From the NCBI RefSeq assembly GCF_007115095.1, contig NZ_SULH01000012.1, forward strand, positions 1 to 64,000: DNA of 64,000 nucleotides. The letters run 5' to 3'. Under the pieces are notes generated by a model that worked only from the letters and a program-made list of their open reading frames with translations, did no database searches and had not been told where the DNA came from. The translations under genes and the position numbers were made by a program. Origin of the DNA: Levilactobacillus enshiensis (GTDB lineage Bacteria > Bacillota > Bacilli > Lactobacillales > Lactobacillaceae). Positions 1-64,000 of the stretch are shown one piece after another; positions within the stretch are counted from its first letter, which is position 1, and every line of letters begins with the position of its first letter.

Positions 1-131
1 TCGCAAATATTGTTTGGGTTTGATACCAAGTATCAAACCGCCCTACACATATTTGGTTTGTCGAAACAATGTTCAGTTTTCAAAGGTCTACCAAGTTATC
101 AGAGAAGCAAGCGCTCCGTGACAACTTTTAA
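1..131 (-). other. Leader of an rRNA operon reading out of the window
   Basis: Read on the minus strand this holds a boxA-like antitermination signal (GACCTTTGAAAACTGAAC, about 73-90) of the kind found just before 16S rRNA and in the 16S-23S spacer of Firmicutes. It lies downstream of two strong tandem promoters. The 16S gene itself is not in the window, so the rRNA assignment is inferred from leader and promoter structure. Confidence 0.6.
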
Positions 132-160
132 AGTATATCATGTCGTCAAATACCTGTCAA
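132..160 (-). promoter_or_regulatory. rRNA-type promoter P2
   Basis: Minus strand -35 TTGACA (155-160), 17-bp spacer, -10 TATACT (132-137). A near-consensus promoter firing toward the left edge, the proximal member of a tandem pair. Confidence 0.75.
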
Positions 161-238
161 CAACTTTTTAAACATCTTTTTGAATAAATATCGATGTTTC
201 TGAATCAAGTTGAATAAATATTCTCAACAACGTTTACT

Positions 239-267
239 ACTATATCAATAATCAACCAGACCGTCAA
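239..267 (-). promoter_or_regulatory. rRNA-type promoter P1
   Basis: Minus strand -35 TTGACG (262-267), 17-bp spacer, -10 TATAGT (239-244), about 107 bp upstream of P2. Tandem P1/P2 spacing of about 100 bp is typical of rRNA operons. The rest of 268-600 shows no convincing gene. Confidence 0.7.
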
Positions 268-600
268 GCCTTTTTTTAAATTATTGAGAAAGCAATTTTT
301 CGTTGCTGTCACAATGTTTGCACACATAAATGACAACAGAAAATAGTTTACCAATATCTGCCGCCACGGTCAAGGGTAAAATGAATATTTACTGAAATTA
401 ATTTCAGCCTTCTCTCCCTCTCTTCAGAAAAAGGCCATCAAATCACCGTTAAGCCGCCTAAATCGGTCTACGTCATCCAATAGCATTCCCTAGAACGTAA
501 CCCTAACCGGAGCCCAATTATCACTTTGCTCACCCTCCCCCTAATGACTTAGATGATTCGTATTCCATTTATAACTTACATTTGGGCCCATCAAAACTCA

Positions 601-639
601 AAAAAGAAGTCAATCACCTAACACGCGTGATTGACTTCT
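601..639 (-). terminator. Terminator of ltaS
   Basis: A 12-bp stem (607-618 with 628-639) is followed on the minus strand by a run of six T. It lies 21 bp after the ltaS stop codon. Confidence 0.85.
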
Positions 640-659
640 TCATTGTAGATAGAAATATG

Positions 660-2723
660 CTATTTTAATTCAGGTGCATCGGTCTTGTAGTCGGAAACCG
701 TACTCTTGTCATCATGCTTAGCAAGCACACTCGTCTTTTCCTTCTTCTCCGCCTCTGCTAACTGCTCCATCGCAGGCTTCAACTTATAAGTGAAGTCTGT
801 CTTGTTGACCTTCGTAAAGTTCTTAGGCGTATAGAAACGCAGCAAGTCCCCATAAATAACCCGATCAGACAAGGATAGCTCAGTTGTGACATGGTTCTGT
901 AGCTTAGCCACGTCTTTCTTTTGTGCCGCCGTTAACGTCAGCACATCCCCCGTCTTGGTATCATAAACGGTCCCACCGATTTTAGTATACTTCGGCGAAA
1001 CAAAGTTCCCATTTCGGAACGCCACGGTCTGATTACGATCTTTAGCCAGTAAATCTTGGCCAAATTGAACCGTATCCGTATTCTTAACCCCTAAGAGGTC
1101 CAGCAACGTTGGTAGCACATCGATTTCACCACCATAGGTTGACTGAATGCCGCCTTTGAGTCCCGTTGCGTGAATCATAAATGGTACCTTCTGGAACTGA
1201 GCGAGATCATAGTTGGTCACCTTGCTCTTACCCAACAGCTGCGCAATCGCTGGCCGGTGATTATTCGAAATACCATAGTGGTCCCCATAAGCCACAATGA
1301 CACTGTTCTTATAGAGTCCTGCTTTCTTCAAATAATTGATGAACTCGGCAAACGCCTGATCCAGATAATGTGCAGTCTGTACGTACGGATCGACGGTCTT
1401 ATCCCCCGTCTTGGTCGCTGGGAAGTCCGTATTCTTCTTATCCAGCTCATAAGGGTAGTGGTTCGTCAGTGTAATCAGCTTCGCATAAAACGGTTGTGGT
1501 AACTGCTCAATGTACTTAGCTGACTGCTTGAAGAAGATTTTATCCTTCAGTCCATAGCCGATACTATAATCCGCCTTCTCCGTATAATAGCTGGAGCTAA
1601 AGAAGTACTGGTATCCCCATGACTTGTAGGTATTGTCCCGGTTCCAAAAACTAGGCACATCCCCATGGAATGCTGCCGTCGTATACCCGGCTTCCTGATT
1701 CAAGATTGCCGGTGCTGCCTGGAACGTGTTTTGAGTCCCATAGGTGGTCATTGCTGAGCCCTGTGGTAATCCAAACAATGAATTTTCCAGCATCATTTCG
1801 GCATCAGAGGTTTTCCCCTGGGCTACCTGGTTATAGAAGTTCTTATAAGCCAGGGTATTCTTGCTATGGTAGAACTTATTCAGCGTTGGCGTTACTTCCT
1901 TGCCGTCCACCTTATAGTCGATCAAGAATTGCTGGAAACTTTCCAAGTGAATAATGAAGACGTTTTTCCCCTTCTCCTTGCCAAAGTATGAGACGTTTGG
2001 ACTCACCCGATTTTGCTTCAGGTATTTTAGCACACTCTTCATATCACTGGCATTGGCACTTGCCCGCGTTGCGCTTTCCTTTTGCGTCTGATAGGCGTTA
2101 AAGGCGGCATATTCATTAAGCCCCAAGTATTTCACAATATAATTATTGTCAAATGTCCGGGTCAAAAGTCCTGAGCGATCCGCATTAGCCATCCCAAATT
2201 CAGCAAACATCAGGCCAAATGACAAGACCGTAATCGAGAACGCGTACCGCCGCTTGAACGGTCGCGCATCGATTCGAATCACGTGGGTGACCAATAGAAT
2301 GATCAGAATCACGATATCAATATAGACAAAAAAATCATAGACGTGCGTAATCTGGGCTAAACTCTTGCCCAGGTTGTTTCCCACGTCACTAGAGCCCTTC
2401 ATAATCCCAAATGAGAGGAAATCAGAGAACTCGCGGTAGTAGAGCACATTCGCAAAGATCCAAGTGGACTCTAATACATCAATAATCAACATTAGCCAAT
2501 AAGCTAACCGCCCGCGGAAATAGAGCGCAATGCCAAATACGAGTAAGGCGGCCGGAATCGGGTTAATCAACAATAAAAACTGCTGAACGCTCCCCTTAGC
2601 CCCCAACGTAAATTCGGTCTGATAGGCAATGTAAGTTTTTACCCAAAATAAAACGACGATCAACAGGAAAAAGCCCATCCGGCTGTTTACCCAGTTCGTC
2701 TTCCGCTTAAAAAAGTTCGCCAT
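660..2723 (-). CDS. ltaS: Lipoteichoic acid synthase (LtaS family)
   Basis: 687 residues. It polymerises glycerol phosphate from phosphatidylglycerol onto the glycolipid anchor at the outer membrane face. The N-terminal ~180 residues contain about five hydrophobic membrane segments. A possible AxA cleavage site (MANAD, ~178-182) precedes the extracellular sulfatase-like domain. Catalytic Thr lies at ~305 in GKTSDAE, metal-ligand Glu at ~261 (HLES), and YGDHYG follows further on. The ATG has a GGAGG site. The C-terminal tail is charged. The gene is a single transcription unit with its own promoter and terminator, next to the laf glycolipid genes, which fits one LTA-making neighbourhood. The general family is secure; whether it is the main or an accessory LtaS cannot be told here. 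Confidence 0.93.
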   Translation of the reverse strand: MANFFKRKTNWVNSRMGFFLLIVVLFWVKTYIAYQTEFTLGAKGSVQQFLLLINPIPAALLVFGIALYFRGRLAYWLMLIIDVLESTWIFANVLYYREFSDFLSFGIMKGSSDVGNNLGKSLAQITHVYDFFVYIDIVILIILLVTHVIRIDARPFKRRYAFSITVLSFGLMFAEFGMANADRSGLLTRTFDNNYIVKYLGLNEYAAFNAYQTQKESATRASANASDMKSVLKYLKQNRVSPNVSYFGKEKGKNVFIIHLESFQQFLIDYKVDGKEVTPTLNKFYHSKNTLAYKNFYNQVAQGKTSDAEMMLENSLFGLPQGSAMTTYGTQNTFQAAPAILNQEAGYTTAAFHGDVPSFWNRDNTYKSWGYQYFFSSSYYTEKADYSIGYGLKDKIFFKQSAKYIEQLPQPFYAKLITLTNHYPYELDKKNTDFPATKTGDKTVDPYVQTAHYLDQAFAEFINYLKKAGLYKNSVIVAYGDHYGISNNHRPAIAQLLGKSKVTNYDLAQFQKVPFMIHATGLKGGIQSTYGGEIDVLPTLLDLLGVKNTDTVQFGQDLLAKDRNQTVAFRNGNFVSPKYTKIGGTVYDTKTGDVLTLTAAQKKDVAKLQNHVTTELSLSDRVIYGDLLRFYTPKNFTKVNKTDFTYKLKPAMEQLAEAEKKEKTSVLAKHDDKSTVSDYKTDAPELK

Positions 2724-2757
2724 GCGATTGCCTCCACAAAATAATTAACATCACTAT

Positions 2758-2785
2758 AGTATAGCTGATATTAACGGGTAATCAA
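2758..2785 (-). promoter_or_regulatory. ltaS promoter
   Basis: Minus strand -35 TTGATT (2780-2785), 16-bp spacer, -10 TATACT (2758-2763), about 35 bp before the ltaS start codon. Confidence 0.65.
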
Positions 2786-2830
2786 TGTGATTCCATAACC
2801 TTTGGAAAAATGCAACTTTTTCCCGGTATA

Positions 2831-2861
2831 AAAAAACAAAACTATGGCACCCATAGTTTTG
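2831..2861 (-). terminator. Terminator of the YkuJ-family gene
   Basis: An 11-bp stem (2837-2847 with 2851-2861) with a 3-nt loop, followed on the minus strand by a T run. It directly abuts the stop codon of the upstream gene. Confidence 0.85.
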
Positions 2862-3098
2862 TTAGTTATCCGTCAACAAATCAAATAATTCGATAGCTAC
2901 TAAATCGATGTTATCAAACTCAAAAGTCGTTTCCGGGTTGTGTTCGGTTAAGGTGTAGGTGTGGCTCAACTGGTTGTAAACAACCGTTGCCTGCTCAACG
3001 CCTTCCTTTTCAAATCGACGGGGTTGTGGCTCGTCGGTGGCATCTTCTTGCATCGCCTTTAAGCGATTGATGATGCCAATCAATTGAGATTCTTCCAT
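2862..3098 (-). CDS. YkuJ-family (DUF1797) small protein
   Basis: 78 residues. The C-terminus FDNIDLVAIELFDLL closely resembles Bacillus YkuJ (from memory), a small cytosolic alpha/beta protein of unknown function. The ATG is preceded by AAGGGG at good spacing. It lies between ltaS and the flippase-like gene on the same strand and has its own terminator. No catalytic motif is visible. The family assignment is fairly good; no function is claimed. Confidence 0.75.
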   Translation of the reverse strand: MEESQLIGIINRLKAMQEDATDEPQPRRFEKEGVEQATVVYNQLSHTYTLTEHNPETTFEFDNIDLVAIELFDLLTDN

Positions 3099-3175
3099 GG
3101 TTGGTCCCCTTTCTAGCTTTCACTAATGATTTTACCAAACTTGAGGCGGTATGGCACGCCCTAATCCAGAAAAAC

Positions 3176-4210
3176 TCACTCATTTGGCAAATCATTTTTT
3201 TCAATCACCTTATCTGGGGAAATCACCATTGCAATCAAGCCCGTCAGCATGCCGAAGTAGTAGGTCAGCAAGCGCCAGAGAATCATCGCTAAAACTAACT
3301 TACTATTTGACGAAATATAACTCCGAAAAATCATTTCGAAGCTATACTCCGCTCCACCAGACCCACCTGGAATGGGAAATAGTGAAATCACCATGACAAT
3401 CAGCACGTGTAAGCTGGTCACCATGACAATATTCGCCGTTGTGTAGCCCAAGGCCAGCATAATAAAGTACGGGATCAGGTAATAAAACATCAATTGGAAG
3501 AAAGTAATCACAAAAACCTTGAGCATTAACTTTCCTTGCCCACTGATACGGACGCTTTCATGGTAAAACGAGTCGATCTTGCCATTAATGTTGGCTTCCA
3601 TCCGCGCAAAATGATCCTTCTTCATAAACCAACGGCAAGGATACAAGACGACTCCCACCATTTTCTTCGTGAATGCGTGCCAAAACATCACCATCAGCAA
3701 ACCGACAATGACAGCCAGATGAATCGTAAATCCAAAGACGACCAACCAGACCAGCGCGTGCAATTTATCCTGAATGTCATTAAAACCAATGACCAAGGCA
3801 AATAAAAAGTTAATAACAATCATTGATTGGTAAACAACAAACTTCATTAGGAGCACCGAGCTGGCTTTACCGGCATCGACTCCCGTTTGCATCAACGCAA
3901 TTAGTTGCGCCGGCTGACCACCAGAAGAAAATGGCGTGATCCCGTTAAACAGCTGTTCCACCATCGGAATCCGCAACGCATCTTTAAACGTGAAACCCGC
4001 AATCCGATCCGAAATGAAGACCTTGACGATGACGGCTTCCAGACCAAGATATAACACCATGCACAGAATAGCGACCCCAAACCACCAGAAGTTAATGTGC
4101 ACGAAGTCATTGATTAAGACTGAAAATTTAATGTCACGTAGCGAAAAGGCAAAAATCGCAATCCCCAAAAGCAACATTAAAGTGAGTACCCATTTATTTC
4201 GACGTGACAT
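3176..4210 (-). CDS. Lysyl-PG synthase TM/flippase-like membrane protein (UPF0104)
   Basis: 344 residues with about eight hydrophobic segments. The pattern is that of the membrane (flippase) half of MprF, the YbhN/UPF0104 family, with FPIPGGSGGAEY (~285-296) as the signature glycine-rich loop. There is no aminoacyl-transferase domain, so it does not itself make lysyl-PG. The start codon is 4 bp after the stop of the lafB-like gene, with GAGGGG inside that gene's end, so the two are co-translated. In other Firmicutes a protein of this type sits beside the LTA glycolipid transferases, and a lipid-linked substrate is a reasonable inference. Confidence 0.82.
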   Translation of the reverse strand: MSRRNKWVLTLMLLLGIAIFAFSLRDIKFSVLINDFVHINFWWFGVAILCMVLYLGLEAVIVKVFISDRIAGFTFKDALRIPMVEQLFNGITPFSSGGQPAQLIALMQTGVDAGKASSVLLMKFVVYQSMIVINFLFALVIGFNDIQDKLHALVWLVVFGFTIHLAVIVGLLMVMFWHAFTKKMVGVVLYPCRWFMKKDHFARMEANINGKIDSFYHESVRISGQGKLMLKVFVITFFQLMFYYLIPYFIMLALGYTTANIVMVTSLHVLIVMVISLFPIPGGSGGAEYSFEMIFRSYISSNSKLVLAMILWRLLTYYFGMLTGLIAMVISPDKVIEKNDLPNE

Positions 4211-4214
4211 GCAC

Positions 4215-5237
4215 TTACCCCTCTTTTGCTTGTTGCTGATAGAACGCCCGCCAGATTGTAGTCAAGTGTTCTTCAGAGTAGCGCTCAGCGGCAGCTAAAC
4301 TCTGTTGATGCCAGTGTTCCATGGCATCCGGGTCCTGCGGTAACCGCTGCAGCTGCGCATTCATTTCCGCATAGTCTTTCGCCGGTTGATAGTCTCCAGC
4401 AATAATGGCCTGGTATAAGTCCAAATCACGCAGTAAAACTGGCGTTCCAGTGCTAAAGGCCTCCAAAACGGACATCGGAAACAACTCGTTAAATGACGGT
4501 AATAAGAATAAGTCTGTCAAGTTGTAGTAGTCAACTAATCGATCACGATCCACAATACCCGGAAAGCTTAAATTAGCCGGGGGATCATCAACGACCTTTT
4601 TCAGCGCGGCATAACCATCCGTCATCCGGCCAAAAGAGAATCCGCCAGCCCAAATGAATTGCAGCTGCGGATTATTTCGGGCCAACTTGATAAAGTCGAA
4701 GAGCCCCTTGCGTTCCTGAATCTGGCCAATTCCCAGCACCGTAAACTTTTGCTGGTCATAACCGTACTGGTCGCGCAACGCTTGTTTCTTCTCTGCCGTC
4801 ACTGGATAAAACTCCTTACGACTCACAAAATTCGGAATGTACGTCACTTTATCTTCAGGGATGCCGTAAGCCACAAGCTTCGGGATAAATGTGGGGTTGA
4901 CCACCACGATGTGATCCATCCGCTTGTAGAAGGCAATCACGTATTTATAAAAAATCGACCGGAAGGGTTGGGGGATCTTTAAGCTGCCCTCTAAAGTTTC
5001 CGGCAAGAAATGAACGTAGCCGATTTTTCGACCGCGTCCAGGTAAAAATGTTGATAAGTAATAGGAAAAATTAATCGTATGGTAATGCGTGAGGTCCACC
5101 CGACCATACTTGTTGACCGTCACCTGAAAATCGTCTGCTAGACGGGTGTGCATCAGGTTCATGAGCTCATTGTAAGCACTGCCGACACCCTGTCCCTTGA
5201 CAGAATCAGCAGCGGAAAACATGTTGATTTTTAACAT
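4215..5237 (-). CDS. lafB: GT4 glycosyltransferase, LafB/BgsA-type (LTA glycolipid)
   Basis: 340 residues, GT4 fold. The N-terminus has the family's MF-S/AAD-GQGVGSAY pattern, followed by GYVHFLPETLEGSLK and HIVVVNPTF, typical of the second glycosyltransferase in LTA anchor synthesis. That enzyme adds a hexose to monoglucosyl-diacylglycerol. The C-terminal Rossmann half has the nucleotide-sugar motif around LFLLPSFNELFPMSVLEAFSTGTPVLLRD (E-x7-E type). ATG with GGAG 7 nt upstream. It sits 12 bp after the lafA-like gene and is followed by the flippase-like gene, so the three form an operon. The sugar transferred (glucose or galactose) cannot be read from sequence. Confidence 0.85.
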   Translation of the reverse strand: MLKINMFSAADSVKGQGVGSAYNELMNLMHTRLADDFQVTVNKYGRVDLTHYHTINFSYYLSTFLPGRGRKIGYVHFLPETLEGSLKIPQPFRSIFYKYVIAFYKRMDHIVVVNPTFIPKLVAYGIPEDKVTYIPNFVSRKEFYPVTAEKKQALRDQYGYDQQKFTVLGIGQIQERKGLFDFIKLARNNPQLQFIWAGGFSFGRMTDGYAALKKVVDDPPANLSFPGIVDRDRLVDYYNLTDLFLLPSFNELFPMSVLEAFSTGTPVLLRDLDLYQAIIAGDYQPAKDYAEMNAQLQRLPQDPDAMEHWHQQSLAAAERYSEEHLTTIWRAFYQQQAKEG

Positions 5238-5249
5238 CCAATAACTCCT

Positions 5250-6428
5250 CTAATTGCTAAAATCTGGGGTATCCTCGTGGGCAGCCTCATAGCTTGCCTG
5301 CGCATCTTGATAAAAGCCAATGATTCGTTGACCAAAAGTATCCGCAGAAATATCGGCCAGTTTCTTCGCCAACAAGTCCGGATCCTGCTCTTCGTCTCCG
5401 TGACGCAGATAATCAACCACGTTTTCAATCATTTCAGCAGGTTCTTTAAAGGTGACCCCCAGCGTTCGACTCGACAACAGCTCGTCCGTATATGGACTGG
5501 TCATAACGACGATTTTCGTTCCCGCCGCCATAGCTTCAATGTAGGTCAACCCCTGTGATTCGGAATCCGAAGATGACAAGAAGACATTGGCCATATGATA
5601 ATAACGGAATACTTCATCATTGTTCACTTCCCCGGTGAACGACACGTGATCCGTTAAACCGGCATCCTTGACCTGTTGTTCCAAATCTTCCCGTGCAGGA
5701 CCATCCCCAACAATCAAGAGTTGGGCTTCAGGAACCTGGGCCAAGATCTGCGGCATTGCTGCGATACTTTCCTTGATATTCTTTTCATAGGCCAAGCGAC
5801 TCAGCGAAAGAATGACGGGCGTATCAGGCTGGTAGCCCAATTGCCGCCGCAAGTTCGCCGTGTCTGGTTGCTCGTATTGATGTAAGTTGACGCCAGTCGG
5901 AATCACGCGGATCGGTGTTTTTACCCCATAATCCGTCAAGGTTGTTAACACCCGGTCACTGGGTGCAACAACGCCCGTCAAATGGTAACAAAAGGCCAAC
6001 GTCCCCTGCTTCACGTGGACCGGCTTCAAGATCTTACCGTTAGCCACATAGTGTAAATAATCTTCGTACATGGTGTGATAAGTGTGGAGGCACGGAATTT
6101 CTAAGTTGCGCGCCACAAACTTACCGATCCACCCCATCGAGAACTCAGTCTGGGTGTGGACGATATCTAGATTCAATTCCTTTGCAATTTGGTAGGCTTG
6201 GAAAAGTCCCCGTACCGCAATCCGCCGATCCGTAAATGAAACGAACGGAATACTCGAAAAGCGAAAGACGTTCCGCTCGTAAACGTTACGTTCAACGTGC
6301 GGATCAGTCGTCGTAAAAATGTAGACCTGATGGCCCTGCTTTTCCAATTGATCACGCAACGTCTTAATCGACGTTGCGACCCCACTTACTTGAGGGAAAT
6401 AGGTATCTGTAAATAAGCCAATGTTCAT
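5250..6428 (-). CDS. lafA: GT4 1,2-diacylglycerol 3-glucosyltransferase (LafA/BgsB-type)
   Basis: 392 residues from the ATG at 6428, which has GGGGG 7 nt upstream; a TTG two codons earlier is also in frame. The N-terminus NIGLFTDTYFPQVSGVATS is the standard start of GT4 diacylglycerol glucosyltransferases. The C-terminal half holds LSRLAYEKNI and the E-x7-E motif SESQGLTYIEAMAAGTKIV. It transfers glucose from UDP-glucose to diacylglycerol, giving the first glycolipid of the LTA anchor and a free membrane lipid. It is the first gene of the lafA-lafB-flippase operon. Confidence 0.87.
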   Translation of the reverse strand: MNIGLFTDTYFPQVSGVATSIKTLRDQLEKQGHQVYIFTTTDPHVERNVYERNVFRFSSIPFVSFTDRRIAVRGLFQAYQIAKELNLDIVHTQTEFSMGWIGKFVARNLEIPCLHTYHTMYEDYLHYVANGKILKPVHVKQGTLAFCYHLTGVVAPSDRVLTTLTDYGVKTPIRVIPTGVNLHQYEQPDTANLRRQLGYQPDTPVILSLSRLAYEKNIKESIAAMPQILAQVPEAQLLIVGDGPAREDLEQQVKDAGLTDHVSFTGEVNNDEVFRYYHMANVFLSSSDSESQGLTYIEAMAAGTKIVVMTSPYTDELLSSRTLGVTFKEPAEMIENVVDYLRHGDEEQDPDLLAKKLADISADTFGQRIIGFYQDAQASYEAAHEDTPDFSN

Positions 6429-6494
6429 CGCCAATCCCCCTTGCGTCTGTGTTTGGCTAGGTTCTCCGGAATAACGCTTTGTACAGTCACCACA

Positions 6495-6523
6495 ATTATA
6501 TGGGTTTGGCTAGGTGATTGCAA
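6495..6523 (-). promoter_or_regulatory. Promoter of the lafA operon
   Basis: Minus strand -35 TTGCAA (6518-6523), 17-bp spacer, consensus -10 TATAAT (6495-6500), about 65 bp before the start codon. The 12-mer GTTTGGCTAGGT occurs in and just beside it (about 6450 with one end change, and 6505), a possible operator pair. The rest of 6429-6690 has no gene. Confidence 0.65.
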
Positions 6524-6691
6524 ACCACAACCAGGTTATGCCACAAAATAGTCTCGTTCTGGGGGGGATGGCAGCGTGTTATCGCAACTGCTCCTCAGTG
6601 ATTAATAACCTTGGTTGACCCTCTTGCCGGCAAAGTTGATTGCCAGTTAACTAATTGTTGATGTTCCCCTTATAAAGGCTAAGTGGCTAGC

Positions 6692-6734
6692 AAAAAAGCA
6701 CCAACAACGAGTCTCCCCGCTCTTAGTGCTTTTT
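6692..6734 (-). terminator. Terminator of ptsHI
   Basis: An AAAAGCAC/GTGCTTTT stem with a GC-rich 24-nt loop, followed on the minus strand by T residues, just after the ptsI stop. Confidence 0.75.
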
Positions 6735-6747
6735 AAAGCCAATTCAG

Positions 6748-8481
6748 TTATTTTTGCAAAACGCCAGGAACCGCTGCTTGAACCATGGTGATGACCTCTT
6801 GGCTCGTGCTGGCTGAGTTCAATGCTGTCTCGACCAACGATTGCAAATCGTGTGCGTTGAGCTGACCGATCAGCTCACGGGTCTTCAAGACGGCACCTGC
6901 GCTCATGGAGAACTCATCCAAGCCCATGCCTAACAAGAGTGGCACTGCAATTGGGTCACCGGCCATTTCACCACACATGGCAACGGGAATTCCCGCTGCA
7001 TGACCGGCGTGAATGATTCGGTCAACCAGCCGCAGAATCGCTGGATGGTACGGTTGGTACAGGTAAGCCACATCTTGATTCGTCCGGTCGGCTGCCATGG
7101 TATAGCCAATCAGGTCGTTAGTTCCCACGCTCATGAAGTCGACCTCTTGAGCAAACCGGTCGGCTAACAGTGCTGCCGCAGGAACCTCGACCATCATCCC
7201 CACTTTGATCTTGCCCATCGGGACCTGAGCTGTGGTGAGCTTCGAGCGCTCATCATCGTAAATTGCCTTGGCCTGTCGGAATTCATCTAACGTCGCAATC
7301 ATTGGAAACATGATTCGTAGCTGACCAAACGCCGATGCCCGTAGTAACGCCCGCAATTGACTGCGGAAGATATTTTGGTGCGCTAAGCTCTGACGAATGG
7401 CCCGTTCACCCATGAAGGGATTATCTTCGTGTTTCGTTTTTAAATAGGGTAACGGCTTATCGCCACCTATGTCGAGGGTCCGAATAACGACTGGTCGTGG
7501 GGCCATGGATTGAACGACTTGGCGATAAACGTCAAATTGTTCATCTTCCGTTGGGAGTTGGTCGGCGTCCATGTACAGAAACTCGGTGCGCATCAAGCCG
7601 ATCCCCTCAGCGCCATTTTCTAAAACTGCTGGCAAGTCGCTAGCAGTTCCAATGTTGGCCGCCAACATCACACCAACGCCATCCTTAGAAATCGTCTCGT
7701 GGTGGCGTAAGCTCTCCAACCGTCTTTGATTAGCTACCCGTACCTTCATCTCACGGCGGGCCGTGGCCAACTCATCAACGGTTGGCTGAACGATCACGTT
7801 GCCGCGCGTTCCATTTAAGATTACCGTTTCACCAGCCGGAATTCGTTCGGTTGCGTCTTGCGTCCCCACAACGGCTGGCAGATTTAGGTTGCGCGCCAAA
7901 ATCGAGGAGTGCGAGGTCCGGCCGCCCATGTCCGTAATGAAGCCTAAGATATACTGGGGATTTACAGAAACCGTGTCACTGGGAATCAGGTCGTGCGTCA
8001 CCACAATAACAGGGTGATCAATCAAGGCCAGATCCGGTAATGTCACGCCCAGCAAATGACCCGTCAAGCGCTTCGTCACGTCATGCAGGTCCGTAATCCG
8101 CTCTTGCATATAGGGATTATCAGTGAGCCCCTGTAGCTTAGCTTCATAGTCCGCTGTGACCTTCGCTACGGCCGTCTCAGCGTTAACCCGCTTTTCTTTT
8201 ATGTTTGCTTCAACTGCCGCAATCAATTCTGGGTCTTGAAGCATCGCAATGTGCGCACTAAAAACCTGGGCACTGTCAGCGCCCAGGTTTTTAGTTGCAC
8301 GAGTTTTAATCGTCTCAATGTCTGAGACGGCTGCTTCAAGGGCCTGATGGAATCGATTTAATTCGGTATCAAGATTTGTGATTGTCCGTCGTTCAACGTT
8401 CAAGTCTGGTTCAACCAGGCGATATGCCTGACCGCAAACCACACCATCACTGGCGGCAATTCCCTTGAGCATCGTCCTCAT
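6748..8481 (-). CDS. ptsI: PTS enzyme I (phosphoenolpyruvate-protein phosphotransferase)
   Basis: 577 residues, the usual EI length. It moves phosphate from PEP to HPr in the cytosol. The phosphorylated His is H191 in GGRTSHSSILARNL. The C-terminal PEP-binding TIM barrel holds IGLMRTEFLYM, the Asp-rich DIGGDKPLPY, EVPAAALLAD and the GEMAGD active-site Cys motif (AMCGEMAGD). The ATG overlaps the ptsH stop (TAATG), so the two are translationally coupled. A heterofermenter keeping HPr/EI may use them mainly for regulation and a few PTS sugars. Confidence 0.97.
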   Translation of the reverse strand: MRTMLKGIAASDGVVCGQAYRLVEPDLNVERRTITNLDTELNRFHQALEAAVSDIETIKTRATKNLGADSAQVFSAHIAMLQDPELIAAVEANIKEKRVNAETAVAKVTADYEAKLQGLTDNPYMQERITDLHDVTKRLTGHLLGVTLPDLALIDHPVIVVTHDLIPSDTVSVNPQYILGFITDMGGRTSHSSILARNLNLPAVVGTQDATERIPAGETVILNGTRGNVIVQPTVDELATARREMKVRVANQRRLESLRHHETISKDGVGVMLAANIGTASDLPAVLENGAEGIGLMRTEFLYMDADQLPTEDEQFDVYRQVVQSMAPRPVVIRTLDIGGDKPLPYLKTKHEDNPFMGERAIRQSLAHQNIFRSQLRALLRASAFGQLRIMFPMIATLDEFRQAKAIYDDERSKLTTAQVPMGKIKVGMMVEVPAAALLADRFAQEVDFMSVGTNDLIGYTMAADRTNQDVAYLYQPYHPAILRLVDRIIHAGHAAGIPVAMCGEMAGDPIAVPLLLGMGLDEFSMSAGAVLKTRELIGQLNAHDLQSLVETALNSASTSQEVITMVQAAVPGVLQK

Positions 8482-8747
8482 TAGTCAGATAAACCCTCTT
8501 TTTTCAAAGTTTCAGCAACCGCGTTCATCGCATCTGCTTCATCGTCACCATCAGTTGTGATTGTGATTTCGGCATTTTGACCAACACCTAATGACATCAC
8601 ACCCATGATAGACTTTAAGTTAACAGACTTGTCTTGGTACTGTAAGCTAACTTCTGAGTTGAACTTACTTGCAGCCTGTACTAATAAAGTAGCGGGACGT
8701 GCATGGATACCAGTTTCTGCTGTAACATGAAATTCGCGTTTTTCCAT
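8481..8747 (-). CDS. ptsH: Phosphocarrier protein HPr
   Basis: 88 residues. The catalytic H15 is in GIHARPA. The HPr-kinase target S46 is in [10 protein letters not shown], so both PTS transfer and CcpA corepressor function are expected. The ATG has an AAGGAGAT-type site. It is the first gene of ptsH-ptsI, overlapping ptsI by one base. A degenerate cre-like sequence lies upstream at about 8890-8908, matching only one half-site well, so control by CcpA is not claimed. Confidence 0.97.
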
Positions 8748-8915
8748 AATTGATCGATCTCCTTTAAGCTTAGGTTGATTTCTTACTGAACATTATCCGT
8801 CTTGACCTGCGCATTGGCCAAACAACCATTTTTACGGATAACGTCTACCTACTAAGAATATCAATCTAACTGATAAATTACAAGTTCTATGTGAACCGCT
8901 TTCATCAAAAAAATC

Positions 8916-9116
8916 CTATTCGCCATCATTTCCGGCATCGTGATCGTAATGATAAATCAATTGCCCATTCTTATTGGCCTGACCAACCACCCGTTTCCGC
9001 GTGCCAAACGACATAAAAGCCTTTTGGAAGGCCGGAAAGTCTTCGGGTGTCACTTCAAACTGTTCGATTTTTTTATCTTTCAACTGATTCATCAGGTCCG
9101 TAAAGTCTTTTGCCAA
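8916..9116 (-). CDS. Small conserved-looking protein upstream of ptsH
   Basis: 66 residues, not recognised. The start is TTG at 9116 with GAGGGGG 7 nt upstream; no in-frame ATG fits. The protein is hydrophilic and acidic at the C-terminus (YDHDAGNDGE) with a helical N-terminal half (DLMNQLKDKKIEQF). No membrane segment or known motif. The good ribosome site and codon use like its neighbours support a real gene. The 168-bp gap before ptsH suggests separate control. Confidence 0.6.
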   Translation of the reverse strand: MAKDFTDLMNQLKDKKIEQFEVTPEDFPAFQKAFMSFGTRKRVVGQANKNGQLIYHYDHDAGNDGE

Positions 9117-9409
9117 CTCGTCACCCCCTCATGTATGCTCGTGAAACTCGACTAGCTATGCTGAAAACTCACTTTACGCCAGGATCATCGAGCCAACTTA
9201 TCTATTATACAAAAGTTTCTCCTTAAAAACACGCCAGCACACTTCCCCGCGAATTTGACCCTTAAGGCGACCATCACCCGCAAGCAATCACCAGTACTGA
9301 CTGACCATTCTCACGTGTCGGTGGCTCTGAGTCTGCTTTTAAACCACGAACATCCCCGAATCATTTACTTCACGGGTCAAAGGACTGTGACCCCTAAAAG
9401 TTAAAAAAG

Positions 9410-9438
9410 TTGATAATTTCAGGAAGTCATTTTAGCAT
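9410..9438 (+). promoter_or_regulatory. Possible upstream clpE promoter overlapping CIRCE
   Basis: -35 TTGATA (9410-9415), 17-bp spacer, -10-like TAGCAT (9433-9438). The -10 sits inside the CIRCE element, so HrcA binding would block it. The weak -10 keeps confidence low. The window 9117-9400 holds no gene. Confidence 0.35.
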
Positions 9439-9458
9439 TCTCTGGGTGAGAGTGCTAA
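9432..9458 (+). promoter_or_regulatory. CIRCE operator (HrcA) upstream of clpE
   Basis: TTAGCATTC, nine bases, GAGTGCTAA: the CIRCE inverted repeat with a single mismatch (consensus TTAGCACTC-N9-GAGTGCTAA). It lies 61 bp upstream of the -35 of the main clpE promoter. Confidence 0.85.
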
Positions 9459-9518
9459 AATGAAGTCGTTCGCTGGAAAGCCCCTGACACGTGGCGTTTT
9501 CATCGCCGAACAAAATAC

Positions 9519-9546
9519 TTGCACGATGAAGCGAACGCGGTATAAT
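9519..9546 (+). promoter_or_regulatory. Main clpE promoter
   Basis: -35 TTGCAC (9519-9524), 16-bp spacer, consensus -10 TATAAT (9541-9546), immediately followed by heptads bound by CtsR. Confidence 0.8.
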
Positions 9547-9548
9547 GT

Positions 9549-9572
9549 GGTCAATGGTCAAGAAAGGTCAAA
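9549..9572 (+). promoter_or_regulatory. CtsR operator of clpE
   Basis: GGTCAAG-AAA-GGTCAAA (9556-9572) matches the CtsR heptad direct repeat, and a third GGTCAAT heptad (9549-9555) abuts it. It lies just after the -10, where bound CtsR would block initiation. Confidence 0.88.
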
Positions 9573-9635
9573 CGCTTTCGAACAGACCACGTGGGACCTC
9601 TCACGAGAAATCCAGGCAAGAAAGGAGACGACAAG

Positions 9636-11870
9636 ATGCTATGTCAAAATTGCCACCGCAATGAAGCAACGATACACCTATACATGAGTGTAAACGGGCA
9701 GCGGCAACAAGTTGACCTATGCCAAAATTGTTACCAACTGCTTAAGCAGCAACAAAACGATTCTGGAAATGGAGGTGGCCGTATGGCACAAGATCCATTC
9801 GGCTTTGGCAACCTGGATGATATTTTCCGGGCAATGCAAGACGGTAACGCCAACCAAGGCGACTACCGGCAAGCAGCCGCACAGCAAAATCGGCCAACGC
9901 AACCAGCTGGCAATCAAGGTTCCGGCAACGGACTGCTCAACCAGTACGGACTGAACCTGACCCAATTGGCCAAGGATGGCAAGATTGATCCCGTTATTGG
10001 ACGGGACAAAGAGACGGCTCAAGTCATCGAAATCCTCAACCGCCGGACTAAGAACAACCCCGTTTTAATTGGGGAAGCCGGTGTTGGGAAGACGGCGGTC
10101 GTCGAAGGACTCGCGGAACGGATTGTTGAAGGCAACGTTCCCGAGAAGTTAACGAATAAGCAAATCATTCGGTTGGATGTTGTTTCCCTGGTTCAAGGGA
10201 CCGGAATCCGTGGGCAATTCGAACAACGGATGCAACAACTGATGAAGGAAGTCCAGTCTAATCCAGACATTATCCTCTTCATTGACGAAATCCATGAAAT
10301 CATGGGTGCCGGCAATGCTGAAGGTGGCATGGACGCTGGTAACGTGTTAAAGCCAGCGTTAGCCCGGGGCGATTTCCAACTGATTGGGGCGACAACTTTA
10401 AATGAATACAGAGATATTGAAAAGGATCAAGCCCTCGCTCGGCGGTTCCAACCCGTTACGGTTGATGAACCGAGCGCTGATGAAGCCATTGAAATCCTGA
10501 AAGGGATTCAAAAGAAGTACGAAGATTACCACCACGTTCACTATACCGATGACGCCATTGAGGCGGCCGTTCGACTATCTGATCGTTATATCCAAGACCG
10601 TTTCTTACCTGATAAGGCCATTGACCTGTTGGACGAAGCCGGCTCACGGAAGAACTTAACGATCAACGTCGCTGACCCCAAGGCTATTGACGAAAAGATC
10701 AAGGCGGCTGAGTCACAGAAACAGGCTGCCCTGAAGCAGGAAGACTACGAAAAGGCTGCCTACTATCGCGATCAAGTGACAAAGTTGGAGAAATCCAAGG
10801 AATCCGCCGCAAACGCTGATCAAAATCAATCAGCTGAGGTCACGGTCAAGGACATGCAAGACATCGTCGAAGAAAAGACCAACATTCCGGTTGGCGAATT
10901 ACAAGCTAAAGAACAGCATCAACTTCAGAGTTTGGCCGGTGATCTTGAAGGTCACGTTATCGGTCAAAACGAAGCGGTTGATAAAGTTGCCCGGGCTATT
11001 CGCCGTAACCGGATCGGCTTAAATGGTACTGGGCGGCCAATTGGTTCCTTCCTCTTCGTTGGCCCTACTGGTGTTGGGAAGACGGAATTAGCGAAGCAAT
11101 TAGCCAATGAACTCTTTGGTTCCCAAGAAGCCATGATTCGGTTTGACATGTCTGAGTACATGGAGCCGCATTCAATTTCTAAGCTGATCGGGTCACCTCC
11201 TGGCTATGTTGGCTATGAAGAGGCTGGTCAATTGACTGAACAGGTTCGGCGTCATCCTTACACGCTGATCCTACTGGACGAAATTGAAAAGGCCCACCCC
11301 GACGTCATGAATATGTTCTTACAGATTCTTGACGACGGTCGCCTGACCGATTCACAGGGTCGTACCGTGTCCTTCAAGGATACACTGATCATTATGACCA
11401 GTAATGCCGGTACCGGTGATGCCGAAGCCAACGTTGGTTTCGGCGCTGCCGCTGAAGGCAAGACCCACTCCGTTCTGGGCAATTTAACCAACTACTTCAA
11501 GCCTGAATTCTTGAACCGGTTCGACGACATCATTGAATTCAACTCGCTCAGCAAGGAAAACTTGATGAAGATTGTTGATCTGATGATTGGCGATGTGAAC
11601 CAGATGTTGGCGGGCCAAGGCCTCCACATCCACGTCACGGAACCCGTTGAAGAACAACTCGTCGCTAAGGGCTACAACCCAGCCATGGGTGCACGGCCAT
11701 TACGTCGAGTCATTCAAGAAGAAATTGAAGACCGAATTGCTGACTTCTACCTTGATCACGCAGACGTTAAAAACCTCGTGGCCAAGATTGAAGACGGTAA
11801 GATCGTCTTAGCTGCCGATACCGAAGCGAATGCTGCGGCAAAGACAACGCCTGACTCTGATAAGAAATAG
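9636..11870 (+). CDS. clpE: ATP-dependent Clp protease ATP-binding subunit ClpE
   Basis: 744 residues from the ATG at 9636 (AAAGGAG upstream); longer in-frame starts have no ribosome site. Unlike ClpC it begins with a zinc finger (C3, C6, C29, C32), then a Gly/Gln/Asn-rich linker. Next comes the first AAA+ domain (GEAGVGKT), a short middle region with a UVR motif ([14 protein letters not shown]), and the second AAA+ domain ([18 protein letters not shown]). It unfolds proteins for ClpP after heat or other protein-damaging stress. It is monocistronic with a terminator at 11882. Upstream sites for both HrcA and CtsR indicate double heat-shock control. Confidence 0.96.
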
Positions 11871-11881
11871 CTTTTCTCTGA

Positions 11882-11911
11882 ATGGTCGTGCCAACTGGTG
11901 CGACCATTTTT
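11882..11911 (+). terminator. clpE terminator
   Basis: TGGTCG/CGACCA stem with a 12-nt loop followed by TTTTT, 12 bp after the stop. Confidence 0.85.
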
Positions 11912-12148
11912 GGTTGCAATTTTTACCCAATTACGAGAGCTACCGGTGGTTGTGCGAAACGGCCCCGCTACCCGCATCTCCTGCTGACTAGTTAGGAGCG
12001 CAAAAATAGGCTCCCCATTTTCACTGATTTTCTGTCATCTGCTCCAGATACTTTAGAATCATGATTGGTCCGTCAAAAATTGCCTGCCACGGGTGCGATG
12101 AATGCGGTATACTAGGTTTTAAAAGGAAACTTATGGAGGTGAGCAGAA

Positions 12149-13234
12149 ATGGCATTTTTTGACTGGTTACGGCGCTTGATTGAGCCGGCCCCCCGGCGTG
12201 GGCCTAAACACGCGCTACGGCGGCAAGCATTACCAACAACCGCTAAGGTCACACCTGTCGTTTCCAAGCCCTCTCAGGCAACACCGACGGCAACTCCTCC
12301 TGCCACACCGGTGCCAACTCCAGCGATCAAGCCATCAGCACCTGAGCCAACTGCTACCTTAGTGGTGCGCCTCGTTGATGAAAACGATCACCCCCTGCAG
12401 CCTGCATTAATTTTAACTGGCCAGCTAAACCACGCGATTCGGTTCAGCTTTCCGATCATTCCGGGCTACGTGTTGACCCATACACACGGCTTCACACAGG
12501 ACTTTATCACTGAATACGGGCTAACGACCCTGACCTACCAACGTCAATGGGGCCGGCCCATCGTCACCTATTTGATTGACTACGATAACGGCCAACTCTT
12601 AAAATTACCAACGATGCATCGCGGCCGACTCGATGAACGTTACCAGTTAACGCCACCGGAAGTCTCCGGCTATCGTATTTTTCAAGCACAGGGTGCCCAA
12701 CGCGGTCAATTCTCTCAGCAAACACACCGCGTTATTTACTTCTACCGGCGGGATGCCTGGCAAACCGTACAACGGGTTCACCAGTATGTCTTGCTTACTG
12801 CAGACCATCAAATCGTCAATCAACCAGCCGGTCAAGCCTACGGGTACCAATTCCCAGCAAATTCACTCTGGCGGTTATTCGTTGTTGTGACCCGTACCGA
12901 TGGCAGCGTCTGGTACAACTTGGGCGGTGAACAGTGGCTCGCTGCCACCGAGACGACCTTACGTGACCATCCGCTGCCTACGGGACTGCCACAACGACAC
13001 CATTGGAACGTTCAGCCCTTTGCGCGACTAGGCAGTGTCGATTATGTTCCCCACGCAGCCGTGACCATTTTCAAGGAGCCCTATGGCGAAAGCATCGGGC
13101 AGCTCGATCATGGCGAACCGCTGGATGTCCGTGGTCGCGTTGTAGACGACCAAAACCTTGTCTGGTACCAAATTGGACCGGATGCGTATATTAGCGCCCA
13201 CTATGTACGCCTAGTCCCCGTGGCATCTGCTTAA
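12149..13234 (+). CDS. MucBP/SH3-like repeat protein without signal peptide
   Basis: 361 residues, not firmly recognised. The N-terminus is basic with one short amphipathic stretch (FFDWLRRLIE). It is followed by a Pro/Thr/Ala-rich linker (~33-68). Then come two MucBP-like beta modules (~70-136, ~138-207; the second has VTYLIDYDNG...GYRIF...VIYFYRRD). Two beta-rich, SH3b/SLAP-like modules follow (~208-270, ~288-358, ending WYQIGPDAYISAHYVRLV). Such modules normally sit on exported surface proteins, but no signal peptide, membrane anchor, LPxTG or WxL motif is visible. ATG with GGAGGTGAG. Monocistronic. Confidence 0.7.
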   Translation: MAFFDWLRRLIEPAPRRGPKHALRRQALPTTAKVTPVVSKPSQATPTATPPATPVPTPAIKPSAPEPTATLVVRLVDENDHPLQPALILTGQLNHAIRFSFPIIPGYVLTHTHGFTQDFITEYGLTTLTYQRQWGRPIVTYLIDYDNGQLLKLPTMHRGRLDERYQLTPPEVSGYRIFQAQGAQRGQFSQQTHRVIYFYRRDAWQTVQRVHQYVLLTADHQIVNQPAGQAYGYQFPANSLWRLFVVVTRTDGSVWYNLGGEQWLAATETTLRDHPLPTGLPQRHHWNVQPFARLGSVDYVPHAAVTIFKEPYGESIGQLDHGEPLDVRGRVVDDQNLVWYQIGPDAYISAHYVRLVPVASA

Positions 13235-13247
13235 CGCTAACCTAACA

Positions 13248-13299
13248 AAGAACCGTAACCCACTACCTCCTCCAAGGGATAGTCAGTTACGGTTCTTTT
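13248..13299. terminator. Bidirectional terminator
   Basis: A 12-bp stem (13248-13259 with 13286-13297) with T on both flanks. It can end both the MucBP-like gene and the convergent P-type ATPase gene. Confidence 0.85.
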
Positions 13300-13314
13300 T
13301 CGTTGCGGAAATCC

Positions 13315-15924
13315 TTAGTCTAAGTCGAGCTCACCCATCAGCTGCTGCGTGCCTCGCCGCTGCCAGCGCTTTGCTACCTCGAGGATCAGGGTTGGCACAA
13401 AGACTGCCGGAAGCACCACCAACCAAGCTACTGCCGGTAAGGCGACGAGACCAAACATGCTCCGGATTCCAGGAACTAGCGCAATCAACAAGACAACGCC
13501 AATCGCGACTAACATTGCCCCGTTTAACACCGGGTTACGCTTTAAGCTCATCATCGTCAACGGTTGTCGATCCTTGATGGCGTAAATGTCGATCATGGAG
13601 CCAATCGCGAGCACCAGGAAGACCATCGTCATCCCCACCGTCGCCTGTCCCGCTGATAAGCTAAACCGGCCTAGGGCGTAAATTCCGAGCGTTAATCCCG
13701 TGAATGTCACGGCCCGAACTGCTAAGCGACCCCCAAGTCCTCTGGCAAATAAGCTTTCGTCGTTGGCCACTGGCGGTTGCGCCATGGCTTCCTTTTCACC
13801 TGGTTCCCGGCTAATGTAGAAGCCAGGAATCCCATCGGCCAACACGTTGATCAGCAACAGTTGTTCTGCCAATAGTGGCGCCCCCCAACCCATGAGGACA
13901 GCGCCCACCATCAGGAAGATTTGGGCGAAGTTGACCCCCACCAAGAACTCAACGGCTTTTAGGATGTTTTGGTAAACCGTTCGCCCTTCGCGGACCGCTG
14001 CAATGATCGTGGCAAAGTTGTCATCCGTTAAGACCATATCGGCAGCTCCTTTGGAGACCTCAGTCCCCGTAATCCCCATGGCGATGCCGACATCGGCTGC
14101 CTTCAAGGCTGGTGCATCGTTCACACCGTCACCCGTCATGGCGACCGTCTTGCCCAATTTTTGCCAAGCTTGCACGATTCGAATTTTATCCGTTGGGGAA
14201 ACTCGGGCATAGACCGCAATATTTTCAATCTGCGCTGTCAACTCTTCGTCCGTCAGCGTCCGAAGTTCGTCACCCGACATCACCAACTGTCCCGGCGTCA
14301 ACAAGCCGATTTCCTTTGCAATGGCCTCAGCAGTTACCATGTGGTCACCCGTGATCATGACGGGCTTGATACCCGCCCGTTTAGCTTCACGAATGGCAGG
14401 AATCACTTCTGGCCGTGGGGGATCAATGATTCCCACCAGCCCAGCAAACGTTAAGCCCGTCGTCAATGCTGCCCAGTCGATAGTCGCCGTTGCGCCAACC
14501 ACCTTATACCCCACGGAGAGAACCCGTAGTGCATTGCGACCAAAGTCATCGTGAACCTGTTTCGCTGCAGCCTGTTCTGCTGCCGTCCAGTTTACACGAA
14601 GCCGATCAAAGGCACCCTTCACGATAACTAATCGCTGACCATCCTTGAGTTGATGGACCGTCGCCATCGTCTTTTTAGTCGAGTCAAATGGGTCCTCAGC
14701 TACCCGCGGCGCCTGTTGTTCAAATTGTGCCCGGCTTAGCTCATGCTTGCCTAACCACCGCACGATTGCCAATTCCGTGGGATCGCCCACCGTCTTTTCT
14801 TCGCCATTTGTCGTCTTGATTTCGGCATTCGTGGCTAGCCCCAGGTAACGCATCAATTGTTTCCCAGCCGGCGTCATTTCTGCCGCCGCCAGTGGTTGCG
14901 CTCCCGGCGTCCAGTAACGTGTAATCGTCATCTTATTTTGCGTTAGCGTCCCCGTCTTATCGGATGCAATCACGTCAACCCCACCAATGGTCTCCACAGC
15001 GTTCACCCGGCGCATGATGGCATGTCGCTTCGCCATCCGTTTGACCCCGTGAGCCAGACTGATCGTCACGATAATTGGCAGCGTCTCAGGCACGGCCGCC
15101 ACAGCCAGTGAGATTCCGATCATTAAGCTGTCCGCCAAGCCTTGGTTTTGCATCCAGATGCTGAGTGCGAAAATGGCGAGACCACCGATCACGGCAAACG
15201 TTGTCAGCCAACCAGAAAGTCGGTTTAAACGTCCCTGTAGTGGTGTTGCCCGCTTCTTAGTCTTGTTCAGCAGACCTGCAATTTGTCCCAGTTCCGTTGC
15301 CATTCCAGTCGTAACGACCTGCATCACAGCTGTACCGGCAGTCACCGCCGTGCCGGAGAAGACTTGCTGGTCATCACCTACTTGGTCGAGCACCGTTAAT
15401 TTTTCCTTGGTCACGGGCACACTTTCCCCCGTTAAGACGGCTTCGTCGACTGACAGGTTCGTACTTTCTAACACGATACCGTCAGCTGGAACCTGATCAC
15501 CGGCTTTGAGTAAGACCAGATCACCTGGCACAATGTCTTTCGCCTTAATTTCTTGGGCGATGTCCTCCCGTCGAACCGTTGTCGTCGGCAGGCTCATCGA
15601 CTGCAACGCAGCCAGCGCCTTTTCGGCCGAGGCTTCCTGGTACATGCCGATGACCACGTTGATGACTAAAATGGATCCAATCACGATTGATTTGGTCCAG
15701 CCCCCGCCCTGAAACAGTGCCATGTAGCTCGCTAAACCAACCGCAAATAGGAGGACCATTGAGGACACATCGCTTAAATGCCGTACCACTTGTCGCCACA
15801 ATGCGGGCTTCTTAGCCGCCACCAATTCGTTTGTCCCATGCTGTATCAACCGTTCCGTCGCTTGTTGGGTCGTTAACCCTTCTTGGGCAGTTAACGTTAG
15901 GTTTTTCATCTCTTTTCTCGTCAT
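13315..15924 (-). CDS. P2-type cation-transporting ATPase (Ca/Mn-like)
   Basis: 869 residues from the ATG at 15924 (GGAGG 7 nt upstream; an in-frame GTG at 15939 overlaps that site). Order of motifs: cation ATPase N-domain, TGES (~165), membrane motif PETLP (~280), phosphorylated Asp in DKTGTLT (~322), TGDGVNDAPALKAADVG, then TM5-TM10. TM4 reads PETLP where calcium pumps have PEGLP. TM6 keeps N and D (INVLADG), while the TM5 Glu of two-site calcium pumps appears to be Gln (NFAQI). That pattern is nearer to single-site Ca/Mn pumps. The ion is therefore not certain. Monocistronic; exports or imports across the membrane. Confidence 0.9.
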   Translation of the reverse strand: MTRKEMKNLTLTAQEGLTTQQATERLIQHGTNELVAAKKPALWRQVVRHLSDVSSMVLLFAVGLASYMALFQGGGWTKSIVIGSILVINVVIGMYQEASAEKALAALQSMSLPTTTVRREDIAQEIKAKDIVPGDLVLLKAGDQVPADGIVLESTNLSVDEAVLTGESVPVTKEKLTVLDQVGDDQQVFSGTAVTAGTAVMQVVTTGMATELGQIAGLLNKTKKRATPLQGRLNRLSGWLTTFAVIGGLAIFALSIWMQNQGLADSLMIGISLAVAAVPETLPIIVTISLAHGVKRMAKRHAIMRRVNAVETIGGVDVIASDKTGTLTQNKMTITRYWTPGAQPLAAAEMTPAGKQLMRYLGLATNAEIKTTNGEEKTVGDPTELAIVRWLGKHELSRAQFEQQAPRVAEDPFDSTKKTMATVHQLKDGQRLVIVKGAFDRLRVNWTAAEQAAAKQVHDDFGRNALRVLSVGYKVVGATATIDWAALTTGLTFAGLVGIIDPPRPEVIPAIREAKRAGIKPVMITGDHMVTAEAIAKEIGLLTPGQLVMSGDELRTLTDEELTAQIENIAVYARVSPTDKIRIVQAWQKLGKTVAMTGDGVNDAPALKAADVGIAMGITGTEVSKGAADMVLTDDNFATIIAAVREGRTVYQNILKAVEFLVGVNFAQIFLMVGAVLMGWGAPLLAEQLLLINVLADGIPGFYISREPGEKEAMAQPPVANDESLFARGLGGRLAVRAVTFTGLTLGIYALGRFSLSAGQATVGMTMVFLVLAIGSMIDIYAIKDRQPLTMMSLKRNPVLNGAMLVAIGVVLLIALVPGIRSMFGLVALPAVAWLVVLPAVFVPTLILEVAKRWQRRGTQQLMGELDLD

Positions 15925-16145
15925 GTTTGTATCCTCCACTGTATAAATGAGTTATCATATCAATTACTATAATCTTATTATTACCAAAAGTTTTGTATAG
16001 ACTGTGGCTGAATTGTAAAGTTTTTTTGAAACCTGCAAGTTGTATGCTGCACGCTGGTTAACCCTTATACCAGCCATGGTCTCCTAACGGGTTCGCCATC
16101 ACCTGTCATTGTTCAATCAAGAACATCCCTTCAACCCATCATTGC

Positions 16146-16192
16146 AAAAAAAACTAGCACCATCTGAATAGTCAGACAATGCTAGCTTGTTT
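16146..16192 (-). terminator. Terminator of the dipeptidase gene
   Basis: CTAGCA/TGCTAG stem with a long loop and a T run on the minus strand. The region 15925-16145 shows no gene. Confidence 0.75.
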
Positions 16193-16201
16193 AATTGGAA
16201 T

Positions 16202-17635
16202 CTAAAGGTTGCGATCCATGTTAAAGGTCAACTTAGATAGCGTTAACCCTTTTTCAATCAAATCATTCGTAAATTTCGTTGTCTTCGTCCGCATGTCAGC
16301 AACAACGTGATGGTTTTGATCAGTCAGGTAAGCCGTCAGGTCATCCCCTGACAAGTCCTTGGCATGAGCTAACGTGTTGGCCACGTGCGTCCGCAAGTCT
16401 TGTTTTGCCGCCGTCACGTAGTCCACATCCAGTTCAATAAAGTTCTGGTAGTGGGATTCAACGATCATCGAGAGCTTCCGGTACATCCAATAGGCACTCT
16501 TGTCGTCCAAATGAACTGGTGTTTCACTATAGGAATCATCAGTATCCGTAGCGTTAGCAAAGAATGGCACGTACGGACTGAAGGCTGGGACCCCAAAGCA
16601 TAACCAGAAAATAGCTGCGCTTTCAGCTGGCACATCGTTTCTAATCTGCAACACGTGGGAGTTTTGCGTCCGGTTCATTGAGATCGGTCGGAACTTCAAC
16701 CGGTCTTCATCGGCCCCCTGGCCTAATGGATCGTACTTGGTCTCGTTGTAGTGGGAGCTCAGAATGTATTCAACATCTTCCACACTGATCTTGTGACTGG
16801 TCCGGCAAATAAATGGCAACTCACTTGATTGTGGATCCTGTTCGATTTCGGGGTTCAAGACGCGTTGCCCAAACCAGACCCGTGGTGTGTTGTAGTGGCG
16901 GTCTTTTTCAGTACTGGTCCCAAAAATGTGCCGGAAGTTCCAGCCATTTTGGTCGGGATTCAGATGATTCTCGGTCACGAATTCTTGGATTCCTTCCGAG
17001 TACATAAAGTTGTCGGGATCATCGAACGTGACTTGTTGAATGGCAACTTGGTTCGCAGCAACAGCGTATGCATCATCTGGAATACGTTGCGCCACCCAGT
17101 GGTGTCCCGTGACGATTTCCATGTACCAGACTTCATTGTGGTCGGAAAACAGCACCCCATTACCTTCAGGCGACCCATACTGTTTGATCAAGTTACCCAG
17201 GTAACGAACACCGTCACGAGCAGAGTTAATGTATGGCAGAACCATGGTTTGAAGGGAATCTTCCGCCAGACCGTCGGCTACTAATGGGTCAAAAGCCAAA
17301 GCATCTGGATTACCATAAACACTTTCGGTGGCACTCATCGCAACGTTTTTTTCATTAAAGCCACTTTCGGCGTAGACGCCTTCCTTGTCGACTTCCACGT
17401 TGGGCGTTGCTGAGTAACGGTAACCATCACTGGGAATTGGTGCGGTAAACCCATTTTGATTAGAGGTCCAGGTCCGTTCCGGTTGATCATGTTCCGCTGG
17501 GTGAACGTAGAATCGCTGTGGCGTCAGGGGTAAGAAGGTATCGTCATTTCTGGCAATCAGGGTCGACCCATCGACCGTTGCGAGCTTACCGACTAAGACA
17601 GTCGTACAAGCGGATAAGTGTTTTGCTGCTTTCAT
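16202..17635 (-). CDS. C69-family dipeptidase (PepD-like)
   Basis: 477 residues from ATG 17635. The nucleophile is a near-N-terminal Cys in SACTTVLVG (C10), followed by DGSTLIARNDD, the diagnostic start of C69 peptidases (N-terminal nucleophile hydrolases). It cleaves dipeptides in the cytosol, part of the peptide-use system of lactobacilli. The 35-codon upstream extension is in frame but would put the Cys inside the protein, and an AAGGAG site precedes the chosen ATG at somewhat long spacing. Several C69 paralogues are usual in this group, so no specific symbol is given. Confidence 0.9.
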   Translation of the reverse strand: MKAAKHLSACTTVLVGKLATVDGSTLIARNDDTFLPLTPQRFYVHPAEHDQPERTWTSNQNGFTAPIPSDGYRYSATPNVEVDKEGVYAESGFNEKNVAMSATESVYGNPDALAFDPLVADGLAEDSLQTMVLPYINSARDGVRYLGNLIKQYGSPEGNGVLFSDHNEVWYMEIVTGHHWVAQRIPDDAYAVAANQVAIQQVTFDDPDNFMYSEGIQEFVTENHLNPDQNGWNFRHIFGTSTEKDRHYNTPRVWFGQRVLNPEIEQDPQSSELPFICRTSHKISVEDVEYILSSHYNETKYDPLGQGADEDRLKFRPISMNRTQNSHVLQIRNDVPAESAAIFWLCFGVPAFSPYVPFFANATDTDDSYSETPVHLDDKSAYWMYRKLSMIVESHYQNFIELDVDYVTAAKQDLRTHVANTLAHAKDLSGDDLTAYLTDQNHHVVADMRTKTTKFTNDLIEKGLTLSKLTFNMDRNL

Positions 17636-17859
17636 AACTAAAAACCACTCCTTAATTGATTCATCTATTTCTGGTTTGGCCCGCCATTTCACCAGTTTTC
17701 CCCGCAACCTATTTAGAGACGTGGTATCTGACTTGAACAAAATGAACGAACCAGCCTAGACAGAGATTATAAGCACTAGTGTACCCCTTTCAACTATTAA
17801 ACACTAGTCCCGGCGTCCTCGTCCCGTTGCCAGTCAATGGTAACACTTTCACGAATGTG

Positions 17860-17887
17860 TTGACATTCCACTGTGATTGTGTAAAAT
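17860..17887 (+). promoter_or_regulatory. Promoter of the NADH oxidase gene
   Basis: -35 TTGACA (17860-17865), 16-bp spacer, -10 TAAAAT (17882-17887), 90 bp before the start codon. The long leader contains two dyads (separate entry). The gap 17636-17859 holds no gene. Confidence 0.75.
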
Positions 17888-17910
17888 AGAGTTGTAATCA
17901 ATTAATACCT

Positions 17911-17950
17911 TTTTCACATAGTCCTATTTGTGAAAAACACATCATGTGTT
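17911..17950 (+). promoter_or_regulatory. Two adjacent dyads in the nox leader
   Basis: First dyad: TTTTCACA (17911-17918) with TGTGAAAA (17929-17936). Second: AACACA-TCA-TGTGTT (17936-17950), perfect. They share a base and lie between promoter and ribosome site. The arms are oriented opposite to a Rex operator (TTGTGAA-N6-TTCACAA), so Rex is not supported. They could be operators or alternative RNA hairpins. Confidence 0.5.
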
Positions 17951-17976
17951 AAAAACTTGTTTTGGGAGGCTACACC

Positions 17977-19335
17977 ATGAAAGTTACAGTTGTTGGTTGT
18001 ACACACGCAGGGACCTTTGCCATTAAACAAATCTTAGCAGAACATCCAGATGCCGAGGTTACCGTCTATGAAAAGAATGATAATATCTCGTTTCTATCTT
18101 GCGGGATTGCCCTTTATCTCGGTGGCAAGGTTGCTGATCCCCAAGGTCTATTCTACTCCAGTCCTGAAGAATTAAAGGGGCTTGGCGCCGACGTTCAAAT
18201 GAAGCATAACGTCTTGGCCATCGATCCTGATCAAAAGACGGTCACGGTCGAGGACTTATCCACTCATGAACAATCAACCGAAGCCTACGATAAACTCGTC
18301 ATGACCTCTGGTTCTTGGCCCATCATTCCTAAGATTCCCGGCATTGACGGTGATAAAGTTAAGCTCTGCAAGAACTGGAATCACGCCCAGACGTTGATTG
18401 AAGAAGCTAAGGACGCCAAACGGATCACGGTCATTGGTGCCGGCTATATTGGTGCGGAGCTGGCCGAAGCCTACTCGACGACCGGCCACGACGTCACGTT
18501 GATCGATGCCATGGATCGCGTGATGCCCAAGTACTTTGATGCCGAATTCACGAATGTGATTGAACAGGACTACCGTGATAACGGGGTTAAACTTGCCATG
18601 GGTGAAACCGTTCAAAGCTTTGATCAAAGTGGCGATGCCCTGACAATCACCACCGACAAGGGCAGCTACGAGACCGATTTAGCCATCCTATGCATTGGGT
18701 TCCGGCCAAACACAGCTCTCCTTAAGGGGAAGGTTGATATGGCCAAGAATGGGGCCATCATTACGGATGACTACATGCGGTCATCCAATCCTGACATCTT
18801 TGCCGCCGGTGACAGTGCCGCTGTTCACTACAACCCAACCCATCAAAATGCCTACATCCCATTAGCAACCAATGCTGTTCGGCAAGGTATCTTAGTGGGT
18901 AAAAACTTGGTTAAACCAACCACTAAGTACATGGGAACGCAGTCTTCTTCTGGTTTAGCCCTCTACGGTCGGACCATCGTTTCTACTGGATTGACCCTAG
19001 CTGCAGCGCAACAACAGGGTGTCAACGCTGAACAAGTTATCGTTAAGGATAACTACCGGCCAGAATTCATGCCAACCACGGAACCCGTACTGATGTCACT
19101 GGTCTTTGATCCCGCTACTCGTCGGATTTTAGGCGGTGCTTTGATGAGCAAGTATGACGTGTCCCAATCAGCCAATACCCTTTCCGTTTGTATCCAAAAT
19201 GAAAACACGATTGACGATTTAGCCATGGTCGACATGCTGTTCCAGCCAAACTTTGACCGGCCGTTCAACTACCTCAACATCTTAGCTCAAGCTGCACAGG
19301 CTAAGGCTGACAGTTTAGCTAGCGTTGAAGCTTAG
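17977..19335 (+). CDS. nox: NADH oxidase/peroxidase family flavoprotein
   Basis: 452 residues from ATG 17977 (GGGAGG 7 nt upstream). FAD-binding N-terminus VTVVGCTHAGTFA, with conserved H10 and redox-active C42 in FLSCGI. The second, NAD-binding Rossmann motif is GAGYIGAELAEAY (~150-162), and DIFAAGD binds FAD. It reduces O2 with NADH, most likely to water, and regenerates NAD+; in heterofermenters this frees acetyl phosphate for ATP. Monocistronic with a strong terminator. Peroxidase and CoA-disulfide reductase relatives share the same fold, so water-forming oxidase is the best guess, not proven. Confidence 0.9.
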   Translation: MKVTVVGCTHAGTFAIKQILAEHPDAEVTVYEKNDNISFLSCGIALYLGGKVADPQGLFYSSPEELKGLGADVQMKHNVLAIDPDQKTVTVEDLSTHEQSTEAYDKLVMTSGSWPIIPKIPGIDGDKVKLCKNWNHAQTLIEEAKDAKRITVIGAGYIGAELAEAYSTTGHDVTLIDAMDRVMPKYFDAEFTNVIEQDYRDNGVKLAMGETVQSFDQSGDALTITTDKGSYETDLAILCIGFRPNTALLKGKVDMAKNGAIITDDYMRSSNPDIFAAGDSAAVHYNPTHQNAYIPLATNAVRQGILVGKNLVKPTTKYMGTQSSSGLALYGRTIVSTGLTLAAAQQQGVNAEQVIVKDNYRPEFMPTTEPVLMSLVFDPATRRILGGALMSKYDVSQSANTLSVCIQNENTIDDLAMVDMLFQPNFDRPFNYLNILAQAAQAKADSLASVEA

Positions 19336-19400
19336 GGTTTAACGCCTGCCGTTTCTCGAAATTATTTAGATCTACCAAAACATACTAAGATATAACTCAA

Positions 19401-19448
19401 AAATCAGCGTTTTCAGAAGGACTTTCTGAAAACGCTGATTTTATTTTT
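19401..19448 (+). terminator. nox terminator
   Basis: An 18-bp perfect stem (19401-19418 with 19424-19441) with a 5-nt loop and a following T-rich run. Confidence 0.9.
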
Positions 19449-19495
19449 TGCTATTATCGTGTTTAAACGTGCGTCACCAGGCAGTTTGTTGCGCT

Positions 19496-19550
19496 TAACG
19501 TGAGAACAGAACTTATGCCAAGACCAGACATAACCCCTGTTCTCACGTTA
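19496..19550. repeat. Long unexplained stem-loop
   Basis: A perfect 14-bp outer stem (19496-19509 with 19537-19550), a symmetric 3x3 internal loop, then an inner 5-bp stem (TTATG 19513-19517 with CATAA 19530-19534). No T run follows on either strand, so it is not a normal terminator. It lies between the nox terminator and the 3' end of the WxL gene. Confidence 0.7.
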
Positions 19551-19608
19551 ATGCTCGCAAACTAACCGCCGAATGTCGCACTCCTTTTTTGGTAGATCTT
19601 GCATTTTC

Positions 19609-21735
19609 CTACGCTGGCACATCATTCAGCGTCCAGGTCAGTGTGCCCGTATACGTGCCAGCGACCGTACCACCGCTTACTTCGAGCAGGAGGCCCGTAT
19701 CGTCCGCCCAGGTATCTACGACATCCGTCATCTTATCTTCATCTGCCGCTTCCCCCTGGTGAATAGCGATTGGGGTATTTGAAATCAGCGTTTTGCCCTG
19801 TTCATCATGGTAATAGACACCACCCACAAGTCGCTGGCCCGTTGTGGAGACAAATGGGGTTCCCGTGACCTGTAACGACCACTTGGCACCTGCTTCTCGA
19901 GTATCGAGAACCTTTAACTGCCAGTCCGCTGTTCGTTTGATCCGTTGGTTAGTTCCCGTTAAATCCGTCGTGACAAAGGAACTCTTCTCAGCAACTGTAT
20001 GGAAAGTCAACTGACGCGTTACGGTAATCGTAAACTTCACCTGATTAGAAGCGTTGCCATAAGGATCATAGGCTGTGACGGTCAAGATATTCTCACCCGC
20101 CCGTAACTTTTCTCCTGGGACCACCACTTCGAACTGACCACTGGTGTTGTCGTCACCATCCGGAACCATAAAGTCTGTCAAGGCCGTACCATTCAATTGC
20201 GCTTGAATCTGCATGTCACTGTTCACGAGGTCCCCCCCGTCCGGCACCAATATTAGTCCTTTCATCGTAACGTTTTCATTTGGCTTCACCGTAGTCCCAC
20301 TCCCCGACAACGAGAGCAGGTGCAAGTCTAACGTTGGATTGAGCGTAAAGGCTACCGTATCCGCTGTAACTACCCCATTAACGGCACTAAACGTACTGCC
20401 ACTGGCGGATACGGTCACCGGCGTCTTCACATCAGCTGCTTCACCAGTAAACGAAATGGTTGCCGTCGGATTCTTTTGCGATAACGTGCGCGTCAATTTC
20501 ACATTGAGTTGATTGTCCGCTAGCTCACTGAGGTCGATGGTCTGACTCGTACCATCGGCATAGGTTACCTGAGCGTCCTGATAACGCAATTGCTCGGGCA
20601 AATTCAGGTGGGCCGTCACGTCCTGCCAGTCCTGTTTTCCAGCCACATAACTGAGTTGATAGTCCAATTGAATCGGGTCACGCCCCTTTAAGCTATCCCC
20701 ATCAGTCACAACTGCTCCGGTCCGTTGATTAGTCAATTTGGTCTTCGCTGTCGCATCCACCAAGCCTGGAATCTCTTCCATCACGACCAGATTATTTTCA
20801 TAACTTTCCCCGGTCGCCCCAGTGAACCCCCACCGAACCTGACCAGTCTGCTGCGGGTCGATCTTTGCGACATCCACGCTAACTGTGACCTGTTTACCGG
20901 ACTGCTCAACCCCCGTACTCGGATTCTTATCATCAAAGGTGTAAGTCATCTCCCGTTTCGCGGCATCCCAGTCGAGTGATAAGTGGTGCCACTCACCATT
21001 GGCTAAGAACGTGTTGCCCCCACTGATGACACCTTCATGTTTTTGCGTCGCGTAGTACCCAGAGCTATAGATTGGAAAATAGGTAACGGCGCGTTCCATT
21101 GCGTAACTGTCAGGATCTCCGGGGTAATTAGTTGCCAAGTGAGGACCATTCAGCCCCACATCAAATGAATCGGCATCGCCGGCGTTCCCATAGTTAGTCG
21201 ATGTATTCAAATGCGTGTCAAATTCCAACGCCCAACTATTTTGAATAGCCGAAGCGGCAACCTTGTCGGGTGTCGTCTGCCGCTTATCTGTGTCAACGCC
21301 CCACACCCCCAGCGTCTCACCGGAAACATTTTTCCCATAGGTCGGTGTGGCCGCCAACTTCCGGCTATCGTTTTGTAGCACAAAGGCCATGCCATCAGCT
21401 GCTTTTTTCCCCGTATTGCCAAAGTAAAGCCACATGGACGCCGACTGGTTCTGAGTGAGGTCAAAAGCATTCTCATCGGTCGACCAGAGCGCCCCAAACT
21501 GCTTCTTGCCGTTATTAACTCGAGCGGCTTGTGTGCCGGTCACGTTGGGGTTCGTCGTTGACACCACGGCGGCCGTATTGTTGGCTGTCGTTCCCGGTGT
21601 GAAAATTTGCGCTAACGAAATCCCTTGAGGAGCAGTCTTCAACGCCTGATCGTAATCGGCATCGGCTCGGCCAACATCGGCCATATGCAACATCCCTAAC
21701 CCTAGCAATATTCCTAACCATACCTTTAATCTCAT
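19609..21735 (-). CDS. WxL-domain surface protein with L-type lectin domain
   Basis: 708 residues. A signal peptide (basic MRLK, hydrophobic core, cleavage near GRADA ~24-26) shows export. Residues ~35-320 look like a bacterial legume-type lectin module (MWLYFGNTGKKAADGMAFVLQ, SWALEFDTHLN, DADSFDVG, EWHHLSLDWD). Then come Ig-like beta modules. The C-terminus has the paired WxL signature (DWQLKVLD near 595, and TLTWTLNDVP at the end), which binds peptidoglycan non-covalently. ATG with AGGAG. WxL proteins usually occur in clusters with DUF916 and small LPxTG partners; here it stands alone. Likely a carbohydrate-binding adhesin. Confidence 0.85.
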   Translation of the reverse strand: MRLKVWLGILLGLGMLHMADVGRADADYDQALKTAPQGISLAQIFTPGTTANNTAAVVSTTNPNVTGTQAARVNNGKKQFGALWSTDENAFDLTQNQSASMWLYFGNTGKKAADGMAFVLQNDSRKLAATPTYGKNVSGETLGVWGVDTDKRQTTPDKVAASAIQNSWALEFDTHLNTSTNYGNAGDADSFDVGLNGPHLATNYPGDPDSYAMERAVTYFPIYSSGYYATQKHEGVISGGNTFLANGEWHHLSLDWDAAKREMTYTFDDKNPSTGVEQSGKQVTVSVDVAKIDPQQTGQVRWGFTGATGESYENNLVVMEEIPGLVDATAKTKLTNQRTGAVVTDGDSLKGRDPIQLDYQLSYVAGKQDWQDVTAHLNLPEQLRYQDAQVTYADGTSQTIDLSELADNQLNVKLTRTLSQKNPTATISFTGEAADVKTPVTVSASGSTFSAVNGVVTADTVAFTLNPTLDLHLLSLSGSGTTVKPNENVTMKGLILVPDGGDLVNSDMQIQAQLNGTALTDFMVPDGDDNTSGQFEVVVPGEKLRAGENILTVTAYDPYGNASNQVKFTITVTRQLTFHTVAEKSSFVTTDLTGTNQRIKRTADWQLKVLDTREAGAKWSLQVTGTPFVSTTGQRLVGGVYYHDEQGKTLISNTPIAIHQGEAADEDKMTDVVDTWADDTGLLLEVSGGTVAGTYTGTLTWTLNDVPA

Positions 21736-21940
21736 CGTTATCCGCTCCTCTCCTATCTCCGTAAATGGTGTTGGGACTTAATGACGTTGGTTCGTACTCT
21801 TTTTCAACATCAGCGTATCATGATTCAAACTATCGGATGATAATTGAGCAAAAAATAACGGGAGTCATTCGAAATTTGACCGAAAAATCTGCTGCCAGTA
21901 ATCAAATAGATTGATTACCAACAACAGCTATTTTAGAACC

Positions 21941-21985
21941 AAAAAAGCCTCAACACTGATCACAGTAACGTGATTGCGTTGAGAC
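21941..21985 (-). terminator. prfC terminator
   Basis: CTCAAC/GTTGAG stem (21949-21954 with 21978-21983) followed on the minus strand by a T run. Confidence 0.75.
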
Positions 21986-22010
21986 CCATTTTTTCCATTT
22001 TAAATTAAAC

Positions 22011-23588
22011 TTACAGCTTCGACGTCAGTTCAACGTCGGGATACTTATCCTTGAACCAACGTTCTGCGAACTGGTTTTCAAATAAGAATAATGGTTCGCC
22101 ATGGCTATCCTTAACCAAGAGGTTCCGCGATGATGACATCCGTTCGTCCAATTGGTCGGGATTAATCCATCGTGCCGTCTTCTTCCCCATTGGTTCCATG
22201 ATAACTTCGGAATTATATTCGTTTTGCATCCGGAACTGGAAGACTTCAAACTGCAATTGACCCACAGCACCCAAGATGTAATCACCGGTCGAGTAGGACG
22301 TGTACAGTTGGACCGCCCCTTCTTGAACCAGTTGATTGATCCCTTTGTGGAAGGACTTCTGCTTCATGACGTTCTTAGCAGCGACCCGGACAAAGAGTTC
22401 TGGCGTAAATTGTGGTAATTTTTCAAACTTGATTTTGGACTTACCGGTGTAAATGGCATCCCCAATTTGGAAATTACCGGTATCGTACAACCCGATGATG
22501 TCCCCAGCAACCGCCGTTTCCACCGTTTCCCGCGTGTCAGCCATAAATTCCGTCACGTTGGAGAGTCGCAGTTTCTTCCCCGTCCGTTCCTGAATCACGT
22601 CCATCCCCCGGTCGAATTCGCCGGAACAGATCCGGACGAAAGCAATTCGGTCACGGTGATTGGGATTCATGTTGGCTTGAATCTTGAAGACAAAGCCAGA
22701 GAACTCTGGATCGGTTGGCGCAACATCGGTATCTTCTTCGGTGTGGTGCTTGGCCGGTTCTGGTGCATATTGGAGGTACGTTTCAAGGAACGTTTGCACC
22801 CCAAAGTTGGCCAAGGCTGACCCGAAGAAGACTGGTGTCTGGTCTCCACTGGCGATCTTGGCTTCGTCAAATTGATTACCAGCCTCACCGATCAACTCCA
22901 TGTTGTCCCGTGCATCGCGATACCAATCATCGTCCTGAATCGGGTTCGGCTCAGCTAAGTCACCATCGTCATTCAAAGGCAAGTAGCGGTGATCTTCATC
23001 TTCCGGACGGAATAAAGCCACGCGTTGATGGTAGCGGTCGTAGAGACCCTTCAATTCCTTCCCCATCCCAATTGGCCAGTTCATCGGGTAACCCTCGATG
23101 CCCAGAACATCTTCCAATTCAGCGATGAGGTCCATGGGATCACGACCATCCCGGTCCAGCTTGTTCATAAAGGTAAAGATCGGAATGCCCCGCATCTTAC
23201 AGATTTGGAACAGTTTCTTAGTCTGCGGTTCGATCCCCTTGGCGGAGTCGATGACCATGACCGCCGAGTCAACGGCCATCAACGTCCGGTACGTGTCTTC
23301 GGAGAAATCCTCATGTCCGGGAGTATCTAGAATGTTGATTCGTTTACCCTGGTAGTTGAACTGCATCACGGAACTCGTCACCGAGATTCCCCGCTTCTGT
23401 TCGATTTCCATCCAGTCAGACTTGGCAAAGTTGCCGCTCTTCCGGGCCTTAACCGTACCAGCTTCACGCACAACGCCCCCAAATAACAGGAGTTGTTCGG
23501 TAATCGTCGTTTTCCCGGCGTCAGGGTGAGAGATGATGGCAAACGTTCGACGCTTAGAAACGGCGTCAGCTAAATTTTTTTCACTCAT
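22011..23588 (-). CDS. prfC: Peptide chain release factor 3
   Basis: 525 residues. A GTPase that removes RF1/RF2 from the ribosome after peptide release. G1 SHPDAGKTT, the effector region with [13 protein letters not shown]3 DTPGHED, G4 NKLD. Domains II and III follow as in EF-G but domains IV-V are absent, the usual RF3 build. ATG with GAGG about 8 nt upstream. Monocistronic. Confidence 0.96.
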
Positions 23589-23876
23589 ATAGTTTCCTCA
23601 CAAATTTTCATTTTGATTTAAGTAACAGTCTCTATCGTTTTTAAACGTAACCTTTAAATTTTAACACATCTTAGCGCTCATAACAGTTCCTCGCGACTTT
23701 TGGGTTTAGTTACAATTTATTTCGTCTTTTTTTCATAGCGGTTAAATTTTACCACATCTACGCCGACAATTCACGGTTTGTTCGCACTCGGGGCATTTCG
23801 TGGTATGATTATAAAATAGAACTTAAAGTCGGATCAGCTCTTACGGCTACCCGATGATTTAGAAACGGGTGAAACT
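23589..23876. other. Divergent intergenic region with a repeated motif
   Basis: Two near-identical stretches, about 23656-23672 and 23745-23761 (TTAAATTTTAACACATCT and TTAAATTTTACCACATCT), lie 89 bp apart in the same orientation upstream of prfC. They could be paired regulator sites or the trace of a small duplication. No gene is seen. Confidence 0.4.
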
Positions 23877-24437
23877 ATGTCGGCGTCTACTGAAGCCATT
23901 TTAATTGAAATTGTATTTGGTCTGGGAGCCCTGATCGTGATTGGTGGTCTGGTCAGTCTGATTGTGATGAAACGTCACCGTCAGTCGATGCGTCCTGCGA
24001 TGACCATCGTCCTGTGTGGTGCGGGACTGGTTATTATTGCCATTCTCCTGAACGTGCTCGTGTTTAAAACTTACGATCACGTTCGCGTGAAGAAGAACCA
24101 ATACTACGAGGCCACTAGCCTGACTACCAACATGCGGGCCTCTCTGGCTAGCAGTCGTACGGCCAATCAACCGGTCAGCACACAATCCAAGAAAGCCAGC
24201 AAGAATGTGACCTACCTGATCAAGCACCTGCATCAATCCAAGCCAGCGGTTAAGCGGGCGCAAGCCGCACAACGTGAACTGACCACGCAGAAACAGCCAG
24301 ATCTAAAATTAGTCCGCAACAATTACCGACTGATCTTAAACGGTTACTTCGCTGGCATTATTCGCCAGCCAGCAACGGCCCAGCGTGTGAGCCAACACGC
24401 CTACCACCAAGTCACGACCTACCGTCTTACAAAATAA
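23877..24437 (+). CDS. Small membrane protein of unknown function
   Basis: 186 residues, not recognised. Two N-terminal membrane segments (~6-30 and ~40-62) are followed by a basic, Gln/Thr/Ala-rich extracytoplasmic or cytoplasmic tail with helical propensity. There is no lipobox or known domain. The ribosome site (GGGTGA) is weak, and the gene is followed by a strong terminator at 24436. Divergent from prfC. Confidence 0.65.
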   Translation: MSASTEAILIEIVFGLGALIVIGGLVSLIVMKRHRQSMRPAMTIVLCGAGLVIIAILLNVLVFKTYDHVRVKKNQYYEATSLTTNMRASLASSRTANQPVSTQSKKASKNVTYLIKHLHQSKPAVKRAQAAQRELTTQKQPDLKLVRNNYRLILNGYFAGIIRQPATAQRVSQHAYHQVTTYRLTK

Positions 24438-24486
24438 ACAGGTTTTGCCATTTTCCAACTCGGAATGATGACAAAACCTGTTTTTG
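24436..24486 (+). terminator. Terminator after the membrane protein gene
   Basis: AAACAGGTTTTG/CAAAACCTGTTT stem with TTTTT. It may also serve the convergent transferase gene. Confidence 0.85.
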
Positions 24487-24506
24487 TGTTTAAGGACTAC
24501 TTTTAA

Positions 24507-26531
24507 TTAGCCGTTCTTCTCAATTTGTTGAACCACATAGTTCACGATCTTCAGGGAACTAAGCCCATCGTCAATCGCACAGAAACGGTGATAGAAGTCC
24601 ATAAACTTCTGGTTATCACTCATGTCTGGCGTCTGTAGCTTCTCCGCAATCAAGTCCAATAACTGCGACTCATTATGTGCAATCTCGCCCGGCAAATCCT
24701 TTTCATAGTCTAAGTAGAAGCCCCGTAACTCGTCCTTGTACATGTGATAGTCGTACGGGTAGAACAAGATTGGTCGCTTGAGATAGGCAAAGTCGAAGAA
24801 GACGGAAGAGTAGTCCGTGATCAACATGTCACTGATCAGATACAGATCCGAAATATTGGGATGGTTGGAAAAGTCGAAGACGACCCCTTCGTACCCACTG
24901 ATATCCAGCGCATTGGAAATCAAATAATGCATCCGTAAGACCAGCACAGCGTCTTGACCAAACTTTTCACGGAATTCATCCAGTGAGAACGGCAATTCAA
25001 AGGTATACTTCCCCTTCTCAGCAAATTGATTATCGCGATAAGTTGGGGCGTATAAGACGACCTTCTTATCCAACGGAATTCCCAGCTGTTGTTTCAGGGT
25101 CACAATATCATCCGGCGTACTGTTAAGCAGTTCATCGTTTCGTGGATATCCCACCTTCAGAATCTGATTGTTAAACCCAAAGGCCGACCGGAAGATGCGC
25201 GTCGAGTAGTCATTAGGTGAGACCAATGCATCCCAGCGGTTGGCTTCCTTGACGAAGTTAGCATGGTACTTGACCGTGGTCGTTCCGGGCATGGAGACAT
25301 TTTCAATGTCCAAGCCCAGCTTCTTCAACGGGGTCCCATGCCAGGTCTGAATGTAGGTGACATAATTGGGCTTACGCACCCATGCCGGGAACCGCGCGTT
25401 ACTGATCCAGAAGCTGGCCTTTTCCAGCGTCCGGACCCACTTAGCCGTCCGCCGCACAACAAACGGAATCCCATTTTCCTTACAGAACTTCTTCTGTGAC
25501 CGGTCGATCGACCAAATAAAGTTGAAGCCGGGATAGAGTTGTGTAAATAACTGGTAAATGGCATATGGAGAGTCACTGACCTGCCGCCCACCAAAACTTT
25601 CGAAAATCAGGGTTGGCTGATCAAATGGTCGGTGTCCACGCTTAAATAAACGCCGCATGTAGACCAAATTAATCTTGTCCATCAGTAAACTAAATAATTT
25701 GGAGGCACTCCCCAACTTAGCTGGTACCCCAGCCAAACGTTGTGGCAAAGTCGGCGCCGCCATCTCTTGCACCCGAATCCCGTTGTCAAACCGCTTCTCA
25801 ATTAAGACCAATCGATGGTTGCCCGTAACGGCTTGGGTCACTTGACCGGCTAAAGACTTGGACAATACCACGCGTTGTTCAAGATCTTCGCCCGCGACAG
25901 TTGAGCGAATGAAGAGTTGCTGCGTGGTGTTAGCTGCCAAATCAGACAGCGGAATGGCTGCCGTAAATAACCCATGCAGACTCATCTTGGTAATCGGCCA
26001 CTCTGCGGAACTATCTTCCGTGACATTTTTTAGCACTAGCCGTTGATTGGTAATGGGCTGGTTGTTGATGTGGCTGGGGCCGATGATCTGTAATTGATCA
26101 TCTTGCAAGTTGATTGCATTGATTGAGAACTCATCTTCAGACTGTTGCGTATGCATATTGAACAGCGCCATTCCGTTGGCATCGCTGTTCAGCTGGTAGT
26201 AGCTGGTCAGCGTTAACTGATGCCGGTCACTGAGGTATTCACTCTCAACCTGAATCAGGCCGCGCGTCGTCTGTTGCTGAATGTTTAGGTAAAGTTCCCA
26301 GCTAAACTCGCTCTGCCCTTCCGCAGCAAACTGTAAGTCGGCGGCATTGATCCGCAACCGCACGACTTCGGAACTGACGACCTTACTGATTGGGACCGTC
26401 AATGACGCCTTCGTCTGCTTTTCCAGGAAGGTGACCGCCAAATCGTCAAACGGTTCCGGTACGTCGATCAATTCGAGTTCGAGTTCTTGTAAATTCTTTT
26501 TATGATGTAATCCAGATAAAATCGCACGCAC
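24507..26531 (-). CDS. CDP-glycerol glycerophosphotransferase (TagF/TagB-like)
   Basis: 674 residues. It transfers glycerol phosphate from CDP-glycerol in teichoic acid synthesis on the inner membrane face. The C-terminal ~370 residues carry the family motifs: IWSIDR, IQTWHGTPLKKLG, SPNDYS, VGYPRNDELL, YAPTYRD and SDMLITDYSSVFFDFAYL. The N-terminal ~280 residues are beta-rich and of unknown role, as in some long TagF-like proteins. The start is GTG at 26531 with AAGGAG 10 nt upstream. It lies 14 bp after the 295-residue unknown gene, so they form one unit, and tagD is just upstream. Whether it primes or polymerises cannot be decided from sequence. Confidence 0.87.
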   Translation of the reverse strand: MRAILSGLHHKKNLQELELELIDVPEPFDDLAVTFLEKQTKASLTVPISKVVSSEVVRLRINAADLQFAAEGQSEFSWELYLNIQQQTTRGLIQVESEYLSDRHQLTLTSYYQLNSDANGMALFNMHTQQSEDEFSINAINLQDDQLQIIGPSHINNQPITNQRLVLKNVTEDSSAEWPITKMSLHGLFTAAIPLSDLAANTTQQLFIRSTVAGEDLEQRVVLSKSLAGQVTQAVTGNHRLVLIEKRFDNGIRVQEMAAPTLPQRLAGVPAKLGSASKLFSLLMDKINLVYMRRLFKRGHRPFDQPTLIFESFGGRQVSDSPYAIYQLFTQLYPGFNFIWSIDRSQKKFCKENGIPFVVRRTAKWVRTLEKASFWISNARFPAWVRKPNYVTYIQTWHGTPLKKLGLDIENVSMPGTTTVKYHANFVKEANRWDALVSPNDYSTRIFRSAFGFNNQILKVGYPRNDELLNSTPDDIVTLKQQLGIPLDKKVVLYAPTYRDNQFAEKGKYTFELPFSLDEFREKFGQDAVLVLRMHYLISNALDISGYEGVVFDFSNHPNISDLYLISDMLITDYSSVFFDFAYLKRPILFYPYDYHMYKDELRGFYLDYEKDLPGEIAHNESQLLDLIAEKLQTPDMSDNQKFMDFYHRFCAIDDGLSSLKIVNYVVQQIEKNG

Positions 26532-26545
26532 GATGGAAAAACTCC

Positions 26546-27433
26546 TTAGTAGTTAAAAATCAGCTGGTTCGGCATTTGTGGTGAAAAGACGGCATTGACT
26601 GCCAAGTCCACGTAAAGGCGTGTGTCGGGCGTCAATAAGCGCCCGATGACGGCCTGGTAAAAGGCATAGACATCGTTGAATCGCCGGTAGTTGGAATAAG
26701 CCAGTACGCCATAGTAAGCTTCTGTCATCGTCACAATCTGCGTATGATCAACGGCCGCAGCTTCCGCCTTCGTCAGTTCTCGCTTGGTCATGTTGGCTGC
26801 AGCGGCACTCTGCTTGGCCTCAGCGAATCTCGTCGCTATCATCGCCGAAGAGTCGCTCAGATTAAGTACCTGCTCAAGCGGCCGTTCATGGCGCACAAAG
26901 CGCAGGACCGCTTCTCCCTTTTTGTTCAGGAGATAACTAGTTTGGGCAACTTCCCCCTGCATTTTTTCCACGCTAACCACTTGACCGTTCAACCCGTAGG
27001 TATCGATCTGCGTTAACTGGTCGCTATGGTACTGGCGGAGAATCATTGGCGTCTCATCATCTACCTGGCGCAATTCGGCCACCAAGTGCCCCGCGTCCAG
27101 ATACCGTTTGACTTGTTCCTGGTTGTCCGCAAATAAGCGTTCGTCAAACTGTGTTAAGTCAACCGCATGGCGTTCGCTCTCGGTCAGGGCTAACCCGGAC
27201 TCGTCTTCAAAGAGATCCGCTAACGTGACCAGATTTAAGTTTGCCACCCGATCCTCTTTTTCTGCGAGCCGGTTGAGGTACTCACGCACCGTCCACACCG
27301 CCTCAAAGTTCACCATGGCAACCAATACGCTCACGCGATGGCCCTGGTGTAAGGCTTTCATCAATTGAATCGAAAAATTGGGCTTGTGCATCCCGTCTAA
27401 GGACGTCACTAAGAAAATAATCTGTTGCTGCAT
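26546..27433 (-). CDS. Unknown protein of the teichoic acid cluster
   Basis: 295 residues, not recognised with certainty. The N-terminus (IIFLVTSLDGMHKPNFSIQLMKALHQGHRVSVLV) looks like a Rossmann start of a glycosyltransferase. The middle, with alternating Tyr/Gly beta pattern (QIDTYGLNGQVV... SYLLNKKGEAVLRFV), recalls the beta-sheet insert of TarM/TagE-like GT4 enzymes. It ends without the second, nucleotide-sugar-binding Rossmann half. It could be a half-glycosyltransferase needing a partner, or a distinct family. Position between tagD and the CDP-glycerol transferase implies a teichoic acid role by context only. Confidence 0.7.
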   Translation of the reverse strand: MQQQIIFLVTSLDGMHKPNFSIQLMKALHQGHRVSVLVAMVNFEAVWTVREYLNRLAEKEDRVANLNLVTLADLFEDESGLALTESERHAVDLTQFDERLFADNQEQVKRYLDAGHLVAELRQVDDETPMILRQYHSDQLTQIDTYGLNGQVVSVEKMQGEVAQTSYLLNKKGEAVLRFVRHERPLEQVLNLSDSSAMIATRFAEAKQSAAAANMTKRELTKAEAAAVDHTQIVTMTEAYYGVLAYSNYRRFNDVYAFYQAVIGRLLTPDTRLYVDLAVNAVFSPQMPNQLIFNY

Positions 27434-27456
27434 GCGTTTGCCTCCGTCTCCGCTCT

Positions 27457-27486
27457 AAAAAAAATCCCTAGTCTGCGACTAAGGAT
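27457..27486 (-). terminator. Terminator after tagD
   Basis: A 10-bp stem (27464-27473 with 27477-27486, one mismatch), 3-nt loop, eight T on the minus strand. It separates tagD from the two downstream genes, at least in part. Confidence 0.85.
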
Positions 27487-27497
27487 CATTGCCAACA

Positions 27498-27914
27498 CTA
27501 CTCTTCTTCCTTCCAGTCGTCTTCTTCTGACAGGCCGAGATCGTGCTTGATTTTGGTCGTGGAAATCCCTTCAGTCCGTGGCAAGTAAATAACTTCACAG
27601 TAGTCCTTCAAGAAGTCAAATTTACCCTTCCAGTCATCGCCCATCACGAAGATGTCGATGTCATTTTCTTGGACGTCGCGGATCTTCTGGTCCCAAGTCG
27701 TTTCGGGAATCACGTGATCCACGTATTTAATGGCTTCCAAAATGTACTTCCGGTCTTCGTAAGACGTGTAAGCCCGCTTTCCCTTTTCGGCGTTGAATTC
27801 GTCGGAGGAAACACAAACTGTTAAGTCGTCACCTAAGGCCTTGGCCCGCTTTAATAACCGAATGTGACCCTTATGTAACAGGTCAAACGTCCCGTACGTA
27901 ATTACTTTTTTCAT
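27498..27914 (-). CDS. tagD: Glycerol-3-phosphate cytidylyltransferase
   Basis: 138 residues. It makes CDP-glycerol from glycerol-3-phosphate and CTP. The nucleotidyltransferase motif HKGH is in TFDLLHKGHIRLL, and RTEGISTTKI is the second signature. Full length compared with Bacillus TagD. ATG with a GGAG-type site. Upstream of the CDP-glycerol transferase, to which it supplies substrate. Its acidic tail (EEDDWKEEE) is a little longer than usual. Confidence 0.96.
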   Translation of the reverse strand: MKKVITYGTFDLLHKGHIRLLKRAKALGDDLTVCVSSDEFNAEKGKRAYTSYEDRKYILEAIKYVDHVIPETTWDQKIRDVQENDIDIFVMGDDWKGKFDFLKDYCEVIYLPRTEGISTTKIKHDLGLSEEDDWKEEE

Positions 27915-27993
27915 GTAGAATCTCCTACTTTATCTGGTTAATTTCCCCTACCGTCACCAGTCAGGGGCGCTAAAAAATCCAATAACAATCTAA

Positions 27994-28021
27994 ATAGTAG
28001 CATATTCAGCGGTCACGTCAA
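27994..28021 (-). promoter_or_regulatory. tagD promoter
   Basis: Minus strand -35 TTGACG (28016-28021), 16-bp spacer, -10 TACTAT (27994-27999), about 80 bp before the tagD start codon. Confidence 0.65.
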
Positions 28022-28037
28022 CTTCAAACCGCAAACG

Positions 28038-29180
28038 TTAGTCTTTTCTTGATAAATTGGGCCCTAATTTTGGCGCTGGTTTATCGGGATGTGCCAACTG
28101 CCAAATGCTGTACAAATACTGCACGACCGTCTTGACCACGGCATACAGTGGCACCGCCAGGATCATCCCCAACAGTCCGGCAATATTTCCCGCTGCCAGT
28201 AAAATAATAATAATGGTCAGCGGGTGAATCTGTAAGCTCTTACCAATAATATTGGGGTAAACCAAGTTACCATCAATCTGCTGAACGACCACGACTACAA
28301 CGATGACGTAGATGACCATGTTCGTGCTAATGGTAAAGGCCACAATCATGGCTGGCAAAATTCCAATGTAGGGACCCACGTAAGGAATCAAGTTGCACAG
28401 ACCGGCGAAGACCCCGAGGAGCAACGCATATTTCTCACCGATCACCATATAGCCAATGGCCGTAAAGGTTCCCACGAAGAGGCATTCGAGAATCTGACCA
28501 CCCACGTAACGGGCAATCGTGCTGTTCATCCGGCCTAACAGTTCGGCCGTCTGTGCCCCATGCTTCGCCGGTAACCAACGACGAACAGCCGGCATAAATC
28601 GCTCGCCATCCTTCAACATGTAGAATAACATCACGGGAACGGTCACGGCCGTCACGGTCACCGTTGTTACGGTGCCAATGACGGTACCGATACCGTTGGT
28701 CAACCCGCTCATGAAACTCTCAGCGTACTTTGAAAAAGCACTCTGAATCTGCGTTAAATATTTAGAAAAATCAATATCCTTAAAAATCGGATGGTTGATC
28801 AGCTTCGCCATCACGGCTTCGCTCGACTTCGCAAAGTCGGGAATATTTCCGATTAAGTTAGAGACCTGTGTTACCAACCGAGGAACGAGCCACATCCCGC
28901 CAGCAACCAGTAAGACAACTAACAAGAGAAAGACAATGGCCACGGCTGCTGTTCGGTTGATATGAAATCTTTTCCAGCGAACCTTCTCTAAGAGTTTCAC
29001 GATTGGATTCAACAGGTAAAATAACACGCCTGAGAGCAGTAATGGCGCAAATATGGTGGAGAGAAACACCCCAATCGGTGAGAATAAGAAACTAATCTGC
29101 GTGCAGACCCAAATCAAGGCAGCGACAATTAACAGTTCCAGTGACCAGAACATCACGCGCGAATTGGCGACCCATTTCAT
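28038..29180 (-). CDS. AI-2E family transporter (UPF0118 membrane protein)
   Basis: 380 residues from ATG 29180 with GGGGG 8 nt upstream; ten extra in-frame codons before it overlap this site. About eight membrane segments, with the family signature GICNLIPYVGPYIG-like stretch (GLCNLIPYVGPYIGILPA, ~255-272) and the amphipathic region around residues 120-150. Members include exporters of various small molecules and Na+/H+ antiporters; the AI-2E name does not show the substrate. The protein stands alone on its strand with no informative neighbour. Confidence 0.85.
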   Translation of the reverse strand: MKWVANSRVMFWSLELLIVAALIWVCTQISFLFSPIGVFLSTIFAPLLLSGVLFYLLNPIVKLLEKVRWKRFHINRTAAVAIVFLLLVVLLVAGGMWLVPRLVTQVSNLIGNIPDFAKSSEAVMAKLINHPIFKDIDFSKYLTQIQSAFSKYAESFMSGLTNGIGTVIGTVTTVTVTAVTVPVMLFYMLKDGERFMPAVRRWLPAKHGAQTAELLGRMNSTIARYVGGQILECLFVGTFTAIGYMVIGEKYALLLGVFAGLCNLIPYVGPYIGILPAMIVAFTISTNMVIYVIVVVVVVQQIDGNLVYPNIIGKSLQIHPLTIIIILLAAGNIAGLLGMILAVPLYAVVKTVVQYLYSIWQLAHPDKPAPKLGPNLSRKD

Positions 29181-29224
29181 CGACACTTCCCCCTTCTTTA
29201 ATTTCAACAACCGCCCTTTGTTTT

Positions 29225-29259
29225 AAAAAAAGGAGCCAGCCACGAATGGACTTGCTCCT
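29225..29259 (-). terminator. Terminator of the Ntdp gene
   Basis: AGGAGC/GCTCCT stem with a 17-nt loop and T7 on the minus strand, 20 bp after the stop. Confidence 0.8.
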
Positions 29260-29279
29260 GGTGGTGCGGAAGACAACTC

Positions 29280-29837
29280 TTACTGATCATTCGAGCGCCG
29301 CAGTAACTCCTGATACCGTTGATACCAGAGGTCAACATAAGCTTGAGAAAAGGGACCCTTTTTATGGTTAATCCAATCGACGAGGGTTAACACGTTGGCC
29401 TTTAGTATCCGGTCGGTTTCTGCACCATAGTGCCACCGTTGACTGAAATCTTCATATTCGTCAACGTCGAGCAGGCGCTTTTCACCATCCGGAAAGACCT
29501 TCACGTCGAGATCATAATCAATATATTTGAGTGCTTCCTTATCCAAAACATAGGGAGAAGCCAGATTACAGTAGTAGCTGACCCCGTTGTCTCGAATCAT
29601 CGCAACAATGTTGAACCAATAATGCTTGTGAAAATAAACGATTGCGGGCTCACGAGTCACCCACCGCCGCCCATCGTCTTCAGTGACCAACGTGTGGTCA
29701 TTGACGCCGATGAGGGCGTTTTCGCTTGTTTTGAGTACCATAGTGTCGCGCCAAGTTCGATGCAAACTTCCGTCGTGCTTGTAGCTTTTGATCGTAATGA
29801 AGTCGCCTTCCTTAGGTCCTCTAGCTTCGCGCGTCAT
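29280..29837 (-). CDS. DUF402 nucleoside tri/diphosphate phosphatase (Ntdp-type)
   Basis: 185 residues. Strong resemblance, from memory, to the staphylococcal Ntdp/UPF0374 protein: [53 protein letters not shown] and the metal site [18 protein letters not shown]. It hydrolyses NTPs and NDPs in the cytosol and its true physiological role is unclear. The family length is normal. The ATG follows a weak AGGG site. Monocistronic. Confidence 0.9.
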
Positions 29838-30018
29838 GTATAAACCCTACTTTCTAAGTAACGGGTAACTATAAAAATTCACTCAATATTATACCAGATT
29901 AGGCACTATTAATGAATAGGTTCAGACCGATTCCTCGACAAAGTGCTGGGCCTATCACAAAATTTAAGGTAAATTATAGATTATGGGGTGGCGAGTGTCC
30001 TATGTTCGGTTAAAGTTG

Positions 30019-30034
30019 CTGGTAGCGCTACCAG
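30019..30034. promoter_or_regulatory. Perfect 16-bp palindrome, LacI-operator-like
   Basis: CTGGTAGCGCTACCAG, fully symmetric with a central GCGC as in LacI/GalR-family operators. It lies 115 bp upstream of the OmdA-like gene. No LacI regulator occurs in the window. The remainder of 29838-30148 shows an AT-rich -10-like stretch near 29975 and nothing else. Confidence 0.5.
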
Positions 30035-30148
30035 TCACCGCCGATTTAAATGATCAGCACGACTATCGGTGCGGCACCCAACCCTTGGTTAGAGCGCCAA
30101 AATTGTTCAATGTTTGCACGATTTATTAACTAAGGAAGTGATTAAATT

Positions 30149-30394
30149 ATGACCCAGGTTCCTTTAAGCACCTTTGAACCAATGATTCCGCAGGTTGCCG
30201 AGTTACTGGCCGACGATGCTGGCCTCCTAACCTTCTTCAATAACTTAACCGTCGGCTATCAGCGCGAGTGGGCCCGTTACATATTTGGCGCCAAAGCCGA
30301 CGCCACCAAGCAACGGCACATCACCGATATGCGGCAGATCTTGGCAGCCGGCTACAAGTCTAAACGGGCCTATGGCAGTCGGCCTAATAAGTAA
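30149..30394 (+). CDS. OmdA/YdeI-like short protein
   Basis: 81 residues. The segment FFNNLTVGYQREWARYIFGAKADATKQRHI resembles the C-terminal helical domain of YdeI/OmpD-associated proteins (pattern L-x-pGyqREyxxyI-x-AKxxxTrxRRI). Only this domain is present, without the DUF1801-like N-terminal part. In some bacteria such proteins are linked to antimicrobial peptide protection; that is not shown here. ATG with AGGAAGTGA. Flanked by a LacI-like palindrome and a strong terminator. Confidence 0.75.
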   Translation: MTQVPLSTFEPMIPQVAELLADDAGLLTFFNNLTVGYQREWARYIFGAKADATKQRHITDMRQILAAGYKSKRAYGSRPNK

Positions 30395-30405
30395 CTGCCA
30401 ATCTC

Positions 30406-30457
30406 AAAAACACGTGATTCAGTTCACCGACATTGGGTGACTGAACCACGTGTTTTT
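30406..30457. terminator. Bidirectional terminator
   Basis: A stem of about 22 bp (AAAAACACGTG.. with ..CACGTGTTTTT) and a short loop, with A/T tracts on both flanks. It serves the OmdA-like gene and the convergent serine hydrolase gene. Confidence 0.9.
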
Positions 30458-30476
30458 ACTTAGCGCTAATTATTTT

Positions 30477-31652
30477 TTATTTCAACTCTCCCGCTTCCAA
30501 GAGATTCCAAATCTGAATGGCTGCCGTCTGTGCTAACTGATTAGGCCGGTAGTAGTTGGTCAGCAAAATGACCCCATCCTGGCCATTCTTAGTCAGCATC
30601 GCAATGGCCTCGTAACCGTAGGCCAAGCCGTGAACCCGGATGTAACTGGGATAAACATAGGCACCACCACCGTACATCGATGAAGAACCTGGTGCCAATA
30701 AGACGTTGACATCATTCTGTGGATACAATTTTCCTAATAACATGTTACGTTCCCCAACGTAGAGGTCGTGGGCGGACATGTAGACTTGACCAGTCCCAAA
30801 CTGATAATACATGGATGCCCGTGATTCCGGATACCGACTCGCGTAGTCTGCTGCTACATTGTTGTCGTTATTGTTTTGATAGCCTTGCGAATAAGTCTTA
30901 CTATGCGCCATATTGAAGACAAACCCCGTGTGTTTTAGACCCCAAGGTTGAATAATATTTTCCGTAAAGTATTGACGGTAACTTTCCCCAGTGACCTGTT
31001 GAATGATACCTGCTAACAACATAAAGTTGACCGGTGAGTAGTCCCACTTGCCAATCTGACTTGGCCGACTAATGATGTTTTTCAAGATAAATTTCAGCAT
31101 GCCGTTCTCGGAATCCAGTTTATTCGGAAAAGCCTCCAAGGTGAGACCACTCTTCATGTCCAACATATCACGCAACGTAATGTTCTTGGCGCCTACAATT
31201 TGCGGATAATACTGGGCCAACGTGTCTCCTAACGACAGCTTCCGCTCAGCTACTAGCTTCATGATCAAGCCAGCAGTAAATGACTTTTGCACTGACGCGA
31301 GCTGATAGACACTGTTCACGCCATTCTTCTTTTGCAGCGTTGCATCCGCGTATCCCATGCCTTTTTGGTAAATGACCTTGTCCTTATGCACGACCAACGC
31401 CGTTCCCACAAAACGGTTCGCACGTAAAATGGCATCGACTTCTCGCGTTGCTGCTGTGGCCTTAGGCGTAACGGGTTTCTTTTTCTTCGGTGGCACAATC
31501 CGCTTGGGCTTCGGTTTGACCACCGAACTACTGCTGGATGACGCCTGTTCAGCCTGGGATTGGGTCTGTGCGTTGAACCACCAAGCTAACCCCAGACCGA
31601 TCCCCACGACCATGCCCATTGCAATCACAGTACCCCATACTCTATTTTTCAT
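30477..31652 (-). CDS. Membrane-anchored serine hydrolase (beta-lactamase/PBP4* family)
   Basis: 391 residues from ATG 31652 (AGGGGG 8 nt upstream; a GTG one codon earlier is in frame). One N-terminal membrane segment (~7-27), then a Ser/Lys/Pro-rich linker. The extracellular class C-like domain follows: SxxK motif SVQK in YQLASVQKSFTAG (~120), Tyr motif in DYSPVNFML (~205), and a late GGGAY stretch (~330). This fold includes D-amino acid peptidases, carboxypeptidases and esterases. Beta-lactam resistance should not be inferred. Located directly after recX but with its own ribosome site. Confidence 0.87.
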   Translation of the reverse strand: MKNRVWGTVIAMGMVVGIGLGLAWWFNAQTQSQAEQASSSSSSVVKPKPKRIVPPKKKKPVTPKATAATREVDAILRANRFVGTALVVHKDKVIYQKGMGYADATLQKKNGVNSVYQLASVQKSFTAGLIMKLVAERKLSLGDTLAQYYPQIVGAKNITLRDMLDMKSGLTLEAFPNKLDSENGMLKFILKNIISRPSQIGKWDYSPVNFMLLAGIIQQVTGESYRQYFTENIIQPWGLKHTGFVFNMAHSKTYSQGYQNNNDNNVAADYASRYPESRASMYYQFGTGQVYMSAHDLYVGERNMLLGKLYPQNDVNVLLAPGSSSMYGGGAYVYPSYIRVHGLAYGYEAIAMLTKNGQDGVILLTNYYRPNQLAQTAAIQIWNLLEAGELK

Positions 31653-31680
31653 CACAGGTTCCCCCTACCTGATTAAATTT

Positions 31681-32478
31681 TTAATCCGATTCCCCAAAAT
31701 CGGCCAGCCAGCGACTAATATCATCGAGCTTAAAGCCTTTACGATACAACGCCTGCTTGGTCTTGTAGGCCCGTTCCGATGCTGCTAACGCCCGGTAACG
31801 GTGCCACATTTTTTCACCCTGCTTTGCTAACAGGTCCTGCTGTTCATCAACGTCCGGTGTCAGGGCCAACGATGCCAACATAGCCCCTGCCTCGTCACTG
31901 TCGAACCCGCGTGTCATCAACCCCTGGCGAATCTTTTGTTGTTGCGTGCCAAAGGCCTGCCGATGATAGCGTTTGGCCAGTTTTTCCGCCACAGCCGTCC
32001 CCACGGTCATGCGTTCCGCTGGCGTATATTGTTTCAAGGCATCATCAATCACTTGTTCACCCACGCCCTTTTGACGCAAGTTCTGTCGAATCACGCGTGG
32101 TCCCTTGTCACTCGTATTCATCATGGTCCGGACATAACTGCCTGCGTACTGACCATCGTCGACGAGTGACATCTCCCGTAGCTTTTGCATCGTTTCATCA
32201 ATCGTTTCAGGCGGAATTTCCAACGTTCCTAATTTGTCACGAACCTCTTTTTCCGTCCGCAACTGATTGGACAAATAATCCAGTGCCCGATTGTAAGCTT
32301 TAGAAACGTCATCAGCAGCTACCAGTTGGCTTTCGAGGTCCTTATCGATCTCCATCCCCTTAAAGAGTCGAAAATCGACCAGCACGCTCTCACTGACGGG
32401 AAAGGCATAGTGCCCATCAACGTAAATATTAAACCGACCACTACGCTTTTGCGCTTCAATCATGGTAATCTCAGCCAT
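31681..32478 (-). CDS. recX: Recombination regulator RecX
   Basis: 265 residues from the ATG at 32478. It binds RecA filaments and limits their activity. Three-helix repeat units are seen at ~65-100 ([20 protein letters not shown]), ~110-150 ([25 protein letters not shown]) and further C-terminal ones ([15 protein letters not shown]), as in long Firmicute RecX proteins. An in-frame GTG at 32487 lies too close to the AAAGGA site. Not next to recA, which is common in lactobacilli. Confidence 0.93.
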
Positions 32479-32534
32479 ACAGGTCACATCCTTTCCGTTA
32501 TTTCAAAAAATAGAAATTACATTAAATTCTTTGC

Positions 32535-33156
32535 AACTAAAGATTAAATTCAGGCCTCATTCTCGTATGAGTAAGTAGTCACGCCGCTAAATTAGTATAA
32601 CTTGGACGCACTCCGGCTGCCAGGAATTCCACCTGCTGTGGGGACGCTTCAGCCTGGAAGAGCACCAGTCTTCTCGCTCGCTTTGAAGCCACGAAGAACA
32701 CGTGTCTCCAAAGTCGCCCGTGATGTAAGCTGGCTGAGAAGCACCATCTAACATCACCTTCACGGCCGGTTCCATCCCTGGCCTCCTCCGGCGCTGACTG
32801 TGTTTTATCATAACAACAGTTAGAAAACGGGGATATTTATCATTTTCGCTCAATTATTAACGACTGTTGCAGTCATTATCTCAGTCGTCTGAGAACACTG
32901 TATAAGCCGAGAGGTCGGCAGATATGGGCTCAGGCGCGTCGTTCTACTTAGTCAGTAAGTGCATTTCTTACTGGCTTAGTAGAAAACCAAGCTTGTAGAC
33001 TCGGTTTTTTCGAGGCTTCAAGTTGTGTTCGCACCGTTCCAGCCCATATCTGCCGGCCGGTAAGGCGAAGCAACCACTACGTTGCCAAGCCTGAATCCAA
33101 TCTTCATTGCTAGAACAGGCATCGCCGGTACTTTGACACTTTCAACCCTTAGTTTG
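32535..33156 (-). repeat. MITE-like repeat copy R1 (long, composite)
   Basis: About 620 bp. Its inner parts match copy R5 (62762-63288) in inverted orientation: a module with CCCATATCTGCC-type dyads (32880-33110) and a module beginning CAGTCAGCGCCGGAGGAGG read on the minus strand (32583-32810). The ends are degenerate forms of the R5 inverted repeat (about 32537-32548 and 33140-33156). Fills most of the recX-flavodoxin gap. The 88-codon frame inside (32587-32853) is frameshifted in R5 and so is not a conserved gene. Confidence 0.75.
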
Positions 33157-33392
33157 CAATATAAAAATTCTTTCGTCTGATCAGCTGACACCCAGCGACC
33201 GAAATAGCGTGACCACAACTTAAATCTTCGCAACCATTCTACCAGTTCTCTAGCTACGATGCTGAGCTTAACAGGTAATTAGTTAAGCCATCATCTTTTC
33301 TCAGGCGACACTGTGTGTGGTCATCACGGTCCCTAGCCACCAAGCGACCGACCTGCTATAATTAACCACATACTGACAAGGGAGTGGTCAAA

Positions 33393-33851
33393 TTGGCAAC
33401 GGCACACGTAGTATTTGCCACAATTACGGGTAACAATGAAGACGTGGCGGATATCGTCACCGAAAAATTAGAGGATTTAGGCTGTCAGGTCACTGAAACG
33501 GAAATCTCACAAACCGATGCAGCGGAGTTTGAAAACGCCGACATCTGTGTGGTTTGTGCGTACACCTATGATGAGGGGTCACTTCCTGATGAGGGCATGG
33601 ACTTCTACGAGGATCTCCAAGAGCTCGATCTGGCCGGCAAAGTCTACGGCGTTGCTGGGTCTGGTGACACCTTCTATGGAGAATACTATAACACCACGGT
33701 CGACCATTTCGACCACGTTTTCCAAATGACCGGTGCCACCCGTGGTGCAGCCAATGTCAAGATCAACCTGGAACCCGATCAAGAAGCAATTGACCAACTC
33801 GATCAATTTGCGCAGGGGCTGGTCGCCACTTTTCAAAAACAATCATCCTAA
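33393..33851 (+). CDS. Flavodoxin
   Basis: 152 residues, starting at TTG 33393 with AAGGGAG 8 nt upstream; a GTG at 33384 overlaps that site. FMN phosphate loop FATITGNNEDVA (~7-18) close to the T-x-T-G-N-T pattern, aromatic loop CAYTYDEGSLPDEGMDFYEDL (~55-75) and GVAGSGDTFYGEYYN (~88-102). It carries single electrons for some reductases; the partner is unknown here. Acidic throughout, as expected. Monocistronic. Confidence 0.93.
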   Translation: MATAHVVFATITGNNEDVADIVTEKLEDLGCQVTETEISQTDAAEFENADICVVCAYTYDEGSLPDEGMDFYEDLQELDLAGKVYGVAGSGDTFYGEYYNTTVDHFDHVFQMTGATRGAANVKINLEPDQEAIDQLDQFAQGLVATFQKQSS

Positions 33852-33949
33852 TAATGGACAATCCACTAAATAAATAAGGACTAAAATTGTCTAGAGCCAC
33901 CAACGCACGCAGTCAGCAGTTAAGTTGATTGCGTGCGTTTTTTAAGACT

Positions 33950-34852
33950 TCATTTTTTCTTAATGCGGTACTTGAGTAGCTGCGGAATCGTGGATTGCTC
34001 GGCGATGTCCCCTTCCCAGAGTTCCTGAATAGCCGCGTTCAACACGGCACCAAACATCAAGATTATCCCCGTAAAGTATAGCCAAAACATCAACACAATA
34101 AACGTTCCAATGGTCTTGTAACTGTCAATGTTGTGTACAAAGTATTTCACGTATAACGAGAAGGCTTGCGATAAAAACAACCACCCCAACGTCGCCGTTA
34201 ATGCACCGGGCCACACGTAGCGCCATTTGATTTTAGCGCTGGGCACGAAGTAAAACAGAATCATCAAAATGAAGAACGTGACCAGAAACGTCACCGGCCA
34301 CTTGATGGCATTGACGTAAGCAATCAACTGCGATGGTAACTGAAGCAATGGCGTCAGCTGCTCCAAAACAATCTGACCAAAACTAAAGAACAACATCAAG
34401 ACGAATAGCAACACAATCAGCGCCACCATCCAGAAGAATGCCACCACACGACTCACGAAAGCATTCTGTTTGGAGACCCCGTACGCGCCATTGACGGTTC
34501 GTTGAAATGCCGCAACGGCCCGTGATGAGGACCACAACGACACGATAACCCCGATGGATAGAACACTGCCACTCTTATTATTTAAAAACGAGTGGATAAT
34601 CGGTTTTAACATGGTAAAAATACTTTCAGGAACAATCGGTTCAATATTATTGAGAATGGCGGTCGTATCAATGTGTAAGAATGGGAGCAGACTGGCCAAC
34701 ACCAGCAACGCCGGAAACAGCGACATCAAGACGTAGTAAGCCAAGACAACGGCTGAGTCGGAAACGTTCGCCATTTGAAAGTGCTTAGCGATGGTTTGAA
34801 TCACCCGCATGGTGGGGGCAAAGCGTTTGCGCCACTGACTAGTCACGGTCAT
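33950..34852 (-). CDS. YihY/UPF0761 membrane protein
   Basis: 300 residues with six hydrophobic membrane segments. Family features include SDSAVVLAYYVLMSLFPALLVLASLLPF (~33-60), SSRAVAAFQRTVNGAYGV (~108-125) and LMFWLYFTGIILMFGAVLNAA (~255-275). Often labelled ribonuclease BN, but that name came from a mistaken gene link; the function is unknown. It follows the NERD-like gene by 14 bp and is probably co-transcribed with it and wecB. Confidence 0.9.
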   Translation of the reverse strand: MTVTSQWRKRFAPTMRVIQTIAKHFQMANVSDSAVVLAYYVLMSLFPALLVLASLLPFLHIDTTAILNNIEPIVPESIFTMLKPIIHSFLNNKSGSVLSIGVIVSLWSSSRAVAAFQRTVNGAYGVSKQNAFVSRVVAFFWMVALIVLLFVLMLFFSFGQIVLEQLTPLLQLPSQLIAYVNAIKWPVTFLVTFFILMILFYFVPSAKIKWRYVWPGALTATLGWLFLSQAFSLYVKYFVHNIDSYKTIGTFIVLMFWLYFTGIILMFGAVLNAAIQELWEGDIAEQSTIPQLLKYRIKKK

Positions 34853-34866
34853 CCGGCTCCTTTCGT

Positions 34867-35724
34867 TTAAAATGACCCGTAGTCCTCTGCGAACTTTAAC
34901 GTGCCAATCATTTTTTCAAGGGTTTTACGGCTGAAACGAACCCGCTTGGCCTGTCGAAAGGCTTCGATGAAGGTTTTTAAATCCTCGTAATTCGCAACCG
35001 CCGTACAGTTGTAGGCATCACTTGCATTCAACTTGGTCTTATTCCCGACAACTAATGAATTGCTGTGGTCGTAACGGTCGTAATAATTATAGTAAACCAG
35101 TGGCTTCACAAAGTCGATGATCCGATCATTTTTATTTTCTAATTGTTTGTGCATGGTGATTTCACTATTGATGTAACGCACCAACAACTTCGATGATAGC
35201 TCAGCCTGGGTCGCCGGATTACTGATTCCCGTATGCAACGTAATCGAGCGTTGCCCCCGGCCTTCCTGCTCCAGACTCATCGTGTACCCCTGCGTCAAGG
35301 ATTCATTTTCATCGGATAAATTTGGCAGGAAGAAGCGATCCAAGCGATTGGTGAGCATCTGCGACGTTTCCTTTTCCTTTTCTCGCGAAGACAAGTTAAC
35401 GGCAGAAAAGTCGTCCAAACTCGACGAGAACATTTCCTCTGACAAATCATGAAAGATCATTCCCCGCCAATACTTACTCTCTACATTGATCACACCAAAT
35501 GAGGTGACCAACAGATTATCAATTTGCATGACCCGCCAGGAATCCCCATCATTCATCTCCTGCGTAACGGGATTCTTAACCTTGTTGGCAAAGTGCACGT
35601 TGCGCAAGATCTTATAGTCAAAGCGTTCATTTTTCTTCTTTGCGGCTAGATGAATATCCCGCATAATTTCTGATAACTGTTCAGTGGTCTTAATCTCGGC
35701 CCGGTCATACGCCGTCTCAGCCAT
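34867..35724 (-). CDS. NERD-domain-like protein
   Basis: 285 residues from ATG 35724, with GGAGG 8 nt upstream. The stretch QIDNLLVTSFGVINVESKYWRG (~70-91) fits the nuclease-related NERD core (D-x-LLV-x-GvxvvE-x-K). The Asp and the E-x-K acids are present, so a nuclease fold is plausible. The rest is helical and not recognised. Its first 8 bp overlap the end of wecB, and YihY follows closely, giving a three-gene unit. A longer reading from 35790 would overlap wecB by 74 bp and lacks a ribosome site. Confidence 0.78.
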   Translation of the reverse strand: MAETAYDRAEIKTTEQLSEIMRDIHLAAKKKNERFDYKILRNVHFANKVKNPVTQEMNDGDSWRVMQIDNLLVTSFGVINVESKYWRGMIFHDLSEEMFSSSLDDFSAVNLSSREKEKETSQMLTNRLDRFFLPNLSDENESLTQGYTMSLEQEGRGQRSITLHTGISNPATQAELSSKLLVRYINSEITMHKQLENKNDRIIDFVKPLVYYNYYDRYDHSNSLVVGNKTKLNASDAYNCTAVANYEDLKTFIEAFRQAKRVRFSRKTLEKMIGTLKFAEDYGSF

Positions 35725-36847
35725 TAGCATTGCCTCCAATTGTCTTCTGAATCGCATCCAAAATATAATCCGCCGCATGACCATCACCATACGGGTTCTT
35801 GGCTTGCGCCATCTGGTCGTAAGCCGCTTGATCCGTCAACAAACTTTCCATGGCTGTCGTGACCTGGTGCGGATCAGTTCCCACCAGCTTCAACGTGCCA
35901 TTATCGACCCCCTCAGGCCGTTCCGTTGTGTCCCGTAAAACCAAGACTGGTTTGTTTAATGACGGGGCTTCCTCTTGCACGCCACCGGAATCAGTCATGA
36001 TGAAGTAACTCCGGGCAGCCAGATTATGAAAATCAACAACGTCTAAGGGGTCGATCAAATGGATGCGGGCCATACCGTCCAGTTCTTCGTGCGCCACGCT
36101 CTGAACGGCGGGACTCAAGTGAACGGGATAGATTACTTCCACATCCGGATGGGCCTCGACCACTTGCCGCACGGCATGCAGGACGGCGTGCATCGGTGCA
36201 CCCTGATTTTCCCGACGATGCATGGTCAGCAGAATCAACCGGTGCCCCGGCTGTACTTGATCCAAAACCGCGTGATGGTAATTGGCATCGACCGTTTGTT
36301 TCAAGGCATCGATTGCCGTATTCCCAGTCACGAAGATTTGGTTATCCGGATGGGCCTGTTTCAACAAGTTCGCCCGTGACAACTCAGTCGGCGCAAAGTA
36401 CAGATCACTCAAAATATCCGTCAACTGCCGATTCATTTCCTCTGGGTACGGCGAATACTTATTCCAGGTCCGCAGACCAGCTTCCACGTGGCCTAGCAAG
36501 GTTTGATGATAAAAGGCACTGACACTGGCCGCAAAAGTCGTGGTCGTGTCCCCGTGGACCAAAACGATATCGGGCTGTGCTGCTGTCAACACATCGTCCA
36601 AATGGGTCAAGACCCGGGTGGTAATTTCACTCAACGTTTGTTTGGGCTTCATAATATTTAAATCATAATCCGGTTTAATGTGGAAAATTTCCAAAACTTG
36701 GTCTAACATTTCACGGTGCTGCGCGGTCACGACCGTAATGGGTGTAAACTCACTTGGTCGTTGCTGCATCGCTAAAATAATTGGGGCCATCTTAATTGCC
36801 TCAGGCCGCGTTCCAAAAATGGTCATGACTTTAATTGGTTTCGTCAC
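35717..36847 (-). CDS. wecB: UDP-N-acetylglucosamine 2-epimerase (non-hydrolysing)
   Basis: 376 residues from GTG 36847 (GGAGGG 7 nt upstream). It interconverts UDP-GlcNAc and UDP-ManNAc, the donor for wall polymer linkage units. Motifs: MTIFGTRPEAIKMAPI at the start, VHGDTTTTFAAS (~95-105), VEAGLRT, PEEMNRQLTD, TMHRRENQG and TDSGGVQEEAPSLNKPVLVLRDTTERPEG. All expected catalytic residues look intact. First gene of a likely unit with the NERD-like protein and YihY. Confidence 0.95.
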   Translation of the reverse strand: MTKPIKVMTIFGTRPEAIKMAPIILAMQQRPSEFTPITVVTAQHREMLDQVLEIFHIKPDYDLNIMKPKQTLSEITTRVLTHLDDVLTAAQPDIVLVHGDTTTTFAASVSAFYHQTLLGHVEAGLRTWNKYSPYPEEMNRQLTDILSDLYFAPTELSRANLLKQAHPDNQIFVTGNTAIDALKQTVDANYHHAVLDQVQPGHRLILLTMHRRENQGAPMHAVLHAVRQVVEAHPDVEVIYPVHLSPAVQSVAHEELDGMARIHLIDPLDVVDFHNLAARSYFIMTDSGGVQEEAPSLNKPVLVLRDTTERPEGVDNGTLKLVGTDPHQVTTAMESLLTDQAAYDQMAQAKNPYGDGHAADYILDAIQKTIGGNANG

Positions 36848-37090
36848 AATTTTCCCTCCAATGATGATGCTAATTAAGGTCAATTATAGCAGATACCGTC
36901 GCCGAGTGTTACGCTATCCGCCCCATCCCCCAAAATAACCCCACTTGGTTTTCTGCTATGAATTAATGTCCCCCCACAACCACCCAGAATATGTTAAGGC
37001 AACTTCCTTAACTAGCTGTGTTGCGCACCTCACCTGTTACTATTGTCAAAGATTGTGCTAACGTTTAGGTTAGTCATTAAAAGTCTTTAC

Positions 37091-37330
37091 CTAAGGGTTG
37101 AAAGCCGAAATTCATACCTCATTCCAATACTGGTTAGCTATGAGCTCAGGCGTATCGTTCGACTTAGTCAATAAATGACCTGCGTCCTGACTTAGTAGAA
37201 AACTAACCTTGTAGATTCGGTTCTTTCGCGGCTTCCAGTTGTGTTCGCACCGATCCAGTTCATAGCTGCCGGTTGGTAAGGCGAGAAGACCACGCTGCTA
37301 CCTAGTTTGAGATCTAATGTTACGGCCAAA
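37091..37330 (+). repeat. MITE-like repeat copy R2 (partial)
   Basis: Begins with CTAAGGGTTGAAAG, a variant of the R5 terminal repeat, then matches the dyad module of R1 (GAGCTCAGGCGTATCGTT, GACTTAGTAGAAAAC, GTTGTGTTCGCACCGATCCAG, GGTAAGGCGAG). The second module is missing and no right end is clear. A GTTAAGG/CCTTAAC dyad lies just upstream near 37000-37018. This is in the 575-bp wecB to glycosyltransferase gap; the rest of the gap shows nothing. Confidence 0.6.
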
Positions 37331-37422
37331 GGCGACTATCAGGTAAGGACTGTAAGGGAAACTTAATGGCCAGCCCGAAACAATTGCGGTAAGATAGTAT
37401 CGTTGTGAAAGGAATGTCTGTG

Positions 37423-38364
37423 ATGAAAAAAATTAGTCTGGTCGTTCCTTGCTATAACGAGGAGGAATCAATTCCACTGTTTTACCGAACCGTTAGCAAG
37501 GTGATCGATTCTATGAACGCCCCTACCCCAACGGTAACACCGGAGTACATCTTCGTGGATGACGGTTCCGATGACCGTACCCTTGAAGAAATGAAGACCT
37601 TACATCAACAGTTTCCGGAGACGGTCCACTACCGGTCATTCTCCAGAAACTTTGGGAAGGAATCGGCGCTCGCTGCCGGCTTGCAAGCCACGACTGGGGA
37701 TGTGGTAGCAGTTATGGACGTCGATTTACAAGACCCACCTGAGCTCTTACCTAAAATGTTCAAGCTGATTGAACAGGACGGCTACGACTGTGTGGGCACG
37801 ATTCAAAAGGAACGTCGCGGGCAAAGCCGCATTCGGGCGTTTCTCTCATCCAGTTTTTACCGTGTCATCAACTGGTTGTCCGATGTCCGCATTGAGCCTA
37901 ATGCCAGAGACTACCGGCTCATGACCCGTCAATTCGTTGACACCGTTTTGTCTCTGCCTGAGTTTAATCGCTTTTCCAAGGGAATTTTCAGTTGGGTCGG
38001 CTTCAAGACGACCTACCTGACCTATGAGAGCCAGCCGCGGGCAGCCGGCAAGACACACTGGAATCTGCGACAGTTGTTCTCATATTCGATTGAGGGCATC
38101 ATCGACTTTTCCAGTGCCCCACTGCGACTCGCAACTTGGGTCGGTGGCATTTCCTTTGTCCTATCGTTAATCGGACTGATTTTCGTTTTCGTTCGCGCCT
38201 TGACTGTGGGTGGTGCCGTCGCGGGTTGGCCGTCTTTAGTGGTCATCGTTCTTCTGATTGGTGGTATCCAGCTCTTTTGTCTGGGAATTCTCGGTCAGTA
38301 CATCAATAAGATTTACCTCGAAACCAAGCATCGTCCCAAATTCATCATCCGTGAAAAAAAATAA
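37423..38364 (+). CDS. GT2 undecaprenyl-phosphate glycosyltransferase (GtrB/CsbB-like)
   Basis: 313 residues from ATG 37423 (AAAGGA 9 nt upstream). GT2 domain with SLVVPCYNEEESI (~4-16), FVDDGSDDRT (~44), DVDLQDPPELL (~95, DXD region) and QxxRW-like RAAGKTHWNLRQL (~205). Two C-terminal membrane segments (~232-255 and ~265-290). It moves a sugar, usually glucose or GlcNAc, onto undecaprenyl phosphate for later transfer outside the cell, for example to teichoic acid. No GtrA partner or GT-C transferase is adjacent, so the acceptor is unknown. Confidence 0.9.
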   Translation: MKKISLVVPCYNEEESIPLFYRTVSKVIDSMNAPTPTVTPEYIFVDDGSDDRTLEEMKTLHQQFPETVHYRSFSRNFGKESALAAGLQATTGDVVAVMDVDLQDPPELLPKMFKLIEQDGYDCVGTIQKERRGQSRIRAFLSSSFYRVINWLSDVRIEPNARDYRLMTRQFVDTVLSLPEFNRFSKGIFSWVGFKTTYLTYESQPRAAGKTHWNLRQLFSYSIEGIIDFSSAPLRLATWVGGISFVLSLIGLIFVFVRALTVGGAVAGWPSLVVIVLLIGGIQLFCLGILGQYINKIYLETKHRPKFIIREKK

Positions 38365-38378
38365 GCTGCAACAAGTAA

Positions 38379-38431
38379 AGAGCATCGTGTCCATCCGCCC
38401 ATTAAGGGGATAGATACGATGCTCTATTTTT
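38379..38431 (+). terminator. Terminator of the GT2 gene
   Basis: An AGAGCATCGT/ACGATGCTCT stem with an inner GC-rich part and ATTTTT after it. Confidence 0.85.
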
Positions 38432-38486
38432 AGCACCCAATTCATCTCAGTGCACCATAATATCTAAAAATAATTAAAAGACACAC

Positions 38487-39842
38487 TTAGTGGATAATCA
38501 TGTTCATTAATAAGACCATTAGCAGACCCACGACCGAGATGACCGTTTCCAGCGTCGTCCACACTTGGAACGTTTGCTTAACGCTCAGGTCAAAGTACTC
38601 GGAGAACATCCAGAATCCAGCATCGTTCACATGTGAGGCAGCCAATGAACCGGCACCAATCGCCAAGGCAATCATGACGGGGTCGGCGCCCAACGTGTGC
38701 ATCAGTGGCGTGATCAGCCCGGAAGCTGTCATTCCAGAAACCGTTGCTGAACCTAATGAGATCCGTAAGATAACGGTAATCAGCCAAGCTAACAGAATTG
38801 GTGAGAACTTGGAATGCATCATCATCTGCTGTACCGCTTTACCAACACCACCGTCGATCAGCACCTGCTTAAACGCAGATCCCCCAGCGATAACCATTAA
38901 CAGCATCGCAATCGACTTGATAGCGTCTTCCAACGTCGCACTGATTTCCTTCATGGTGCGCCCACGATGGAAACCCATCGACCAAATGGCAAAGAGCAAC
39001 GCAATGACCATGGCGATGACGGGGTTCCCGAGCATCGTAATCACGGCATCTAGACCGTGTGGATTTTTCGGAGCAGTTCCCCCGTTAACGACCATTTGAT
39101 AAATCGTTGCCAAAATCATGAAGACCACTGGGAACAACGATGTGAAGACGGCCAAACCGAAGCCTGGCGTTTCCTTCAGATCAAATTCCTTAACTTCACC
39201 AAAGGCGGGTAAGGACTTCTTGATGACAAAGAGATCTGGGTTAAACCGACGAATGACCCGCGTCCAGATTGGACCAGCGACGATCACACACGGAATAGCC
39301 ACGATGATCCCGACCATCAACATTTCACCAACGTTGGCGCCTAAGGCAGTCGCAACGGCGGTTGGTGATGGTTGGGGTGGGAGGAATCCTTGTGTAGCCG
39401 ACAGGGCGGCCGCCATAGAAATCCCCAGGTAGAGGAATGGCACTTCAGCTTCCAGCGCAACCGCGAATACGATTGGCGTCACTAAGACCAGTCCCACTTC
39501 AAACAATAGAGAAATCCCGATTAAGAAGGAAGCCACCACAATGGCTACCTGTAAACGTTTCTTCCCAAAGATACTGATCAAGGTCCGGGCAATTCGGTAC
39601 GATCCACCGGCGTCAGAAACTAACCGGCCAATCATCGCTCCAAAACCAAAGACGATAATCAGTTCGCCCATGGAGCTACCGATCCCGTTTTTGATGGAAT
39701 CCGCAATGTGTGCGGGGTTCATGCCCAAACCAAGCGCTACCAAAATAGACGTAGCGATCAGCGAAACGAAGGTATTTAACTTTACTCGAATAATTAAGAA
39801 GAGCAATAGTAAAATACCCAACAACAAAATCACGAACTGCAT
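38487..39842 (-). CDS. gntP: Gluconate permease, GntP family (copy 1)
   Basis: 451 residues from ATG 39842 with an AGAGAG-type site; the frame extends upstream but the added part is not GntP-like. About twelve membrane segments. GntP family patterns: FGFGAMIGRLVSDAGGSYRIA, FFEVGLVLVTPI-like stretch, GFLPPQPSPTAVATALGANVG and SHVNDAGFWMFSEYF near the end. Gluconate/H+ symporter by family. It is close to copy 2 at 48776 but stands away from gnd-gntK, and may have a different sugar-acid preference. Confidence 0.92.
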   Translation of the reverse strand: MQFVILLLGILLLLFLIIRVKLNTFVSLIATSILVALGLGMNPAHIADSIKNGIGSSMGELIIVFGFGAMIGRLVSDAGGSYRIARTLISIFGKKRLQVAIVVASFLIGISLLFEVGLVLVTPIVFAVALEAEVPFLYLGISMAAALSATQGFLPPQPSPTAVATALGANVGEMLMVGIIVAIPCVIVAGPIWTRVIRRFNPDLFVIKKSLPAFGEVKEFDLKETPGFGLAVFTSLFPVVFMILATIYQMVVNGGTAPKNPHGLDAVITMLGNPVIAMVIALLFAIWSMGFHRGRTMKEISATLEDAIKSIAMLLMVIAGGSAFKQVLIDGGVGKAVQQMMMHSKFSPILLAWLITVILRISLGSATVSGMTASGLITPLMHTLGADPVMIALAIGAGSLAASHVNDAGFWMFSEYFDLSVKQTFQVWTTLETVISVVGLLMVLLMNMIIH

Positions 39843-40001
39843 TCTTATTCTCTCTTTTCTTATGCTGATTCTAACTAATTTCGCCTGCCGTAGCAAAACT
39901 AGCAACTCGCATAAGAACCATTGTATGAAAAATATTTTCAACTTGCAAGGGGCCAATTGAACATTATTTTCATATGAGTTCGTCAAATCGTTGTGAAACC
40001 G

Positions 40002-40454
40002 CTAACGGACAATCATTACGGAAATTGGAGAATATTTTGCCATGTAGGCAGCCTGACTCCCAAAATACTTCCGAACGCCAGATTGTGACAATGATCCCAC
40101 GACTAGCAGGTCTGGCTTAGCCTCCGGAATGATCTTCTTGACGATCGTTTCACCGGGATCCCCTTCACCAATGATAATCTTAACCTTGTTGATACCGAAA
40201 CGTTCCGCCAACTTTTGGTACTGTTGTAAGTGCTTCTGCAGGTCCGCGCGTTGACCGTGAACGTAGTCTTTACTCAGTGCCTGATAAATGTTCATGTTGT
40301 CTGATTCCAAAACCGAACAGATGACCAGTTCGGCATCATCAAATTTGGCCCGGTTCATCGCGTAACGAAAAGCCAACTGGGCATCAGGTGAATCATCCAC
40401 CCCCACTAGGATACGGGTAAACTTCTTTGGATTCATTGATTCTGTGTTATCCAT
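40002..40454 (-). CDS. Universal stress protein (UspA family)
   Basis: 150 residues from ATG 40454 with AGGAGGAG 7 nt upstream. Usp fold: ILVGVDDSPDAQLAFRYAM (~14-32) and the ATP-binding loop GEGDPGETIV plus VVGSLSQSGVRKYFGSQAAYMAKYSPISVMIVR. The usual G-2x-G-9x-G-S/T motif is only partly kept (VGSLSQSG-V-R-K-Y-FGSQA), so nucleotide binding is likely but not sure. Monocistronic. Confidence 0.92.
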   Translation of the reverse strand: MDNTESMNPKKFTRILVGVDDSPDAQLAFRYAMNRAKFDDAELVICSVLESDNMNIYQALSKDYVHGQRADLQKHLQQYQKLAERFGINKVKIIIGEGDPGETIVKKIIPEAKPDLLVVGSLSQSGVRKYFGSQAAYMAKYSPISVMIVR

Positions 40455-40488
40455 TAAGAAACTCCTCCTCACTTGTTTGACTACCCTT

Positions 40489-40510
40489 ATTATAGCGGAA
40501 AACGATTCCA
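40489..40510 (-). promoter_or_regulatory. usp -10 region with possible cre
   Basis: Minus strand consensus -10 TATAAT (40489-40494) is abutted by TGGAATCGTTTTCC (40497-40510), which fits the CcpA cre consensus at 12 of 14 positions. No clear -35 is seen. The rest of the 305-bp gap 40455-40759 holds only the tRNA terminator. Confidence 0.4.
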
Positions 40511-40700
40511 TTGGGGAGTTGAATACCGGAAAAGGCAACTTTGAGTGGCTGTCTTTCCGGCACAAAGTGAAATCAACCGCAATGTCACAGCTATTGCCCA
40601 CCCTACTCACTGCATTTCAATTCAAATTGGGCGAATGGTCAAACGACGAACTAGCCAACCGCACGTTGCCAATACACATCATCCCCGCTATGGTAGCTAT

Positions 40701-40733
40701 AAAAAAACGTCCTAGACCGTAATCTAGAACGCT
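40701..40733 (-). terminator. Terminator of the tRNA-Arg gene
   Basis: A CGTTCTAGA/TCTAGGACG stem with a 4- to 6-nt loop and T7 on the minus strand, about 27 bp after the tRNA. Confidence 0.8.
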
Positions 40734-40759
40734 TTTCAACCACATGACTCATCTAAAAT

Positions 40760-40832
40760 TGGCCCCACCCGGACTCGAACCGGGATCATTCGCTTAGGAG
40801 GCGAGTGCCCTATCCAGTTGTGCTATAGGGCC
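40760..40832 (-). tRNA. tRNA-Arg (anticodon CCU)
   Basis: 73 nt on the minus strand. Acceptor stem GGCCCTA with TGGGGCC (one G-U pair), discriminator A, anticodon stem-loop CTCGC-CTCCTAA-GCGAA giving anticodon CCT, and TpsiC arm CCGGG-TTCGAGT-CCCGG-type. CCA is not encoded. It reads AGG codons. Flanked by the helicase terminator upstream and its own terminator downstream. Confidence 0.93.
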
Positions 40833-40834
40833 AT

Positions 40835-40869
40835 AAAAAGATCCGCTACTAATTCTCACACGGATCTTT
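40835..40869 (-). terminator. Terminator of the helicase gene
   Basis: An AAAGATCCG/CGGATCTTT stem followed by TTTAT on the minus strand. It sits between the helicase stop and the tRNA 5' end. Confidence 0.8.
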
Positions 40870-40883
40870 CAAATTGTAAAGGA

Positions 40884-42248
40884 CTACTTCTGGTTCTGCT
40901 CGTCGTGGTCACGCCACTTCTTGCGCATCCCCTTATTCTTGGTGTGCCGATTCTTATGCTTCTTTTTCTTGCTTGGATTACTAACAACGGCCTTAGTTGG
41001 CTTAGTTGCCGGTTTCGCCCCTGGTTGCTCAGTGGACTGATCCGTCGCTGATGCGGCTGGGGTAGTGTGCGCCTTCGTTGCGACCGTCGACGTGCCCGAT
41101 TGGCTTGCAACCGGTTTATCTACTGGCGCCTTGACCGGTGCCGCTGGTCGGTCAGTCGTTAACGTGCGACCGCTGAAGTAGATGGGAACTAAGTCGTAGT
41201 CCGTATCCTTCAGCATTTTTTTGAGATCCCGTAAGTCATGGTCGTCACCCAAACTGATGACCTGTCCAGGCTCACCCATCCGCCCCGTCCGGCCAACCCG
41301 GTGAACGTATTCGTTAACGGAGCCAGGCAGATCGTAGTTGATAACGGCCGGCAACTTGGGGATATCCAACCCCCGCGCCGCAACGTCAGTGGTCAACAAC
41401 AGGCGAATCCGCCCCAACCGGAAGTCCTGTAAGGCCTTTTCCCGTTGTACTTGCCGCAAATCACTGGTTAGGCTAGCTGCTGACATATGTTCGTGATAAA
41501 AACGAGTCGCGGTTTGCCGCAGGGTGTTAGCTTGTTTGAAGAAGACCAACGCCCGGAAATTTGGCATGGCTAGTAGGCGCTTTAACATCTGATCCCGTTT
41601 GCCCATGCCGACCTCAAGTAAGCCATGCCGCACGACCCCTTGTGTCTGATCCTGTTGGCGAACGTCGATGCGTTCGACAGTTTGGCCAAACCACTGATCG
41701 AGCTCATGAAGGATCGGCGTGTCGGTAGCTGAGAAGAAGGCCAACTGTACCTCCGCTGGTGCGGCTTGCGCAATCGAACGGACCGTATCTAATGTGTCCC
41801 CCGTTAATAAGTCGTCGGCTTCATCAATGATCAGTAATGAAACCAAGTGGAGCTTTAATTTCCGATCATTCACCAAGTTCAGGACCCGACCGGGCGTCCC
41901 TACAATGACTTCTGGCCGCTTCTTTAACCGTTCTGTTTGCCGTTTAACGTTGGCACCACCGGTCAGGGCAAGCACCTGTAAGTCCAGCAACTTTGCCCAG
42001 TCACGCATGACCCGGCTCGTTTGAATGGCTAATTCCTGGGAAGGTTCCAACACGATCAGTTGGGTACCATCACCAGGTAACAGGTTCGCTAAGGCTGGCA
42101 AAGTAAATGCAACCGTCTTACCAGAACCCGTTGGGGCTAACCCCAAGACATTGTGGTCACTGACTAGCGGTTCGTAAACCGCGGCTTGAATGGCCGTTTG
42201 TTCCGTGTAGCCCAAATCTTTAAAATGAGCTTCAAATTGTTTTAACAT
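40884..42248 (-). CDS. DEAD-box RNA helicase
   Basis: 454 residues. Motif I APTGSGKT (~39-46), Ia EPSQELA, GG, TPGR, II DEAD (IIDEADDLL, ~150), III SAT (FFSATD), then the second RecA domain with LLTTDVAARGLDIP, HRVGRTGRMGEPG (motif VI). After ~residue 340 comes an Ala/Thr/Pro/Lys-rich disordered tail ending in a very basic KKKKHKNRHTKNKG region, likely RNA binding. Acts in ribosome assembly or mRNA decay; similar to Bacillus CshB/YfmL in size. ATG with AAAGGAAA. Confidence 0.93.
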   Translation of the reverse strand: MLKQFEAHFKDLGYTEQTAIQAAVYEPLVSDHNVLGLAPTGSGKTVAFTLPALANLLPGDGTQLIVLEPSQELAIQTSRVMRDWAKLLDLQVLALTGGANVKRQTERLKKRPEVIVGTPGRVLNLVNDRKLKLHLVSLLIIDEADDLLTGDTLDTVRSIAQAAPAEVQLAFFSATDTPILHELDQWFGQTVERIDVRQQDQTQGVVRHGLLEVGMGKRDQMLKRLLAMPNFRALVFFKQANTLRQTATRFYHEHMSAASLTSDLRQVQREKALQDFRLGRIRLLLTTDVAARGLDIPKLPAVINYDLPGSVNEYVHRVGRTGRMGEPGQVISLGDDHDLRDLKKMLKDTDYDLVPIYFSGRTLTTDRPAAPVKAPVDKPVASQSGTSTVATKAHTTPAASATDQSTEQPGAKPATKPTKAVVSNPSKKKKHKNRHTKNKGMRKKWRDHDEQNQK

Positions 42249-42263
42249 ACAGTTTCCTTTCTG

Positions 42264-43265
42264 TTAGTGCGCGTCGGCTGGAAAACTCAGGTTCGCCGAA
42301 ACCCGCAAACTGTAAAGCACTTGATTGACAGTCAAACTCCACTGCAACCACCGTTGATAATCGCGCACATTCTGGGGGTCAGCTGGTGCTTGTAAGACCC
42401 GTGCGAAGTCCATGACCTCTGGCAGCATTGGGTTCGCTAAGTCGCCTTGACTCAGATCCGTTGCCTGACCATCCGCGGCCCGTTGTGCAACGTGTGTCAA
42501 TTCGCCAGCACTATCGATGGTGATGGTTTCCTTAAGACCGTAGATTTCTGACAGACCGTACGCGTTACTGGTCTTGCCGAAGCTGACGGTCACATCGAAG
42601 TCGCCGTACCGCAGAATTGCAACGCCCTTGCCATCAGCACCGGTCTCAACCAGCGTTGGGAATAATTCAACGTGACTGGGTTGACCGAATAGGGCCACGG
42701 CGACATAGATTGGGTAAACGCCCACGTCCTGTAAGGCCCCCGCGGAAAATTCTCGGGTGAAGATGTTTGGCCGCTCGCCGGCTAAGACCTTGTCATAACG
42801 AGACGAATACTTCATATAAGTGAAACTGGCTCCCTGGACGGTCGGTAAGCCGGACAAGGCCGTTTCAATCGCCTTGAAGTTTGGCGTGTGAACATGCCGT
42901 GCCGCCTCAAAGAATCTCACCGCCGGATGTTCTGCCAATGCTGCTTTGAAGGCAATCATTTCTCGTTGGTTGCTGAACGCTGGTTTTTCAACGATGACCG
43001 AGATGTCCTTGGCAATTGCGGCCATGGCTTGGTCAAAATGCAAACTGTTGGGCGAGGCAATGTAGACGACATCCAGATTAGCTTGCGCTAACATGTCCTC
43101 ATAGTCCGTGTAGCTTGCCTGGGCATGGTTCTTAGTCGCAAATGCTGTCGCCGTCTCCGCGTGGCGTGAATAAATACCGGCCAACGTGAACTGCTGCGAT
43201 AACGCCACTGCTTCAACCAACTGCTGTGTAATCCAGTTAGTCCCTACCGTTCCAATTCGAATCAT
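42264..43265 (-). CDS. Gfo/Idh/MocA family oxidoreductase
   Basis: 333 residues. GGAGG is 7 nt from ATG 43265 and 4 nt from an ATG one codon earlier; the former is preferred. N-terminal NAD(P)-binding Rossmann domain (RIGTVGTNWITQQ), EKPAFSN (the family EKP motif, ~92-94), and DVGVYPIYVAVALFG (~170-184, carrying the conserved D of the active site). It probably oxidises a sugar, polyol or similar compound; the substrate is unknown. 15 bp upstream of the helicase start on the same strand. Confidence 0.9.
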   Translation of the reverse strand: MIRIGTVGTNWITQQLVEAVALSQQFTLAGIYSRHAETATAFATKNHAQASYTDYEDMLAQANLDVVYIASPNSLHFDQAMAAIAKDISVIVEKPAFSNQREMIAFKAALAEHPAVRFFEAARHVHTPNFKAIETALSGLPTVQGASFTYMKYSSRYDKVLAGERPNIFTREFSAGALQDVGVYPIYVAVALFGQPSHVELFPTLVETGADGKGVAILRYGDFDVTVSFGKTSNAYGLSEIYGLKETITIDSAGELTHVAQRAADGQATDLSQGDLANPMLPEVMDFARVLQAPADPQNVRDYQRWLQWSLTVNQVLYSLRVSANLSFPADAH

Positions 43266-43602
43266 CATAATCCCTCCAGAATTGAATGTTTTTTATTTAA
43301 GAAATTGTCAAACTTGTTCAACGCTCCTGTCATGATCCGCTACCTAAGTCGCTGAAACGCAGGACCGTCACCTGGTTGCGCTTGGTTTCACGCGCATTGA
43401 CCACTATCCTATTGATCTCATCGCGGCCACCCGTCACACTTGTCTGGCCACCGAACCAGGTGTCTTTTTCTATTTTAACAGTCGGGCCGGCATCGCGATA
43501 GCTTTAGAATTAATTTTCCGCTAAACCGGGGTAATTGTTAAGGCATTCGCGGTCAAAAATGGTATATTGAAGATAGAAATCTATTCAAGGGAGGGATTAC
43601 CG
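43266..43602. other. Divergent intergenic region, no gene
   Basis: Contains the ribosome site of the oxidoreductase at its left end and AAGGGAGGG of the next gene at its right end. A TATATT (about 43563) could be a -10 of the rightward gene. Nothing else was recognised. Confidence 0.4.
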
Positions 43603-43974
43603 GTGAAAGGTCGGGAAATCGCACTATTTGGCATTTCGCTCATCGCTGGCCTAACGGGTGGCTTTTCATTACGAAAGAAAAAACAACCACAACCCAGCGA
43701 GTCACCGTTATTCTATGTGGGCACGTGGCAGTTTGTTGACCCCCACAATCAACGACGTCACCGGTTAGAAATTAGTCCTAATCTTGACGTGCAAATCGAT
43801 GATCACCAGTTACAGGTGCGGGTTCAAGACCTCAACGAACAGCAGCTGACATTTCAGGACAAATTTGGCTATCATTTGACGATTCACGCCAACGAGCGCC
43901 AACCAATTTCTTTCTTCGATGAAGCCGATGACTGTACTTATGCCGTCAAACCACTGACTGACAAGGATAACTAG
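43603..43974 (+). CDS. DUF4828-like membrane-anchored small protein
   Basis: 123 residues from GTG 43603 (AAGGGAGGG 7 nt upstream); earlier in-frame codons carry no site. One N-terminal membrane segment (~6-22), a KKK stop-transfer patch, then a compact beta domain (FYVGTWQFVDPHNQRRHRLEI...LTFQDKFGYHLTIH...FFDEADDCTYAV). This agrees from memory with DUF4828 of lactobacilli, function unknown. Monocistronic. Confidence 0.72.
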   Translation: MKGREIALFGISLIAGLTGGFSLRKKKQPQPSESPLFYVGTWQFVDPHNQRRHRLEISPNLDVQIDDHQLQVRVQDLNEQQLTFQDKFGYHLTIHANERQPISFFDEADDCTYAVKPLTDKDN

Positions 43975-44012
43975 TTAGGGTCTTAGGCTCTAACTTTTTT
44001 ATTGGGCTGACA

Positions 44013-44183
44013 GCACGGACGACCTTGAAGACACGTGATTTTCGTGGCTTCAAAGCGAGCGAGAAGACTGGTGTTCTGCCAGTCTGAAGCGACCCCACAG
44101 CAGGCGGAGTGCACCCCATTTAGCGGTGCGACTGCTTACCCACACTGAGATGAAATCGAATTTTATCTTTCAACCTTTAGTCA
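44013..44183 (+). repeat. MITE-like repeat copy R3 (right part)
   Basis: Matches R5 from GAAGACACGTG onward (GTGGCTTCAAAGCGAGCGAG, CCCCACAGCAGGCGGA) and ends in TTTCAACCTTTAGTCA (44168-44183), identical to the R5 right terminal repeat. The left half is missing. It lies between the DUF4828-like gene and the GH25-like gene. Confidence 0.75.
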
Positions 44184-44195
44184 TCTAACCAAATA

Positions 44196-44237
44196 GGGCG
44201 TTACTGAGGAGATCAATCCCTTCAGTAACGCCCTTTT
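44196..44237. terminator. Terminator, probably bidirectional
   Basis: A 12-bp stem (44196-44207 with 44222-44233) followed by TTTT on the plus strand and TATTT on the minus strand. Confidence 0.8.
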
Positions 44238-44253
44238 CATCTATATATTTACC

Positions 44254-45018
44254 TTATTCCGCATACTTGGTCCACGCCTGATGCGTCCCGTTGAAGACTG
44301 AGACCGCCACCGCATGTTCTTGACCGTCCTGCGTGATCGAGGTGTTGGCATCATACTCAATGAACCGAATCTGGGCAGCATGCCCCACCAAGTGTCCCCC
44401 GGCAATCCAGTAGTCCTGTTGGGGAAGAACCGGTTTGACAAACTGGTTCAACACTTGCCGGTTCGCCAAGACCACGATTCCCTGCTGATAGTGTTGCTGG
44501 AGTAATGTCACCAACTGCTTTAATTTCTGCCCCTGAGTCGCCATGGCCGGGTTACCACTATTATAATCGCCATAATAGTTGACGTTGATTGCCAGCGGCA
44601 ACGAACCCGAGTCCGTACCGACCGTCTCGACGATATGCGCGAACTGCCGCTGGGCCGACGTGGTAAAGCTAAACGTATGCATGACCCCGACCTTAAGGGC
44701 AGCCCCCTGTGAGCGCGAATAGTTATCGCTGAAATCATCATCCGTGTAAGTTGCGCCAGAGGTTGCTTGCAGGTAAACAAACTGGTGCTGCTTAGCCAAC
44801 TGTTGAAAATCAAGATAGCCGCTGGCCTGGCTTACGATGACGCCACGAATCGGGTAGTTGGCCAACTGCTGTTTCTGGTGAGCTTGCCACTGGAACCAGC
44901 CAAAACCTGCTACCAGTAAAACGATGATCAGACCGCATAAAGCCCACCATCGCCGTCGGTGGCGCCGATGAAAGGTATTCTCATATATTGGTTGATAGTC
45001 GCGTCGTTTCACCGTCAA
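44254..45018 (-). CDS. Membrane-anchored GH25-like protein, probable pseudoenzyme
   Basis: 254 residues. One N-terminal membrane segment (~25-42) preceded by many Arg/His residues. The extracellular part follows the GH25 lysozyme pattern: GVIVSQASGYLDFQQLAKQ where active enzymes have G-V/I-D-V-S, YLQATSG for Y-I-K-A-T-E-G, SDNYSRSQGAALKVGVMHTFSF for the next block, and LAINVNYYG for the D-x-E block. The N-terminal Asp is I61, the ATEG Glu is S87, and the D-x-E acids are N145 and N147. The catalytic acids thus appear lost, though the fold seems intact. It may bind peptidoglycan rather than cut it. Confidence 0.78.
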   Translation of the reverse strand: MTVKRRDYQPIYENTFHRRHRRRWWALCGLIIVLLVAGFGWFQWQAHQKQQLANYPIRGVIVSQASGYLDFQQLAKQHQFVYLQATSGATYTDDDFSDNYSRSQGAALKVGVMHTFSFTTSAQRQFAHIVETVGTDSGSLPLAINVNYYGDYNSGNPAMATQGQKLKQLVTLLQQHYQQGIVVLANRQVLNQFVKPVLPQQDYWIAGGHLVGHAAQIRFIEYDANTSITQDGQEHAVAVSVFNGTHQAWTKYAE

Positions 45019-45093
45019 TCACCGATCCCCTAACCTGGTTCGCTGCGCAGTCTAATCACCGAACAGCGGAATGCTTCTATTATACCATGCTAA

Positions 45094-46011
45094 TTAGGAT
45101 TCGTGACGGGTCTGTTCGATCACGTTGCGGACCCGCGTCATGACCTTGTCAGTCCGTGAAGAAATGCGCAAGATGGTCATCATAAAAAGACTATCGAGGA
45201 TTGTCAGCTGAGAAATCAACGAGTACATCCCCTCTGAACGATACTTCACTTCGTCCGTCAGTGACAAGAAAGTCACGTCTGCGGCCTGCGCCAGCGGCGA
45301 ACCACTGTAACTCGTGATGGCAATAATGGTCACCCCGCTACGCTGAAGCTCCTTAACAATATGTAGCGTTTCATGATTACGACCTGAATGAGAAATCACA
45401 ATCGCACAGTCTTCATCGGTCATTTTGGCCGCCTGCATCAACTGAATGTCATAGTCTGGATGATACATGACGTTTAATGACGTCCGAATAAACTTGTGGT
45501 AACCGTCCAACGCCGCCACAGATGATCCTCCTAGGCCAAAGAAGGCCACGTTACGGGAATTGATCAACTTTAAAACTGCGCGAGCGAGATCTTTTTCGTT
45601 CAAAGCTTCATTCGTTGCCCGTAAGGAACTAATGGAAAAACCAAAAGTCTTGTTGGCAATTGTCGCCAATGAATCGCCCTCGGCAAGTTCTGGAAACGAA
45701 CTCGGCTGTTGCGGAGTCTCCTCAGTTGCCGTATGGGCCAAAGCCATGGTAAACTCCCGGTAGTTAGCGTAGTTCATTCGTTTAACGAACCTTGAAATGG
45801 TCGCTGTGGACACCCCGGTTGCACTGGCAAGCTCCTTGATTGTCATTTCACTGACCAGTGCAGGATTATCTAAAGCTAGTTGAGCCACCTTTTTTTCTGT
45901 GCGGGACAACTGATCATACGTTCCGCGAATCTTCCCCGTCGTTGAGCGTGCGATGGTCGCCGCCCCCTTCCTCGATATTAATTTTAAAATTATTTCAGCT
46001 TTTGTAAACAT
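45094..46011 (-). CDS. RpiR/MurR-family regulator, gluconate module
   Basis: 305 residues from ATG 46011. The N-terminal HTH_6 domain starts near IARSTTGKIRGTYDQLSRTEKK (~20-41), with the helix-turn-helix IKELASATGVSTATISRFVKRMNY (~58-80). The C-terminal SIS sugar-phosphate domain has VAFFGLGGSSVAA and AIVISHSGRNHETL. It likely senses 6-phosphogluconate or a similar phosphosugar. It is divergent from gnd and faces palindromes there. The ATG at 46011 lies inside a palindrome and has no ribosome site, while GAGGAAGGGGG lies before an in-frame ATC at 45954; the start is thus uncertain, with a shorter 286-residue form possible. Confidence 0.88.
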   Translation of the reverse strand: MFTKAEIILKLISRKGAATIARSTTGKIRGTYDQLSRTEKKVAQLALDNPALVSEMTIKELASATGVSTATISRFVKRMNYANYREFTMALAHTATEETPQQPSSFPELAEGDSLATIANKTFGFSISSLRATNEALNEKDLARAVLKLINSRNVAFFGLGGSSVAALDGYHKFIRTSLNVMYHPDYDIQLMQAAKMTDEDCAIVISHSGRNHETLHIVKELQRSGVTIIAITSYSGSPLAQAADVTFLSLTDEVKYRSEGMYSLISQLTILDSLFMMTILRISSRTDKVMTRVRNVIEQTRHES

Positions 46012-46017
46012 TTTACA
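46003..46017. promoter_or_regulatory. Palindromic operator between rpiR and gnd
   Basis: TGTAAA-CAT-TTTACA, a perfect 6-bp-arm palindrome. The minus strand TTTACA arm can also act as a -35 with TAAAAT (45981-45986, 16-bp spacer) as -10 for rpiR, so binding would autoregulate. Likely target of the RpiR protein by position. Confidence 0.6.
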
Positions 46018-46026
46018 TCATATGAC

Positions 46027-46055
46027 TTGAAATGTGAAACTTTTTTACATATAAT
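46027..46055 (+). promoter_or_regulatory. gnd-gntK promoter with operator in the spacer
   Basis: -35 TTGAAA (46027-46032), 17-bp spacer, consensus -10 TATAAT (46050-46055). The spacer is filled by TGTGAA-N5-TTTACA (46033-46049), a relaxed form of the palindrome at 46003, so a repressor could sit exactly on the promoter. Confidence 0.75.
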
Positions 46056-46100
46056 ATTCCCTGTCAGAAAATTTCGCATCTTGCAAAGGAGATTAATTTC

Positions 46101-47006
46101 ATGAAACTCGGATTGATTGGATTAGGTAAAATGGGGCTTAGCCTTGCAGAAAACGCAATGGACCATAAGCACGAAGTTGTCGGCTTTGACTTAAACAAGG
46201 ACTTTGTTGACAAGGCCGTTGCTGCTGGTGCTGAAGGCGCTAACAGTTTGGAAGAAATGGTTGCTAAGTTACCTTCTCCTAAGATTGTTTGGGTAATGGT
46301 ACCTGCCGGCAAGCCAACTGACTCAACGATCGAATCATTGAGCAACTTGTTGAACAAGGGCGACATCTTAATTGATGGTGGGAACTCTTATTACAAGGAC
46401 TCCTTACGTCACAACGAAATCCTCAAGGCCAAGGGCATCGACTTCTTTGACTGTGGGACTTCAGGTGGTATGGAAGGCGCTCGTTCACACGGGAACTTCA
46501 TGATCGGTGGGGACAACAAGGAAGCCTTCGAAACGCTTCGTCCATTGTACGAAGACATTTCCGAAGCCGATGGTTACCTTTACACTGGTAAGGCCGGTTC
46601 AGGTCACTACTTGAAGATGGTCCACAACGGAATCGAATATGGTGAAATGCAAGCCATCGCTGAAGGTTTCGAAGTTCTCGAAGCTTCCAAGTTCGACTAC
46701 GACAACGAAGCCGTTGCCAAGGTTTGGAGCCACGGTTCAGTTATCCGCGGTTGGCTCATGGAACTTGCTGAAGAAGCCTTTGCTGCTGACCCAGAATTAG
46801 ACAAGATTGCTGGTCGGATGCACGCTTCTGGTGAAGGCCAATGGACTGTTCAAGAAGGTTTGGACAGCCATGTGCCAACGCCAGTTATTGCTTTGTCATT
46901 AATGATGCGTTACCGTTCCATGCAAGATGACACCTTTACTGGTAAAGTTGTTTCAGCTTTACGTAACGGTTTTGGTGGCCACGCCATGGACAAGGCTGAC
47001 AAGTAA
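46101..47006 (+). CDS. gnd: 6-phosphogluconate dehydrogenase (decarboxylating, short type)
   Basis: 301 residues, the short form (about 300 rather than 470) found with gluconate use in Firmicutes; short forms often prefer NAD+. N-terminal Rossmann GLIGLGKMGLSLAENA; DCGTSGGMEGA; active-site Lys in GSGHYLKMVHNGIEYG (K near 173). It converts 6-phosphogluconate to ribulose-5-phosphate and CO2. ATG with AAAGGAG. First gene of gnd-gntK, 49 bp before gntK. Codon use looks highly adapted, pointing to strong expression. Confidence 0.95.
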   Translation: MKLGLIGLGKMGLSLAENAMDHKHEVVGFDLNKDFVDKAVAAGAEGANSLEEMVAKLPSPKIVWVMVPAGKPTDSTIESLSNLLNKGDILIDGGNSYYKDSLRHNEILKAKGIDFFDCGTSGGMEGARSHGNFMIGGDNKEAFETLRPLYEDISEADGYLYTGKAGSGHYLKMVHNGIEYGEMQAIAEGFEVLEASKFDYDNEAVAKVWSHGSVIRGWLMELAEEAFAADPELDKIAGRMHASGEGQWTVQEGLDSHVPTPVIALSLMMRYRSMQDDTFTGKVVSALRNGFGGHAMDKADK

Positions 47007-47055
47007 GCCTTTAACCAAAACCACTTGTAACTTGTAACACGAAAGGAAGAGCATT

Positions 47056-48606
47056 ATGGACTACATGATTGGGGTCGATATTGGGACGACCAGTGTCAAG
47101 ACCGTACTTTACGATACTGCGGGTAAGATGCAAGGCTATTCAAACAACCTGTATCCCCTCTATCAAGATGTGCCCGACATGGCTGAAGAAGATCCAGATG
47201 AGATCTTCTCCGCCATTATCGATGGGATGACCACGGTAATGCGCAAAGCAGACCTGAAGAACGGCACATTACATGGCGTTTCTTTCTCTGCTGCCATGCA
47301 CAGCTTGATCTTATTAGATGATGATCACAAGCCTTTGACCCGAGCAATCACTTGGGCTGACAACCGGGCCGTTAAGTACGCGGATGAATTGCGTGAAAAC
47401 GGTGTCGGCAAACAACTTTACGAGAAGACTGGGACGCCAATTCACCCAATGACGCCGTTGAGCAAATTGATCTGGTTACGCAATGAACAACCAGATCTGT
47501 TCAACCAAGCACGTTGGTTCGTTGGTATCAAGGAATACGTCATCTACAAATTGTTTGGTGTCTTACAAGAAGACTACTCAATTGCTAACGCAACTGGGCT
47601 GTTCAACATCTTCAACATGGACTGGGACGACCAAGCCCTTGAAGTCGCTGGGATTACCCGTGACCAATTGCCAAAGCTAGTTGACACCACTGACCAGATT
47701 ACTGGGATGAAAGCTGACTACGCTGGTGTGATCGGCATGGATCCACAAACGCCATTCATTATGGGTGCCTCTGATGGTCCCCTGGCGAACTTGGGTGTCA
47801 ACGCCATCGATCCCGGTGTCGTTGCCGTTACCATCGGAACGTCCGGTGCCGTGCGGGTCGTTACTGACAAGCCGAAGATTGATCCTAAGGGTCGGGTCTT
47901 CTGCTACTACCTGTCTAAAGATCACTGGGTCGTTGGTGGACCAGTCAACAACGGTGGGATTGTCTTCCGTTGGGTTCGTGACCAACTCTTCGCCCCAGAA
48001 AAGCTGACGGCGGAACAAATGCAGATTGATTCCTACGATCTCTTGACTGAGATTGCAGCCAAGGTTCCTGCTGGTTCCGATGGTCTCATTTTCCACCCAT
48101 TCCTAGGTGGCGAACGGGCCCCAATCTGGGACGCTAATGCTCGTGGTTCCTTCTTCGGCTTGACCCGGACCCACTCGCGGGCACACATGGTGCGTGCCGC
48201 ACTTGAAGGGATCGTTTACAACCTCTACACCGTGATGTTGGCGCTCGAAGAAGTCGTTGGCAAGCCATCTAGCATCCAAGCAACCGGTGGGTTCGCCCGC
48301 TCCGCGCTTTGGCGTCAGATGTTGGCCGACATCTTTGAACAAGACGTAACGATTCCAGAGAGTCCTGAAGGAACTGCTCTGGGTGCCGCTACGTTAGGCA
48401 TGTATGCTTTAGGAATGATTGACGACCTGGCTGCCGTGAAGAACTTTATCGGCGTTGCCAACGTTCACCACCCTAATCCAGAAACCTTCCCCGCATACCG
48501 GGCCTTGGTTCCAATTTACATTCGCCTGAGTCGACAATTGCAATCTGAGTATAAGAACATCGCTGATTATCAGCGTAAGTACGTTCACCAATCAGATAAG
48601 AAATAG
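47056..48606 (+). CDS. gntK: Gluconokinase (FGGY family)
   Basis: 516 residues. FGGY kinase with the N-terminal ATP-binding loop GVDIGTTSVKTVLYD and a C-terminal FGGY signature region (ATGGFARSALWRQMLADIFEQDV, EGTALGAATLG). It phosphorylates gluconate to 6-phosphogluconate for Gnd. ATG with GAAAGGAAGA. Between gnd and gntP. Related FGGY kinases act on xylulose or glycerol; context makes gluconate the most likely substrate. Confidence 0.93.
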   Translation: MDYMIGVDIGTTSVKTVLYDTAGKMQGYSNNLYPLYQDVPDMAEEDPDEIFSAIIDGMTTVMRKADLKNGTLHGVSFSAAMHSLILLDDDHKPLTRAITWADNRAVKYADELRENGVGKQLYEKTGTPIHPMTPLSKLIWLRNEQPDLFNQARWFVGIKEYVIYKLFGVLQEDYSIANATGLFNIFNMDWDDQALEVAGITRDQLPKLVDTTDQITGMKADYAGVIGMDPQTPFIMGASDGPLANLGVNAIDPGVVAVTIGTSGAVRVVTDKPKIDPKGRVFCYYLSKDHWVVGGPVNNGGIVFRWVRDQLFAPEKLTAEQMQIDSYDLLTEIAAKVPAGSDGLIFHPFLGGERAPIWDANARGSFFGLTRTHSRAHMVRAALEGIVYNLYTVMLALEEVVGKPSSIQATGGFARSALWRQMLADIFEQDVTIPESPEGTALGAATLGMYALGMIDDLAAVKNFIGVANVHHPNPETFPAYRALVPIYIRLSRQLQSEYKNIADYQRKYVHQSDKK

Positions 48607-48670
48607 TTTTGCAGATTTAGTATTTTCAGAAAACTAACCCGATAAATTTATGGGTTTTGAAACTAAACTG

Positions 48671-48699
48671 TATACAAAACTTTATTAATCAAGTACAAT
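48671..48699 (+). promoter_or_regulatory. gntP promoter
   Basis: -35 TATACA (48671-48676), 17-bp spacer, -10 TACAAT (48694-48699). It gives gntP its own transcript with a leader that folds into the hairpin at 48718. Confidence 0.55.
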
Positions 48700-48717
48700 G
48701 TGAGTAATCATATTGGG

Positions 48718-48744
48718 AAGCCAGTGTTTTCACGCTGGCTTTTC
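48718..48744 (+). terminator. Hairpin in the gntP leader (attenuator-like)
   Basis: An AAGCCAG/CTGGCTT stem (48718-48724 with 48735-48741), a TTTTC tail, lying between the gntP promoter and its ribosome site. It could stop read-through from gntK or act as an attenuator for gntP. Confidence 0.55.
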
Positions 48745-48775
48745 AAAATTCACTAAATGAAAGGGCTTACTTATA

Positions 48776-50134
48776 ATGGAGCTTATCGCACTTTTAATCG
48801 GGGTCATCTTCTTATTGGTCCTCATCATCAAGTTTAAGATCAATACTTTCGTTTCCCTGATTCTTACTTCTGTTCTAACAGCCATGCTGCTGGGAATGGA
48901 CCTCACCAAAATTGCTACGACGATTGAGGCTGGGATTGGGAGCCAACTTGGCGAACTGTCCTTAGTCTTTGGGTTTGGTGCCATGCTGGGTCGGTTAGTT
49001 GCCGATGCCGGTGGGGCCTACGTGATTGCCACAACACTGATTGATAAATTTGGGAAACAGCGTCTGCAATTAGCCATTATGTTAGCGTCATTTATTCTTG
49101 GGATTGCACTGTTCTTCGAAGTTGGGATGGTCTTGTTGATCCCTATCGTCTTCGCCATTGCCGTTGAAGCCGAAGTACCAATTCTCTACTTGGGGATTTC
49201 CATGGCGGCCGCTTTGTCCGTTACCCATGGATTCTTACCACCTCACCCGGCACCAGTTGCCATTGCGCAAGTTTTAGGTGCCAACGATGGTAAGGTTCTC
49301 TTGTTCGGTTTAGTCGTTGCGATTCCTGCAGCCATCGTTGCCGGACCAATGTTCACCAAGCTCGCTCAGAAATTTGCGCCAGCTGCATTTGAACGTAAAG
49401 GAAACTTATCTTCATTAGGTGAAGTTAAGACCTTCAAGCCTTCTGAAGCACCTAGCTTTGGCCTGTCCGTTCTGACTTCCCTCTTCCCCGTGATCTTAAT
49501 GGCCATCACGACCATCTACAAGATGACGGTCGATGGTGGGGCAACTCCTACCAAGAATGCATCGATGCTAGACCAAATCGTTGCCTTGATCGGTGACCCA
49601 GCTATCGCGATGTTGATTTCATTGCTCGTTGCTATGTTTACCATGGGCTGGGGTCGGAATCGAAAGACCGCAGACATCATGGCAACCTTGGAAAATGCCG
49701 TTAAGTCAATTGCTATGCTGCTGTTAGTTATTGGTGGTGGTGGCGCCTTCAAGCAAGTCCTCATCGACGGTGGTGTTGGTAAAGAAGTTGCCAAGCTCTT
49801 CATTGACTCCAACATGTCCCCACTGATCTTAGGGTGGTTAGTCGCTGTGGTCCTCCGGGTTGCTTTAGGTTCCGCAACCGTTTCTGCTTTGACCGCCGCT
49901 GGGATTGTTGCCCCACTGATGGCACAATCCGGTGTTGATCCTGCCTTGATGGTACTGGCCATTGGTGCCGGTTCCTTAGCCGCATCTCACGTGAACGATG
50001 CTGGGTTCTGGATGTTCAGAGAATACTTTGATTTAACCGTTAAGCAAACGTTGAGTATTTGGACGGTATTGGAAACCGTGATTTCCATCGTCGGTATTCT
50101 GATCGTGCTGATTCTGAACATGGCATTCCATTAA
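48776..50134 (+). CDS. gntP: Gluconate permease, GntP family (copy 2)
   Basis: 452 residues, about twelve membrane segments, clearly a paralogue of the gene at 38487 (shared FGFGAMLGRLVADAGG, GFLPPHPAPVAIAQVLGAN and SHVNDAGFWMFREYF). It brings in gluconate with H+. The ATG has AAAGGG. It sits 169 bp after gntK with a separate promoter, completing the uptake-kinase-dehydrogenase module. Strong terminator at 50169. Confidence 0.95.
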   Translation: MELIALLIGVIFLLVLIIKFKINTFVSLILTSVLTAMLLGMDLTKIATTIEAGIGSQLGELSLVFGFGAMLGRLVADAGGAYVIATTLIDKFGKQRLQLAIMLASFILGIALFFEVGMVLLIPIVFAIAVEAEVPILYLGISMAAALSVTHGFLPPHPAPVAIAQVLGANDGKVLLFGLVVAIPAAIVAGPMFTKLAQKFAPAAFERKGNLSSLGEVKTFKPSEAPSFGLSVLTSLFPVILMAITTIYKMTVDGGATPTKNASMLDQIVALIGDPAIAMLISLLVAMFTMGWGRNRKTADIMATLENAVKSIAMLLLVIGGGGAFKQVLIDGGVGKEVAKLFIDSNMSPLILGWLVAVVLRVALGSATVSALTAAGIVAPLMAQSGVDPALMVLAIGAGSLAASHVNDAGFWMFREYFDLTVKQTLSIWTVLETVISIVGILIVLILNMAFH

Positions 50135-50168
50135 ATTCTAATTTCTGACAGATCAATTCGAGTTTATG

Positions 50169-50200
50169 AGGGTTGGGACAAAGGTCCTGACCCTTTTTTA
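50169..50200 (+). terminator. gntP terminator
   Basis: A GGGTTGGGAC/GTCCTGACCC type stem with short AAAG loop and T6. Confidence 0.85.
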
Positions 50201-50205
50201 TTGTC

Positions 50206-50336
50206 TGACTAAAGGCTGAAAGCACAATGTAAGCCGACCGGTAAGGCGACCAGACCACCAAGTTGCCTAGTTTTAGGACCATTGTTGCTAGCACAGGCAT
50301 GGGCCGTCCTTTGGAACTTGCAGCCTTTGCTTGTCA
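50206..50336 (+). repeat. MITE-like repeat copy R4 (short)
   Basis: 131 bp. Left end TGACTAAAGGCTGAAA (15 of 16 matches to the R5 terminal repeat). Right end is a degenerate reverse copy (about 50318-50336). The inside matches only the outer part of the R1 dyad module (GGTAAGGCGAC, GCTAGCACAGGCAT). It looks like an internally deleted copy. Located between gntP and the permease gene. Confidence 0.7.
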
Positions 50337-50409
50337 TAGCGCATCGCCAGCACTAGAATTTCTTAGCGAATTTTCACAAAGTCCTCCGCAAGACGTTCAG
50401 ATTACGTGC

Positions 50410-50431
50410 TATAATGATTGAATCAGTCATT
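50410..50431 (+). promoter_or_regulatory. -10 and overlapping dyad of the permease gene
   Basis: Consensus -10 TATAAT (50410-50415) overlaps the dyad AATGATTGA-A-TCAGTCATT (50413-50431; 8 of 9 pairs). No good -35 is seen, which would suit an activator or simple repression at this dyad. Confidence 0.5.
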
Positions 50432-50456
50432 TGAGAGCAGAGAGAGGAGTTTTACC

Positions 50457-51773
50457 TTGGCAAAGGAGTTACGCCGTGAAATCGGCACGTTTACCGCCCT
50501 AGCGACCGTCATGGGGACCGTTATCGGTGGCGGGGTATTCTTTAAAACGGCTAGTGTAGTGGCTGCCAACCACTCCGCTAATATGACCCTCGCCGCCTGG
50601 ATTCTAGGTGGCCTCCTGACTATCTGTGCGGGTCTGACCAGCGCGGAACTTGCAGCAGCTATTCCACGAACTGGTGGTGCCATGCGGTATCTCGAGTACG
50701 CCTATGGCAAGCCCGTGGGTTTCTTGATGGGCTGGGCACAGATGTTGGTCTACTACCCCGCCAATATCGCCGCACTGTCGATCATCTTTGGCGTGCAGTT
50801 TGTCGCCCTCTTCCATCTGGCAGCGGCTTGGCAGTTACCGGTCGCCGTGCTGTGTGGTCTCAGCATTACCGGCCTCAACTTTCTGGGGGCCAAAGTCGGT
50901 GGGACCGTTCAGTCCATCGCCTTAATCTTTAAATTAATTCCCATCATCGTTATTGTCATCTTTGGGCTCTTTGCCCCTGCACAGACGACCATTCAGCTTT
51001 GGCCGATTACCACCGGTGATCATATCGGCTGGGGAAGTGCTTTTTCTTCCAGCCTGTTGGCGACCATGTTCGCCTATGACGGTTGGATCAACATTGGTAA
51101 CATTGCTGGCGAGATGAAGCATCCGGAGCGTGACCTGCCCCGGGCCATCGTCTTAGGACTGGCCCTGATCACCGTGGTCTACACGCTGATCAACCTGGTC
51201 TTCTTGAAGACCTTACCGATCGACCTGATCGCTGGGAATCAAAATGCGGCGGCCGATGCCTCCATGAAACTGTTTGGTCAATTTGGTGGCAAATTAGTCA
51301 CCATCGGGATTCTCGTCTCCGTTTACGGTGCGATCAACGGGTACACATTGACTGGAATGCGGGTGCCGTTTGCCATGGCAGAAGAGGACAGTTTGCCCTT
51401 CTCTAAATATTTTCGGCGGCTTTCACCGCGGACCTACGTGCCCTACTTTGCCGGGAGCGTTCAGTTTGGGATTGCCCTGATTATGATGTTCATGGGTAAT
51501 TTTGATGTCTTGACCGATATGCTGGTCTTCGTCATGTGGGTCTTCAACTGTCTCATCTTCCTGGCCGTATTCAAGCTACGCCACCAAAACCCTGAGCTTA
51601 ACCGCCCTTACAAAGTTCCGGGCTATCCGGTAATCCCGTTAATTGCGCTAGTTGGTGGCATTTTCATTCTCGTTACCACTTTAGTGACCGAAACGGGGCT
51701 GGCCGTGACTGGACTCGCCCTCACCGCAATTGGCTTGCCCATTTACTTCTGGCATCAAAAACGCTTAAACTAA
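50457..51773 (+). CDS. Amino acid permease, SteT/LAT-like (APC superfamily)
   Basis: 438 residues from TTG 50457 (AGAGAGGAG 7 nt upstream); 13 extra codons upstream have no site. N-terminus REIGTFTALATVMGTVIGGGVFFK, with the GxIxGxGIF-like loop of APC transporters, and about twelve membrane segments. SteT-like proteins exchange Ser/Thr and other neutral amino acids. The substrate is not certain. It does not overlap other units, and a strong terminator follows. Confidence 0.9.
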   Translation: MAKELRREIGTFTALATVMGTVIGGGVFFKTASVVAANHSANMTLAAWILGGLLTICAGLTSAELAAAIPRTGGAMRYLEYAYGKPVGFLMGWAQMLVYYPANIAALSIIFGVQFVALFHLAAAWQLPVAVLCGLSITGLNFLGAKVGGTVQSIALIFKLIPIIVIVIFGLFAPAQTTIQLWPITTGDHIGWGSAFSSSLLATMFAYDGWINIGNIAGEMKHPERDLPRAIVLGLALITVVYTLINLVFLKTLPIDLIAGNQNAAADASMKLFGQFGGKLVTIGILVSVYGAINGYTLTGMRVPFAMAEEDSLPFSKYFRRLSPRTYVPYFAGSVQFGIALIMMFMGNFDVLTDMLVFVMWVFNCLIFLAVFKLRHQNPELNRPYKVPGYPVIPLIALVGGIFILVTTLVTETGLAVTGLALTAIGLPIYFWHQKRLN

Positions 51774-51826
51774 AAAAATAAAATCACCGTCACTGACAAT
51801 TTTATCAGTGAACGGTGATTTTTTAT
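51774..51826. terminator. Terminator, probably bidirectional
   Basis: An AAATCACCGT-CACTGA/TCAGTG-AACGGTGATTT stem (one bulge) with T6 on the plus strand and T7 on the minus strand. Confidence 0.85.
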
Positions 51827-51840
51827 TTGCGAACTAAAGT

Positions 51841-51957
51841 TCCGAAGTACGGCTCAAGCCTGTTCTACCAGCAAAAGTGACCGTAAACTTAAACAACTTG
51901 GTGGTCTGGGCGCCTTACAGCCGGAGTGCGCCCAATTTAAACTACTTTAACGGGGCT
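51841..51957 (+). repeat. MITE-like repeat copy R6 (fragment)
   Basis: Partial match to the family: AAGCCTGTTCTACCAGCAA, ACAACTTGGTGGTCTGGGCGCCTTACAGCCGG in outline, then AGTGCGCCCAATTTAAACTA as in the end of the R1/R5 second module. No terminal repeat remains. It lies between the permease terminator and the gshA stop. Confidence 0.5.
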
Positions 51958-51958
51958 T

Positions 51959-53476
51959 CTAATAGTGCAAGGGCGCTGGTAACGGTGGTAAGTCTGGGAA
52001 CAACTGCCGTAACCGTTTGTCTGGGTCGGCGACCTTGGTATCACGATCCTGTAAGACCTGAGTGACCCCATCGAAAGTGAACATCAGCAAGTCATCGCCG
52101 TCTTCATCCCGGACCTGGAAGAACCGAATGCCATCTTGCATGGCAACCAGCACAAACCGTTGTGCGTAGTCACTCAACTGCTTGAGCCGGGGCAACAACT
52201 GGTCAGTACCTAGTCGTTCATGATACCAGCGACGAGCAACAGCCTGACCGTATGTCATCAGGCTATCCTGCTCGACGTGTGCCATCAGCTTGGCCGCTGG
52301 TGTCAACTCAGGATGCATCAAGACCTCTTCAAGATCATCAATGACCCCCCATTGCTCCGTATGGGCCTGTAGCTGATCGGCCATCGCTCGCATTTCCTTA
52401 AAAACACGTTCACCGGCAGCCTGATATTGTGTCGGTGCTAGTGGATTCTCTAAGGCGACTGCCTGGTTCTGATCCCGTGCGGCACCTAAGGCCGTGTTTA
52501 AATCATCGGGGAGATTCCGCGTCAACAAGTAGATCATGAAAATCTTCAAGAAGTACAGGGCGTGCCGGCTAACACCATTGGCAGTAAACGGCGTGTTGTC
52601 AAAATCGCGTAGCTCAAGGTATTGAATGCCGCCGGTCAAAAAGTCGCGGGCATTCCCCTGCCCTTTGAGGCGAACTGGTCCATAAAACTCATGGGCGGAG
52701 AAGTAAGTCCCATTGTCGATCAAACGTTGTAACTGCGTCAGATGGGCTGGCAACGAAGCGTACGTCACCTGTTCTTGGGGAAAGTTCACGAAACCATAGC
52801 GACTATTGCGAATACTCCGCACTGGCCGCTTTAACGCGTCCGGTACCGTTTCAAAGAAGCCCTTTTCGGCAATTGGACTTGCCCCAAAGAGATAGGTCAA
52901 TAGCCACTGGTAACGCACAAAGTTTTGGGTGATCCGGAAGTACAAGGCGTTTTTAAAGCCGACTAGTGAATCAAATTCCTTAGTATAGTGACTGTAAAGC
53001 CGATGAATAACGGGATCTGGCAAACTGTAATTGACGTGAACCCCCGTCAAACAGCCATGTTGAATGCCATATTTTTTCAGTAAATACTCCCGGTACGGCC
53101 GAATGGCGGGACGATCAAAGTGACCGGCCACAAATTTTAGATCGTCGGGATCCATCACCGGCGGCATACTCAACGGCCAAATTCGGTCGTCTCCTTCGAG
53201 TGACCGATAGACCACCGTTTGCAAGGTATCTAATTGATCCAGCGTCCCCCCAATATTAGGGTTGGGATCGGTGATGACCTCCAACTGTGTTTCAGTAAAG
53301 TCCGTTTGAAGATATGGGTGAAAGGTCCGTGACCCCAGCTTACTTGGATGGGGCTGGCGACTCAACCGACCATGCTGGTCAATTCGCTGTTCTTCAATTT
53401 CAAGCCCCACGAGACTGTGATAAAGTTGTTCTGATAAGTTCTCTTCGCGAATAACCGCTAATAAATTGTCTAGCAT
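51959..53476 (-). CDS. gshA: Glutamate-cysteine ligase (GshA-like, stand-alone)
   Basis: 505 residues. Resembles the gamma-glutamylcysteine synthetase half of GshAB: GLEIEEQRI at the start (active-site acidic patch), LGSRTFHPYLQTDFTETQLEVITDP, DDRIWPLSMPP and a substrate loop YGIQHGCLTGVHVNYS. There is no ATP-grasp domain for the second step, so it would make gamma-glutamylcysteine only, unless glutathione synthetase is elsewhere. ATG with AGGGGA about 10 nt upstream. Monocistronic. Confidence 0.87.
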   Translation of the reverse strand: MLDNLLAVIREENLSEQLYHSLVGLEIEEQRIDQHGRLSRQPHPSKLGSRTFHPYLQTDFTETQLEVITDPNPNIGGTLDQLDTLQTVVYRSLEGDDRIWPLSMPPVMDPDDLKFVAGHFDRPAIRPYREYLLKKYGIQHGCLTGVHVNYSLPDPVIHRLYSHYTKEFDSLVGFKNALYFRITQNFVRYQWLLTYLFGASPIAEKGFFETVPDALKRPVRSIRNSRYGFVNFPQEQVTYASLPAHLTQLQRLIDNGTYFSAHEFYGPVRLKGQGNARDFLTGGIQYLELRDFDNTPFTANGVSRHALYFLKIFMIYLLTRNLPDDLNTALGAARDQNQAVALENPLAPTQYQAAGERVFKEMRAMADQLQAHTEQWGVIDDLEEVLMHPELTPAAKLMAHVEQDSLMTYGQAVARRWYHERLGTDQLLPRLKQLSDYAQRFVLVAMQDGIRFFQVRDEDGDDLLMFTFDGVTQVLQDRDTKVADPDKRLRQLFPDLPPLPAPLHY

Positions 53477-53790
53477 GGCGGCAACATCCCCTGACCTTCA
53501 ATATGATTAACTTAACCTAAAGTGTAAACAAAAACAGGCGTTCTGTCACTGATATTGTTCGAATTTTTACAAAAAAAGTCAGTTCTGACAAATCGCTAGC
53601 TAGCCAGCGCCTTTAACCTTTCAGTCGTCAACTTACTATCCCCTAATTTTTCGGCCCCAGACTTTCTACGCTAACGATAAGCCATGCCCAACTTTCCCCC
53701 CTGATCGACCCAGACCAAACAAATACCCCCGATCCACAAAGGACCAGGGGCACTTGCTGCAGAACAGCTCAGCTAGTTTCTAATTTCCAC
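53477..53790 (-). other. gshA promoter region; gap before pdp end
   Basis: A possible gshA promoter on the minus strand is TTTACA-17-CATATT (around 53540-53505). A weak hairpin with CCCC..GGGG arms at about 53726-53752 may end the deo operon. A stretch at 53613-53632 (CTTTAACCTTTCAGTCGTCA) recalls the MITE terminal repeat but is too short to claim. No gene is seen. Confidence 0.4.
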
Positions 53791-55089
53791 TTACCGAACC
53801 GTTTCGTGAATCAGCGTAAATGGTTCTGCTGAGTCACTAATTTCAATGTTGTCGTATAACCGCTTCTTGATATCTTCAACATCTTCGCGGTTACTGTAGA
53901 TGGTCAACAAGGTGTCGCCTTCCTTGACAGCATCGCCAACCTTCTTATTCATCATGATACCAACGGCATAATCAAGCTTGTCGTCAGCCTTTTGCCGGCC
54001 GCCACCAAGCAGCATGCTGGCAATACCCATTTCATCAGCTTCGACCTTGCTAACGACCCCACTAGCCTTGGCTGGTAGCGGAATCTTGTATTTGGCTTGT
54101 GGCATGATTTCTGGGTGGTCGATCACGCTACGGTCGCCACCTTGAGCTTCAACCATATCCCCAAACTTCTTCAGTGCGGAACCATCAGTAATGGTCTTTT
54201 CACACATTGCCCGGGCTTCATCCAACGTCTTCGCCTTACCGGACATCACAACCATGTGTGACCCTAACGTCAAGACTAAGTCGGTGATGTCAGCTGGTGC
54301 TTCGCCCTTCAACAGGTCGATAGATTCTTTGATTTCCAAAGCGTTCCCAATGGCATTCCCCAGCGGTTGATTCATATCGGAAATGATGGCCATGCAGTCC
54401 ATACCAACCCCTTTACCGATACCAACTAAGGCCTTGGCCAATTCACGAGAGTCATCTAAGGTCTTCATGAAGGCACCAGCACCGGTCTTCACATCAATAA
54501 CTAAAGCGTCAGTCCCGGAAGCAATCTTCTTACTCATGATGGAGCTGGCAATCAATGGAATTGAGTCCACGGTGTCCGTCACGTCACGCAGGGCATAGAT
54601 CTTCTTGTCAGCAGGGGCAATGTTCCCGGTAGCCCCAACAATGGCTAAGCCTTTGTCCTTAACTTGTTCGATAAAAGCATCTTCGCTGATTTCAACTTGG
54701 TATCCTGGAATCGCTTCCAATTTATCCAACGTCCCACCAGTGTGGCCCAGGCCACGACCAGAGATCATGGGTACGGGGATTCCTAATGCCGCAACGATTG
54801 GCGCTAGCGGAATACTCGTTTTGTCCCCAACACCACCGGTTGAGTGCTTGTCGACCTTCATGCCAGGAATGCTGGACAGGTCCAAGTGGTCCCCGGACTT
54901 CATCATCGCCATGGTGAGCTCTGAGCGTTCAGCGTCCGTCATGTCCTTGAAGTAAGTTGCCATCAGAAAGGCACTCGTTTGGTAATCAGGAATCTCACCG
55001 GAAACGACGCCATCAACAAACGTCTGGATTTCTTCCTTAGTTAATTCGCCACCGTTACGTTTCTTATCAATAATATCAACCATTCTCAT
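53791..55089 (-). CDS. pdp: Pyrimidine-nucleoside phosphorylase
   Basis: 432 residues. It splits uridine, thymidine and deoxyuridine with phosphate. Motifs: [47 protein letters not shown] (phosphate and pyrimidine site, ~80-125), and the C-terminal domain from ~residue 345. ATG with GGAG. Last gene of deoC-deoB-deoD-deoR-pdp. Confidence 0.95.
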
Positions 55090-55130
55090 AATTAAGCCAC
55101 TCCATTTCTAAGTCAGTGACATCACCGGCG

Positions 55131-56087
55131 TTAAGCCGACGGTGTGACCTTCAGTAGTTGTGTTGCTGCGTGTTGATCGATGATGAGGCAGTTCGGGTAG
55201 CCGCCGAGTAAGGCCGCTTTAATTGCCGGAACCTTAGCATCGCCGGCTGCCACTAAAATTGAATGTTCCTTTTCACGTAAACTATCGAGGTTAATGCCAA
55301 TTGTCCGTTGATTTAACTGCTGATCGACGATTTCACCATTTTCGTCTATGTAGCGGGAGAAGATATCTCCCACAGCATGATCCTGTAGAAACTGTTTTTC
55401 TTGTTCTTGCAGGTAGCCTAGCTGAAAAACCAATGCGGTATTGCGCACGGTACCTACCGAGTAAATCGCAATATTGGCCCGTTCACCCAACTTCAGGAGG
55501 TACTGGATGTGCCGTTCAGCTTCCACCAATTCCTTAGTTTGTTGGTGGTCAAAGATGACCGGTAGTGGCAAGTACTGGGGCACCGCGTGAAAGGCATTGG
55601 CAAAGGCGTCGATGCTTTCGTACGCGTACGTGTGCTCCGTGGAATAACTCACGCTTCCTTTGAGTTGAATCACCTCGACGCCCGTGAGCGTGTCTGGCTG
55701 TAAATTGGAACCAATGGCATAGATGGTCTTGCCCCAACCGATCCCGATGACGTCATGTTCTGTCACGATGTCCTCCAGATAGCGAGCGGCATATTGTCCA
55801 ACCGCGTTGAGCAGCTCACTGGCTGCCGTTAACTGCGTTGGGACCACGTGTACCTCAATCTGATAGGCCCGTTTCAACGCCCGTTCTAGTGTCTGCACGT
55901 CTTGAACGGGATCGACGATTTGAATTCGTACCAATCCCTGTTCCCGTGCAAACTGCAGGAGCCGTGAAACGGTTGGTCGGGAAATCCCTAACTTTTGGGC
56001 AATCTGGCTTTGACTCTGGTCGCCTTGGTAATACATCTTAGCGACGGTCAGTCCTTGTGCCAACCGTTGTTCCGTCGTCTCTGCCAT
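55131..56087 (-). CDS. deoR: SorC/DeoR-type sugar-binding regulator of the deo operon
   Basis: 318 residues. N-terminal HTH SQSQIAQKLGISRPTVSRLLQFAREQGLV (~22-50), followed by a SorC-type sugar-phosphate binding domain (GIGWGKTIYAIGSNL, LLNAVGQYAA). Like Bacillus DeoR it likely responds to deoxyribose-5-phosphate. Coded inside the operon, after deoD and before pdp, so it should control itself. Two operator-like motifs lie before deoC. ATG with a GGGGG-type site. Confidence 0.88.
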   Translation of the reverse strand: MAETTEQRLAQGLTVAKMYYQGDQSQSQIAQKLGISRPTVSRLLQFAREQGLVRIQIVDPVQDVQTLERALKRAYQIEVHVVPTQLTAASELLNAVGQYAARYLEDIVTEHDVIGIGWGKTIYAIGSNLQPDTLTGVEVIQLKGSVSYSTEHTYAYESIDAFANAFHAVPQYLPLPVIFDHQQTKELVEAERHIQYLLKLGERANIAIYSVGTVRNTALVFQLGYLQEQEKQFLQDHAVGDIFSRYIDENGEIVDQQLNQRTIGINLDSLREKEHSILVAAGDAKVPAIKAALLGGYPNCLIIDQHAATQLLKVTPSA

Positions 56088-56119
56088 GGTCTTGCCCCCC
56101 TCACTTTTTATTTATGAAC

Positions 56120-56160
56120 AAACCAGCGGGTACGGTCATGATTGTCCGCACCCGCCAGGT
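56120..56160 (-). terminator. Hairpin between deoD and deoR
   Basis: A stem of about 15 bp (AACCTGGCGGGT-type with ACCCGCTGGTT, small bulge) in the 76-bp gap. The tail on the minus strand is T-rich but broken, so it may be a partial terminator that lowers expression of deoR and pdp. Confidence 0.55.
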
Positions 56161-56163
56161 TGA

Positions 56164-56871
56164 TTACGCTTTAACGGCTGTGTCTAAGGCAACCTTGATC
56201 ATATCGTTAAATGACTTTTCCCGTTCTTCGGGACTCGTTGATTCACCAGTAATCAAATGGTTACTAATGGTTAAGACGGACAATGCCCGCACGTGGTACT
56301 TTGCAGCTAACATGAAGAGGGCTGCAGATTCCATTTCCGTTGCGATAATCCCGTAGTCAATCAGCTTCTGCCGATCCATTTCATCATTATAGAAACGATC
56401 CTCAGCTAAGATATTACCGACTTTAACCGGAATCTTCAGGTCTTGGGCAACGTGGTAAGCAGTGTCCAGCAGACCAAAGTCACTGATTGGGGCGTAGTAG
56501 ATGCCACCGCCAAACGTGTTGTGAATGATTGAAGAATCCGTCGTAGCGCCTTGTGCCAAGACCACGTCACGCACGTGGACATCTGGGCTCATCCCACCCG
56601 AAGTGCCGACCCGGAATAAGGTTTTAACGCCATATTCGTTGATCAGTTCGTTGGTGTAAATGGAGATTGAAGGAATCCCCATCCCGGTCCCTTGAACGGA
56701 GATCCGTTTGCCCTTGTAAGTCCCGGTGTAGCCGAAGCAGTTCCGAACCTTGTTGTAGCAAACAGGATTTTCCAAGAAGGTTTCCGCAATGTACTTTGCC
56801 CGTAATGGATCACCTGGCATCAAAACAGTATCAGCAATTTCGCCCATTTTCGCTTCAATATGGTTACTCAT
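56164..56871 (-). CDS. deoD: Purine-nucleoside phosphorylase, DeoD-type
   Basis: 235 residues, the usual size of the hexameric DeoD family. It splits purine (deoxy)nucleosides with phosphate. Motifs: [13 protein letters not shown] (phosphate site), [25 protein letters not shown] and [13 protein letters not shown] (base site, Glu-Met-Glu). ATG with AGGAGGAA. 31 bp after deoB. Confidence 0.96.
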
Positions 56872-56902
56872 GATTAGTTCCTCCTAAAATGGTTGTGGTT
56901 AA

Positions 56903-58090
56903 CTATTTCAAGTCTGCTAAGAAACTGTGGCCTTCACCGTTACCAGCCACGCCAAAGTTGTCTAAGACGGTTGCTCCGAAATCAGCAAATGGTGACCGAA
57001 CACCTAAGCTCCCGCCTTGCTTGAAGCTTGGTGAGTAAACCAGTAATGGTACTTGTTCACGGGTGTGATCTGAACCGGTATAAGTGGGGTCGTTCCCATG
57101 GTCGGCGGTGATCATCAAGAGATCATCGTCATTCATGTTATCCAACACCGTCCCAAGACGCTTGTCAAAGTCCATCAACGCGTTCCCAAAACCTTCTGGG
57201 TTCCGCCGGTGACCGTACATCGCATCGAAATCAACTAAGTTAATGAAGCAAAAGCCAGTGAAGTCTTCAGTCATGACGTGATCAACGTGGTCCATCCCAT
57301 CCATGTTACTTTCGTTATGGTAACCTTCGTCGATACCATGGCCAGAGAAGATATCGTTGATCTTCCCAACACCGACAACGTGAACACCGGCAGCTTGCAG
57401 GCGATCCATATCGGTTTCAGCCGTTGGTTCCAACGTAAAGTCCCGTCGGTTAGCTGTTCGGGTAAAGTGATCGGCATCTGGTCCAACGTAAGGCCGTGCA
57501 ATGATCCGACCAACTAAGTATTCTGGACCATTAACTAGTGAGCGCGCATATTCACAGATCTTGTAGAGTTCAGCGAGTGGGATAATATCTTCGTGCGCTG
57601 CAATCTGAATAACGGAATCCCCAGAGGTGTAGACGATCAAGTCGCCCTTTTCCATCTGCTGTTCACCAAGTTCAGCGATAATCTTTGTCCCAGATTCTGG
57701 ACGGTTACCGATGACCTTGCGACCAGAAAACGCTTCCAATTTATCGATGATGTCTTGTGGGAATCCATTCGGGAAGGTACTCAAGGCTTTGCGAACGGGT
57801 AAGCCCATCATTTCCCAGTGACCATCCATCGAATCCTTACCTGCTGAAATCTCACGCATCTTACCGTAGTAAGCGTGTGGATCGTCAGCCACAGGAACGC
57901 CTTCGATAGGCGTATCCCGCAGGTTAGATAACCCAATTTTAGCTAAGTTAGGCAATGCCAACTTGCCGGCGAAATGGTGTCCAACGTGGCCCAAAGTGTC
58001 GGAACCTTCATCGCCATACTTGGCAGCGTCGGGTGCAGCACCTGCACCGACTGAATCCATAACTAAACCAAAAACTCGTTTGAACTTCAT
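56903..58090 (-). CDS. deoB: Phosphopentomutase
   Basis: 395 residues. It interconverts (deoxy)ribose-1-phosphate and -5-phosphate. Alkaline phosphatase-like fold: [17 protein letters not shown] (metal-binding Asp, ~9-20), [13 protein letters not shown] (catalytic Thr/Ser region ~85-97), and [27 protein letters not shown] (metal site, ~325-350). All expected Mn ligands seem present. 30 bp after deoC. Confidence 0.96.
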
Positions 58091-58120
58091 ACCTGTATCC
58101 CCGCTTTCACAAATTAAATT

Positions 58121-58810
58121 CTAGTAGCCAGCCTTAGCACTTGCAGCGTCACCCGTTAAGATAGCGACCGTGGCACTAACACCTAAACGACTCGCTCCGG
58201 CATCGATCATGGCCAGTGCTTCTTCGCGGCTGTGAATACCACCTGAAGCCTTAACCCCTAAACGGTCACCGACAGTTTCACGCATCAATTTGACGTCTTC
58301 TAACTTGGCGCCAGCAGTGGAGAAGCCAGTGGACGTCTTCACGAAGTCGGCACCAGCCTTTTCGCTCAATTGGCAACCGCGAACGATTTCTTCCTTCGTT
58401 AATAAGCAGGTTTCCAAAATGACTTTGAGCAACTTGCCCTTGGCATGAACGGCGGTTGCTAAGGCCTTAATGTCAGCTTCGACAACATCATCATTACCAG
58501 ACTTCAATTCACCAACATTGATGACCATGTCGATTTCTTCGGCGCCATCATCGATAGCCTTTTCTGCCTCAAAGACCTCACTAGCGGTTGCCATGGCCCC
58601 TAGTGGGAACCCAACGACGGCAATTGGATTAACCGTCATCCCCTTTAATTGCTCAGTAACGAACGGAATCCAGTAAGAGTTCACACAAACTGAAGCTGTG
58701 TTAAATTTTGCAGCTTCGTCACAAGTTTGCTTAATGCTTGCTTCAGTAGCATCTGCCTTTAAATTAGTGTGGTCCATGTATTTAGCGAGTTGTTCAGTAG
58801 TTAATGTCAT
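58121..58810 (-). CDS. deoC: Deoxyribose-phosphate aldolase
   Basis: 229 residues, TIM barrel. It splits deoxyribose-5-phosphate to acetaldehyde and glyceraldehyde-3-phosphate. The Schiff-base Lys is in [11 protein letters not shown] (K at about 160), with the second Lys in [12 protein letters not shown] with AAGGGG, a site embedded in a cre-like dyad. First gene of the deo operon. Confidence 0.96.
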
Positions 58811-58814
58811 TGTA

Positions 58815-58828
58815 TGAAACCCCTTTCA
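58815..58828 (-). promoter_or_regulatory. cre-like dyad over the deoC ribosome site
   Basis: TGAAAGGGGTTTCA on the minus strand matches the CcpA cre consensus (TGWAANCGNTNWCA) at 13 of 14 positions, with the central CG changed. It includes the deoC Shine-Dalgarno. CcpA bound here would act as a road block; alternatively the dyad folds in RNA and hides the ribosome site. Confidence 0.55.
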
Positions 58829-58840
58829 TTTATCATCAAT

Positions 58841-58869
58841 AGCATACCGGATTCCTGCACAATTGTAAA
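58841..58869 (-). promoter_or_regulatory. deo operon promoter
   Basis: Minus strand -35 TTTACA (58864-58869), 17-bp spacer, -10 TATGCT (58841-58846). The -35 overlaps a CACAATTGT motif (58858-58866). Confidence 0.65.
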
Positions 58870-58905
58870 GGCCTTTTCTGCACTTCCGTTCAACAACCCC
58901 CTGAA

Positions 58906-58923
58906 TTGTGTAATACCGCACAA
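58906..58923. promoter_or_regulatory. Possible DeoR operator
   Basis: TTGTG-N8-CACAA (58906-58923), about 40 bp upstream of the deo -35. A related ACAATTG motif lies at the -35, so the pair could permit looping. The rest of 58930-59154 has no gene. Confidence 0.45.
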
Positions 58924-59154
58924 ATAGTTTACAGCATTTTGGGTTTATCGTTTTACTAAGCACATTCCTACAACCACAGCGTTTTCGTGAGTTTGGGGTC
59001 ACCAAACTAGTTAACCTGATTGACCCTAAACCCACTCGATTTGTTTAGCAAAAAATTTTTCAAAAAAATATCGCCTTGGAGCTGCTCCTCGGCGACGGTG
59101 ATCCTAATTCTGTTTTTGTAACCGGATCAGCCCGGTCCCCCCTAGAACGCCTAC

Positions 59155-59400
59155 TTAGTTCCTAGTCGCCCGTTGACGCAAAGAACGAATAAAATCGTTT
59201 TTCTTGCCAAAAAAAAGGACGGCCTTAGGAATTTGATAGAGTTGAGATAGGCGTTCGATGGTGGCTAAACCTAGGTTGGAGCTATCACGCTCCCAGGATG
59301 CCAACGTTTGATAGTGAATACCCAAACGTGCCGCAGCCTCTTTTTGCGAGTACCCCGCATTGTGGCGAGCAGCGTCAAGTGTAATCTGCACTTTCTCCAT
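59155..59400 (-). CDS. Small XRE-family regulator
   Basis: 81 residues from ATG 59400 (AAGGAGG 8 nt upstream). HTH_3 domain: LDAARHNAGYSQKEAAARLGIHYQTLASWERDSSNLGLATIERLSQLYQI (~7-56), followed by a short basic tail (SLRQRATRN). Such short XRE proteins often regulate themselves or are antitoxins, but no toxin gene is adjacent. It has a near-consensus promoter upstream. Confidence 0.85.
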   Translation of the reverse strand: MEKVQITLDAARHNAGYSQKEAAARLGIHYQTLASWERDSSNLGLATIERLSQLYQIPKAVLFFGKKNDFIRSLRQRATRN

Positions 59401-59429
59401 CACGCACACCTCCTTACAAACACTTTTGT

Positions 59430-59458
59430 ATATTAAGCGAGTTTATTCGTTTTGTCAA
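59430..59458 (-). promoter_or_regulatory. Promoter of the 81-residue XRE gene
   Basis: Minus strand -35 TTGACA (59453-59458), 17-bp spacer, -10 TAATAT (59430-59435). An imperfect AACGA/TCGCTT pair lies in the spacer and might be its own operator. Confidence 0.75.
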
Positions 59459-59489
59459 TTACTTTCAGCAGTTAATCAACTAATTAAGT

Positions 59490-59834
59490 TTGCTTGCATG
59501 CAATCTATTCGTTATAATGACGACAGCGGATTATTTCCTAGTCTGGAAAATGCGGTTTCCGGGTCACATAAATGACGACTCATCGTTCACGACCAATCTT
59601 GCGAATAGCCTCACATTTAGCGTCTTTTTCCAAGCACTGGTCGTAAGCAATTTGCTGTTATATTCCCTATTTATATGTTTTACTTGACCAAACTAAGGGT
59701 GCAAGGGCTTTCGCCATTAATTAATTTTTCATAGGTAATGGATGCCACTAATTGGTGGCTACAATTGACAACTGCTGTCACAAAATCCGTATCGTTTGTG
59801 AACTAACTATCCGAACTGAAGTTAGTTTTTAATT
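59490..59834 (+). ncRNA. Possible short transcript between the XRE genes
   Basis: A promoter-like TTGCTT-17-TATAAT (about 59490-59518) and a hairpin with T tract (AACTAAC/GTTAGTT, 59801-59827) bracket about 310 bp lacking a credible gene. A second TTGACA (59765-59770) lies inside. This could be a small RNA, or a long leader with attenuator for the XRE gene at 59916. A 56-codon hydrophobic frame starting at 59517 has no ribosome site. Confidence 0.3.
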
Positions 59835-59915
59835 TTATACAAGCGATTGGCTCTGTCCAAACCTAGCCATCAACAAAGCTTTAAACCCATACTTATACGT
59901 AAAGGAGTGAGTGCA

Positions 59916-60272
59916 GTGCCCCGCCATGAACTATCTTCATTTGAAAAAAATATTCGCCGACTTATTGCTCAGAATCTCAAAACGGCCTCACGGGGCATGA
60001 CCCAGGGCGACCTTGCCGCCAAAACCGGCATTCCCTCCTCAACACTTTCGGGATATTTCGCACAACGATCAACCCCCAGCCCAGAGAACGTCCAGCTACT
60101 CGCTGACATCCTCGGTGTACATAAATCGGCTATCGATCCTCGTTTCAGTGACACCCTGTTCACTCAAGATGCCGCGTTCGATGTCGCTTATCTACAACTG
60201 ACGCCCAGCCGACAATTAGCCGTTCGCCTCTTCGCTCAGGAGCAGCTCAAACAACAGAACCAAGAATCATAA
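59916..60272 (+). CDS. XRE-family regulator, P22 repressor-like HTH
   Basis: 118 residues from GTG 59916 (AAAGGAG 8 nt upstream). HTH_3: FEKNIRRLIAQNLKTASRGMTQGDLAAKTGIPSSTLSGYFAQRSTPSPENVQLLADILGVHKSAIDPRF (~8-75). The C-terminal helix-rich tail (AVRLFAQEQLKQQNQES) may dimerise. Phage-repressor-like, but no phage genes are near. It is transcribed away from the other XRE gene and ends in a strong terminator. Confidence 0.83.
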   Translation: MPRHELSSFEKNIRRLIAQNLKTASRGMTQGDLAAKTGIPSSTLSGYFAQRSTPSPENVQLLADILGVHKSAIDPRFSDTLFTQDAAFDVAYLQLTPSRQLAVRLFAQEQLKQQNQES

Positions 60273-60320
60273 AAGTAGTAACGCGGTGACCGATTGGGTC
60301 GCGGCGTTACTACTTTTTTT
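60273..60320 (+). terminator. Terminator of the XRE gene
   Basis: An AGTAGTAACGC/GCGTTACTACT stem with an 18-nt loop and T7. It sits between convergent genes and might also serve eutJ. Confidence 0.9.
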
Positions 60321-60435
60321 ACCAAATTTAAGTTAGATTTTTGCCTCAAAAATAAAGTTCAATTTCTGAATAAACCTAACCCGCCACGCTCTACCATAAC
60401 AACAATCGCCTGTGCACTCAGGTTACGCGATACCC

Positions 60436-61287
60436 CTATGTATCATGATCATACATGGCAATGCCAATCGGCGTCACAAACTGAGGAAAGTCTGGCTTAT
60501 AGGCGGGAGTACCTAACGCCTTACTGAAAGTATCAATAAAGTCCTTAAAATTAATAGCCCCACCAACAACAATCACCGGTTCCTGTGGTGACCCCGCTGT
60601 AACGTCGCTAGTAATTGTTGCCATTTTCTCTACAACTGGGCGAATTAGGGCGAACACATCATCTTCTTTTGCTGGATCTCGCTTAGCTTGTTCCGCTGTG
60701 TCCATATCCCAACCATTATGCCCCGCTACTACTAACGACATATGAAAGCCTCCAGTAGCCTCATCACTCACCTGAATCAATTTTTTATTCTTAAAAACAC
60801 TAACGCCAGTGGTTCCCCCACCAATATCAACGACCGTACCACTTTTCACGCGTAAGAACTGCGCGGCAGCCGTTGGCTCATCGACTACTTTTCGACAAAT
60901 AAATCCTGCCGACTCAATCACGTTGGCAACGATTTTTGCACTCCCCGCCCCTGTACCAGGTGGAATAGCGCCACAGGCTGTCGTCAGTGGCACACCTAAA
61001 ATGCTCTCTGTCTGCTCTTTCAGTCGACTCAAAATACGAACAGAATCCATAAAGTTCACAACTAGGCCATCCCGTACAGCGTGATCGTATTCAAAATTAC
61101 CGTAAATTACCTGGTCGTCTTGGTCTAAAACAACCATCACAATGCTCGAAGTTCCCAAATCAACGCCCACACGTAAAGACTCGCCCTTACGAACCGGACG
61201 AACTGCTTTATCACCATTCACTACCTGAGCAAACTGTTGCAGTTGTTGGTTCGCCTGAGTCAATAAATTACGATTACGCTGAACCAT
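60436..61287 (-). CDS. eutJ: EutJ-like chaperone (actin/Hsp70-fold)
   Basis: 283 residues from ATG 61287 (GAGGTG 6 nt upstream; a GTG three codons earlier abuts that site). ATPase fold: GVDLGTSSIVMVVLD (phosphate 1, ~42-56), DEPTAAAQF, VVDIGGGTTGVSVF (phosphate 2, ~165), IVVGGAINF (adenosine motif). EutJ is thought to help fold or protect the B12-dependent lyase in ethanolamine microcompartments; in lactobacilli such a gene goes with pdu loci. Downstream of the FMN reductase by 23 bp, and thus part of the pdu tail unit. Confidence 0.88.
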   Translation of the reverse strand: MVQRNRNLLTQANQQLQQFAQVVNGDKAVRPVRKGESLRVGVDLGTSSIVMVVLDQDDQVIYGNFEYDHAVRDGLVVNFMDSVRILSRLKEQTESILGVPLTTACGAIPPGTGAGSAKIVANVIESAGFICRKVVDEPTAAAQFLRVKSGTVVDIGGGTTGVSVFKNKKLIQVSDEATGGFHMSLVVAGHNGWDMDTAEQAKRDPAKEDDVFALIRPVVEKMATITSDVTAGSPQEPVIVVGGAINFKDFIDTFSKALGTPAYKPDFPQFVTPIGIAMYDHDT

Positions 61288-61310
61288 CCGTGTCACCTCA
61301 TCTTCTTAGT

Positions 61311-61853
61311 CTATCTGTTTGTGCGATCTATGGTATCAACAAAGCTACTCATAGCCGCATCCAATTCTTTAGCGACTTGCTGATTAACCAACCTATCCTG
61401 ATTATCGAATGCTGCTTGAACTCTGCCAATGGTGATGAAATCATTTTGAACGTTCATCCCCATATAACGGAGTAACTGCTGAATATGGGCATTGGCGTTT
61501 GCTCCCCCACGCTCACCAGAAGAATCAGTAATCACCAATGCGGGCTTATGAACAATGTTCGCCGGTGGTAACGGCACTGATAACACGTCAAGTGCATTTT
61601 TCAATCCACCAGGGATCGAAAAATTATATTCTGGTGTGACCAAAATCAGGGCATCCATATGGTCAACGACGCTGCGAAAAACCTGCCATTCTAACACCGG
61701 ATTTTGCTCTAAATCTGGATTGTAAAGCGGTAAGATTTCGTAATTCACCTGAATAAATTTTACCGACAATTGCGCCTTCATCAAATAATTCGCAATCTTT
61801 TGGCTATAAGATTTTTGACTGAGACTCCCAACCAATATACCAATATTAGTCAT
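61311..61853 (-). CDS. NADPH-dependent FMN reductase
   Basis: 180 residues from ATG 61853 (AAGGAAG 8 nt upstream). Flavodoxin-like fold: ILVGSLSQKSYSQKIANYL (FMN phosphate loop), LILVTPEYNFSIPGGLKNALDVLS (family motif PEYN-x-s-pG-LKNAlD, ~75-98). It reduces FMN, quinones or azo compounds with NAD(P)H. In the pdu context it might help reduce cobalamin before adenosylation, by inference only. Lies between the phosphatase and eutJ. Confidence 0.9.
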   Translation of the reverse strand: MTNIGILVGSLSQKSYSQKIANYLMKAQLSVKFIQVNYEILPLYNPDLEQNPVLEWQVFRSVVDHMDALILVTPEYNFSIPGGLKNALDVLSVPLPPANIVHKPALVITDSSGERGGANANAHIQQLLRYMGMNVQNDFITIGRVQAAFDNQDRLVNQQVAKELDAAMSSFVDTIDRTNR

Positions 61854-61922
61854 CAGTGCCACTTCCTTAATAGTTATCTAGCAAATTTCTACGTCCTCTA
61901 TGTACTCTTAGCATAACTGCTC

Positions 61923-62735
61923 TTAACGCTGACGCACGCTCTCATCAGCATCCTCCTCTAAAAAAAGTTCTTTGAGTTTAGTGAGGTCATCTTCATTGAG
62001 CCTAAGTTGTTCACGACAGTATGCCTTAATCCCACCATACTGATCATTGATAACTGCCACCATCTGGTCAAAATAGTCATCCCGAACAATGGACAAATCA
62101 AAAATCGATTGCAGGTAAGCCAGATTATCGCTGACTAACTTAGCCCCATTGAGTCGATTATTAATCCTTATTGCAGAGGCCCAATTACTATCCAAGTAGT
62201 CCGCCTTAATGGCCTTGTCCGAAATACCCAATATCATCAGCGTTAGTGCGGTTAAAACGCCAGTTCGATCCTTACCAGAAGAGCAGTGGAAAAGAATTCC
62301 TCCAGGCGTAGCGTTAAGCAATGACTTGAAGAATTGATGATACGCCTGTTGTGACTCCATACCGTCAATTAATTGACGATAACTATGCATCATCAGCTGG
62401 AATCCAGCCTGCTTATCCGTCAATTGATCAGCCAGACTCCTCAGATTCGCTGTACTCTCTGTCAAATCTTTTCTGGAGACTGAAATTTGTAAATAACGAA
62501 TCCCGCTACCCAAACGATCTGGATAGGTCGTCACTTCCCTTGGCGATCTCAAATCAATAACAGTTCGTACCCCATAATCATAAAGTGTCTTTTGGTCCAC
62601 ACTATCCAAGTCAGACAAATAGCCTGAACGAATTAACCGATGGTGCTTGGTCATCAATCCATTGGGGGTTTGATAGCCACCCAAATCACGACAATTGAAG
62701 CCATTATTCAATTTAATCTCTTGCGCAAGTTGCAT
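61923..62735 (-). CDS. Tyrosine-protein phosphatase (DSP-like)
   Basis: 270 residues. Signature FHCSSGKDRTGVLTALTLMILG (P-loop C-x5-R, ~148-170), with upstream FNCRDLGGYQT and VIDLRSPREV (general acid loop), the pattern of PTP-like proteins of the Lip/IphP group. It acts on phosphotyrosine or phosphoinositides. It starts the phosphatase-FMN reductase-eutJ unit. Its link to microcompartments is only positional. ATG with GGGGG about 7 nt upstream. Confidence 0.92.
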   Translation of the reverse strand: MQLAQEIKLNNGFNCRDLGGYQTPNGLMTKHHRLIRSGYLSDLDSVDQKTLYDYGVRTVIDLRSPREVTTYPDRLGSGIRYLQISVSRKDLTESTANLRSLADQLTDKQAGFQLMMHSYRQLIDGMESQQAYHQFFKSLLNATPGGILFHCSSGKDRTGVLTALTLMILGISDKAIKADYLDSNWASAIRINNRLNGAKLVSDNLAYLQSIFDLSIVRDDYFDQMVAVINDQYGGIKAYCREQLRLNEDDLTKLKELFLEEDADESVRQR

Positions 62736-62761
62736 GACTATCTCCCCCCTTTATTTATCAA

Positions 62762-63288
62762 TGACTAAAGGTTGAAAATTCCAGAGTACCGACTATGTCT
62801 GCTCTAGTAACAACAATGGAGCTAAAAATAAGTAACATAGTAGTTAACGGTATGAGCTGGAAACAGTGCAAACAACGCACCTGAGCCCATATCTGCCGAC
62901 CTTTCGGCTTACGTTGTGCGCTCAGAAAACATTGAAACTAACTACAACCATTATTATTGACTGGACTAAAACCGTTAAGTAACTGTCGTCTAGAGCGTTT
63001 TACCTGATAGAACACAGTCAGCACCGGAGGAGGTCAGGAATGGAGCCAGCCGTGAAGGTGATGTTAGGTGGTGTTTTTAGCCAGCTTACATCACGGGCGA
63101 CTTTGGAGACACGCGGTTTTCGTGGCTTCAAATCGAGCGAGAAGACTGGTGTTCTTCCAGTCTGAAGCGTCCCCACAGCAGGCGGAATTTCTGACAGCCG
63201 TAGTGTGCCGGATTTAGACTAGTTTAATGGGACAAACGCTTACCAATACCAAGTTGAAACCTGAGCTTCATCTTTCAACCTTTAGTCA
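62762..63288 (+). repeat. MITE-like repeat copy R5 (best copy)
   Basis: 527 bp bounded by perfect 16-bp inverted repeats, TGACTAAAGGTTGAAA (62762-62777) and TTTCAACCTTTAGTCA (63273-63288). First module (to about 62940) has the CCATATCTGCCGAC..TCGGCTTA dyad. The second (63002-63235) begins ACAGTCAGCACCGGAGGAGG. It contains an internal hairpin (AGACTGG/CCAGTCT, 63143-63163) and ends in AGTGTGCCGG. It fills nearly all of the 611-bp gap between pduU and the phosphatase gene. No transposase is encoded, and no sure target duplication is seen. Confidence 0.8.
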
Positions 63289-63346
63289 ATTACTAAGCCC
63301 AATAAGAAAAGAGCCGCGGCCTAACGCTGTGGCCCTTATTTCTTAT

Positions 63347-63691
63347 TTAGGTTCTTGTAATTTTGGGGATGTCGAAGCCCAGGAGCTCATGTAACTTAGT
63401 GATGACCTCTTTCAGGGCAGACTCAACCTCTGACACTTCGCCAACGATGACCACCGAGCCGCTAAATCGATCGATAAATCCCAGCGTCACATTACTAGAT
63501 TTAGTGGCTATATCACCAGCAATGATTGCTGCCTCACTAGGCGTAATCGTCAAAATTCCTAGTGCATTTTTCGGCGTCTGAATACCCAATTTTTCATAAA
63601 TATCAGGAGTGGGATTAGCAACAATATGTGCTAATGTCACCTGCTTACCGGGCACATACTCCTGGATTGTCCGTTCAATATCACGACCCAT
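63347..63691 (-). CDS. pduU: Microcompartment shell protein PduU
   Basis: 114 residues, a BMC domain with the permuted PduU/EutS type. [20 protein letters not shown] (~8-27) and [23 protein letters not shown] plus [23 protein letters not shown] match Salmonella PduU very closely from memory. PduU forms a hexamer with a capped beta-barrel in the shell of the propanediol-using compartment. ATG with GAGGGA. Start codon 13 bp after the small upstream gene. Confidence 0.96.
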
Positions 63692-63704
63692 AGAACATCC
63701 CTCG

Positions 63705-63941
63705 CTAACCGATACTATTCTCTACATCCTGCTTAATGCCTTCTAGTAAAGGAGAATTGTCCACATCAGCAGACTCGCCCTTAATCTTTTCCAGTACTGA
63801 ATCGCGTAAATCTCTCAGTAATGGTGATGTATTGCTATCATCCAGATTGGCTCTACTTCCACTAGATTGCTGGTTCGTGCTGCGACCGGCTTCTTGGGCA
63901 ATAATGTCACGAATAAGCGCTTCCATTTTTCCTTGATCCAT
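63705..63941 (-). CDS. Small pdu-linked protein with encapsulation-peptide-like N-terminus
   Basis: 78 residues, not recognised. Residues 1-18 ([18 protein letters not shown]) form an amphipathic helix like the targeting peptides of PduP and PduD. A Ser/Gln/Gly/Asn linker (~20-38) follows, then two related helices, [15 protein letters not shown] (39-53) and [15 protein letters not shown] (63-77), joined by an acidic stretch. It could tether or organise cargo at the shell, or be a small subunit of a larger enzyme. GGAG lies 13 nt upstream. It starts 4 bp after the upstream stop. A longer reading from 63986 only overlaps the previous gene. Confidence 0.8.
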
Positions 63942-63945
63942 AATC

Positions 63946-64000
63946 TTAATCACTCTCCTTCTTAAAAGTTTCAACAGCCACTTCACAAATAGCCTGATCC
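63946..64000 (-). CDS. C-terminus of an upstream pdu-locus gene (partial)
   Basis: Only 17 residues are visible (DQAICEVAVETFKKESD, stop at 63946-63948). The window cuts it off. The pattern D-Q-A-I-x-x-V-A-V-x-x-F recalls the end of GlcG/PduO-type DUF336 heme-binding domains, but the stretch is too short to be sure. It is 4 bp upstream of the small gene, so it is in the same operon. Confidence 0.6.
   Translation of the reverse strand, partial: DQAICEVAVETFKKESD

What the first reader, a model, noticed from the sequence alone, without database searches (positions are those of the whole stretch)
62762..63288. A MITE-like repeat family with perfect 16-bp terminal inverted repeats
Copy R5 ends in TGACTAAAGGTTGAAA and its exact reverse complement. 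Related material occurs at 32535-33156 (inverted, near full length), 37091-37330, 44013-44183 (same right end, identical 16 bp), 50206-50336 (short copy with both ends) and 51841-51957. All are intergenic and no transposase is encoded. Different copies are internally deleted in different ways, the mark of non-autonomous elements moved by a transposase elsewhere.
Basis: seen in the sequence. Interest (0 to 1): 0.7.

Follow-up and report, generated by a model that had tools for sequence, protein, structure and literature searches.

The report
Mobile repeat carrying paired folded RNAs
A short DNA element that cannot move by itself, bounded by the ends of a known kind of jumping gene, sits between genes in many places of this lactic acid bacterium and carries two back-to-back versions of an uncatalogued, strongly conserved fold that also turns up in other genera of the same family.

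Summary
R5 and its relatives have 13-bp inverted ends (CTAAAGGTTGAAA; the outer three bases of the "16 bp" belong to the target duplication) and 7-8 bp target duplications. The R5 site is empty in two close sister species; a third has a different copy. An intact 1559-bp IS4-family element (ISPepr1-like) with the same 13-bp ends and an 8-bp duplication sits in one of these sisters; no relative of its transposase was found in the window's own draft genome. 87 of 102 scored candidates in this genome are A modules. The module was found in 42 of 201 family genomes (9 of 40 genera). In one other genus the pairs are divergent too, show no inverted ends (a weak test), and sit at matching loci in different species, mostly better conserved than their surroundings. 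Rfam 15 has no match and my paper searches found no description. MITE nature: well supported. Selection on the fold: strong. What the fold does: unknown.

The parts
62762..63288 (+). R5: MITE copy, B side mostly deleted; 13-bp TIRs at 62765-62777 and 63273-63285
62758..62764 (.). left target duplication TCAATGA
   Evidence: 7 bp flush with TIR, 1 mismatch to the right copy
63286..63292 (.). right target duplication TCAATTA
63021..63213 (+). A module (structured) of R5
   Evidence: first row of A2; covariance-model hit 63049-63179, 137.1 bits (the model was built with this row)
62871..62899 (-). remnant of the B module of R5 (5' part only)
   Evidence: L156 1610-1638, B on minus strand, 16.9 bits, weak
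32537..33152 (-). near full-length copy, A(-) 32602-32793 and B(+) 32915-33100, spacer about 120 bp
32530..32536 (.). target duplication TTTGCAA (left)
   Evidence: exact 7 bp
33153..33159 (.). target duplication TTTGCAA (right)
   Evidence: exact 7 bp
37088..37318 (+). decayed copy: left end (3 mismatches to the 16-mer) and B module 37134-37318
43995..44183 (+). 5'-deleted copy: 3' part of A module and exact right end
50206..50336 (+). short remnant: left end plus 3' part of a B module (50231-50284, 30 bits); weak right end
51834..51957 (+). remnant: eroded left end joined to the 3' end of an A module
   Evidence: compared by eye

Best explanation
R5 is a copy of a non-autonomous transposon (MITE). 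Its 13-bp ends are identical to those of an IS4-family insertion sequence of the ISPepr1 kind, and insertion duplicates 7-8 bp of target (shown). It was moved in trans by such a transposase, supplied by an IS that is present in a sister species and not found in this draft genome (inferred from identical ends and matching duplication length). Its cargo is a divergent pair of homologous structured modules, A and B, whose folds are under selection (shown by compensatory changes and by conservation above internal spacers). Most likely the modules work as folded RNA in transcripts that read through the element. Because the two modules point outwards, a transcript from either side contains one correctly oriented module whichever way the element lands (inferred, and the least secure step). 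The module pair is older than the MITE and was captured between IS ends in this clade (inferred from the wider distribution).
For: Ends: 25 exact 13-mers in the own genome, reversed-pattern control 0; 19 of 22 near-exact ends lie beside a module. Duplications. Intact partner IS with identical ends. Empty sites. Fold: A, 54 pairs, 96.2% of cells paired, 33 pairs changed on both sides, 270 such cells against 70.4 shuffled; B, 48 pairs, 98.4% paired, 15 pairs, 84 cells against 25.8. Strand: consensus energy A -64.0 sense against -40.2 antisense, B -48.0 against -30.5. Architecture: 113 divergent, 13 same-strand, 0 convergent neighbouring pairs. Within-genome median identity A 0.911, B 0.897, spacer 0.754. 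Conservation at matching sites in another genus.
Against: No promoter-like enrichment in the spacer. No preference for the sense module in tandem gene settings: 72 sense, 71 antisense; this speaks against a simple UTR role and weakens the read-through step. G-T wobble is also tolerated in single-stranded DNA (recalled), so the strand bias does not prove RNA. For B one of five covariation measures is no better than shuffled (further pair types 38 against 36.5). No expression data. Closest copies of 20 are only 92% alike, so there is no sign of recent movement in this genome. Flanks at the empty sites have diverged, so no clean pre-insertion sequence was seen. The test that found no inverted ends in the other genus recovers only 6 of 19 known end pairs, so capture of an end-less resident is not proven.
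Confidence: 0.8

Rival explanations
1. The modules act as single-stranded or cruciform DNA, like a giant version of REPINs, and the divergent pair is the unit moved or recognised by a DNA-processing enzyme.
For: Divergent doublets, singlets, intergenic, no match on plasmids or phages in the searches made, kept at the same loci across species of another genus. REPINs are inverted doublets predicted to fold in ssDNA or mRNA (PMC3116915, passages read).
Against: Y1 transposase genes do not track the modules: no hit in 8 module-bearing genomes of the 20 checked (G002, G008, G033, G018, G093, G148, G123, G212), hits in G024 and G042, which have no module hit. Inverted ends and target duplications in this clade mean a DDE transposase.
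Confidence: 0.2
2. The modules are independent small RNAs made from divergent promoters in the central spacer.
For: Fixed outward orientation and a spacer mode of about 122-125 bp.
Against: No excess of sigma-70-like promoters: scores of 8 or more in 20 and 21 of 73 spacers against 20.3 and 20.6 in shuffles; 9 or more in 8 and 3 against 5.4 and 5.1. A run of five T within 110 nt after 51 of 280 modules only.
Confidence: 0.18
3. Purely selfish repeat: the fold is kept only because it helps transposition or copying, with no host role.
For: High turnover in this genus: orthologous intergenic regions hold different, differently deleted copies in each of three sister species; no sense bias.
Against: In another genus modules persist at matching loci across species and are mostly better conserved than spacer and flanks; in this genome the spacer has diverged more than the modules.
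Confidence: 0.25
4. Ordinary vertical intergenic repeats that never moved.
For: Copies in one other genus sit at matching positions.
Against: Inverted ends, target duplications, empty sites and the matching IS.
Confidence: 0.03

Closest known systems
MITE-like repeats of other Firmicutes: bcr1-bcr3 of the Bacillus cereus group, BOX and RUP of pneumococcus
   Same: Short, intergenic, many copies, no protein, folded; bcr1-3 are called MITE-like and often found in UTRs (PMC3446304, passages read). BOX and RUP appear as folded intergenic families in PMC2267715 (passages read).
   Different: Here a partner IS with the same ends was found, the cargo is a pair of large multi-branched modules (9 of 11 helices of A hold double-sided changes), and the module family extends to other genera.
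IS4 family, ISPepr1 subgroup
   Same: The partner IS is 1559 bp with CT ends, an 8-bp duplication and a YREK-like motif; PMC2266710 gives 1500-1600 bp, YT-AA-YTT---A ends and 7-8 bp for this subgroup (passages read).
   Different: R5 has no transposase and shares with the IS only the terminal 13-16 bp plus chance-level matches.
REPINs with RAYTs
   Same: Inverted doublets of a palindromic module, singlets, intergenic (PMC3116915, passages read).
   Different: Modules here are about 140-190 nt and multi-branched rather than short palindromes; no tracking Y1 gene; ends and duplications of a DDE transposon in this clade.
Large structured RNAs of Firmicutes (GOLLD, ROOL, OLE; PMC12286853, start of abstract only)
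   Same: Conserved large RNA found by comparative genomics.
   Different: No Rfam match; many copies per genome in divergent pairs.

Membership tests
MITE (non-autonomous DDE transposon) | terminal inverted repeats | tested here: met
   13/13 at both ends of R5; 25 exact copies in the genome, control 0
MITE (non-autonomous DDE transposon) | target-site duplication | tested here: met
   7 bp, at most 1 mismatch in 10 of 28, shuffles max 3; clearest of 30 length/offset settings tried
MITE (non-autonomous DDE transposon) | no transposase, autonomous partner with the same ends | tested here: met
   L227 IS with identical 13-mers; no match in own draft genome with a 200-aa C-terminal query
MITE (non-autonomous DDE transposon) | presence/absence at orthologous sites | tested here: met
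   R5 absent in G013 and G002; a different copy in G008; between species only, diverged flanks
MITE (non-autonomous DDE transposon) | actual mobilisation by the partner transposase | not testable with these tools
   needs a bench assay
IS4 family, ISPepr1 subgroup (partner IS) | IS4-family transposase | tested here: met
   NF049925 transpos_IS4_4 469.9 bits, cut-off 250; Pfam DDE_Tnp_1 49.2, cut-off 23
IS4 family, ISPepr1 subgroup (partner IS) | YREK motif, Y-2-R-3-E-6-K | tested here: met
   YARRWQIEGYFKVAK in P0001, read by eye; spacing rule recalled
IS4 family, ISPepr1 subgroup (partner IS) | 1500-1600 bp, ends YT-AA-YTT---A, 7-8 bp duplication | tested here: met
   1559 bp; CTAAAGGTTGAAA fits 7 of 8 stated end positions; CTGATTAA 8 bp. 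No subgroup tree was built
REPIN | inverted doublets | tested here: met
   113 of 126 neighbouring pairs divergent, 0 convergent
REPIN | linked RAYT (Y1) gene | tested here: not met
   Y1 presence does not follow module presence in 20 genomes; proximity of Y1 genes to modules not examined
any Rfam 15 family | score above the gathering threshold | tested here: not met
   window: only a tRNA at 40760-40832; R5 by E-value: two chance-level hits; five loci from relatives: none

The most novel reading that the evidence does not exclude
The modules are a new class of structured RNA of the Lactobacillaceae, present in a few to well over a hundred copies per genome, arranged as divergent pairs, kept under selection at fixed loci in at least one genus, and captured in Levilactobacillus between the ends of an IS4-family transposon, which turned a resident RNA into a mobile, orientation-independent RNA cargo.
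Probability: 0.45. Interest if true: 0.85.

Novelty: new variant of a known kind. Interest (0 to 1): 0.7.

Why it matters
Bacterial MITEs are usually treated as junk with hairpins. Here the cargo is a multi-branched fold with clear covariation, in far more copies than is usual for a riboswitch or sRNA (recalled), found in nine genera of one family and not in Rfam 15. It offers a natural comparison: the same module resident and conserved at fixed loci in one genus, and mobile with rapid turnover in another, so it can be asked whether a transposon spreads a useful RNA or a selfish one.

Tried and rejected
Protein coding in the modules: core length varies by steps that are not multiples of three. 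Known RNA family: no match. Interior as an IS deletion derivative: blastn of R5 and the 33-kb copy against the IS finds the ends plus short matches at chance level. Promoters in the spacer: no excess. Sense-strand selection by flanking genes: none, 72 against 71 modules, singletons 26 against 26; within 39 A/B pairs in tandem settings B is sense in 27 and A in 12, unexplained. Y1/RAYT link: not supported. Inverted ends in the other genus: 16 pairs, longest inverted match 9-13; this test is weak, since it reaches 14 or more in only 6 of 19 known end pairs of this genus, and its mismatched-pair control is inflated by related loci (means 12.5-14.2). In G030/G014 four of ten pairs match over 17-35 nt; by eye this is a module motif, not ends. 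In one search my hand-placed P1 and P4 columns were wrong; that call is not used for counts and one search replaces it. One search ended in an error after printing its list and is not used. Searches were translated in a wrong frame and discarded; one search aligned unoriented copies and was redone. One row of A2 (L013:1890-2088) is a match on the B side in the wrong orientation; it was left out but is among the 69 rows.

Papers. Searches (listings only; one search showed 12 of 93) gave no title or abstract start describing such a repeat in Lactobacillaceae; this covers open-licence PubMed Central only. Passages read: PMC3446304, PMC2267715, PMC2266710, PMC3116915. PMC12286853: start of the abstract in a listing.

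Full report
What is there. The 16-mer ends of R5 are exact, and six matches with up to 3 mismatches occur in the window against 0.74 expected. The own draft genome (3.07 Mb, 57 contigs) gives 46 BLAST matches with only 40 of 146 candidates scored. A covariance model of one module gives 87 hits of 102 scored candidates, with 890 first-look candidates. A BLAST search with R5 matched 31 of 35 genus genomes.

It is a MITE. The true inverted repeat is CTAAAGGTTGAAA. It occurs 25 times exactly in this genome, control 0, and in 24 of 34 genus genomes; the reversed control pattern has 4 hits in all 34 together. Of 22 near-exact 16-mers in the genome, 19 lie beside a module; the other three look like remnants by eye. 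Among 28 copies with both ends recognisable (at most 3 mismatches per end), a 7-bp direct repeat flush with the ends is exact in 7 and has at most one mismatch in 10; shuffled pairings give 0.425 on average and 3 at most. This was the clearest of 30 length and offset settings tried, and 18 of 28 show no such repeat. The 32.5-kb copy has exact TTTGCAA on both sides, and R5 has TCAATGA/TCAATTA. The outer TGA of the quoted 16 bp belongs to this duplication.

The partner. In some relatives the 13-mer lies near contig starts with unrelated sequence inside it. Following one of these led to a transposase fragment and then to an intact 1559-bp IS in a close sister genome: L227:1417-2975, both ends exact, a 489-codon open frame, duplication CTGATTAA. 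The protein scores 469.9 bits against NCBIfam transpos_IS4_4, cut-off 250. Size, duplication length and CT ends fit the ISPepr1 subgroup as tabulated in PMC2266710. Relatives of the transposase occur in 11 of 34 genus genomes and not in the own one, searched with a 200-aa C-terminal piece. Relatives also occur on 62 of 72,556 plasmid records at E 1e-30, 57 of them below 60% identity; their ends were not examined. The module core itself has no match among 72,556 plasmids or 50,697 phages at E 1e-5; how many of these records are from Levilactobacillus was not counted.

Movement. In two close species the R5 locus holds 45 and 39 bp where the window has 551 and 533; a third species has a different copy there. 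The other window sites give a similar picture: remnants of A in one species, B in another, nothing in a third. At 32.5 kb the sister species has a copy with different end positions, which reads as an independent insertion. Copies in this genome are old: the closest two of 20 paired copies agree at 92% over both modules and spacer.

The cargo. The element interior is not IS-derived. The right half encodes module A on the plus strand; the left half encodes module B on the minus strand. The models for A and B hit many of the same places in relatives, so they are homologous. Neighbouring modules less than 500 bp apart are divergent in 113 cases, same-strand in 13 and convergent in none, with a spacer mode of 122-125 bp (the loci were partly chosen by the A core, some overlap, and several same-strand cases are split hits). 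A genus-wide alignment of 69 A modules supports 54 pairs: 96.2% of cells paired, 33 pairs changed on both sides, 270 such cells against 70.4 after shuffling, and 31.5-43.3% paired when slid by 1-3 columns. For B the numbers are 48 pairs, 98.4%, 15 pairs and 84 against 25.8; one of its five measures, further pair types, is not above the shuffles. Consensus folding is better on the sense strand of each module (A -64.0 against -40.2, B -48.0 against -30.5). G-U exceeds A-C at paired positions, 172:31 for A and 464:24 for B; since each structure is chosen on its own strand some excess is expected, and the best antisense structures give 95:42 and 176:37. Within the own genome the median identity is 0.911 for A and 0.897 for B against 0.754 for the spacer, with overlapping ranges.

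Wider than the MITE. Three genus genomes with 124 to 150 A modules (G014, G030, G023) have no exact copy, or one, of the 13-bp end. In another genus 16 of 20 fetched copies are divergent pairs; in G030 7 of 10 and in G014 5 of 10, and no convergent pair was seen in these 40. No inverted ends were detected in the 16 pairs, but the same test recovers only 6 of 19 known end pairs. In that other genus copies lie at matching loci in different species: module identity is 0.93-0.98 in 8 of 11 comparisons and above spacer and flanks in each of the eight; over all 11 the spacers range 0.44-0.91 (10 comparisons) and the flanks 0.39-0.89. The three comparisons of one locus (L281, L286, L297) are weaker: 0.88, 0.83 and 0.74, the last below its flanks (comparisons share species and are not independent).

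What it does. Of 200 non-redundant copies one lies in an ORF over 200 aa and 37 could not be classified; of the 162 classified, 57 lie between convergent genes, 86 in tandem and 19 between divergent genes, against 126, 315 and 139 of 580 intergenic gaps, the gaps with copies included. The spacer shows no promoter excess, and there is no preference for the sense module in tandem settings. I therefore propose, with moderate confidence, that the fold acts in read-through transcripts and that the outward pair makes the cargo independent of insertion direction; the lack of sense bias is the main result against this. A single-stranded-DNA role and a purely selfish role are the main rivals. Rfam 15 has no match, and eight paper searches, seen as listings, showed no description.

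Noticed in passing
L178:1-100 and L211 (G002 contig start): By eye, an ISL3-like end (recalled motif) lies about 25 bp inside a right end of the repeat family: one mobile element nested in another.
   Followed up: no
L311, L315, L317 (G014): In this relative some A modules lie a short distance upstream of a ribosome-binding-site-like stretch and a start codon on the same strand, like a 5' UTR element; seen by eye.
   Followed up: no
tandem-context copies in Levilactobacillus loci: Within A/B pairs in tandem gene settings, B is in the sense direction in 27 and A in 12 of 39.
   Followed up: no
window 63347-63691: The gene next to R5 encodes a BMC-domain (bacterial microcompartment) protein, and 61923-62735 a tyrosine-phosphatase-family protein.
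   Followed up: no
window 38487-38684 and 49937-50134: 72% inverted match between two ORF regions, probably paralogous genes and unrelated to the repeat.
   Followed up: no
window 40760-40832 (-): tRNA gene, the only Rfam match of the window.
   Followed up: no
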